Source: a virus
Virus record (IMG/VR): IMGVR_UViG_3300025071_000023
Location: 1 to 34,633 of that record
Reading direction: 5' to 3' (one strand)
Length of the DNA: 34,633 nt
In this document: positions 1 to 34,633 of the stretch, in pieces
Numbering within the stretch: the stretch's first letter is position 1
How the letters are laid out: every line of letters starts with the position of its first letter
Program-made: the position numbers and the translations under genes
The notes under the pieces: model-generated
The model's input: the letters and a program-made list of their open reading frames with translations, nothing else
Database searches by the model: none
Told to the model about the DNA's origin: nothing

Positions 1-1092
1 GATTTCTCGGCAAACGTCTTTGCCAACTGGAATCCATCAAGCATTACAAGCGGAGTCTTCAATCTTACATGGGACGGCTGCACGGCCCTCACCGCTCAAT
101 CGGTCGAGAACATACTGACCTCCATTAACGCATCTGGCAAATACGCAACGTCTACCGGAGCATCTGGTGGCACTGCTTTGGGTGACGCTGGCATCGACAT
201 CGACTACAATACAGCCACTGGCTCACTCAGTGCCGCGACGAACGCCGCAATCGACAGTCTAATCGGCAAAGGCTGGCAAGTGTTTATCAACGGCGTCTTG
301 ACGATTCCTAACGTGTTGACCTTAGCTCCCGCAGCCGCTTACAGTCTCCGTTCGTTCGACGCTGACGCTGACCCGGATGTTGTTAATGTTCGACGTTCAA
401 GCGACAACGCAACGAGCAACTTCAAGGCATCCGAGGTTAGCGATGGGACGCTTGTGGCTTTCGTAGGCGCAGGCAACGACGGCCACGTCACCACATGGTA
501 TGACCAAGGCGGCACGAATAACGCAGCACAGGCCACGGCATCAAGCCAGCCTAAGATTGTCGATGGTGGCGTGTTGGTGACTGAGGGCGGTTTGCCTTCT
601 ATTAACTTCCCAACTGAGGTTTCAAACTTGAGCCTTGACCATAGTGACATCTACGGCCAAGCGAATCTTGATTCGTATTACGTGACAAAGACGACTGGAG
701 GCTCGGTTGCAACTTACCACTATCTTTATCCCTCGTTAGTAACTAATGGGGATGTTTATGGGATGGTGGCAACCGCAGGTAGCTCGTCTACCAATACTTC
801 TGACAATTATGGTTCACCGACTTACTATGCTAACGGAACTCAAATCACGGGGACAACAAGGGGTCATATTTACACAGCTACCTCTGGCGGTCAGAAACTA
901 GTTGCCCACATTGGTGCGAATACAACTGATTCAAGGTGGGGAACTGCCAGCATGAACTTTGGTAATTACATCAACCATAGTAATTTTGGTTACACCGGCA
1001 AACTCCAAGAGATGATATTCTTCAACACTGACCAAAGCGCAAACCGCACAGGCATTGAGGCTAACATCAACGACACTTACACCATCTACTAG
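1..1092 (+). CDS. Fibre/appendage protein with arabinofuranosidase-like segment (5' truncated)
   Basis: The frame is open from base 1, so the N-terminus lies outside the window; the first plausible codon for a start (TTG at 178) is internal. About 363 residues are visible. The first ~80 (NVFANW, ALTAQSVENIL) resemble BspA-like or leucine-rich surface repeats. Residues encoded at about 334-570 carry AAYSLRSF, VRRSSDNAT, FVGAGNDGHV, TTWYDQGG and QPKIVDGG, which match the recurrent pattern of the alpha-L-arabinofuranosidase B catalytic family. The remainder looks like a LamG/concanavalin-type beta-sandwich. I infer a receptor- or glycan-binding appendage; enzymatic activity is not shown. The stop is followed two bases later by the next gene. 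The partial gene at 34286-34633 may be its 5' end. Confidence 0.75.
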   Translation, partial: DFSANVFANWNPSSITSGVFNLTWDGCTALTAQSVENILTSINASGKYATSTGASGGTALGDAGIDIDYNTATGSLSAATNAAIDSLIGKGWQVFINGVLTIPNVLTLAPAAAYSLRSFDADADPDVVNVRRSSDNATSNFKASEVSDGTLVAFVGAGNDGHVTTWYDQGGTNNAAQATASSQPKIVDGGVLVTEGGLPSINFPTEVSNLSLDHSDIYGQANLDSYYVTKTTGGSVATYHYLYPSLVTNGDVYGMVATAGSSSTNTSDNYGSPTYYANGTQITGTTRGHIYTATSGGQKLVAHIGANTTDSRWGTASMNFGNYINHSNFGYTGKLQEMIFFNTDQSANRTGIEANINDTYTIY

Positions 1093-1094
1093 TT

Positions 1095-1331
1095 ATGTAT
1101 TATACATCACAAGACAAAGAGACACTCGACGCTTACAACGCAAAGATTGTTACTGGCGAAAACTATGATGGCACTACAACAGTTCTATGGGCTAATGTGG
1201 TTGAGCATCACGAAGGTGGTATGTTTGCAATTCTTAAGCACAACGGTTACCAGCTCATCGACGGCGAAGAAGATGCCCCTACAGTTGACTCTATCTCCGA
1301 CTTCTTTCCACCCTTAGAAGACCTTAACTAA
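1095..1331 (+). CDS. Small acidic protein downstream of fibre gene
   Basis: This gene encodes 78 residues, starts two bases after the fibre stop and ends by overlapping the next start (TAATG). The sequence is acidic with a C-terminal DFFPPLEDLN and no membrane segment. I do not recognise a family with confidence. The position, as the first of three short acidic genes after a fibre gene, suggests a fibre accessory, cap or chaperone protein, but that rests on context only. Confidence 0.75.
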   Translation: MYYTSQDKETLDAYNAKIVTGENYDGTTTVLWANVVEHHEGGMFAILKHNGYQLIDGEEDAPTVDSISDFFPPLEDLN

Positions 1332-1657
1332 TGACAGACGAAACTCATCGCTTCTTTAGGTTCAGCAACGAAGCTTCCTACGAGACACTCACGACCGCTG
1401 GTAACACCGCAAGGAACCTCCCTGACGACAACGGAACTGAACGGTGGTTGGCACTTTGGGATAACACTTTCTTAGACCCAGAGACATCTAGTGACCGACT
1501 CTATTGTGTTAAGCGCAGTGGTATACTGGAATCAGACGATTTTGACCTAGACGGCATCGAAGAAATCAACCTTGAGACTTACCTACAACGCCTAAGCTGG
1601 GAGCCGCCTGTCGAAGAAGACCTTGAGCTTCTTGATGAACTAGAACTACCTGACTAA
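1331..1657 (+). CDS. Small very acidic protein
   Basis: This gene encodes 108 residues and overlaps both neighbours by one base (TAATG junctions). The C-terminal quarter is strongly acidic (EEDLELLDELELPD). There are no membrane segments, signal peptide or recognised motif. It lies between two other short acidic genes, and the three are likely translated together. A fibre-associated or chaperone role is only a guess from position. Confidence 0.7.
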   Translation: MTDETHRFFRFSNEASYETLTTAGNTARNLPDDNGTERWLALWDNTFLDPETSSDRLYCVKRSGILESDDFDLDGIEEINLETYLQRLSWEPPVEEDLELLDELELPD

Positions 1658-1992
1658 TGGAAGACCAAGAACCACTTACAGACATTGAGCAATCCCGCGC
1701 TGACACTGGGTTTCGATACTATGTCGTCCAACCCGATGTCTACACAGGACTTGTTGCAGCCGTAGACTCTGACCGGGGCTATCCTAACAAACAAGGCACT
1801 ACGCTCACTGGGTTGCCGCCTGTTGAAAGCCTTGCAGAAGCCACTGACGACTCAGGGCGACTCATAGCCATCGACTGCTGGAGATTCACATCTAACGACG
1901 ATGCGATGCTAGAAGATGCCGAGGGTGTCCAAGAGCTTACTCAGTTAGAGTTCTTGTCGATTAAGCCAGAGCCAGAAAACGAGATGGAGTAA
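1657..1992 (+). CDS. Small acidic protein
   Basis: This gene encodes 111 residues and is the third of the acidic trio. Its stop overlaps the start of the holin-like gene (TAATG at 1990-1994). The N-terminal half includes FRYYVVQPDVYTGLVAA, and the C-terminus is acidic (EPENEME). I see no catalytic motif or membrane span. It marks the transition from fibre genes to lysis genes. Function unknown. Confidence 0.7.
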   Translation: MEDQEPLTDIEQSRADTGFRYYVVQPDVYTGLVAAVDSDRGYPNKQGTTLTGLPPVESLAEATDDSGRLIAIDCWRFTSNDDAMLEDAEGVQELTQLEFLSIKPEPENEME

Positions 1993-2171
1993 TGAACAAC
2001 CATCATTTAACACACCCGATCACAGGAATGATTGCTAGCTCATGGTCAGCAATTTCTGCCTATTTTGACTATTTTGAAATGGCTGTTGGATTCATCTCGG
2101 CAGTTATAGCCCTTATGATCGGAATACTTTCCCTGATAAACCAATGGCGGAGGTTTAAAAAAGGCGAATGA
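1992..2171 (+). CDS. Putative holin (short membrane protein)
   Basis: The gene runs ATG 1992 to TGA 2171 and encodes 59 residues. A hydrophobic stretch (MAVGFISAVIALMIGILSLI, about residues 30-49) ends in a basic tail (NQWRRFKKGE), the usual holin layout of a membrane span followed by positive charges. A weaker hydrophobic or amphipathic stretch precedes it at about residues 10-27. The start overlaps the stop of the previous gene, and the stop overlaps the next start (ATGA). It sits directly before the spanin-like pair and the amidase, so a holin role is the best reading. A second candidate holin is at 33858-34025. Confidence 0.65.
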   Translation: MNNHHLTHPITGMIASSWSAISAYFDYFEMAVGFISAVIALMIGILSLINQWRRFKKGE

Positions 2172-2368
2172 TGAAGCTTTTGACAGCATCGCTTCAAGCC
2201 TATATCGCTTACACAAACTTAAAACTGAGGAGATATATTGATGACCTGGAAGACGAAATTGATAAGCTGGCTAGCGTTGGTGATGCTGCTTCCGTCTTGC
2301 GGATCGAACGTCTCTCAAAAAGAATTAAACGCGAGCAGCTACGATCCTCCGGTGATAACTCTGACTGA
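2168..2368 (+). CDS. Small coiled-coil protein, possible i-spanin (Rz-like)
   Basis: This gene encodes 66 residues and overlaps the holin-like gene by 4 bases. A mildly hydrophobic N-terminus (MMKLLTASLQAYIAYTNLKL) is followed by a charged helix (RRYIDDLEDEIDKLASV, then LRIERLSKRIKREQ) with heptad character. Rz proteins have an N-terminal anchor and a periplasmic coiled coil; the anchor here is weak. The main support is context: a lipoprotein gene starts inside it in another frame, as with Rz/Rz1, and an amidase follows. It could also be an unrelated cytoplasmic helper of lysis. Confidence 0.55.
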   Translation: MMKLLTASLQAYIAYTNLKLRRYIDDLEDEIDKLASVGDAASVLRIERLSKRIKREQLRSSGDNSD

Positions 2369-2471
2369 TGGCCGGCTTTATACATTTCAAGAGGTTTCGA
2401 TGATCGGTAGAGGCCAGAAGTATTATAGCCAGTATGTCTGGCAACGGGCATTAATTACCGGACAGAAATGA
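2241..2471 (+). CDS. Lipoprotein, possible o-spanin (Rz1-like)
   Basis: ATG at 2241 is preferred over the TTG at 2238, giving 76 residues. The N-terminus is a lipoprotein signal peptide: MTWKTK, a hydrophobic core (LISWLALVML) and the lipobox LPSC followed by GSN. The first part of the gene is nested in a different frame of the coiled-coil gene at 2168-2368, which is the hallmark arrangement of overlapping spanin genes, although it extends ~100 bases beyond. The stop overlaps the start of the amidase gene. At 76 residues with little proline it is longer than lambda Rz1, so the assignment rests on the lipobox and the nesting. Confidence 0.65.
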   Translation: MTWKTKLISWLALVMLLPSCGSNVSQKELNASSYDPPVITLTDGRLYTFQEVSMIGRGQKYYSQYVWQRALITGQK

Positions 2472-3073
2472 AATCAATATTTGAAAAGCTAATAGCTATC
2501 TTCTCGCGCAAACCAAAGCCGAGGATCAAGAAAGTATTGATTTGCGTGGGCCACTCTAGAATGGGCGATAAAGGCGCTGTGAGCCGAGGCAACGTCAGTG
2601 AGTGGGCTTATAATCAATACGTTGCTGAGAAGCTACGAGAGAAGCTTATAGAGCGTTCTATATCATCAACAGTGATTTCCGAGACTCCATTTAAAGGGTA
2701 TCACAAATCTTGTTCGTATTTATCTGAGCAGTCTTGGGGTTACGATTGCGTAATTGAGCTGCATTTTAATTCTCATACGGCAAGCGCAAATGGATTTGAG
2801 TATCTCTATTGCGCCGGCAGCGAAAAAGGTAAAAAGCTAGCAGAGTCATTTCGTAAAATCCACTCGGAGGTTGTGCCAGGACAGAAAGATAGAGGGGTCA
2901 AGGCAATTAGCCAAGGGGGTAGAGGCTACAGGTTCTTATCCAAAACTAAACCACCGGCGGCTATATTGGAGCCGTTTTTCGGCAGCAATGCTAAGGAGTG
3001 GGTGTTGTTTGACGGCATGGAGTCGGAGCTAGCTCAGATCTACTGCGATGCTCTAGTCGATTATTTGGCGTAA
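2468..3073 (+). CDS. Endolysin, N-acetylmuramoyl-L-alanine amidase (Amidase_3-like)
   Basis: This gene encodes 201 residues and is predicted to cleave the amide bond between N-acetylmuramic acid and the stem peptide. The Amidase_3 pattern is visible: VLICVGHS with H29, a glutamate at E45, ELHFNSH with H99 and H103, and a late glutamate E168 in ILEPFFGSN; these would hold zinc and act in catalysis. The first ~20 residues (MKSIFEKLIAIFSRKPKPR) are basic and partly hydrophobic, perhaps a signal-anchor-like tail, but no clear cleavable signal is seen. It closes the lysis cassette. The stop is followed within seven bases by the hairpin array. Confidence 0.85.
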   Translation: MKSIFEKLIAIFSRKPKPRIKKVLICVGHSRMGDKGAVSRGNVSEWAYNQYVAEKLREKLIERSISSTVISETPFKGYHKSCSYLSEQSWGYDCVIELHFNSHTASANGFEYLYCAGSEKGKKLAESFRKIHSEVVPGQKDRGVKAISQGGRGYRFLSKTKPPAAILEPFFGSNAKEWVLFDGMESELAQIYCDALVDYLA

Positions 3074-3079
3074 AAAAGC

Positions 3080-3196
3080 GGAGTGTTTCTTGCATAAGTC
3101 CTCCAAAAACGGCGTAGTTGTTGCATAGCTACGCCAAAAACGGGGTAGTTGTTGCATAGTTACCCCAGAGCGGGGTAGTTGTTGCATAACTACCCC
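3080..3196 (+). repeat. Four tandem covarying 25-nt hairpins
   Basis: Four 25-base units lie at 3080-3104, 3111-3135, 3142-3166 and 3172-3196, separated by A-rich spacers (AAAAAC, AAAAAC, AGAGC). Each folds as a 9-bp stem with a 7-base loop, (G/C)TTGCAT. Stem pair 3-23 changes as A-T, C-G, G-C, G-C, always complementary. All but one of the other departures from Watson-Crick pairing are G-U pairs if the + strand is transcribed; the exception is a U-C mismatch at pair 5-21 of unit 1. On the - strand the wobbles would become A-C. This supports a structured + strand RNA rather than a plain DNA operator. No U-tract follows, so these are not ordinary terminators. Confidence 0.85.
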
Positions 3197-3256
3197 AATA
3201 TTTCGTCTGTAAAATAAAGAACCACAGCACCTAATTAAAATAATTTAAGAAATATA

Positions 3257-3287
3257 TTTGACTGGTTTCTATTTTTCGCTAGGTTTA
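3257..3287 (+). promoter_or_regulatory. Early promoter candidate (Bacteroidetes-type)
   Basis: TTTG at 3257-3260 and TAGGTTTA at 3280-3287 are separated by 19 bases. The Bacteroidetes consensus is TTTG or TTG, 19-21 bases, then TAnnTTTG; seven of eight positions of the second box match. The upstream 40 bases are very A/T-rich. The site precedes the first early gene. As a sigma70 site, TTGACT has only a weak -10 at 16 bases. The TAGG at 3280-3283 can also pair with CCTA at 3307-3310 around a TCAGC/GCTGA stem (3293-3306), so the leader can fold. Confidence 0.4.
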
Positions 3288-3314
3288 ATTTATCAGCAAG
3301 AGCTGACCTAAAAG

Positions 3315-3443
3315 ATGAAACTAATACAAGTTGACCAAAAAACACATCAGGCACTTAAGGTGCTTGCCGTCACAAAGGGAGTAAGCCTCAAAGACTTAGT
3401 CCAGAACCTGCTTAGCAAAGCATTGAAAGGAGCAAGAAAATGA
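3315..3443 (+). CDS. Ribbon-helix-helix-like small regulator
   Basis: ATG 3315 to TGA 3441-3443 encodes 42 residues. A short strand (MKLIQVD) is followed by helix QKTHQALKVLAVTKG, a turn with GVSL, and helix KDLVQNLLSKALK. This strand-helix-helix layout and spacing match CopG/Arc-type dimeric DNA-binding proteins. It is the first gene after the early promoter candidate and overlaps the next gene at ATGA (3440-3443). An autoregulatory or early-switch role is plausible; the leader stem at 3293-3306 is a possible operator. No experimental-type evidence is visible. Confidence 0.6.
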   Translation: MKLIQVDQKTHQALKVLAVTKGVSLKDLVQNLLSKALKGARK

Positions 3444-3697
3444 AAGAAGTAATGCTGGGAGCGGCGATCTTTCTTAGCCTTTCCACACTCGTTATGTGGG
3501 TGTTTGCTAGCTCGCGAGCAGTTGAGAAGGCTAGAATTCAAGAGATGGCTCACAAGCTGTATCTTCGTCCGAACTTTGAGCTTCTTGAAATTAAGGAGCT
3601 TCTGATCGGAGGATACTATGAGCTAGACGAATACGAAATAAACGAGCGGATTGAGGCGATTAATATCGCTTTAAACGCAAAACAAAGGACATACTAA
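3440..3697 (+). CDS. Small membrane-anchored early protein
   Basis: This gene encodes 85 residues with a good Shine-Dalgarno site (AAAGGAGC, about 8 bases before ATG). The N-terminus is one membrane segment (LGAAIFLSLSTLVMWVF, about residues 6-22), followed by a charged helical domain (RAVEKARIQEMAHKLY, then EIKELLIGGYYELDEYEINERIEAI). I do not recognise the family. The early position suggests a host-interaction protein at the inner membrane. The stop overlaps the next start by one base. Confidence 0.7.
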   Translation: MKEVMLGAAIFLSLSTLVMWVFASSRAVEKARIQEMAHKLYLRPNFELLEIKELLIGGYYELDEYEINERIEAINIALNAKQRTY

Positions 3698-3888
3698 TGG
3701 ACATTTACGAAGAGGGTAAAAAGTCAGCTTTAATCAAAGAAGCTGAGCGAAAAGCCAGATACGCTCCTAGTGAGCGCTGGGACGCCATAGAAGCTGGAGT
3801 GGCCCGAATTAGGTCTAATGAGACAGAAGAATACAAAGCGGCGCGAGAGCGCGATTACGCGCAAGCCAGAAAGAATCTAGGGCTATGA
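3697..3888 (+). CDS. Small charged early protein
   Basis: This gene encodes 63 residues; AAAGGA lies about 8 bases before the ATG. The sequence is highly charged and helical (YEEGKKSALIKEAERKARYA, then EEYKAARERDYAQARKNL) and rich in R, K, E and A. There are no recognised motifs and no membrane segment. It overlaps both neighbours by 1-4 bases and probably belongs to one early transcript. Function unknown. Confidence 0.65.
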   Translation: MDIYEEGKKSALIKEAERKARYAPSERWDAIEAGVARIRSNETEEYKAARERDYAQARKNLGL

Positions 3889-4118
3889 CTATTGAGCAAC
3901 ACCAAACCTACTTTGAGGAAGTTAAAAAACTGGTATACGATCAAATTAATTACCTTAAAGGATTTAGGGGAAACAGTTTTTACGATCAAAATTCCAAGCC
4001 AAGCTTGAAGCCAAACATTGAGCCTGATGATGAAGAGCTAGCTGAGTTAGCTTATATTTCATTAGGTTTAGGTGAGCAGAGGTTTTTGCCATCCAGGAGA
4101 TACGGATCACGATTATGA
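3885..4118 (+). CDS. Hypothetical early protein
   Basis: This gene encodes 77 residues and overlaps the preceding gene (ATGA) and the following one by 4 bases. The N-terminal half is probably helical (EQHQTYFEEVKKLVYDQINYL). It contains an acidic patch (EPDDEELAELAY) and ends in a basic tail (SRRYGSRL). I recognise no family. Confidence 0.6.
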   Translation: MTIEQHQTYFEEVKKLVYDQINYLKGFRGNSFYDQNSKPSLKPNIEPDDEELAELAYISLGLGEQRFLPSRRYGSRL

Positions 4119-4309
4119 AATCAACACAAAAGCGCCAGATATTAACGCACTTAGAAAACGGCGGGAGCCTTACTACAATTGCGGCATTTAAACAATTTGG
4201 ATGCACCAGATTGGCTGCACGGGTCTTAGACCTACGCCGCGATGGGCATCCAGTCAAATCAGAGCGAATCTCTATCAACGGTAAACACGTTGCGAAATAT
4301 TCAATTTAA
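4115..4309 (+). CDS. Helix-turn-helix domain protein (HTH_39-like)
   Basis: This gene encodes 64 residues. KRQILTHLENGGSLTTIAAF, then KQFGCTRLAARVLDLRRDGH and PVKSERISINGKHVAKYSI form the compact winged-helix pattern common in phage recombination operons: helix, LTTIEA-type turn, RLAARVxDLRxxGxxI recognition helix, and a wing strand with NGKxVAxY. It probably binds DNA as a small regulator or recombination accessory. It sits immediately upstream of the Bet and exonuclease genes, and its stop is 4 bases from the Bet start. GGAGA lies about 14 bases before the ATG, too far to be a strong ribosome site. Confidence 0.75.
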   Translation: MKSTQKRQILTHLENGGSLTTIAAFKQFGCTRLAARVLDLRRDGHPVKSERISINGKHVAKYSI

Positions 4310-4313
4310 CGAC

Positions 4314-4964
4314 ATGAAAAACGAAATAACACAACAAAAGGGCAATGCTTTACAGGAGCTTGCGGAGAGACTCGGCAGCAACTCAAAGAGGACCGCTGAA
4401 ATACTTAAAGCTACGGCTTTTAAGAACTGCAAGAATGATGAACAGTTCGCCAGCCTCGTTATTGTAGCCAATACTTATGGACTAAACCCTTTATTAAAAG
4501 AGCTTTACGCTTTTCCTGGCAAGGGCGGGGAGATTGTCCCCATTGTCAGCATTGACGGATGGCTTCGGATCATTAACGACCATCCTGAGATGAATGGGAT
4601 GAGCGAGGAGTGGGCTGAAGACGGTAGCTGGTGTGAGATCAAGATCCACCGGAAGGATCGCGAGCATCCGACTACTCATCGTGAATACTTGGAAGAAGTT
4701 AAGCGTAACACCGAACCTTGGAAACAGCACCCTCGCCGGATGCTTAAATGGAAGGCCATAATTCAATGTGGGCGCGTAGCCTTTGGATTTGGGGGAATTC
4801 ACGATGAAGACGAGGGCCGCGACATCGCCGGTTTCCGTGACGTAACACCGGTCAAGCCGGTTACAAGAGTTCGTGAAATTGCGGTTGATCCTTTTGAGGA
4901 CGTAGTCGAGACCGATATTGAGCCAGACACTGAGGATCTTTTTAGTCAGGAGGGATCGAAATGA
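4314..4964 (+). CDS. bet: Bet/RecT-type single-strand annealing protein
   Basis: I chose ATG 4314, just after the upstream stop, rather than the ATG at 4242 that would overlap it; this gives 216 residues. The phage recombination protein Bet pattern is present: F(K)NCKNDEQFASLVIVANTYG, GLNPLLKELYAFP, then VPIVSIDGWLRIIN, SWCEIKIHRKDREHP and RMLKWKAIIQCGRVAFGFGG. It would coat and anneal single-stranded DNA during recombination and concatemer formation. The acidic C-terminal tail (DTEDLFSQEGSK) is probably the partner-binding part. Its stop overlaps the start of the YqaJ exonuclease gene, the classic annealase-nuclease pair. Confidence 0.9.
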   Translation: MKNEITQQKGNALQELAERLGSNSKRTAEILKATAFKNCKNDEQFASLVIVANTYGLNPLLKELYAFPGKGGEIVPIVSIDGWLRIINDHPEMNGMSEEWAEDGSWCEIKIHRKDREHPTTHREYLEEVKRNTEPWKQHPRRMLKWKAIIQCGRVAFGFGGIHDEDEGRDIAGFRDVTPVKPVTRVREIAVDPFEDVVETDIEPDTEDLFSQEGSK

Positions 4965-5602
4965 TCGTTCACGACGATATTAAACAAGGCTCGGAAGCTT
5001 GGGAGCAGATCAGGCTCGGGAGGGCTACGGCTTCACAGGCTAGCAATATCCTCACACCTACCGGTAAGCTATCAACAAGCCGTATTAAATTTGCTCGTAA
5101 GTTGGCGCGAGAATGCCGTGTGAGCGACCCTATGGTGTTCGCTGGGAACAAGTTCACTGACTGGGGTAACGACCATGAGAACGAGGCGCGGGAGCTGTTT
5201 GAGTCAATGATGGGATACCAAGTCACCGAGGTCGGGTTTGTTACCCGTGACGATAAGATTATCGGATGCAGCCCTGATGGATTGATTATGGATGAAGACG
5301 GGAAGTATAACATGGGGTTAGAGATCAAATGTCCTCAAGTTGATAAGCATACTGAGTATCTTATGGAAGGAGTGTTGCCAAAGGAATACAAGCTTCAAGT
5401 CCATTGGAGCATGGCTGTCACCGGCATTAAGACATGGTGGTTTATGAGCTATTTTCCTGAGACCAATCCTCTCATCATAAAGCTGCAAGCTGACGAGTTC
5501 ACTGATCTTGTCTCACGCGCTCAAGATGATTTTATTCCAGAATATAAAGAGGTAGCTGAGCAGGTCAAGGAGGCTTTATTTGGAAAGGTGGTAATTCGAT
5601 GA
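4961..5602 (+). CDS. YqaJ/lambda-exonuclease-type 5'-3' exonuclease
   Basis: This gene encodes 213 residues with a strong Shine-Dalgarno site (GGAGGG, about 8 bases before ATG). Family motifs in order are QGSEAWEQIRLGRATAS near the N-terminus, GNDHENEA (E73/E75), GCSPDGLI (D106), GLEIKCPQ (E121, K123) and KLQVHWSMAVTG (Q146). These make up the PD-(D/E)XK active site of viral recombinases that resect double-stranded ends to expose 3' single strands for the Bet-type annealase encoded directly upstream. Length is typical for the family (about 200-230 residues). Confidence 0.92.
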   Translation: MIVHDDIKQGSEAWEQIRLGRATASQASNILTPTGKLSTSRIKFARKLARECRVSDPMVFAGNKFTDWGNDHENEARELFESMMGYQVTEVGFVTRDDKIIGCSPDGLIMDEDGKYNMGLEIKCPQVDKHTEYLMEGVLPKEYKLQVHWSMAVTGIKTWWFMSYFPETNPLIIKLQADEFTDLVSRAQDDFIPEYKEVAEQVKEALFGKVVIR

Positions 5603-5886
5603 CTATTGCAATGAAAAACCTAATTGAGTCAGAGAAATGGAGACGAGCAGGTGTTAATACTTTTTATCGCAAATCGCTAGTCCTAGCTACTGTCTGCCAG
5701 CCAGGTATTTCGACATATGATTTATCTAAAATATTCGGGACAACCCCCGATTCGATTAATACGGCCATTCGGGAACTTGGGAAAAAGAATTTGCTTAGAA
5801 AGGAAAAGGTTAAAGAGCCAAAAAGAACAGCGATCTATCCTACACCCTACGCTAAGGATCTAGCAAACATTATCGAAACAGTATGA
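5599..5886 (+). CDS. Winged helix-turn-helix protein
   Basis: This gene encodes 95 residues, with AAGGTGG about 8 bases before ATG. The segment STYDLSKIFGTTPDSINTAI followed by RELGKKNLLRKEKVKEPKR fits a winged helix: a turn after STYDLSKIF, a recognition helix with SINTAIRELG, and a wing with basic residues. It is MarR/replication-protein-like in length and layout. The position between recombination and replication genes suggests a role in DNA metabolism or transcription control. It overlaps both neighbours by 4 bases. Confidence 0.65.
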   Translation: MTIAMKNLIESEKWRRAGVNTFYRKSLVLATVCQPGISTYDLSKIFGTTPDSINTAIRELGKKNLLRKEKVKEPKRTAIYPTPYAKDLANIIETV

Positions 5887-6188
5887 CACGCTACGCCAAA
5901 CGGGTGGACGCCAATCACTCAGAAGTGGTTGCGGAGTTCAAGGAGCTTTTGCCCGAAGCTAGCGTATTTGATTTATCGGGCGCGGGAAGAGGTATTCCTG
6001 ACATCCTTGTGGGCTTGAATGGTTTTAATTACCTGTTTGAGATCAAGGACGGCTCCAAGCCTCCCAGCGCCCGTAAATTAACTAAAGCTCAAAAGGAGCT
6101 GCACTTGAGCTGGCAAGGTCAAATATGCGTAATCCACAACGCCGGCCAGATGCTGGCAGAGATTGCGAAAACACAAAACACAAAATGA
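5883..6188 (+). CDS. VRR-NUC-like nuclease
   Basis: This gene encodes 101 residues. The VRR-NUC signature is visible: an N-terminal glutamate (E14), GAGRGIPDILVG with D40, and LFEIKDG with E53 and K55, followed by LTKAQKELHLSWQGQICVIH. These residues form a PD-(D/E)XK active site. Stand-alone phage VRR-NUC proteins are usually assigned structure-specific endonuclease or junction-resolvase roles, which fits the recombination cluster. No ribosome site is seen; translation is likely coupled through the ATGA overlap with the upstream gene. Confidence 0.82.
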   Translation: MTRYAKRVDANHSEVVAEFKELLPEASVFDLSGAGRGIPDILVGLNGFNYLFEIKDGSKPPSARKLTKAQKELHLSWQGQICVIHNAGQMLAEIAKTQNTK

Positions 6189-6955
6189 TTAAGATTAATA
6201 AATGGTCTCAGCTATTTGAGAATGCTGACACAAGAAAGAGACAGAGACTTGGCTGGTTTTTATCCCCATCGGGCTGCGATTCTCGCGGCTACAGACGATT
6301 GATGAGGAAAGGCAAAGATGGAATAGTCGCGTTCGGGGTCTTCCAAGCACTTTGTCAGGTGATGGCGACCTACTCAAAAGAGACAAGAGCAAGCGGGGAG
6401 TTTCGTAATTCAGACGGCACTGGCATGGAGGTGGCAGACATCTGGGAGATAACCCGCATGGAAGTGGCAGATGACTGGCAGATTATTGAGACGCTAAAAG
6501 AGGTAGGCTGGATTTCGTTGATAACTCAACAATCTGCCACCTCCGTGCCACCTCCGTGCCACCTTCCTGCCACCTCTGTGCCAGATAATTCTGGGATTGT
6601 TAAAGGAGAAGGAGAAGGAGAAGGAGAAGGAAAAGGAGAAGTCTTTTGTCCACAAGTGGACGATAAACAGATTTTATCTCAATTATGGGAATTAGCTCCC
6701 AAACTATCCAGACAACGATCATCGAAGATGCAGGTTTGGGATGAATGGAAAAAAATCAAAAACCCAGATCGGCCTACTCTAGACGAGTTACTGGCCGCGA
6801 TTGAAGCTTGGAAGCAGTGTGATCACTGGACTAAAGAGGATGGAGAATACCAGCAAGGTCTTCACCTTTGGATCAAAAGAATGAGATGGCAGGACTTGCC
6901 GGAAACATCAACAAATAACACGGAAGGAGACGGAATCTATGTCGTTGAATTATGA
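6185..6955 (+). CDS. Replication initiator, lambda O/DnaD-type organisation
   Basis: I chose ATG 6185 (ATGA overlap with the nuclease stop), giving 256 residues; the in-frame ATG at 6125 would lie inside the upstream gene. The N-terminal ~115 residues form a winged-helix-like domain (WSQLFENADTRKRQRLGWF, then IWEITRMEVADDWQIIETLK). A low-complexity linker contains TSVPP repeats and GEGEGEGEGKGE. The C-terminal domain (LWELAPKLSRQRSSKMQVWD, then LHLWIKRMRWQDLPE) is the type seen at the end of phage replisome organisers. The next gene is a DnaC-like loader, matching the O-P order. The linker DNA carries the phased repeats described separately. Confidence 0.75.
   Translation: MIKINKWSQLFENADTRKRQRLGWFLSPSGCDSRGYRRLMRKGKDGIVAFGVFQALCQVMATYSKETRASGEFRNSDGTGMEVADIWEITRMEVADDWQIIETLKEVGWISLITQQSATSVPPPCHLPATSVPDNSGIVKGEGEGEGEGKGEVFCPQVDDKQILSQLWELAPKLSRQRSSKMQVWDEWKKIKNPDRPTLDELLAAIEAWKQCDHWTKEDGEYQQGLHLWIKRMRWQDLPETSTNNTEGDGIYVVEL
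6421..6583. repeat. Opposed arrays of 11-bp-phased TGCCA sites (putative origin)
   Basis: TGCCA starts at 6535, 6546, 6557, 6568 and 6579, exactly 11 bases apart, inside near-identical TGCCACCTCCG units. Upstream, its complement TGGCA starts at 6421, 6432, 6465 and 6476, all in one 11-base register, with TGGGA at the vacant 6443 position; 6426-6436 and 6459-6469 match the full unit inverted. Because 11 is not a multiple of 3, the right-hand repeats are read in three frames (SVPPPCHLPATSVP), so a repeated peptide does not explain them. Sites on one face of the helix inside an initiator gene resemble the lambda origin within O. Origin function is inferred. Confidence 0.6.
6602..6641 (+). repeat. 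40-base homopurine tract with six GGAGAA-type hexamers
   Basis: Bases 6602-6641 are all A or G. Six hexamers from 6605 to 6640 are GGAGAA except the fifth, GGAAAA. They encode alternating Gly-Glu in the initiator linker. The tract lies 20 bases after the phased TGCCA array. Strand-asymmetric purine tracts occur beside some iteron origins and can melt or form triplex; here this is inference. Slippage during replication is an alternative origin of the repeat. Confidence 0.9.
6645..6661. promoter_or_regulatory. Palindrome with DnaA-box-like core
   Basis: GTCCAC at 6648-6653 and GTGGAC at 6656-6661 form an inverted repeat around AA. The left side reads TTGTCCACA (6646-6654), one base from the DnaA box TTATCCACA. 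It directly follows the homopurine tract. It could be a site for the phage DnaA-domain-IV protein at 7505-7774 or for host DnaA. The mismatch lies at a normally conserved position, so this is tentative. Confidence 0.4.
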
Positions 6956-7508
6956 AGAAATCAATAAGTGGCTTGCTAAGTGGGGCTTTCCTGCTCGCCA
7001 CATAGCAAACTTGATGAAAATGCACGGGGACGGGCTTAGTAAAGCTTTGCAGCTGGAGGAGCGAGTGATAGGCGGTGACTGCCTACTCATCCTCTGCGGT
7101 GATCGTGGCCCAGGTAAGACTCAAATCGCTACAAAGTGGGCTGCGATGGCTGCTAAGAAGGATAAAGGTAGTCGATATTTCAAGACTCATGATCTTTTGG
7201 AGACAATCAGGCAGCAGTTCGGGGATGACAGGCAGCAAAAAGGCTCGGCTCGTGACACGCTCCAGCAGGCTAAGAAGGTCTCACTGCTCATTCTAGACGA
7301 ATGGAGCGAGCTGGCCGGCACTGATTGGGAGCAGAGGACGCTCACTAACCTTATTGACCATCGCTACGACAATCTTATGGCGACCGTGATCATCACAAAT
7401 CACAAGCCAGCCGAGGCAGCGGCAGCGGTCGGAAGATCGATCTGGTCGAGAGCCGAGGAGACCGGTGGGGTAGTGAATTGCAACTGGAAATCTTACCGAA
7501 ATAAATGA
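6939..7508 (+). CDS. DnaC-like helicase-loader ATPase
   Basis: This gene encodes 189 residues with a strong ribosome site (GGAAGGAGA, about 8 bases before ATG), and overlaps the end of the initiator gene by 17 bases. Walker A is G54DRGPGKT61, Walker B is LLILDE (116-121), and a sensor-type asparagine follows in TVIITNH (N154). Length and the WxxRTxxNLxDxRYDNxxxTxxxTNxxP-like pattern fit the DnaC/IstB AAA+ family. The N-terminal ~45 residues are shorter than in E. coli DnaC. It would load the host replicative helicase at the phage origin. The proline in GPGKT is uncommon in Walker A motifs but keeps the GKT core. Confidence 0.85.
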   Translation: MSLNYEEINKWLAKWGFPARHIANLMKMHGDGLSKALQLEERVIGGDCLLILCGDRGPGKTQIATKWAAMAAKKDKGSRYFKTHDLLETIRQQFGDDRQQKGSARDTLQQAKKVSLLILDEWSELAGTDWEQRTLTNLIDHRYDNLMATVIITNHKPAEAAAAVGRSIWSRAEETGGVVNCNWKSYRNK

Positions 7509-7774
7509 GCGATCAAGAGAACATCGATACCGCGACAGCTATTATTCATTGTATCTGCGATAAATACAGCTTGACTAGTAAAGAAATCTTAAGCAATACC
7601 AGAACTGACAGAATAGCACACCCAAGAATGATGGCGATGGCTTTGATACGACGGCACACAACATTCTCAACACCGAAGATAGCAGAGATTTTCAGAAAAA
7701 GAGACCACGGGACCGTCCTCCATGCCACTAAAAGGTTTGGACATATTAAAATTAATGAACTGACTCATGCCTAG
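7505..7774 (+). CDS. Stand-alone DnaA domain IV protein
   Basis: This gene encodes 89 residues. It matches the C-terminal DNA-binding domain of DnaA: HPRMMAMALIRRHTTFSTPK, then IAEIFRKRDHGTVLHATKRF. The DnaA signature (helix-turn-helix with RDHxTVxHA) sits at about residues 63-77. The AAA+ ATPase and helicase-binding domains of full DnaA are absent, so it cannot form an ATP-driven filament alone; the ATPase could come from the adjacent DnaC-like protein, whose stop it overlaps by 4 bases. It probably recognises DnaA-box-like DNA, perhaps at the origin candidate near 6646. It could instead be a decoy that titrates host boxes. Confidence 0.85.
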   Translation: MSDQENIDTATAIIHCICDKYSLTSKEILSNTRTDRIAHPRMMAMALIRRHTTFSTPKIAEIFRKRDHGTVLHATKRFGHIKINELTHA

Positions 7775-8834
7775 ACCAAGATTAACTGAAGATGAGATGC
7801 AGGTGTTAAAACGCCTGAGATCCGGCGGCGCAATGACAGCTCTCATGGAGGAGTGCAATGAGGCCGGCATATCGCCAAGCTCGGTTAAGCATTTCTGGTA
7901 TAAATCAAAGAGGATTAGCCTTTTCTCCAAATCTGAGAACCTTAGCCTAGACGAGCTGTTTGAGCCGGTGCTGGCCGATCTCAGAAAATACTCGCCAAAG
8001 TTTAAAGCGTTAAAACGCAAGAAAATCAAAGATCCACACTGCTTGATACTTGATCCATCGGACATCCACGTTGGTAAGCTAGCTGTTGAGGAGGAGACGG
8101 GCAGCAACTATAACGTGAAGGAGGCCGTAGCTTGCGTAGATCGCGGGATCGATGACCTGCTACGAATGTCCCAAGGCTGGGAGATTGACCAGGTTTACAT
8201 GGTGATCGGGAACGATTGCTTACATATCGACAGCCAGCGCCCAGTCACGACAGCCGGAACGCCTCAAGACATGGATGGTCTGTGGTGGCAGTCGTTTATC
8301 CAGTGTAAGGACTTGATGGTCAGGGCGATTGAGAGGCTGCTGCCTTACGCTAATGTCACGGTAATTCATTGCCCCAGTAATCACGATTACGTCGCGGGTT
8401 GGATGCTCGCTCAAACGCTTAAAGCATACTTTCGCAAAAGCAAAAACGTCACATTTGATATTTCGGTCAATCATCGTAAATACGTCAGATTCGGATCAAA
8501 TATGCTCGGATTTAGCCACGGGGATGGAGCGAAACTGGCAGATACGCCATTGCTCATGGCCCAAGAAGAGCCAGAGATGTGGGCCGCGACTAAGCACCGC
8601 ACTATTTATTTGCATCACCTGCATCACCGATCTGTAACTAAATGGCCCGGACCATGGCAGAGTGCCAAAGATTACATAGGAGTCACTGCCGAACATATTA
8701 GATCGCCATCCGGCACTGACTCGTGGCATCACAAGAAAGGATACGTGGGAGTCCCAAGGTGCGTTGAAGCCTTTATTCATCACAATTCTGATGGACAAGT
8801 TGCGCGATTAACTCATCATATTAAGAATGGATAG
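7767..8834 (+). CDS. Metallophosphoesterase with N-terminal HTH-like region
   Basis: This gene encodes 355 residues. Residues 1-50 (RLTEDEMQVLKRLRSGGAM, then ISPSSVKHFWYKSKR) look like a helix-turn-helix. The rest is a calcineurin-type phosphoesterase: D99-I-H101, G148-N-D150, N205-H206-D207, H251-G-D253 and a final histidine cluster (LHHLHH, 282-287). These would bind two metals. Related phage proteins sit in replication or recombination clusters and are usually called Mre11/SbcD-like nucleases; substrate is not shown by the sequence. No SbcC partner is seen. It overlaps both neighbours by 8 bases. Confidence 0.82.
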   Translation: MPRPRLTEDEMQVLKRLRSGGAMTALMEECNEAGISPSSVKHFWYKSKRISLFSKSENLSLDELFEPVLADLRKYSPKFKALKRKKIKDPHCLILDPSDIHVGKLAVEEETGSNYNVKEAVACVDRGIDDLLRMSQGWEIDQVYMVIGNDCLHIDSQRPVTTAGTPQDMDGLWWQSFIQCKDLMVRAIERLLPYANVTVIHCPSNHDYVAGWMLAQTLKAYFRKSKNVTFDISVNHRKYVRFGSNMLGFSHGDGAKLADTPLLMAQEEPEMWAATKHRTIYLHHLHHRSVTKWPGPWQSAKDYIGVTAEHIRSPSGTDSWHHKKGYVGVPRCVEAFIHHNSDGQVARLTHHIKNG

Positions 8835-9027
8835 AGAGACTAGGGAGGCTTATGCTTCGTTAAAGCCCTGCGTTAAATGCGACGGATACCCCCGCTTCAG
8901 ATATGACCCAGGCGCGACCTTTTCTTACTGTGTCAGAAATACTTCAGACTGCCCGTGTCTTGCGGCAGCGCCAGATTACGATCCGGCTGAATTAGCGAGA
9001 CGAATTAATAACCAAAATAAAAAATGA
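8827..9027 (+). CDS. Small cysteine-rich protein, Lar-like zinc-ribbon fold
   Basis: This gene encodes 66 residues. Cysteines at C15xxC18 and C35, C42, C44 with KPCVKCDGYPRFRY and TFSYCVRNTSDCPC suggest a zinc knuckle. The overall shape (PCxxCxxxPxxR...C, then a short helix AELARRINNQ) resembles restriction-alleviation Lar-type domains common in phages. The second pair is not a clean CxxC, so metal binding is uncertain. It overlaps neighbouring genes by 8 and 4 bases. Confidence 0.55.
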   Translation: MDRETREAYASLKPCVKCDGYPRFRYDPGATFSYCVRNTSDCPCLAAAPDYDPAELARRINNQNKK

Positions 9028-9386
9028 GCGAAAGCATGAAACTAACAGGAAGCCTCCATTTACTGGGGGATACGCAGACATTTAACTCTGGATTCACTAA
9101 GCGTGAGTTTGTGGTTAAGGTGGATGACGGGAAATTTGACCAATTCATTAAATTAGAGCTGGTTAAAGATCGGATCAAGGAGCTTGATGAAGCTAAAGTT
9201 GGTGACGAGATCACCGCGCATTTCAACATTCGTGGCCGAGAGCATGACGGGAGGTTTTTCAATAACCTTGTCGCGTGGCGTATCGAAAGCGCCTCACCTG
9301 CCACAAACGATCCTGGCGAGGCTTACAAGGCCAAGGCAGCGGCACTAGACGCCAGCGCTGCTGATGGTGACGAGATCCCGTTTTAA
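9024..9386 (+). CDS. DUF3127-like OB-fold protein, possible ssDNA-binding
   Basis: This gene encodes 120 residues; the start at 9024 gives an ATGA overlap, and a second Met lies at 9036. The pattern MKLTGSLHLL, KREFVVKVDDGKFDQFIKLE, KVGDEITAHFNIRGREHDGR and FFNNLVAWRIE matches DUF3127, a family abundant in Bacteroidetes and their phages and predicted to be OB-like. The tail is acidic (DASAADGDEIPF), as in SSB proteins, where the tip recruits partners. In this replication cluster a single-strand-binding role is reasonable but inferred. Confidence 0.75.
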   Translation: MSESMKLTGSLHLLGDTQTFNSGFTKREFVVKVDDGKFDQFIKLELVKDRIKELDEAKVGDEITAHFNIRGREHDGRFFNNLVAWRIESASPATNDPGEAYKAKAAALDASAADGDEIPF

Positions 9387-9406
9387 ATCCTAATTAGAAG
9401 AGAGAC

Positions 9407-9637
9407 ATGAGAACTTACATAATTGATTGGGGGAAAAATGCAAACGGAGCTAGGTATGCTTTAGTTCAAGCTAAATCACTAAGGCAAGCATGGTTAGATA
9501 TTGATTGCACGATTGGAGAGCCTGAAAACATTAAGCCTCTTCGTATCCCGAAGTCTTGGATGGATATTCGATATTTAGAAATCGAAAGCCCAGAAGACCC
9601 TATTGAGGGAGGTCTTATAAAAGACCTTAACTTTTAA
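9407..9637 (+). CDS. Hypothetical protein
   Basis: This gene encodes 76 residues with a purine-rich ribosome site (AGAAGAGAG) just before the ATG. The sequence (RTYIIDWGKNANGARYALVQ, AKSLRQAWLDIDCTIGEP) is a small alpha/beta type with no motif I recognise. Near its 3' end a hairpin, AGGTCTT/AAGACCT with loop ATAA, occupies 9610-9627. The next reading frame is open from 9631, overlapping its stop. Confidence 0.65.
   Translation: MRTYIIDWGKNANGARYALVQAKSLRQAWLDIDCTIGEPENIKPLRIPKSWMDIRYLEIESPEDPIEGGLIKDLNF
9610..9627 (+). other. Short perfect hairpin before nuclease gene
   Basis: AGGTCTT (9610-9616) and AAGACCT (9621-9627) pair around ATAA. It lies within the last codons of the 9407-9637 gene and 15 bases before the probable non-ATG start region of the nuclease frame. 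There is no U-tract, so it is a weak terminator at best; it could affect translation of the downstream gene. Confidence 0.4.
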
Positions 9638-9696
9638 GCGTTATAAAAGTTGAACTAAACCCTGACGAGATCGCAATCTGTCAAATTTTAGGCAGA

Positions 9697-10101
9697 ATGC
9701 GGTCTCTGATTGCTAGAAACTCAGGCGTTAAAGATGCCAAGGTTGGGACACAGGACGGCGCTAGCGCAGACGTTTTGGGTGTAATGGCAGAATACGCATT
9801 CGCGAAACGCTACAACACCTTCCCAGACCTTGGTTTAACACCTAGAAGCGGTAGCGCTGACGGTATCCTTAATGGTAAGCGGTATGATATTAAATCAACT
9901 ACCTACAAAACTGGAAGGCTACTATCTACGCTGAAAGTTAATCCTGATGTTGATATTTATATTTTAGGAATAGTCGGGGACCTGGATGTTGACTTTATCG
10001 GGTGGGCATCAAAAGAGCAGCTAGTCCGTGAAGAAAACATCATTGATTTAGGCCACGGCCAAGGATACGCGCTTACTCAAGACAAGTTAACCTGGTTTTA
10101 A
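9697..10101 (+). CDS. PD-(D/E)XK-like nuclease
   Basis: From the first ATG this is 134 residues. The active-site pattern is a glutamate in VMAEYAFAKRYN, then SGSADGILNGKRYDIKST with D and D-x-K, as in restriction-type nucleases; the C-terminus (FIGWASKEQLVREENIIDLG, HGQGYAL) is typical of this phage family. The frame is open upstream from 9631 and encodes IKVELNPDEIAICQILGR, which reads like the true N-terminal helix of the family, but only ATA (9643) or other rare codons could start it. Either a non-standard start is used, or the protein begins at 9697 without that helix. No good ribosome site precedes either. Confidence 0.72.
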   Translation: MRSLIARNSGVKDAKVGTQDGASADVLGVMAEYAFAKRYNTFPDLGLTPRSGSADGILNGKRYDIKSTTYKTGRLLSTLKVNPDVDIYILGIVGDLDVDFIGWASKEQLVREENIIDLGHGQGYALTQDKLTWF

Positions 10102-10174
10102 GTGGAAATAAAAAACTAAAAAAGTTTAAAATAGGTGTTGACGTTGGTTATCAGTGTGTCATTGTCCCCCTGAC

Positions 10175-10411
10175 ATGAGAACACTACCAATTGAAGTTGC
10201 CTTTATCGAATTAGCTAATCTAGAGAAGACCTTGGGCTACGCTAACCTCTGGGACAAAGTCTGCTATCACTCGCAGACAAAACTATGCTGGGTCACCCAC
10301 AAGACTCAAAAGGAGACAATCTTGTATCTGGACGCAGATAAATACGGCCCGATCGTTGAGACACTTAACGAGACAGGCGATCTTGAAGAGCATATGTCAG
10401 TCTCACTGTAA
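10175..10411 (+). CDS. Hypothetical protein
   Basis: This gene encodes 78 residues from ATG 10175; a GTG at 10154 would add seven residues (MCHCPPD) of poor character. It begins RTLPIEVAFIELANLEKTLG and contains VCYHSQTKLCWVTHKTQKET. No domain is recognised. The 73 bases upstream hold an A-rich stretch and TTGACG at 10138-10143 without a convincing -10. Confidence 0.55.
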   Translation: MRTLPIEVAFIELANLEKTLGYANLWDKVCYHSQTKLCWVTHKTQKETILYLDADKYGPIVETLNETGDLEEHMSVSL

Positions 10412-10432
10412 CCTTTAACAGACACATATATT

Positions 10433-10732
10433 ATGAATTACGCTCAACAAGCACACAAGCCAGAATGGTATAAGGTCGATGATACCAAATTATACCACGC
10501 CGCAACGTCAGGCTCATCACCGTTCAATGAATGGTATGAGTTTAACAATAGGGCCGAATCAGTCGAGTTTCTTGCGGATCACTTCCCAGATGACAAATTT
10601 TGTTGGGTAGGTGGAGAGATTTGGGACATGGAAGACCTAACTTACGATGAGGTCTCTGAAGGATTTGTTTGCCCAGCAAAGGGACAACCTGCCGACATCC
10701 AAGAAATAATCGAAGCCACAAGCAAATTTTAA
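10433..10732 (+). CDS. Hypothetical protein
   Basis: This gene encodes 99 residues, acidic and rich in aromatic residues (KPEWYKVDDTKLYHAATSGS, FNEWYEFNNRAESVEFLADH). A compact soluble domain is likely. I recognise no family or active site. It is the last sizeable early gene before the small membrane ORF and the terminator region. Confidence 0.65.
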   Translation: MNYAQQAHKPEWYKVDDTKLYHAATSGSSPFNEWYEFNNRAESVEFLADHFPDDKFCWVGGEIWDMEDLTYDEVSEGFVCPAKGQPADIQEIIEATSKF

Positions 10733-10736
10733 TAAT

Positions 10737-10817
10737 ATGAATATCCAAGAGATCATCCAGTCAGCTATTTTCGTAGCCATTTTAATCCTCATGGCTTGGG
10801 CCGGAGGACAACCTTAA
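10737..10817 (+). CDS. 26-residue membrane miniprotein
   Basis: ATG 10737 to TAA 10817 encodes MNIQEIIQSAI then FVAILILMAWAGGQP. Most of it (about residues 9-22) is one hydrophobic helix. It starts four bases after the preceding stop and ends 84 bases before the terminator. No strong ribosome site is seen, so translation would depend on coupling. Possible roles include a membrane toxin, lysis regulator or superinfection factor, all unproven. Confidence 0.45.
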   Translation: MNIQEIIQSAIFVAILILMAWAGGQP

Positions 10818-10824
10818 AAACACC

Positions 10825-10852
10825 TTGACGCTTTGTGAGAATTAGATACAAC
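10825..10852 (+). promoter_or_regulatory. Sigma70-like promoter candidate upstream of terminator
   Basis: TTGACG (10825-10830), 16 bases, then TACAAC (10847-10852). AACCTTTG at 10850-10857 also resembles the Bacteroidetes -7 box, but 22 bases from TTG. The predicted start lies about 45 bases before the terminator stem at 10902, so the transcript would be a short leader unless termination is overcome. A GCAGCA/TGCTGC hairpin is at 10857-10871. Confidence 0.4.
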
Positions 10853-10901
10853 CTTTGCAGCAGCTTGCTGCTTTGTGTTTAATTCATATTAGTGTGTAAC
10901 A

Positions 10902-10939
10902 ACCGGTCTGAGTATTTAGTTGCTCAGGCCGGTTTTTTT
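10902..10939 (+). terminator. Rho-independent terminator before the terminase genes
   Basis: ACCGGTCTGAG (10902-10912) pairs with CTCAGGCCGGT (10923-10933) with one G-U pair around a 10-base loop, followed directly by TTTTTTT (10933-10939). It separates early genes from the packaging and virion genes and would stop the early transcript on the + strand. Confidence 0.9.
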
Positions 10940-10955
10940 GTTTATATTTAAAAGC

Positions 10956-11321
10956 ATGGCAGGAGGGCGTCCAACAAAATACAAACCAGAGTTCTGCGAG
11001 ATTGCGATAGAATGCGGCAAGCAAGGGATGGGAAAGGCTGAGATCGCGTCTAAGCTAGGAGTCGTAAGGGAGACGCTATGGGATTGGGGTAACAAAAAGC
11101 CTGAGTTTTCTAACGCCCTAAAAAGAGCTTACGAGGAGGGGCTGTCTTGGTGGGAACGTAAAGGGCGTGAGGCCACGTTTGGAGGGGTTGAGGGATTTAA
11201 CTCTACCAGCTACATATTTCAGATGAAGAACCGTTTTAAGGAGGATTGGAGAGACAAACACGATCACTCTGTAGAGGTCTCCGGCGAGATTGAGATCGTT
11301 ATTGGAGGAGAGGATGAGTGA
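10956..11321 (+). CDS. terS: Terminase small subunit
   Basis: I chose ATG 10956, giving 121 residues; the upstream TTG at 10920 lies inside the terminator. GGRPTKYKPEFCEIAIECGK is the typical opening of phage small terminases, followed by a helix-turn-helix (KAEIASKLGVVRETLWDWGN) and an elongated helical region (FSNALKRAYEEGLSWWERKG). The acidic C-terminus ends GEIEIVIGGEDE. It would recognise phage DNA and regulate the large subunit two genes downstream. TATATT at 10943-10948 lies seven bases before the ATG and could be a -10 for a leaderless mRNA. Confidence 0.88.
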   Translation: MAGGRPTKYKPEFCEIAIECGKQGMGKAEIASKLGVVRETLWDWGNKKPEFSNALKRAYEEGLSWWERKGREATFGGVEGFNSTSYIFQMKNRFKEDWRDKHDHSVEVSGEIEIVIGGEDE

Positions 11322-11568
11322 GGTAACATTTGAAGAAGTTGAGAAGCTCGGACAGGTTGAGAGCTACCTAGAGGCTGAGGGCTTCCATAACATTACTTCG
11401 TTTGCTGAGATCACTGAAGGCGACAGGGTGATAGTGATGCTTGGTTCAGATACACCCAAAGAAGTAAACGTCTTCGGTATCTGCTGGAGCGCGGATCATT
11501 TTCAGAAACTTAGTGTTACAGAAATTAGAAACGATTTCATGACCGCATATGGCGACGAACAAGACTAG
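11314..11568 (+). CDS. Hypothetical protein between terminase genes
   Basis: ATG 11314 is chosen because GGAGGAG lies just upstream; a start at 11290 would add eight residues and lie deeper in terS. It encodes 84 residues, acidic, with SYLEAEGFHNITSFAEITEG and DRVIVMLGSDTPKEVNVFGI. It overlaps terS by 8 bases and terL by 20. I do not recognise it; a packaging accessory role is only suggested by position. Confidence 0.7.
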   Translation: MSEVTFEEVEKLGQVESYLEAEGFHNITSFAEITEGDRVIVMLGSDTPKEVNVFGICWSADHFQKLSVTEIRNDFMTAYGDEQD

Positions 11569-12853
11569 ATTGACACTTAAACCTCGGAACTGGGTCAGGC
11601 CATACTTGCAACGCACAGAGGACAGAGCTTGTCTGGTGGTGCATCGAAGAGGCGGCAAGAGTTTTGGATGTTTGCAGGATCTCATCCTTAAATGCCACAC
11701 CTACAAAAGGAAAGGCATGAAGTCTGCCCCTTTAAGGTATGCTTACTTCGCTCCTACTCAAGCGCAGGCCAAGAAGATTGCTTGGAGTTACCTTAAAACC
11801 TTTACGCATCAGATACCTGGCGTCATCAAGAATGAGTCAGAGCTATGGATTCGATTCCAGAACGGCTCCGAGATTGGCCTATATTCCGGTGAGGCTGTGG
11901 AGAGGTGCAGGGGACTCTACTTTGATGGTTGCATCATCGATGAGGCAGGGGATTTTAAGAGTGATGCGTGGGAAGCAGTCATTGAGCCGTGCTTGATTGA
12001 TTACAAGGGGTGGGCCACGTTCGTTGGAACTCCCAAAGGAAAAAATCTTTTCTGGAGGATATATCAGCATTCGCTCAAAGATCCAGAATGGTTCTCTCTT
12101 TGCTTGAAGGCTTCTGATAGCGGCCTGATCCCGCCTGATCAGTTAGCTAGGATGAAGGCGACAAGAGACGCTAGTGTGTTTGAGCGAGAGTTTGAATGCT
12201 CTTTCTCATCTGACATACCTGGCACGATCTACGCCAAGGAAGTAGAGGATGCGCTGAGGCTAGGTCATGTTTGCGACTTTGAGCCTAACCGTGGGCCGGT
12301 ATGGACGACCTGGGACATCGGATCGCCACAAAACACTGCTGTCATTTATTGGCAGATTGACGGCATGAGGAGAACGGTCATTGACTGCGACATATCAGCC
12401 GGAATGACGCTAGAGGACCGTGTAGGACATATGCAGGCTAAAGGATTTAGCTATGGCGGTCACCTACTGCCACATGACTCGGCAGCTAGACAGCCTAATG
12501 GTTTGACGTTCGCAGAGGAGCTAAGGAAGGCTGGCCTGTCAAACGTCCAGACAATCCCAAGGACACACGACAAGGAGCTACGCATTAACGCGACAAAGAA
12601 GGCATTCCCGAACATCTGGTTTAGAGACAAGCCAACTACGCATCTCAGGGACGCTTTAAGCCAGTTTCATTACAAGGAAGCTACCGATGGAACTGGATGG
12701 ATCACAAACAAGATCTCTCACGGCTGGGAGTCTCACCCATCTGACGCATTCTCAATGCTCGCAGAGGCAGAGCTTCACGATATGCTGACCGATCAGCAGT
12801 CACACATTAAGCGCCGGCGTAGGCCACGCATCAATGCTGGGTCTGGATACTAA
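11549..12853 (+). CDS. terL: Terminase large subunit (packaging ATPase-nuclease)
   Basis: This gene encodes 434 residues. The Walker A variant is H32RRGGKS38 with upstream LVV, Walker B is GCIIDE (127-132), and the coupling motif is FVGTPKGKN (158-166). The C-terminal RNase H-like nuclease has its acidic triad at D256 (TWDIGS), D310 (PHDSAA) and D399 (HPSDAFS). It would cut concatemeric DNA and pump it into the prohead through the portal. The start overlaps the preceding gene and lacks a ribosome site. Length is near the lower end of the family. Confidence 0.93.
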   Translation: MATNKTRLTLKPRNWVRPYLQRTEDRACLVVHRRGGKSFGCLQDLILKCHTYKRKGMKSAPLRYAYFAPTQAQAKKIAWSYLKTFTHQIPGVIKNESELWIRFQNGSEIGLYSGEAVERCRGLYFDGCIIDEAGDFKSDAWEAVIEPCLIDYKGWATFVGTPKGKNLFWRIYQHSLKDPEWFSLCLKASDSGLIPPDQLARMKATRDASVFEREFECSFSSDIPGTIYAKEVEDALRLGHVCDFEPNRGPVWTTWDIGSPQNTAVIYWQIDGMRRTVIDCDISAGMTLEDRVGHMQAKGFSYGGHLLPHDSAARQPNGLTFAEELRKAGLSNVQTIPRTHDKELRINATKKAFPNIWFRDKPTTHLRDALSQFHYKEATDGTGWITNKISHGWESHPSDAFSMLAEAELHDMLTDQQSHIKRRRRPRINAGSGY

Positions 12854-12882
12854 AGTGTCGCTTGCTTGATATTTAAAGATAG

Positions 12883-12911
12883 TTGACATATTTACGCAAA
12901 AAGCGTAATAA
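12883..12911 (+). promoter_or_regulatory. Promoter candidate with start at the next ATG
   Basis: A perfect -35, TTGACA (12883-12888), is followed after exactly 17 bases by TAATAA (12906-12911). The -10 is poor (three of six). The expected start, about seven bases on, coincides with ATG 12918, which has no ribosome site. ACGC/GCGT around AAAAA (12894-12906) forms a small hairpin in the spacer. Confidence 0.45.
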
Positions 12912-12917
12912 GCGCGT

Positions 12918-13115
12918 ATGGGATTCCTTAGTCCAAAGCCTCCGCCTCCCCCGCCGCCCCCAGCATCACCAGACGTTGGCCGAACTGAAGCAAAGAAGAT
13001 TGCCAAGCGTAAGCGGAAGCGGAGCATGAGTGAGTCTAGCTATGCTCAGTCAACTAAAGGCGGAGCGGTAAATCCAAACTACTCGACGGGATCTAAGACA
13101 GCTCAAGGCCAATGA
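12918..13115 (+). CDS. Small proline-rich basic virion-region protein
   Basis: This gene encodes 65 residues: MGFLSPK, a run of eight prolines, then a basic cluster (KKIAKRKRKR) and a Ser/Gly/Thr-rich tail. Short proline-rich basic proteins of this type are common between the large terminase and portal genes of podoviruses; their function is unknown. The stop overlaps the portal start by 4 bases. No Shine-Dalgarno site is seen. Confidence 0.7.
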   Translation: MGFLSPKPPPPPPPPASPDVGRTEAKKIAKRKRKRSMSESSYAQSTKGGAVNPNYSTGSKTAQGQ

Positions 13116-14758
13116 TTGACGAGAACGTAGACACTATTCTCAGAAAGGCAGAGTCACTTGAGAGTGAACTTAATGCCTTCAAGTCTCACTGGGATCTGAC
13201 TGCGAAGTATTTTAAGCCTCAGCTTGATATATTTACGCAAACTCCCCAGTCGCCTGACGTTACCGGATTCTCTGGCCTGTATGACACTACTGGCATTGAG
13301 AGTCTAGATACCTACTCAAACGGCATGATCGCCGAGGTATTCTCGTCGAATGAGAAATGGATGATCTACACGCCCCAGGATGACCACGAGGTCGATGATG
13401 CGGGCCGGAAATGGTATAACAAATGTTCTGAGTTAGCCTTAACTGCTCTTGGTCGCAGTAACTTCTACCAGTCGATCAAGCCGGTCGTCACCGATATGGG
13501 ATGTGGTGGCACTGGATCATTGTATGTTGAGCGAGGAAATAAGAAGCTACTCAAGTTTTGTTATGATCGATTAGGCACATTTGCCATTGAGAAGGATGGC
13601 GAGGGAGACATTCGGACCGAATACCGGTGGCTGACTATGACTGCCACGGAAATGGCAGATAAGTTTGGCGAGGATAATCTAGGCAAGAAGGCTAAGGCAT
13701 CGCTAAATGAGATGAAGAAGGGCGGCGAGAAGACTCAGTTCACTGTGATCCATGCGTGTTTCCCTCGCAACAAGAACGGGATTGAATCCAAGAACAAGCC
13801 ATTCGCCAGTATTTACGTCTGTAAAGAAGACAGAATGATTTTAGAAGAAGGTGGATATGATTACTATCCATTCGCTTCACCAAGAGCTGAGATCTGGAAT
13901 GATTATAATTACGGTCTAGCTCCAGCCTCCAAGGCGCTACCGGCAATGAGAGAGCTAAACAAGCTCCGTAGAGATGTCCACGAGGGCGTAGCTTTACAGG
14001 TCAAGCCACCTTGGCTAGTGCCATCAGACTCAGTAGATGAGATCTCAACACGACCTAATGGCGTGACAGTCTTTGATGAGCGTAACGGGATGAAGCCCGA
14101 GCAGATGAGGGTCTACAACGACATCAACGCCGGCATGGTATTGATGGAGAACGTGACAGAGCAGGTCCGTGGATTCTTTCATGCTCAGCTATTTGAGGCC
14201 GTAGCTCAGAAGGACAAGCAGATGACGGCCAGAGAGGTCGCCAGTATTGAGAACGCTGCTCTTCGTCGATTCCTACCTAATTTCAACCAAATCACTACAG
14301 AGCTAACACCAATCTTCCAGAACGTGTTCCTACTTTTGTTCAATGAAGGAGCATTCCCAGACCCACCTGAGTCTGTAAAGCTTTACCCTGATGGCCCAAT
14401 GAATGCCGGTATCGTGCCGCTTCCAAAGGTTGAGTTTACCTCGCGCATCGCTCTAGCGATAAGGATGATCGAAAACAACGCTATTGACCGCACTATTGAG
14501 CGGATTATGCCAATGATTCAGATCGCTCCAGAGCTTGCCGACAACTTTGACCTTGACCAGATGCTTAGAGATAGCGCCCGCAATGACGGTATTTCTGAGG
14601 ATGTCATTAAGAATCTTCAAGAGGTAATCGAACAGCGCGAAGCCCGCGCAGCAGAGATGGCTCAACAACAGCAGATGATGATGGCTCAACAAGCCGCCAG
14701 CGCTGCCAAAGACGCCAGCCAGGTCGATCCTGAGAAGCTTCAAGGCATGATGCAATAA
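13112..14758 (+). CDS. Portal (T7 gp8-like head-tail connecting protein)
   Basis: This gene encodes 548 residues, matching T7 gp8 (about 536). Typical features include the helical N-terminus (TILRKAESLESELNAFKSHW), GLYDTTGIESLDTYSNGMI, a wing region, YNYGLAPASKALPAMRELNK leading into the stem helices, and a C-terminal Gln/Met/Ala-rich tail (QQQQMMMAQQAAS). Twelve copies would form the DNA channel at one head vertex and bind the tail tube A protein. It sits in the expected place after the terminase. Confidence 0.92.
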   Translation: MIDENVDTILRKAESLESELNAFKSHWDLTAKYFKPQLDIFTQTPQSPDVTGFSGLYDTTGIESLDTYSNGMIAEVFSSNEKWMIYTPQDDHEVDDAGRKWYNKCSELALTALGRSNFYQSIKPVVTDMGCGGTGSLYVERGNKKLLKFCYDRLGTFAIEKDGEGDIRTEYRWLTMTATEMADKFGEDNLGKKAKASLNEMKKGGEKTQFTVIHACFPRNKNGIESKNKPFASIYVCKEDRMILEEGGYDYYPFASPRAEIWNDYNYGLAPASKALPAMRELNKLRRDVHEGVALQVKPPWLVPSDSVDEISTRPNGVTVFDERNGMKPEQMRVYNDINAGMVLMENVTEQVRGFFHAQLFEAVAQKDKQMTAREVASIENAALRRFLPNFNQITTELTPIFQNVFLLLFNEGAFPDPPESVKLYPDGPMNAGIVPLPKVEFTSRIALAIRMIENNAIDRTIERIMPMIQIAPELADNFDLDQMLRDSARNDGISEDVIKNLQEVIEQREARAAEMAQQQQMMMAQQAASAAKDASQVDPEKLQGMMQ

Positions 14759-14976
14759 TGGACAGACATACACATAACGGGAAGGTTGTTAAGACTCTCC
14801 TGTCTACTACAGAAGGGGACGCGCTGTTGGAATGGATGAAAGTAAAATTCCAGTTTAACCAGCCGGTGTTCAAAGCAGAAGACGATTACAACGAGACATC
14901 CGCAAAATTACGAGAAGGTGGCCGTCATGTAATCATAGAACTAGAGAACCTAAAACCAAGAAACCCAGATGATTGA
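14758..14976 (+). CDS. Bbp19-like small phage protein
   Basis: This gene encodes 72 residues. TEGDALLEWMKVKFQFNQPV followed by TSAKLREGGRHVIIELENL fits the short Bbp19-type domain (a helix with G-x-x-x-LxWL, a finger with F, then REGxRxVxxxL) that lies between portal and scaffold genes in many podoviruses. Its role is unknown. It overlaps the portal stop by one base and the next gene by 8 bases. Confidence 0.65.
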   Translation: MDRHTHNGKVVKTLLSTTEGDALLEWMKVKFQFNQPVFKAEDDYNETSAKLREGGRHVIIELENLKPRNPDD

Positions 14977-15316
14977 TTCAAGACTATTTAAACTAGTTAG
15001 CGACAAGTTCATTCGACAGACCGACATGAAAGAGATTGCTACGCTTGTAGATGGCGAGGTTACAGGTCTTCACCACAAGCAAGAGAAGTTCCGAGAGACT
15101 CTGGAAAGCCTGATCGGTGACGCATCACCAGTAGAGGTTGAGGTTTCTATTAAGCAGCCTAAAACAAAACGGTCTAAAAAGGATGCTCCAGCAGAATACT
15201 TTACTAAACGCATGGGCGGGAAGTCAGAGCAAGTAGTTGAGTGGAGACGCGAACACTGGAGTGCAAAACAATTTAAAGACGAATATGGCGATCTATTTAC
15301 GGAAGAGAATCTATGA
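14969..15316 (+). CDS. Hypothetical head-region protein
   Basis: This gene encodes 115 residues. A helical N-terminus (LFKLVSDKFIRQTDMKEIAT) is followed by LHHKQEKFRETLESLIGDAS and a Lys-rich linker (KQPKTKRSKKDAPAEYFTKR). Nothing catalytic is seen. The position between portal and scaffold suggests a head-assembly factor. It overlaps the scaffold start by 4 bases. Confidence 0.65.
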   Translation: MIDSRLFKLVSDKFIRQTDMKEIATLVDGEVTGLHHKQEKFRETLESLIGDASPVEVEVSIKQPKTKRSKKDAPAEYFTKRMGGKSEQVVEWRREHWSAKQFKDEYGDLFTEENL

Positions 15317-16251
15317 GACAATACGAATTGATTAGAAACGAAGAAGGAGGAGATGCTGGTGGCGGTGCTGCCGTAGCTGATCCTACAGAAGAATACGGCT
15401 CAGACCCATCAACCCCACCAACCTTTGACGCATCAGGAATGTTTGATGCAGATGGCAAGTTCCAAGAGATTGGAGACCGGTTTAAGAATGACAGCGTCGA
15501 TGCTGACTACATTAACCGGAACTTTAAGGGCAAGAGTCCATCTGACCTAGCAAAGATGCTTAAGGATAACCAGACGGCAGCGCGAGCAAAGTCAGTCAGT
15601 TACCCAGGAGCAGACGCCAGCGATGAGGATTGGAGTCGATTCCGTGAAGCTGCCGGTGTGCCAGAGAGCGCAGACCAAGTCATGCCGGAAGACTTTGAAA
15701 GCTTCCAGAACGCTACCGGATGGACTGAAGAGGTGGCAACTCCAGTAGTTGATGCCCTAATCCAATCAGGAGCGCCAGGACCAGCAATTACTGCCGGACT
15801 AGCGGCTGTTCAAAAAGCAGCAGCAGCACAAGCCGAACAATGGCAAGCAGAGGCCCAAGAGCGACGAGAAGCCGGCAAACAGCAGCTTCTAGAAGCATTT
15901 GGAACTGAGACCGATGCACGCGTTAACGGAGCAACTATTGCAGCCGAAAAGCTTGGAATCCAAGCTGGACTAAGTCAGGAGCAGATTGAAGGCGTCAAGC
16001 AGGTAGTATCTCAGATTGATAGTCCAGAGCTTACTAGGATGTTTGCTCATCTAAGTGATGCAATCTCAGAGGCTTCCTACCGAGGTCCAGGTCAGACAGC
16101 TAAGGTTGATGATTTCCGAGGACCATCCGAGACAGCTCAGGCAATCATGGAAGATAGTCAGCACCCAATGCACGCTAAGTTCATGGCCGGCGACGATGCT
16201 GTCCACAAACACGTTGATACTTTACTAGCAAAAGCGAGAGATATTGCTTAA
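15313..16251 (+). CDS. Scaffolding / capsid assembly protein
   Basis: This gene encodes 312 residues with a GGAAGAG ribosome site. It is acidic and Ala/Gln/Glu-rich, with long helices (AAVQKAAAAQAEQWQAEAQE, RREAGKQQLLEAFGTETDAR). The segment ASDEDWSRFREAAGVPESAD and QVMPEDF is the characteristic N-terminal pattern of podovirus scaffolds, similar in type to T7 gp9. It would guide prohead assembly and then leave. It directly precedes the capsid gene but is separated from it by a terminator and a 200-base leader. Confidence 0.82.
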   Translation: MRQYELIRNEEGGDAGGGAAVADPTEEYGSDPSTPPTFDASGMFDADGKFQEIGDRFKNDSVDADYINRNFKGKSPSDLAKMLKDNQTAARAKSVSYPGADASDEDWSRFREAAGVPESADQVMPEDFESFQNATGWTEEVATPVVDALIQSGAPGPAITAGLAAVQKAAAAQAEQWQAEAQERREAGKQQLLEAFGTETDARVNGATIAAEKLGIQAGLSQEQIEGVKQVVSQIDSPELTRMFAHLSDAISEASYRGPGQTAKVDDFRGPSETAQAIMEDSQHPMHAKFMAGDDAVHKHVDTLLAKARDIA

Positions 16252-16291
16252 CGAATTTCTAGGTGGTCTCTCTCTTCCCATCTAGCACCGA

Positions 16292-16330
16292 GCCTCCTCC
16301 TCTAAGTCATGTCAGAGGGGGAGGCTTTTT
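16292..16330 (+). terminator. Rho-independent terminator after scaffold gene
   Basis: GCCTCCTCCTCT (16292-16303) pairs with AGAGGGGGAGGC (16314-16325) across 12 bp with one wobble (U-G), loop of 10 bases, then TTTTT (16326-16330). It lies 41 bases after the scaffold stop and isolates the capsid transcript. Confidence 0.92.
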
Positions 16331-16533
16331 ATTTGACTAAGTTGATATTTTAGCTTAGAAGGCTATTCATGACAGCTTACCTAGCTTGCTAGACCTGTCT
16401 ATACAGCCCCAATTTGGCCGCCCTACATACGCCCCTCGCATGGCCTACCAGCATTAGCTGCCCCAATTTTAGAGGTTTCCGTTCACAGTCAGGCCTTCGT
16501 GAACCAAAACAAAAACCTAAACCTTAAAATATT
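16331..16533 (+). other. Capsid gene leader with promoter candidate, direct repeat and hairpin
   Basis: These 203 bases hold no gene; the longest ATG frames are only 5-7 codons. The stretch about 16400-16470 is C-rich and contains GCCCCAATTT twice (16406-16415 and 16460-16469). GTTCAC/GTGAAC (16481-16486, 16499-16504) forms a hairpin 30 bases before the capsid ATG. The last 30 bases are A-rich and free of structure. The segment may be a structured 5' leader that stabilises or regulates the capsid mRNA. Confidence 0.5.
16342..16369 (+). promoter_or_regulatory. Promoter candidate for the capsid gene
   Basis: TTGATA (16342-16347), 16 bases, then TATTCA (16364-16369). Read as a Bacteroidetes-type site, TTG and TATTCATG are 19 bases apart with six of eight positions matching. 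It lies 12 bases after the terminator T-run, where a dedicated capsid promoter would be expected. Confidence 0.4.
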
Positions 16534-17454
16534 ATGCCAGTTAGTCCAACACTCGCGCTGATCGATCAGTATCAGCCTAAATTTGAAAGCCAGTGGCGTC
16601 GCCTTGCTCAGCAGGTCGATAGCCGTCTTAGCGGCGCTGTTAGCGTCAACTCCGGTTGTACCGGTGAAGTAAACTACCGCGACCAGATCAAGCCAATTGA
16701 TGTTACGTCACTTGGTGGGCCAAACGCAAACCGCCTTGCAGCAACTGCGATCTCTGAAATCGAAACTCAGAAGCGTGCTAACTACCCTGAGAAGTTTCAG
16801 GCTGTTAAGCACTTTGATGAGTTTGATGAAGTATGGCTTGCAGATCAATCAAAGCCCACATCGCAAACCTTCCTTGAGTTTAAGGCAGGATTTAACCGCA
16901 AGATGGACGATCTTATTATTGCCGCCGCAACAGGAACCTCAAAAACAGGTGACAATGGCGCAGTAAGCACAACTCTTCCAACCGGCCAAGTTATTTCTGT
17001 CGATACTGGAGGATCTGGAGCTGGAATGAACCTTACAAAGATTCTTAATGCTAAACAGCTTATGGAGGAAAACGAGGTATTCGGTCAAGACATTGACGGT
17101 GATGACGCTTACCTTGTACTTAACGCCAAAGCCCTTCGCGGTCTTTATGATGAAGCTAAAATTACTTCTAGCGATTACGCCGGAGAATTATCAGCTCTCT
17201 TTAATGGAGAGATTGACCAATTCCTTGGTTTTAAATTCATCCGCACTGAGCGCCTTGCAGTTGCAAGCAATGTTCGCACCTGCTTTGCTTTTGTGAAGTC
17301 AGGTATAGCACTTGATATTTGGCAGAATCCTAAGTTCAAGCTTAGCGAGCGTAACGACTTTAATGACGCCGCCCAGCTTCGCGGAACTGCCGCAGCAGGA
17401 GCCACTCGCCTTGAGGAAATCAAGGTTGTAGAGATTCCTTGTGGCGAGTCCTAG
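16534..17454 (+). CDS. Major capsid protein (HK97-fold type)
   Basis: This gene encodes 306 residues. The sequence (PTLALIDQYQPKFESQWRRL, VNYRDQIKPIDVTSLGG, then MDDLIIAAATGTSKTG and DDAYLVLNAKALRGLYDEAK) has the pattern of podovirus major capsid proteins unrelated in detail to T7 gp10, with the usual position after the scaffold. It is flanked by strong terminators on both sides (16292-16330, 17476-17515), so it would be expressed as its own, presumably abundant, transcript. No Shine-Dalgarno site; an A/T-rich stretch precedes the ATG. Confidence 0.88.
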   Translation: MPVSPTLALIDQYQPKFESQWRRLAQQVDSRLSGAVSVNSGCTGEVNYRDQIKPIDVTSLGGPNANRLAATAISEIETQKRANYPEKFQAVKHFDEFDEVWLADQSKPTSQTFLEFKAGFNRKMDDLIIAAATGTSKTGDNGAVSTTLPTGQVISVDTGGSGAGMNLTKILNAKQLMEENEVFGQDIDGDDAYLVLNAKALRGLYDEAKITSSDYAGELSALFNGEIDQFLGFKFIRTERLAVASNVRTCFAFVKSGIALDIWQNPKFKLSERNDFNDAAQLRGTAAAGATRLEEIKVVEIPCGES

Positions 17455-17475
17455 TCCATAGCAACAACTAACAAG

Positions 17476-17515
17476 GGTCCGTCTGTCTTTCGGGGCGGGC
17501 GGGCCTTTCCTTTTT
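17476..17515 (+). terminator. Strong terminator abutting the tail tube A start codon
   Basis: GGTCCGTCTGTC (17476-17487) pairs with GGCGGGCGGGCC (17494-17505) over 12 positions using four G-U pairs, loop TTTCGG, followed by TTTCCTTTTT to 17515. The next gene's ATG is at 17516, so the U-tract occupies the place of its ribosome site. Confidence 0.88.
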
Positions 17516-18136
17516 ATGAGCAAGATCATTACTGACATCGACATCGCCAACCAAGCGCTTGGCTATTTGGGAGAGCAGACAATTGCAACAATGTCTGAAA
17601 ACACCAAGGAGGCACGGCAGGTCTCGCTCCACTTTGACCAGACGCTCCGTGAGATCATGGAGAAGCACAGGTGGTCAGTAGGCCGGAAAAGAACTAGAAT
17701 GACGCTATCCGGCGCAACACCAGATTTCGGGTGGTCTTACGCTCACATTATCCCAGAAGACTGCCTAAGAGTCTTGGATTTGTTTGAGCTTTCAGAAGAG
17801 ACACCCACACTAAATCCAGTTCCAATTCGCAAGTTTGAGAAGGAGCCTGGTCTTATCCTTAGCAACATTAAGCATTGCGGCTTAGTTTACATCAAAGAGG
17901 TGATCTCATCAGATCTATCACCATTGCTTGTTAAATCTCTAGCAATCAAGCTGGCGTCAAAGCTAGCAATTCCCCTCGGTGAGTCCAGACTGGCCGGTGA
18001 TTTATCTAATATGGCCGACAATGCCATTAAAGACGCATGGCTGAGCGATATAAGACAGTCACGATCAGGAGAAAACTCTGATTTCCTCCAAAGATCTGAA
18101 GAAAACCACGCCGAAAGCGGAAGATACAATGCCTGA
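17516..18136 (+). CDS. Tail tubular protein A (T7 gp11-like)
   Basis: This gene encodes 206 residues, close to T7 gp11 (196). ITDIDIANQALGYLGEQTIA followed by ARQVSLHFDQTLREIMEKHR and WSVGRKRTRMTL is the standard opening of this gatekeeper/adaptor family; the C-terminal half has LLVKSLAIKLASKLAIPLGE. It forms the ring between portal and tail tube B. The ATG immediately follows a terminator U-tract and has no ribosome site. It overlaps the next gene by 8 bases. Confidence 0.87.
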   Translation: MSKIITDIDIANQALGYLGEQTIATMSENTKEARQVSLHFDQTLREIMEKHRWSVGRKRTRMTLSGATPDFGWSYAHIIPEDCLRVLDLFELSEETPTLNPVPIRKFEKEPGLILSNIKHCGLVYIKEVISSDLSPLLVKSLAIKLASKLAIPLGESRLAGDLSNMADNAIKDAWLSDIRQSRSGENSDFLQRSEENHAESGRYNA

Positions 18137-20636
18137 GTTTTTGCAGTCTAACTTTAATGGTGAGTGGTCTCCGCTCATGCTTGGCCGTGTAGAGCTGTCA
18201 CGATACGCTACATCGCTAAGAACGATGGAGAACTTTGCCCCGACCATACCTGGCGGCGCGAGAAAGCGACCTGGCACTGAATACATTGGCGAGGTCAGAG
18301 ATTCATCAAAGAAAACACGGCTTGAAAGCTTCACGTTTTCTAATGAGCAATCTTATTTGCTAGAATTTAGCGATCTAAAATTACGGTTTTGGAGGAACGG
18401 GGTGTTATTAAGCGATGAAGAAGTTACTCCCTACACTGAGGATGAGGTGTTTAGCCTAAGAATGACATCGACAAACGACATTGTCTATATTGCTTCACCT
18501 AATCATGCTCCCTACAAGCTAACCAGAACATCTGACACTACGTTTGATTTTGCGCTGCTTGAGTTTAAGAACCAGCCGTTTGAAGACGAAAACCTTACAG
18601 ATGTTACTATAAGCGCGTCTGCGACAACAGGAACAGGTATAACCTTAACGTCTTCCAGTAATTTATTTACTGATGACATGGATGATCCAAATGGCAGTCC
18701 AAATGCAAGCACGTTTAAAATTTCTCACTATGTTCCTAGGACTGTATTAGAAAGCTCTATTAATGAAACTAAAGTAGAAAAAACAACCCCAAACAAATTT
18801 AACAATCAAAATAACTATCAACCAAATGATGAGGTTTGGTTTGAAGTCAATTCAACAGTTTTCTATTACACTTGTCATACAGCATACACTCAAGGAACTT
18901 CAACTGAAGTAAACCCTATTAATTTAAATTCGCATTTTTCGACTGGTGTAGTTGCAGAGGTTTTAGGGACAACTTCTGATGTAATGAAGTTTTACATTGA
19001 GGGAGAGTGGTCGTTTAGAACAGAAGGTAACTGGGATGGAGAATGGGGCATTCAAGAGTCTGATGATGGGCTTCTTAATAATTGGATAACTAGATTCTCA
19101 ATGGCGTCTTACAATGGTTCTGATAACTACGTAAGAGAAGGTGATGAGTCGGCCAATCCAATTTGGCTCCGTGTTGTATTGTTTAATACTGCTAGCGGAA
19201 CAAACCATAGAGTGACGTGGACAACTGCTGATGTTGAAAAGTCAGGAGAAGTTACAATTACTGGTTACACTTCTCCGACACAAGTTACTGCCAATGTAAG
19301 CACAACTAGACCGCTTTATTCTACGGCAGCAACTAAACACTGGTCAGAAAATGAGTGGAATTATAGAAAAGGGTTTCCAAGTCAGGTGTTCTTTAAAAAC
19401 AACCGGCTTTGCTTTGCTTCTACTAAGTTAGACAACCAAGCTATCTGGGGCAGTGAAGTAGATAAATGGGATAACTTTAAGCGTGGCATACAAGGAGACT
19501 CGCAGCCATTTAAAGACGTTCTAAGGACCGGCAACCAAGATCCGATACAATGGGTATCCGAGCAGTCAAAGACGCTTCTAGGGCTATCCTCGCAGATAAG
19601 AAACCTAACCGGTGAAGACGGGTCGTCTATTCTAGCGCCAGGTAAGAACAGCTCGGCAAGACAAGCCGGTCGCGGCGCTGCTAACCTTGAGCCGGTAGAG
19701 GTTGATGACTTTACATTCTACGTCCAGCTAGGAGGCAGGATCATCAGAGGTCTCACAAACGATTATGAGCGGGGCGTTTACGCTGCTGCTGATATGACTA
19801 GAGAGGCTGAACACGTAACAAAAGGTGGCGTCAAGCAGATGGCGTTTCAGCTAAACCGTGTTTCTACGCTCTACGCCGTCACAGGAGAGGGTATTGCTGC
19901 CTGCCTAGTGTTTGATCCAGAAGTGGAGAAAATGGGCTGGTATCGCCTTAAAACGCAAGGAGGGACAATTGAGTCAGTTGCTATCCTTCCGGCTACCGGA
20001 GAAGAGGACGAGGTTTACTTTGTAGTGAAAAGAACCATTAATGGAAGCACCAAGCGCTACATTGAAAGGCTAAAGAACGATCAAATCAGAATACAAGATG
20101 ATGGCCTGCAAGACGATATGTTTTATGTCGATTGCGGCACTACGATTACCGGCACTAATATCACAACAGTTACAGGCTTGAATCACCTAGAGGGCAAGGA
20201 AATACAGGTTCTTGGAAATGGTGATTACTTAGGCAAATTCACAGTAGCCAGTAATTCAATTACAATACCCGCTAGCGACAAGGTGACCTATGGCTTGCCT
20301 ATTGAGGCCAAGCTGTGGCCAATGCCGTTAGAGGGCATTACAGCGTCAGGAACGACCTCTGGAGACAAGAAGCGCGTCAAAGAAATTACGATTGACGTTA
20401 TGAACTCGCTCGGAATCCAGACAAAAGACTCACCAGATGACACTAAGGAGCCTACAGATCTTACTCCAAGACAGTCTGATGCAGACCTTGGATCATCGCC
20501 GGCACTCTACAGCGGCAAGCTAGAAGTCAGAAATACTCTGCCAAGATCGTTTGATGGTAATGTTTTTTACCAATCAGATATTCCTTTTGGCGTATTTATC
20601 CGTAATATCATCACCAAATGGGAGAAGACCAGCTAA
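18129..20636 (+). CDS. Tail tubular protein B (T7 gp12-like nozzle)
   Basis: This gene encodes 835 residues, in the range of T7 gp12 (794). The opening LQSNFNGEWSPLMLGRVELS, RYATSLRTMENFAPTIPGGA and RKRPGTEYIG is diagnostic. A later block (TLLGLSSQIRNLTGEDGSSI to GVKQMAFQLNRVSTLYAVTG) and the C-terminal RTLPRSFDGN-like segment are also conserved. Between about 18600 and 19400 (residues ~160-420) the DNA is markedly A/T-rich and the protein is Asn/Thr-rich, suggesting an inserted or fast-evolving domain. It forms the tail nozzle to which fibres attach. It overlaps the acetyltransferase start by 19 bases. Confidence 0.88.
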   Translation: MPEFLQSNFNGEWSPLMLGRVELSRYATSLRTMENFAPTIPGGARKRPGTEYIGEVRDSSKKTRLESFTFSNEQSYLLEFSDLKLRFWRNGVLLSDEEVTPYTEDEVFSLRMTSTNDIVYIASPNHAPYKLTRTSDTTFDFALLEFKNQPFEDENLTDVTISASATTGTGITLTSSSNLFTDDMDDPNGSPNASTFKISHYVPRTVLESSINETKVEKTTPNKFNNQNNYQPNDEVWFEVNSTVFYYTCHTAYTQGTSTEVNPINLNSHFSTGVVAEVLGTTSDVMKFYIEGEWSFRTEGNWDGEWGIQESDDGLLNNWITRFSMASYNGSDNYVREGDESANPIWLRVVLFNTASGTNHRVTWTTADVEKSGEVTITGYTSPTQVTANVSTTRPLYSTAATKHWSENEWNYRKGFPSQVFFKNNRLCFASTKLDNQAIWGSEVDKWDNFKRGIQGDSQPFKDVLRTGNQDPIQWVSEQSKTLLGLSSQIRNLTGEDGSSILAPGKNSSARQAGRGAANLEPVEVDDFTFYVQLGGRIIRGLTNDYERGVYAAADMTREAEHVTKGGVKQMAFQLNRVSTLYAVTGEGIAACLVFDPEVEKMGWYRLKTQGGTIESVAILPATGEEDEVYFVVKRTINGSTKRYIERLKNDQIRIQDDGLQDDMFYVDCGTTITGTNITTVTGLNHLEGKEIQVLGNGDYLGKFTVASNSITIPASDKVTYGLPIEAKLWPMPLEGITASGTTSGDKKRVKEITIDVMNSLGIQTKDSPDDTKEPTDLTPRQSDADLGSSPALYSGKLEVRNTLPRSFDGNVFYQSDIPFGVFIRNIITKWEKTS

Positions 20637-21022
20637 CCTTGAAACCTTACTTTCCAGAACACTATCCATTGCTGTGCGAATGGTGGGACTCACACGGCTC
20701 TCTCAGGGCCGGCAGGTCTGATTTAGAGTCTGGCATAGGATTGGTGGCAGAAAGCGATTCTAGGCCCGTTGGTGCGTGTTTCTTGTATGTTACAGGAGCG
20801 CTTGGGTTTATTGAGGCTATGGTTATTAGCCCTGACTCGACTGTGGCTAAGTCTAGAAAGATTGCTGACACTTTATTTAAGGAGCTGCACAAAATAGCTA
20901 AGGCAGAAGGCGTCAACAAGCTAATCGCTTTTGTTCAGTCTAAAGGCATGGTCAGGGAGTGTTCCCGCTCAGGTTTTACACAAGTCGGGCCACCTATGGC
21001 GCAAATGGTTCAAACAATATAA
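20618..21022 (+). CDS. GNAT-family N-acetyltransferase-like protein
   Basis: This gene encodes 134 residues. SDSRPVGACFLYVTGALGFI, EAMVISPDSTVAKSRKIADT and LFKELHKIAKAEGVNKLIAF follow the GNAT order: strand, beta-4 with EAMVISP, an acetyl-CoA loop region (less canonical than the usual QxxGxG/A), a helix, then strand. The final segment GMVRECSRSGFTQVGPP is also typical. Similar small GNAT-like genes occur within tail modules of podoviruses; a structural or regulatory role there is unknown. The start overlaps the tail tube B end by 19 bases. Confidence 0.75.
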   Translation: MGEDQLTLKPYFPEHYPLLCEWWDSHGSLRAGRSDLESGIGLVAESDSRPVGACFLYVTGALGFIEAMVISPDSTVAKSRKIADTLFKELHKIAKAEGVNKLIAFVQSKGMVRECSRSGFTQVGPPMAQMVQTI

Positions 21023-21026
21023 AGAA

Positions 21027-21503
21027 ATGGCAATTCCTTTACAAATAGCAAGCACCGTAATGAAAGCAGGTGCATCAATTCAACAGGGGCAGATGGCAAT
21101 GCAGTCTGCTAGGTATAATGCAAAAGTCATTGGGCGACAGGCTGAGCAAGAGGCAGAGGCTTCGCTAGAAAGCATGGCTCGTAAAAGAACCGAAAACGAA
21201 AGAGCGTTATCATCGATCAAGCTCCGTATGCAGGAGTCTGGCCTTGATACGACTCAGGGATCTAGCGCGGATTACTTTGATGAGGCCACCTCAAGACTTG
21301 AGTTACAGATTTTAGACGAAGCCAGACAGTCAAATTTTAGAGATAGGGCAAGGCGAAACGAAGCTCAGATGCAGATTTATCAAGGCAAAGTAGCAAGAGC
21401 TAACGCGCAAGCTACAGCAATGGGTCAACTCATAGGAGGAGCAGCCAAAATCTCCGGCAAAATGAAAGACATAAAGGACGCAACTCCAGGAGAAAAATAT
21501 TAA
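21027..21503 (+). CDS. Internal virion protein, gp14-like
   Basis: I chose ATG 21027 (4 bases after the upstream stop), giving 158 residues; the longer frame from 20931 lies in the acetyltransferase gene. IASTVMKAGASIQQGQMAMQ, an Ala/Gln/Glu-rich helix (IGRQAEQEAEASLESMARKR) and a C-terminal Gly/Ala-rich segment (ANAQATAMGQLIGGAAKISG) match the small first internal core protein of T7-like phages (gp14, 196 residues), which enters the outer membrane on infection. Its place between tail tube B and larger internal proteins supports this. Confidence 0.75.
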   Translation: MAIPLQIASTVMKAGASIQQGQMAMQSARYNAKVIGRQAEQEAEASLESMARKRTENERALSSIKLRMQESGLDTTQGSSADYFDEATSRLELQILDEARQSNFRDRARRNEAQMQIYQGKVARANAQATAMGQLIGGAAKISGKMKDIKDATPGEKY

Positions 21504-21506
21504 GTT

Positions 21507-23153
21507 ATGCCACAATTACCAAATTTAACAGGGCCAGCAGTGCCTCCAGAGCAAGCGGCAGGCATCAGAGTTGGAGTCCCTTCTAATTCTGGCCTGCAAG
21601 CAATAGCGCAAGCTGTCGGATCGGTAGGCGAGGAGATGCACAATGCCAAGATGGAGATCTTGCAGAAACAAAACGAAATTGACGTTTTTCGAACCGAAAG
21701 CGATTACGGCGCTTACATGGAGTCTGAGCGGCAAAAGCTTAATTTTAATAATCCTGCTAGCTGGGACGATCAGCTAACAAAAGCGTCAAATTCATTTAAA
21801 GACTCTCTAGCATCTAAAAACTTATCTGCTGATGCAATGAGTTCTCTCAACACAAGGCTTATGGCATACGAGCAAAAGATTATGAGGGGCGCACAAAGAG
21901 ACGCTCGTCTTGCTCAAGTTCAAATTATATCTGGAGAGTTCAAAAACCGGCAAGACTCTTACCTTAAAAACAGGGACTATGAAGGGGCTATAGAGAACCT
22001 TAAAGAGTCAGCATATAGTCTAAAAATGCAAGGTCACGAAGTGGAAAGTCGTGTATCCAAAATCAGAGAACAACAAACCTTGGATGCATTGCAAGATGCT
22101 GCATACGATGGGAATGTTGCCGCATTTGAAAAAGAAATACCTGGTATTTCAAAGGCTCAACAAAGAGCATTAAAATCAACAGCGGAAAGCGCTTTAGGTA
22201 AAAAGAAAAGAAACCAATCTATTGCTGCAATGGATGGTATTTATGCTAATTCTATTAACACAAAAGAAGATCTTCTTCGCGTAGCTCCAGACCTAGGCGC
22301 GGCGCAAACAGCAAAGCTTCTTGGTGTTATTGAGGGTAGAGACAGCGATGAAAGAAAGAAAATTATTGCTACTCCAGAATACCAAAACCAATTAATTGGA
22401 AATGTTTCTGCACTTATTAGGGACTATGATCCAAACAAAGGAGATTCTGATACTAATTTTATCAACATATTAGAGCTGTCAGAGCAAATTCAAAGCAGTC
22501 ACTACAAAGAACATTTGCAAAAACAAATTGAGGATATTCGTGATCAGGTCGAAGATAAGATTAAAACTAGAGATGATTTTGCATTTAACGAGTTTGATGA
22601 AATAGCAAAACAAAATGAGTTCTTTTTGGGTATGCCGGAAGAACCAATAGGCAAAGCGCTTGGAACTTATTTAGAAGAGGGAATACTTGAAGATCCAGTA
22701 AGACTTAATTCTTTTGGTTTTAAAAATGAACACGCGCAAGCAATAGCTAAAGCAGCAAAAGAAGAGCAAAAAGCCAAAATGGATGAAGATGAAACTTATA
22801 AAGGCCCATCTTCTGTTGATTTGTTTCGTAGGTATTACAGTAGTGGCGAAAAAGCTGTTGAGGATTTCAGTCTTAAAGAAAGAAAAGTTCTTGAAGCTAT
22901 TTTCCAATACAAAGGCCCAACTACTATGATTGTAGATCCTCCAGAAAAACAAAAATACGAAAGAGAGCTTAGTGAATTTGAAAAACAAAAAGCAATTGCT
23001 TATGGATCTTATAAGTCCGATCTTGCTAAATGGCTAAGACTTAACCCTGATGCATCGATTGAAAAAACTTCTGAGTTTATAAAAAGCCTTAATGTTGATA
23101 TTAAAGCACGTTCTAAATCAAAAAGCAATTTAGTGCCAGCTCGTCCAAAGTAA
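21507..23153 (+). CDS. Internal virion protein, gp15-like, coiled coil
   Basis: This gene encodes 548 residues. The N-terminus is Gln/Ala/Pro-rich (PQLPNLTGPAVPPEQAAGIR), followed by long charged helices (EIDVFRTESDYGAYMESERQ, KNLSADAMSSLNTRLMAYEQ, DREYEGAIENL-type repeats of helical pairs). It is shorter than T7 gp15 (747) but has the same position and overall helical nature. It would be part of the ejected internal core. The second half is A/T-rich, like the next gene. Assignment is by position and composition more than by motif. Confidence 0.7.
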   Translation: MPQLPNLTGPAVPPEQAAGIRVGVPSNSGLQAIAQAVGSVGEEMHNAKMEILQKQNEIDVFRTESDYGAYMESERQKLNFNNPASWDDQLTKASNSFKDSLASKNLSADAMSSLNTRLMAYEQKIMRGAQRDARLAQVQIISGEFKNRQDSYLKNRDYEGAIENLKESAYSLKMQGHEVESRVSKIREQQTLDALQDAAYDGNVAAFEKEIPGISKAQQRALKSTAESALGKKKRNQSIAAMDGIYANSINTKEDLLRVAPDLGAAQTAKLLGVIEGRDSDERKKIIATPEYQNQLIGNVSALIRDYDPNKGDSDTNFINILELSEQIQSSHYKEHLQKQIEDIRDQVEDKIKTRDDFAFNEFDEIAKQNEFFLGMPEEPIGKALGTYLEEGILEDPVRLNSFGFKNEHAQAIAKAAKEEQKAKMDEDETYKGPSSVDLFRRYYSSGEKAVEDFSLKERKVLEAIFQYKGPTTMIVDPPEKQKYERELSEFEKQKAIAYGSYKSDLAKWLRLNPDASIEKTSEFIKSLNVDIKARSKSKSNLVPARPK

Positions 23154-23188
23154 AAAATTTTAATAGGCAATACAAATAATCTAAAAAC

Positions 23189-26100
23189 ATGGAACCTGAC
23201 TATCAAGGACAGCCAATAACAACTCCTGACGCGCCTCCATTTGTGCCAGGTGTAACAGATCAAAGGTATGCTCCAGAAAGAGAGGAGCCTATTGAGCCTA
23301 TTACAGTTCCTGATGACCCTCCGTATGTTGAAGGAATTACAGATAAAAGATATGCTCCAGAATTTAAAGGAATTACAGATCAAGGGCTTGCTCCAAAAGT
23401 TCAAGAAGTTTCGGAATTCGTAGAAAAAGCCAGCGCCCCTTCTGGAATATCTACTCCTGATCTTTATTATTTAGGTGCAGACGACATTGCCAATAATGGA
23501 TTATCTCAGATTGAAAGTGAAAAGCTTGTTGCTCAAAACAATTGGGTAAGAGAGTCTTTAGGTAATATAGAAAGCGCTGTTCTGGATTACGAAAACTTTT
23601 TACCAGAATCAACTAAGCCAGTTAAAAACCGAGCATTAATTAGAGCCACTATGGAGGCAGAGCTTGGGTATGATCCTCCAACAATTTTTGAATACAAAAC
23701 AAGTAGAAATCAAGCTTACAAGAAATTGTTTGGTAAAGATCTTTCTGAAGACTTGGGAGATCCTGAGCAAGCTTTTGTAAACTCTTTAACTAATAGAGCT
23801 GTAATCAAAAAAGAGGATTTTGAGTTTTATGAAAAAGTAGATCGTCAGGCAACTCTTTCAGCAATACTTGGAGATGGGTTAATAGAGCTACAGTTTGGCG
23901 AATCTGTAAAAGATGATCCTGCTTTTATTCGTCAAAAAGACAAAGCAATTAAGCGTTGGGCAGAAACACAAGAAGCAATTAGCGATCAATATGGGGACAT
24001 AATCCCAAAGCTTCGCACAACATTTCGCCAAATGCAATCTGGGGATGAATGGATTACTCAGGCTGGTTCTGTAGCTAAAACTTTAAATGAAGAAGATAAA
24101 ACAAAATTTCTTCAAGTTCTTAGAGATTTAGCAGTAACATACCCAACTGAAGAGCTAGAGAGCGGCTTTAAAAAACTTGGTTTAAATTTAAAGAAATCGG
24201 GAAGAGGTGTGTCTGGCGCTATTGATGCCGCTATTGTAGGAACAGGAGATATAGTAAGAGAAGGCGGTACTGTTTCTTTGGCAGATTTATTTGGGGGCGG
24301 CGAGTGGTATGCTAAAGAACAAGAAAGAAAAGCCGCTGATGCAAAATGGGCTGCTGCTTATCGCAAAGAACAAGATTTCGTTGCAGATGTTCGCAGAATA
24401 TTTGAAGAAGATTATGATCCTATTAGACCTTTGGCAGAAAAAGGATCTACGTTAAGAGCTGTTGAAGAAGGTGTTTATGCAATACCTGGAGCTGTTACTA
24501 CTACAGCAATGGCGTTTGTGCCAATTGTGGGAATGACTGCCACATATGGAACTATTAGAGAATTTGAAAGGCAGAAATATCGTGGTCGATTAATTGCAAA
24601 TGGCGTTCCTAGAGAAAAAGCTGCTGAAATAGCAGAGGCTTTATCTACTGTTTCTGCCGCCCCTCAAGTTTTGCTTGAAAAACTGCAAGCAAATATAGTT
24701 GGAGGTAAATCTCCAATATTCTCAAAAGTATTAGGAAAAGTTGACGGCTTATTAAAAACTAAAGCTACAAGGTTTACGGGCAGATTTTTAGCAGCAAGTT
24801 TGGGCGAGACTACTATTGAGTTAATGCAGGAGCTTACTTCTGAAACTGTTCAAGATCTTGCAAGCGAGCTGCAAAAAGAAATTCCTGACATTGAATGGAA
24901 GAACGGAAAAGATGGATACTTTGATGGTTATTTTAACAAAACCATTACAACATTTGTAGCCGTTGCCCCATTGTCATTTATACCGGCAGCAAGAGGGTTG
25001 TCTGCTGATAATAGAGCCGCAGCTATTAAGACGACTTCACCTATTGTTAGAAAAGCTTGGGGGTTTAAACCAAAAGATAATGCCGCTATTGATGAAGCTA
25101 AAACTCCAGGCGAAACAACAAATGCGGTAGAAAACGCTTTAAAAAATCGTGATCCACAATCAGAAAGCGCAAAGGAAGCAACTAAAGAGTTAGAACAAAA
25201 ACTTAAAAAAGAACAAGAAGCTTTAAAGAAATTAGAAGATTCTGGAGTTATTCCTAGCGTTAGAACTTCTAAAGATAATAAAGGTTTTGAGGTTTATGAC
25301 GAGCAAACTGATGCGGTTATTTCTTATGCTGACACAGCCACTGAAGCAACCGAGGCTGTTCTTGATACAATAGGAATGCGAGAAAACGCAACTCAAGACG
25401 TTATTGACGAAATGAGTTCTCTTATTGAAGCCGCAAAACAAGTTTCGGAAGATACTGGAGTAACTCAAGAGATTTCTCCTACGCAAATTGTAACTCCCGA
25501 AATGGCAAATAAAATCTTTCCTGAGTCAGCTAGGAGGATAGCAGAAGAATCTAAGTTAATTGAAGTTGCGGAAGGAGGTACTGGCGCTGTAACTGAAGCT
25601 GTTTTTAATCCTCAGCAAATTGTTACAGGTGTAGCAATACCTAAAGGAATACAGGGCAGAATTGAAGATGTAACAAAACTTTATGGTGGATCTAATATTT
25701 TTACACTTATTCACGAAAGATCTCATCATGTAAGGAGAGAGTTAATTGCGCGAGGAGAGCTTAGTGAAGAAAAGCAAATTTCATTTTTCAGAAAGCTTAA
25801 TGCTGAATTAAAAGGTAGAAAAACTAAAACAGGGCAATCTGTAGAGTTTAAAGGTATTGACGGAGATACTGTTACGGAGACAGCCTTAGATGAAGCGTGG
25901 GCGCATTTTGCAGAAATTGCAATTTTGCGAACAAGAAACGGCAAAAAATCAAAGCTTAGAAGCTTGTTAAACAAAAACCTTTCCGCAATGGTTAGAGCTA
26001 ATGTTCCAGGCGCTCGTCAGTTTAAAGCGTTCATTAGAGCGATGAAGGACTTTTTTGCTTTAGACCTTACTAGAGCAGTAATTTTACAAAAAGCTGTAAG

Positions 26101-29100
26101 AGACGGCAAGCTTGACGCAGCAGAAATGCAAGAGTTTGAAGCAATGGTTTTGGGAGAAACCCTGCAAGAGCAACACGAAGAACAAGTCTTACAGTCTAGG
26201 GAAGAATTAATTCAGCAAGAAGGCCCATCGTTTTCTTTAGCAAAAGATATTAAGCCTTACAAAGATAGAGATGGAGACGAGCAAGGAGAGCCTCTTACTG
26301 AAACAGAAATCAAAGAAGGTATTGAAGATGAGCCTGGGACTTTAGCCGATGTTGAGATCGATGATGATAAATTTAGCGATAGCCAAGCTGGAGAAGTGTC
26401 TTTTTCTATTGCGGGAAAAGCACCAATAATTACAAAGAGCTTATTAAAAGGGAAAAAGAAGTTTGTTTACTTTTCAGACAGAACAAGAGTTGGTGTTTAT
26501 ACTGGCTTAGATCCAAAAAGCGGAATCAAAATTGATCTTCAAGGTGGTCCAAAGTATCCTTTTATTAAAGGACACGGAAAAGCAAAAGCTGGATGGGCTT
26601 TTACTACTGAAGGTATGTTTACTAGATTTGCAAAAAGAGTAGCATCTACTGACGGGATTGGGCTTGTTACTCTTTATTCAAAAGAAAACCTTAGAGCTAA
26701 TCCGACTTTTCTAAAAGCTTACGTTGAAGAGGTAAAATGGGCAATTGAAGACGGGTCTCTTAATGAGGCAGATTTTCTTGAAGTAACAAATAACTTGCGA
26801 GAAGCTACGGTAAACTCAAAGAAGTTTAAAGAAAACTCGGAGTGGGCATCTTTGTTTCAAAAGGAATGGAAAACGGTAAGCGATTTTTCTATTGCTATGG
26901 AAACAGCGACCTTTGAAATTAGGTCTGGAATGTTTTTTGCTTACAACGCTAAGAAAGTTGGTGAAAATAAAGGCTCAAAAATTGGAGGTGATAAACTTGT
27001 AGCAAGAGGGTTTCCAAACATTTCTAAAATGGTAGATCTTTTTACTGATCCTGATCTTGATCAATTAGAGACTGGAACTATTGTTTCTGCTGTTCAGTTT
27101 GAACCTAATCAAAAATCATCTTCAAAAGCTGAAGAAATTGGAGCTGAAAACCATCTTAGTTATCCTGTTGTAATTAAAGGCAAAGGGTTAGGTTTTTTTA
27201 AAAAGCCTATTCATCTTAGGAAAGTATTACCTGTTAAAGCAGGAAAAACTGAGAGAAATATGATGCGGTCTGCTGAAACAAGCATGGGATCGGCATCTTT
27301 CTCCCTTGGTCGATCCGAGGTAACTCCGACAGCCATCACCCAAACTTTTCCAACTAAGGATGGTGGGGTTGTTGGCCCAGCTTCGTTTTCAATCTCGGCT
27401 TTCCACGGGACACCGCACAAGGTAGACGAGTTTAGCACTGAGCAGATCGGCACGGGAGAGGGCGCTCAGGCTTACGGGTATGGGCTTTACTTTGCTGAGA
27501 GTGAGGATGTGGCGCAGAGGTATAGGGACGACTTGACCGATACCGGATTTGCGAAAAGAAGGCTCAAAAAAGCGGGGGGCGATATTGATGTGGCTCTTAC
27601 TGAGGCAAGGGAAAGAGCTAGCAAATATAGAAAGGGGGGCGCGGATGCCTATGCTAGTGCCATTGAGCAGGACATCAGGTTTCTTGAAAAATACAAAGAG
27701 TCTGGAGAGTGGGCTTCCGGCTCCCTCTACACCGTAGAGCTAAACGTCGAGCAGGACGAGCTTCTTGATTGGAATAAGCCGATGAGTGAGCAAAGTGAGT
27801 CAATAAGGTCTAAGATGCTAACCATATTACAAGGAGATGCGTCAATGTTTCTGGATGTGAGGGAAGCCGCTAATCGATTAGAAAAAGGTGAATACTTGGA
27901 CGGTAGGCAAGCTTACAACCAACTTCAATCAACTATAGGGTCAAAAAGAGCCTCCGAAGCCCTTGTCGCAGCAGGAATCAAAGGCATCCGCTACCTTGAT
28001 GGAGCTAGTAGAGCAGACGGAGAAGGCACATCTAACTACGTCATTTTTAACGATGCTGATATTACGATCACTGAAGAGAACGGAAATCCGGTTAACCTTT
28101 CATCCCCTAGTTTTTCTATAGCGTCTGATAAGATGGCTACCAGTCTTGTGACTGACGTAACTAAACGCATTAAAGATCCAGAGGCTCGCGCTGAAATGTT
28201 CCAGCGTATTCTTAATAAAATAACGGGCATTAAAAGAGACGTGAAATCTCTTACAGGCAGTGATATTAATGACATTAATCGCCGGTCAAAAATAGAAGCT
28301 CTTGAAGAAGAAAAAGAAGACCTAAAAGAAATTCAAGTTGAAGTAAGTGAGGTTTCAAAAGACCAAGTAGATGAAATAAAAGTTGAGCTTGGTGCAATTG
28401 ATCAAGCCTTTGAGACTGACGTTGAAAAGCTAAAAGAGCAACACGAAAACAAAGTGGCTAAAATCGGGGAAGATATTGTCGCTAAATATAACCACAGGAT
28501 TGAAGCAGCTAAAGGCAGTGCAAAAAAAGCTCTTGTGAAAGAAGCTAAGGCCACTCAATCAGAAAGATTAAAGGCTGAGCGAAAAAGATTTTCTGACGAA
28601 AAGAAGTTAGCTAAATCAAAGATTGCAACTGAAAAAGCTAAGCTAGAATCTCAGTTAAAAACTGCTGATTTTGAGGTTAAAAGGCAACAGGCTGCTAGAG
28701 AGTTTGAAGTATCTAAAGAAATAACTAAGCTAGAAGCTCAGATTTCTGATCTTAAAGCAAAAAGCAAAGTGTCCGACATTAGAGACTCGTTAGTAGCCCT
28801 TGATGCTATTGTTGTTTCTTTACCTGTAGAATTAAGAGGAAAAATTGGAGGGTTTACTCAGATCTCTAAACTAAATACCGAAGAAAAACGAATTGAGTTT
28901 CTCCTAAAAAGAATGGAGAAAGTTGATGCTGTAGTTGAGGCCTGGATAAAAGGCGAATACCAGAAACAGATAAAGAAATTATTTGATCGCGCTAAGCCTA
29001 AAAAGGACAGCAAAGGAATTCTTAAATCTAAGATCGCGGCAGAATACGCTGACCGCGCAATGGAGATTGAAAAGTTGTCTAAAATGTCAGCCGAGGAACT

Positions 29101-31648
29101 TGGCAAAAAGACAGACGCTATTCAAAAAGAAATGGAGGGAGAAGTTGATCCAGAAACAATGGACCAGCTTGTAAATGATTTGGTTGAGTTTTTATCTTTT
29201 GGAAATATTAAAGGGATGAATGCTATGGCCCTTGATGGGTTTTATAGAAACCTCAATGCTGTAGTTGAAACCGGAAAAACTCTAAAAGAAATTGCTGATG
29301 CTGAGTTTAAAGAAGAAGCAGAAGAGGTTAAAGCAATTGTAAATAATGATGTTACAGGCGGCAAAGGGAAAATGCTTTCTAGTGAGGCTAAGCTTAGAAA
29401 AAAAGAAAGACAAAAATCCGTTGTTCCTTTATCAAAAATTGGAGCTGAAAATATAGAGATTAGAGGATTGTCTGATTTTCATAGAAAGAATATTTCTTTC
29501 GAATGGTTGATGAACAACCTTTCTAGAGAAAACAAAGAAGTAGGAACATTAGCTAGCGAAACTCACAAGCGCTTATCGACAATGGTTCATGTTAGCACGC
29601 ATAATGAAAAAAATGCTAACGGACAAATGCAAAGAAGATACCAAGATTTTCTTTCTTCAGTTTTTAAAGGGAAAAAAGGACTTTCTTTATCAAATGCGAT
29701 TTATGAATCGTTAATGGAAGAGCAGGAAAAAACAGGAGTAATTCGCATTGATTACCAAGGCAAGGGGGCGTTTGAGAAAAAGAAACTTCGCGTCTCTAAT
29801 ATAGAGGCCGTCTTAAGTGGGGAAACTACAATAGAGACCCTTGGGTTAACTAAATCGGAGTGGGAGTCAGCAAAAGCTAAATATGATGAAATTAAACAAT
29901 CATTAATAGAAAAATCTGAAAGCTCTAGACAGACAAAACAAGAAGCAGAAAACAAAAAAGCCAAAAAAGCAGAAAGAGAACCTAAAAAGATTGAGAGTGA
30001 TCCTGTATCCCTAAAAGGAAATAAGCCCATTGAATATAAATCCGCAAATGTCGGAACTCCAGATAATTTAACTTTATCACAAGCTCAGGCCATTAACCTA
30101 ACAATGCTTTTTAGACAAGAAGGATTGCGTGATTCAATGATTCACGAAGGCTATACTGAAGATACAATGAAACAGATGGAGGAGTTTTTGACTCCTGAGT
30201 CTATTGAGATACGAGATTGGCTTACTAATGAATACGAAGAAAACTACAATGTAGTTAATGAGGTCTTTAAGAAAGCTAATGGAATCTCATTGCCTAAAAC
30301 TGATTTTTATTCTCCTGCAAGAAGAATAGCTGAAGGAAAAGTAAAAGACATGGATATTGATAGTTATGGCAGTAAAGCCATGAGCGTTACTCCTACTTTC
30401 ACCATTTCCAGAACAACAAATTTTGCACAAGTTGATCAGTCAGCAGATGCTATATCCATCTATATGGAACACATGGTTCAAACAAACCATTATATTTCGT
30501 GGGCTGAAACAGTTAAAATGCTAAGAACGGTGTTTAATGATAAATCTGTTAAACAAAACGTAAAAGATTACGCTGGCTCTTCTTTGTTAAGTGCTATCAA
30601 TGAAAGATTAGAGTGGTTTGCAGATGGCGGAAACAGAAAAGCTACGCACTTAAGATGGGTCGATAAACTTAGACTTGCCCACACTTATTCTTCATTGTCT
30701 TACAACTGGGGCGTTGGAATTAAGCAGCTAACTTCACTTCCAGCGTATGCGTTCGATATGTCTTTTAAAGATTTTGCTAAATACCAATTTAAATTCCTTA
30801 AAAATCCCATCGCCAACTTTAACGAAATGCTTAAAGAACAGTATGTTCAGACTCGTTTTAAAGAAGGTTATGAAAGAGATGTTATTGACGGTCTTAAAAA
30901 TGAAAAAGGATTAATTGTAAAAGGGCTTCAATTTGGAATGCTTACTGGCAAAATTGGAGATATTATACCAGTTATCGCAGGTGGTTGGATGGCTAAACAG
31001 AGGTCTTATGATATGTCTATTAAAGAAGGTCTTAGTGAGCAAGAAGCAAGAGCTAAAGCCAAAATAGACTTTGAAATGATTACAGATCGCGCTCAGCAAG
31101 CTGGAGATTTAAAAGATCTCTCATCACTACAAGGAGGAGGCTCATTGTTCAAAATGTTTACAATGTATAAAACAAGCCCAAGACAATACTATTCTAATTT
31201 ATACGAATCATTTTTAGACGCCAAAGCAGGAAAAAAGGGATCTAAAAAGGAATTTGGCAGGAGGCTAGCAATTGGACAGGTAATATTGCCTTTAATGTTT
31301 CAGTTTGCTAGCGACGCGCTAAGAAGTTTTGTTGATGACGATGAAGATTTTGAAGCAGAAAATTATTTACGAGCGGTTCTTATGGGTCCGTTAAACGGGT
31401 TATTTATTGCAGGAGATTTTGCTGAGCTAGGGTTTAGTTCAATTGCAGGAACAAGAATCTGGGACGAAAAAATACCAATTTTAGACGGTTTAACAAAAGC
31501 CGTAAGAGGACTGTCTGATATTATAAACGGAGAGTTTATTGAAGGTGTTGATGAAGTTGCTGTAGGAATTGGAAAAACTATGCCTTCAGCTCCTACATAT
31601 TACCATGTAATCAGAAGGGAGCTAAAAAGATTCGGAATTGGTGATTAG
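23189..31648 (+). CDS. Giant polyvalent internal virion protein (gp16-like) with protease and ART-like domains
   Basis: This gene encodes 2819 residues, about twice T7 gp16. Visible in order: N-terminal repeats ending RYAPE (9-30, 37-58); a hydrophobic segment near 434-455; a zinc-metalloprotease-like site H842-E-R-S-H846-H with DEAWAHFAE (901-909) as possible third ligand; an unrecognised domain at about 1075-1370; an ADP-ribosyltransferase-like domain of the ART-PolyVal type (AFHGTP with H1406, then AQAYGYGLYFAE, GIKGIRYLDG, TSNYVIFNDA) at about 1404-1635; a Lys/Glu-rich coiled coil at about 1700-1870; and a gp16-like C-terminus with LAHTYSSLSYNWGVGIKQLT and LLPLMFQF-like hydrophobic parts. 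SFS[I/L] recurs at 1014, 1071, 1370, 1399 and 1641. It is probably ejected into the host. Confidence 0.85.
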   Translation: MEPDYQGQPITTPDAPPFVPGVTDQRYAPEREEPIEPITVPDDPPYVEGITDKRYAPEFKGITDQGLAPKVQEVSEFVEKASAPSGISTPDLYYLGADDIANNGLSQIESEKLVAQNNWVRESLGNIESAVLDYENFLPESTKPVKNRALIRATMEAELGYDPPTIFEYKTSRNQAYKKLFGKDLSEDLGDPEQAFVNSLTNRAVIKKEDFEFYEKVDRQATLSAILGDGLIELQFGESVKDDPAFIRQKDKAIKRWAETQEAISDQYGDIIPKLRTTFRQMQSGDEWITQAGSVAKTLNEEDKTKFLQVLRDLAVTYPTEELESGFKKLGLNLKKSGRGVSGAIDAAIVGTGDIVREGGTVSLADLFGGGEWYAKEQERKAADAKWAAAYRKEQDFVADVRRIFEEDYDPIRPLAEKGSTLRAVEEGVYAIPGAVTTTAMAFVPIVGMTATYGTIREFERQKYRGRLIANGVPREKAAEIAEALSTVSAAPQVLLEKLQANIVGGKSPIFSKVLGKVDGLLKTKATRFTGRFLAASLGETTIELMQELTSETVQDLASELQKEIPDIEWKNGKDGYFDGYFNKTITTFVAVAPLSFIPAARGLSADNRAAAIKTTSPIVRKAWGFKPKDNAAIDEAKTPGETTNAVENALKNRDPQSESAKEATKELEQKLKKEQEALKKLEDSGVIPSVRTSKDNKGFEVYDEQTDAVISYADTATEATEAVLDTIGMRENATQDVIDEMSSLIEAAKQVSEDTGVTQEISPTQIVTPEMANKIFPESARRIAEESKLIEVAEGGTGAVTEAVFNPQQIVTGVAIPKGIQGRIEDVTKLYGGSNIFTLIHERSHHVRRELIARGELSEEKQISFFRKLNAELKGRKTKTGQSVEFKGIDGDTVTETALDEAWAHFAEIAILRTRNGKKSKLRSLLNKNLSAMVRANVPGARQFKAFIRAMKDFFALDLTRAVILQKAVRDGKLDAAEMQEFEAMVLGETLQEQHEEQVLQSREELIQQEGPSFSLAKDIKPYKDRDGDEQGEPLTETEIKEGIEDEPGTLADVEIDDDKFSDSQAGEVSFSIAGKAPIITKSLLKGKKKFVYFSDRTRVGVYTGLDPKSGIKIDLQGGPKYPFIKGHGKAKAGWAFTTEGMFTRFAKRVASTDGIGLVTLYSKENLRANPTFLKAYVEEVKWAIEDGSLNEADFLEVTNNLREATVNSKKFKENSEWASLFQKEWKTVSDFSIAMETATFEIRSGMFFAYNAKKVGENKGSKIGGDKLVARGFPNISKMVDLFTDPDLDQLETGTIVSAVQFEPNQKSSSKAEEIGAENHLSYPVVIKGKGLGFFKKPIHLRKVLPVKAGKTERNMMRSAETSMGSASFSLGRSEVTPTAITQTFPTKDGGVVGPASFSISAFHGTPHKVDEFSTEQIGTGEGAQAYGYGLYFAESEDVAQRYRDDLTDTGFAKRRLKKAGGDIDVALTEARERASKYRKGGADAYASAIEQDIRFLEKYKESGEWASGSLYTVELNVEQDELLDWNKPMSEQSESIRSKMLTILQGDASMFLDVREAANRLEKGEYLDGRQAYNQLQSTIGSKRASEALVAAGIKGIRYLDGASRADGEGTSNYVIFNDADITITEENGNPVNLSSPSFSIASDKMATSLVTDVTKRIKDPEARAEMFQRILNKITGIKRDVKSLTGSDINDINRRSKIEALEEEKEDLKEIQVEVSEVSKDQVDEIKVELGAIDQAFETDVEKLKEQHENKVAKIGEDIVAKYNHRIEAAKGSAKKALVKEAKATQSERLKAERKRFSDEKKLAKSKIATEKAKLESQLKTADFEVKRQQAAREFEVSKEITKLEAQISDLKAKSKVSDIRDSLVALDAIVVSLPVELRGKIGGFTQISKLNTEEKRIEFLLKRMEKVDAVVEAWIKGEYQKQIKKLFDRAKPKKDSKGILKSKIAAEYADRAMEIEKLSKMSAEELGKKTDAIQKEMEGEVDPETMDQLVNDLVEFLSFGNIKGMNAMALDGFYRNLNAVVETGKTLKEIADAEFKEEAEEVKAIVNNDVTGGKGKMLSSEAKLRKKERQKSVVPLSKIGAENIEIRGLSDFHRKNISFEWLMNNLSRENKEVGTLASETHKRLSTMVHVSTHNEKNANGQMQRRYQDFLSSVFKGKKGLSLSNAIYESLMEEQEKTGVIRIDYQGKGAFEKKKLRVSNIEAVLSGETTIETLGLTKSEWESAKAKYDEIKQSLIEKSESSRQTKQEAENKKAKKAEREPKKIESDPVSLKGNKPIEYKSANVGTPDNLTLSQAQAINLTMLFRQEGLRDSMIHEGYTEDTMKQMEEFLTPESIEIRDWLTNEYEENYNVVNEVFKKANGISLPKTDFYSPARRIAEGKVKDMDIDSYGSKAMSVTPTFTISRTTNFAQVDQSADAISIYMEHMVQTNHYISWAETVKMLRTVFNDKSVKQNVKDYAGSSLLSAINERLEWFADGGNRKATHLRWVDKLRLAHTYSSLSYNWGVGIKQLTSLPAYAFDMSFKDFAKYQFKFLKNPIANFNEMLKEQYVQTRFKEGYERDVIDGLKNEKGLIVKGLQFGMLTGKIGDIIPVIAGGWMAKQRSYDMSIKEGLSEQEARAKAKIDFEMITDRAQQAGDLKDLSSLQGGGSLFKMFTMYKTSPRQYYSNLYESFLDAKAGKKGSKKEFGRRLAIGQVILPLMFQFASDALRSFVDDDEDFEAENYLRAVLMGPLNGLFIAGDFAELGFSSIAGTRIWDEKIPILDGLTKAVRGLSDIINGEFIEGVDEVAVGIGKTMPSAPTYYHVIRRELKRFGIGD

Positions 31649-31671
31649 TAACCTTATCAAACTTTTAAACC

Positions 31672-31700
31672 TTGAAAGTCAACGAAACAACATTTATTAA
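31672..31700 (+). promoter_or_regulatory. Promoter candidate for the tail fibre gene
   Basis: TTGAAA (31672-31677), exactly 17 bases, then TATTAA (31695-31700). Five of six and four of six positions match sigma70. The expected start falls on or next to ATG 31706, which has no ribosome site, giving a leaderless transcript like that suggested at 12883-12918. Confidence 0.45.
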
Positions 31701-31705
31701 CAGCT

Positions 31706-33838
31706 ATGCCAGTAACTGAGCAATATACTCCTATTTCCGCAACTGGGACGGGTTTAGCAAATCAGGTAATTCCCGTTCCGGCTATTTGGTTTGGGCAATC
31801 AACTGTGATTGTTGAAGTTGCAGGCAATAGTATAGGGTGGAATAAAGTATCTACAGGTGTTGAGCTGACTTCTACAGTAGCGTCAGGTGCAGCAATTTCC
31901 GTATATCGGGAGACATCGCTTACCCAAAATAAAGACTTTCAGACAGCCGGACGTATGCCAGCCACTGAGGTTGCAGAAGGCTTTGATAGGCAAATCCTTA
32001 TTAATCAAGAGGTTAAGGACAGATCTACGTTTTTACCTCCTAATACGACTACTCAAAACAAGATAAACACAACTGTTGGTTTTGATGCAAATGGAGATCC
32101 TATTTTAAGATCTGCTACCCAAGAGTCTACTCATTTAAATATTCCTACCTTGAGTCAAGTGCAGGGTTTTGCGAACACTGCTGAACAACAAGCTGGATAT
32201 GCAAACCAAGAGCGTGTACTTGCTGAAGCTGCGGCAGTATCGGCTCAATCAGCTACACAAAACGTAGCGGGTGCTGTTACCCCTAAAGATTACGGAGCGT
32301 TTGGCGATGGAGCTTCACACCCTGCTAGCGGCTCATACTCCACGCTGGCGCTAGCTCAAGCGGTGTATCCGCGATGTGTTAACATCAGTGAAGAGCTTGA
32401 CGGTTTAGCGATCCAGAAGGCTTGTGACACTGGTGGTCGGGTCTTTATTGCTGACGGGACTTACAAAATATCAACTACTATTGAACTAAAAACTCAAGGG
32501 CAAATCATTGAAGGAGAAAGCTCAACAAGCACAATTTTGCAATGGGTTCAAGATGTTAATGGATTTGAAATTGAAGACAATCCTAACGAAAGCAATACAA
32601 CTAACTTCCCAACAAGCTCTTCTACAAGCTCTTCTTGGGGTCAAATTAGAACATTGTTAATTTATGGGCCTGCAAATTCTACTAAAAAAGGCATCACTAA
32701 CACTGAAGATCCAAATTCAACTCTTTGGGTTGGTGAAGGGTGGAGGTATGACTTCCTTACTGTTCTTGGTTGGCATACGGGGATATATTCATCAAGCGCG
32801 GCTAGATTAAATGGTCGTTCAATTAACATTAAAAGTTGCAGCGCAGTTGGATTACACCTTTCTAATGGCAGTTCTGCCACAAATAACTGTCACGTTTTTT
32901 ACGGTGTTTCTATGTCGTCTTGTGATATTGGAATTAAATTACAATCTGTTCGATCTGCTTGGATTCAACTTCAAGACACAACAGGAAACCGTGTTGATGT
33001 TAGCGCAAATGCTTCTCTAGCGCATATTGAAGGTGGACAGGCCGAAAGCTACACTGAAAGATTTTTAATTGCTGAGAATTCTTCCCGCATGACTGTTTCT
33101 AATGTTAACATTCTTGCTTCGACAACAATTATTCCTATCACTGTAAATGGTAATTCATCTGTTAAGATTGTAAATTGCCAAAACGTGCAAGCTGGGAATC
33201 AGAAGGAAATTGCTGAAATTTTAGATACTAACTCAACAGTATTTGGAACTGCTCATCTTCATCTTTCGGGAGCAGCGCCTGGCACCTCTCCAACTTCTAG
33301 AGTTAGAATATCTCAAGGTGATTCTAATACAGCTAATGATGATTCGGTATTTCTTTGCCCGATACCCTGGAGACTAGGAACTAGCCTTCTTCCATCAGAC
33401 TCAAATCATCGTGGGGCTTTACATTGGCGTGGTGCAGTTCCTTTTAATAACCTTAATAACGATGATTTGCAGGGCGTTATTGAAATGGGAGGAAATTATG
33501 TCCGCGCTGACGCATTTAAACGAAATACATTTTCAGTTAATGTTACATCAGGTGGTTATGGTCCACAGGGATTTGAGGATGTTATTTTAATGGATAACAC
33601 GGGAGTCAGAACCGTAACTTTAAGAGCTACAAATTCAGCTTATTATCGTGCTTCAACAAACATGAGGGTGTTTACAATTATAGATTCGGCTGGCACTGCT
33701 CAGACTTCAAGTATTACTATTAGCGCTAGTGGATCAGATACGATTAATGGAAGCACTAATGATTATGTCATTAACTCTCAATATGGATCAGTCAAAATTG
33801 GAACTACTGGAGATGGTAAATGGTTTATCCTCCCCTAA
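31706..33838 (+). CDS. Tail fibre/tailspike with T7 gp17-like N-terminus and beta-helix body
   Basis: This gene encodes 710 residues. Residues 1-140 (YTPISATGTGLANQVIPVPA, ISVYRETSLTQNKDFQTAGR, MPATEVAEGFDRQILINQEV) match the tail-binding N-terminal domain of T7 gp17. After a helical linker with NTAEQQAGYANQERVLAEAA, TPKDYGAFGDG (about residue 191) begins a pectate-lyase-3-type right-handed beta-helix (VFIADGTYKISTTIELKTQG) that continues through Asn/Ser/Thr-rich coils to about 480. The last 200 residues form a separate receptor-binding or trimerisation part. It could be a depolymerase, but no catalytic residues can be assigned from sequence alone. Confidence 0.88.
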   Translation: MPVTEQYTPISATGTGLANQVIPVPAIWFGQSTVIVEVAGNSIGWNKVSTGVELTSTVASGAAISVYRETSLTQNKDFQTAGRMPATEVAEGFDRQILINQEVKDRSTFLPPNTTTQNKINTTVGFDANGDPILRSATQESTHLNIPTLSQVQGFANTAEQQAGYANQERVLAEAAAVSAQSATQNVAGAVTPKDYGAFGDGASHPASGSYSTLALAQAVYPRCVNISEELDGLAIQKACDTGGRVFIADGTYKISTTIELKTQGQIIEGESSTSTILQWVQDVNGFEIEDNPNESNTTNFPTSSSTSSSWGQIRTLLIYGPANSTKKGITNTEDPNSTLWVGEGWRYDFLTVLGWHTGIYSSSAARLNGRSINIKSCSAVGLHLSNGSSATNNCHVFYGVSMSSCDIGIKLQSVRSAWIQLQDTTGNRVDVSANASLAHIEGGQAESYTERFLIAENSSRMTVSNVNILASTTIIPITVNGNSSVKIVNCQNVQAGNQKEIAEILDTNSTVFGTAHLHLSGAAPGTSPTSRVRISQGDSNTANDDSVFLCPIPWRLGTSLLPSDSNHRGALHWRGAVPFNNLNNDDLQGVIEMGGNYVRADAFKRNTFSVNVTSGGYGPQGFEDVILMDNTGVRTVTLRATNSAYYRASTNMRVFTIIDSAGTAQTSSITISASGSDTINGSTNDYVINSQYGSVKIGTTGDGKWFILP

Positions 33839-33857
33839 TATCTAACTAAACAAAACT

Positions 33858-34025
33858 ATGAAAAAGCAAATCCTTGGAATTATTCGCCACCTTCTAACCT
33901 TTGGAGGGGGCTATCTTGTTGCTCAAGAATGGCTTAGTGCTGACCTTATGCCTGAGCTTATTGGAGCAATTATGACAATCATCGGCGGCGTTTGGTCAAT
34001 GAAAGCGCCTGAGAAAAAATCTTAA
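33858..34025 (+). CDS. Pam3-gp28-like putative holin
   Basis: ATG 33858 to TAA 34025 encodes 55 residues. IIRHLLTFGGGYLVAQEWLS and LMPELIGAIMTIIGGVWSMK give two short membrane helices and the RHLLT...GG...E..GAI.T..G..WS pattern of small putative holins seen in podovirus fibre/lysis regions (Pam3-gp28 type). The C-terminus is basic (KAPEKKS). It lies between two fibre-region genes, not with the amidase, so the window has two holin candidates. Confidence 0.7.
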   Translation: MKKQILGIIRHLLTFGGGYLVAQEWLSADLMPELIGAIMTIIGGVWSMKAPEKKS

Positions 34026-34037
34026 CCATAAATAAAA

Positions 34038-34289
34038 ATGACAATTACATTCCCAGATACCAATCCTGACATTATTAAGATTGAGCGGGGCCGCACATAC
34101 TATGTGTCTGCTAACGCTGGAGATCTTACGATTAAAAGGAAGGCTTTGAATGGCTCATATATTGAAGTTGAAGGATCGCCAGTAACGAACGGTCAGGAAA
34201 AGTTCCTGCTTACGTTTTCCTCTGACGATACCTTGGAGATTACTCCTTCTGCAACTAATACAGAGCTAGTCTTAGAAAAGAAAGAATGA
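34038..34289 (+). CDS. Small beta-rich fibre-region protein
   Basis: This gene encodes 83 residues. The sequence (ITFPDTNPDIIKIERGRTYY, VSANAGDLTIKRKALNGSYI, EKFLLTFSSDDTLEITPSAT) alternates strands and turns and is probably a compact beta sandwich. No catalytic motif. The stop overlaps the start of the next fibre-type gene by 4 bases (ATGA). A fibre-adaptor or head-decoration role is possible, but nothing in the sequence identifies it. Confidence 0.65.
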   Translation: MTITFPDTNPDIIKIERGRTYYVSANAGDLTIKRKALNGSYIEVEGSPVTNGQEKFLLTFSSDDTLEITPSATNTELVLEKKE

Positions 34290-34633
34290 AGCTCCAGAGG
34301 CCAGACCCAGGTATTGATGCTGCTAAGTCCGGTCTTCACGGCAAAGCTGGCATTTTCTTTAACGCCGGATTGCTTTCAAAAGGTGGAGGATTTAATCCAT
34401 TAGACCTTGATCCTTATTTGCTTTTTGACGCTCGCACGTCGATGATAGGCACGCTGGAGAATCCAACGCTAGACCTAGACCCAAGCAAGCAAGACACGCT
34501 TGATGTTATTACGGCTACAAGGGCTGGCGTGGCGACTTATACGGATTTTAACGGTCTCATAGCGACAGCCAGTCCCAACACGGTGCGCGTTGACCAGACA
34601 CAGGGAGCCGAGTTGACTCCGACGAAGTTTCAG
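34286..34633 (+). CDS. Fibre/appendage protein, N-terminal part (3' truncated by window end)
   Basis: ATG 34286 runs open to the last base, exactly 116 codons. It begins KLQRPDPGIDAAKSGLHGKA and includes LLFDARTSMIGTLENPTLDL and VITATRAGVATYTDFNGLIA, a pattern common at the N-terminus of modular phage appendage proteins in environmental phages. Joined to base 1 the frame continues without a stop into the arabinofuranosidase-like gene (1-1092), giving a possible 479-residue protein. The joint (ELTPTKFQ to DFSANVFANW) is plausible, but missing repeat units cannot be excluded. Confidence 0.72.
   Translation, partial: MKLQRPDPGIDAAKSGLHGKAGIFFNAGLLSKGGGFNPLDLDPYLLFDARTSMIGTLENPTLDLDPSKQDTLDVITATRAGVATYTDFNGLIATASPNTVRVDQTQGAELTPTKFQ

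Follow-up and report, generated by a model that had tools for sequence, protein, structure and literature searches.

The repeat array and its surroundings

The window, meaning the whole stretch of 34,633 nucleotides analysed here, is a 34.6-kb phage record with podovirus-like late genes, and its terminase shares about 34% identity with Pelagibacter phage terminases, e.g. that of HTVC010P. Between the amidase gene and the early operon lie four 25-nucleotide inverted-repeat units, which follow each other in steps of 31, 31 and 30 nucleotides (Table 1). Both this placement and the starts of the units agree exactly with an earlier note on the same DNA, and the pairs that it gave for stem position 3-23 (A-T, C-G, G-C and G-C in units 1 to 4), its five G-U pairs of the plus strand and its single mismatch (5-21 in unit 1) were all reproduced. 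The TTGCAT loop is invariant across all units, with C or G as the preceding loop base, and the A-rich spacers between the units are 4-6 nucleotides long. The 7-nucleotide loop (C/G)UUGCAU is laid out like an anticodon loop with UGC, a match of low information. The claim that the segment holds no ORF is correct for the plus strand, whereas on the minus strand a 44-aa ORF (3053-3187) runs across the repeats; since this is the sole ORF and the periods break the frame, a coding repeat was ruled out. Likewise, the claimed lack of a U-tract holds on the plus strand but not on the minus strand, where the A-rich spacers become short runs of T.

Table 1. Positions of the array, its flanking features and related elements; positions are those of the window unless a relative is named.
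Feature	Position	Strand	Description
Amidase_3 endolysin gene	2468-3073	+	Pfam PF01520 (E 1.4e-18), PHROG endolysin; stop 5 nt before the element
P1 5' strand	3078-3087	+	GCGGAGUGUU; overlaps 5' arm of unit 1; predicted fold
Unit 1	3080-3104	+	GGAGTGTTTCTTGCATAAGTCCTCC; weak hairpin, -3.9 kcal/mol; unchanged in L021, L027 and L028
Unit 2	3111-3135	+	9-bp stem, GTTGCAT loop, -14.3 kcal/mol
Unit 3	3142-3166	+	hairpin, -9.8 kcal/mol; alternative pairing with unit 4 gives one long hairpin
Unit 4	3172-3196	+	perfect 9-bp stem, -15.1 kcal/mol; no U-tract behind
P1 3' strand	3197-3206	+	AAUAUUUCGU; directly behind unit 4; predicted fold
Likely early promoter	3258-3285	+	TTGACT-N16-TAGGTT; by eye, absent from consensus scan listing
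First early ORF	3315-3443	+	42 aa; two main alleles in the group
U-tract hairpin	10901-10934	+	strong; before the terminase genes
U-tract hairpin	17473-17508	+	strong; after the capsid gene
Minus-strand cassettes	L018:3107-3545, L026:1610-2048, L019:1326-1829	-	in the array slot of relatives

The early promoter, about 60 nucleotides downstream of the array, is conserved in phages with and without it, and the product of the 42-aa ORF behind it looks like a ribbon-helix-helix protein. Elsewhere in the window, an 89-aa protein (7505-7774) consists almost solely of a DnaA DNA-binding domain (Bac_DnaA_C, E 2e-21), and its gene adjoins that of a DnaC-like helicase loader; it may serve the phage as an initiator or compete with the host DnaA. 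The protein encoded at 9024-9386 matches both DUF3127 (E 7e-22) and a PHROG named single-strand DNA binding protein, a double match that may be a clue to DUF3127 function. A single ORF of 2819 aa (23189-31648) has a weak match to a virion-associated PHROG family and a polyvalent-protein ADP-ribosyltransferase match below the Pfam cut-off, and judged by these its product looks like a large polyvalent virion protein.

An exchangeable slot in a group of marine phages

Relatives of the window were found as 15 IMG/VR contigs forming one group, small and with closely related members, which was reached alike via the amidase, the 42-aa early protein, RecT and YqaJ. One of them (L017/L008) shares 99.94% identity with the window across 14.3 kb, is essentially the same phage and provides no independent evidence. 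The array is present in four further relatives, L020 (2 units), L021 (3), L027 (3) and L028 (4), and in the five phages it is invariably in plus orientation and directly behind the amidase stop codon. Seven of the 15 relatives, several of them from the same or sister samples, have no array, and their amidase stop is followed by AACAC and the promoter region. Loss of pairing in related phages, named in the earlier note as an outcome that would speak against its reading, is seen only partly, as what many relatives have lost is the array as a whole and not its pairing.

In three relatives (L018, L026 and L019) a minus-strand gene cassette takes the place of the array. The cassettes have a common promoter, leader and terminator and encode two unrelated small proteins of 66 and about 90 aa, one kind in L018 and L026 and another in L019. 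Their promoter is sigma-70-like (TTGACA-N17-TATTGT, read by eye) and their strong terminator ends in seven T's (T7), and neither cassette gene had a Pfam, PHROG or PADLOC match. The slot of the cassettes looks like an exchangeable accessory-gene site. The 42-aa protein has two main alleles, and each is found with all three slot states; this decoupling of the array state from the downstream allele indicates exchange of the slot by recombination. The array is accessory within this one group of marine phages.

Units 1 and 2 are identical between the window and L028 (50/50 positions), compared with 74% identity at amidase third codon positions and 71% in the downstream intergenic region, but the contrast is weaker when the amidase 3' end is taken as the background (97/106 identical). 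This identity of the two units could be due to selection or to a recent exchange of the array. Closer to the early ORF, a dyad (TCAGC-4 nt-GCTGA, window 3293-3306) separates the ORF from its promoter; in L022 and L028 the loop varies between unchanged arms, and L019, L020, L027 and L029 carry a deletion of the dyad. A role as operator or leader hairpin is possible.

The occurrence of the array also bears on several candidate identities. It is unlikely to be the operator of the 42-aa protein, as it is missing from phages whose flanks are conserved and whose version of the protein is 98% identical, and its absence from relatives with conserved flanks makes an essential replication or packaging site unlikely. 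The contig starts about 0.7-1.4 kb upstream of the amidase, taken as candidate genome ends, are not coincident. A CRISPR array or repeat mimic was rejected, as it would need unique spacers of about 25-40 nucleotides and not A-rich ones of the present length.

The searches gave no Rfam match in the five array phages and no match in other phages. Rfam 15 gave nothing at the gathering threshold for the window, L020, L021, L027 and L028, only a chance miRNA match (E 2.6), and the array searches detected neither a tRNA nor a known RNA family. A covariance model of the hairpins had no matches outside the arrays in the 15 records, and a search with the unit pattern found the array hairpins in this phage group only, the three other matches being single and unlike. 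A looser three-loop pattern run against viral and genome collections gave no other stem-bearing array among the matches listed, a two-unit pattern had no matches in genomes, and INPHARED yielded no useful match. No similar array was present in L063 (RecT 37% identical) or at the distant YqaJ loci L341-L352, and no matching description was found in the literature on tandem hairpins in phages.

Folding and strand preference

Positions 3060-3220 fold at -57.1 kcal/mol on the plus strand, where shuffles average -37.1 (z -4.9; 0/200 shuffles as good), and the minus strand is also below its own shuffles (z -4.4). For the array alone in the window, z was -7.1 on the plus strand versus -4.1 on the minus strand. 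The plus strand folds far below shuffles in the arrays of the window, L027 and L028, but those of L020 (z -0.9) and L021 (z -1.4) are not clearly better than shuffles.

Describing the element as four tandem hairpins oversimplifies it: unit 1 is a poor hairpin, and it probably pairs across the full array. Its 5' arm has a better partner in the segment directly behind unit 4 than in the 3' arm of its own hairpin, and the mean pair probability of the resulting helix, P1, is 0.6-0.9, varying with the stretch folded. Equivalent pairing occurs in four relatives. In L028, P1 is lengthened to 12/13 bp (CAGGCGGAGUGUU/AAUAUUCGGCCUG), and in L020 the arm pairs in a shifted register at a model probability of about 0.4, which leaves the helix less certain there. 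The pairing of the arm with the post-array segment beats 98% of segment shuffles in 5/5 arrays, the five cases being related to each other, and in all five the P1 duplex is stronger on the plus strand than on the minus strand. The changes in P1 are mostly U/C opposite G, by which pairing is kept only on the plus strand. According to these models, P1 is a possible closing helix around the array.

Across the seven distinct unit sequences of the five phages, 93.7% of the pair cells are kept on the plus strand versus 82.5% on the minus strand. Pair 3-23 occurs as three pair types and both sides change at pair 7-19, and the covariation score of 0.444 exceeds all 500 shuffles, which carry no correction for relatedness. 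Column 5-21 breaks on the plus strand in 4/7 distinct units, and in units of two relatives it is C-A, a wobble on the minus strand and a break on the plus strand. Counted as distinct wobble states, there are five for the plus strand versus one (C-A at 5-21) for the minus strand, and the G-U evidence for the plus strand is suggestive only. Some of the double changes could have their source in template-switch correction of palindromes. Selection on plus-strand RNA structure, as proposed in the earlier note, gains from the pairing bias and the closing-helix changes and loses from the low number of changes and the breaks at 5-21; on the sequences compared it is the better-supported reading, favoured but not proven, with few independent changes behind it.

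Possible functions of the array

We give a rough probability of 0.37 to a cis-acting role, in which the array forms a structured accessory RNA within the 3' untranslated tail of the late (lysis) transcript and serves there as a processing site or as a barrier at the 3' end. Read-through past the amidase would give an RNA carrying the TTGCAT hairpins, which may lie inside or beside the long-range closing helix. Such a structured tail could block 3'-to-5' exonucleases and/or be cut by a double-strand-specific RNase, and the 3' end of the late message would thereby be set, protected and kept apart from the early operon. This reading is favoured because of the fixed orientation, the fixed position, the plus-strand bias and the lack of a terminator U-tract. 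In the predicted fold a single long duplex, of a type that RNase III cleaves, can arise from units 3 and 4, and the hairpin that also lies directly behind the amidase stop in the cassette phages was counted in its favour. Against it, the seven array-free relatives are otherwise intact and the array is therefore dispensable, the L020 and L021 folds are close to shuffles, pairing-preserving changes are few, and column 5-21 breaks on the plus strand.

REP/BIME palindromes are 3' untranslated repeats that can stabilise the upstream mRNA, and in T7-type RNase III sites, mRNA ends are defined by long, imperfectly paired hairpins located between phage genes. The array shares palindromic repeats in a 3' untranslated region with REP/BIME, but REPs are scattered over host genomes whereas the array is at one locus in one phage group. 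It is likened to the T7 sites by its predicted fold, although these are single hairpins and not tandem identical units.

An unlikely alternative, though the most notable rival, is an RNA decoy acting in trans, in which the hairpin RNAs would bind an RNA-binding protein, nuclease or small RNA of the host or a rival phage, for instance by mimicking a repetitive RNA antitoxin. In phage PhiTE, expansion of tandem intergenic pseudo-ToxI repeats leads to escape from ToxIN (PMC3475682), and ToxN cleaves A-rich sites (PMC8860590). Like pseudo-ToxI (PMC3475682) and type III antitoxin RNAs, the array consists of tandem structured repeats of similar length (about 31 nucleotides) with A-rich single-stranded linkers in an intergenic phage locus, and its copy number differs among close relatives; its period of 30-31 in 2-4 copies falls within the tandem RNA repeats of about 20-50 nucleotides typical of type III antitoxins. 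The slot moreover hosts unrelated small protein genes, as an accessory cargo site would, and the loop is identical in every unit. However, this loop invariance is not significant as the changes are so few, and an anti-defence RNA would not be expected at a late position. The units are simple hairpins, unlike the 36-nt ToxI pseudoknots that are cut by the cognate toxin, and a loop paired with its spacers by at most 2-4 bases, with no stretch longer than 3-4 bp, in a crude test that is not a pseudoknot fold, hence no ToxI-like pseudoknot. Neither a toxin gene nearby nor a host system is in evidence: by PADLOC, no cognate endoribonuclease toxin lies directly downstream among the neighbouring ORFs tested, only small ORFs, and such a gene belongs to a full type III system and not to a mimic. 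STAXI elements also have two or three tandem copies of one structured RNA/ssDNA unit in mobile-element settings, but these units form pseudoknots, in many cases with UUCG loops, and lie close to genes for DNA handling (PMC2864571), and the present array is without an Rfam match. That the array is modular non-coding cargo, 2-4 UUGCAU hairpins partly enclosed by a helix in a swappable slot and serving as a trans decoy of a host factor (for example, a nuclease, RNA-binding protein or RNA toxin system), is quite doubtful.

A canonical plus-strand intrinsic terminator was excluded, as the U-tract is missing after every plus-strand unit, and the tail behind unit 4 (AATATTTCGT) gave only a weak match in the terminator consensus scan. 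The two strong U-tract hairpins elsewhere in the window recur in four relatives, both array carriers and array-free ones, and since the same phages thus have canonical U-tract terminators at other sites, the array is not a standard one. It seems rather improbable that the array is a non-canonical or minus-strand terminator, perhaps bidirectional and perhaps derived from the minus-strand cassette terminator hairpin of the relatives, with tandem hairpins that slow RNA polymerase, or stop it, where the late operon gives way to the early one. It does sit between operons with spacers that are T-runs on the minus strand, and its start (AAAAAAA..GCGGAG) resembles that of the cassette terminator in the same place, a resemblance by which the array may have grown from a hairpin of this type. 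Yet on the minus strand the T-runs adjoin the weaker stems and the loops are long, no minus-strand gene that would need an end exists in the array phages, and the array-free relatives manage without a terminator here.

That a hairpin was duplicated in tandem, neutrally or selfishly, and that the likeness of the units is due to recent descent and palindrome correction, has a small chance of being the explanation. The variation from 2 to 4 copies, the close relatives that lack any array between conserved flanks and the few independent changes agree with it, but five phages with diverged flanks retain the array, four of these share an identical unit 1, and neither the one-strand pairing bias nor a closing helix would be expected. 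Least probable is a DNA-level element, with the tandem palindromes as protein sites, a recombination boundary or a replication site, as the spacing of 30-31 bp (about three B-DNA turns), the recombination point at the slot and the minus strand that folds as well are set against half-sites that are not fixed (A, C or G at stem position 3), a loop asymmetric about the stem centre, the better pairing of the plus strand and the lack of the array beside a 98% identical 42-aa protein.

If the array is a 3'-end element, it would be a modest gain for phage mRNA biology. If it is a functional RNA, the accessory slots of phages, which are usually mined for small proteins, would also trade structured RNAs of adjustable copy number, and the array would offer a compact and testable case of an RNA-based phage-host interaction in marine phages.
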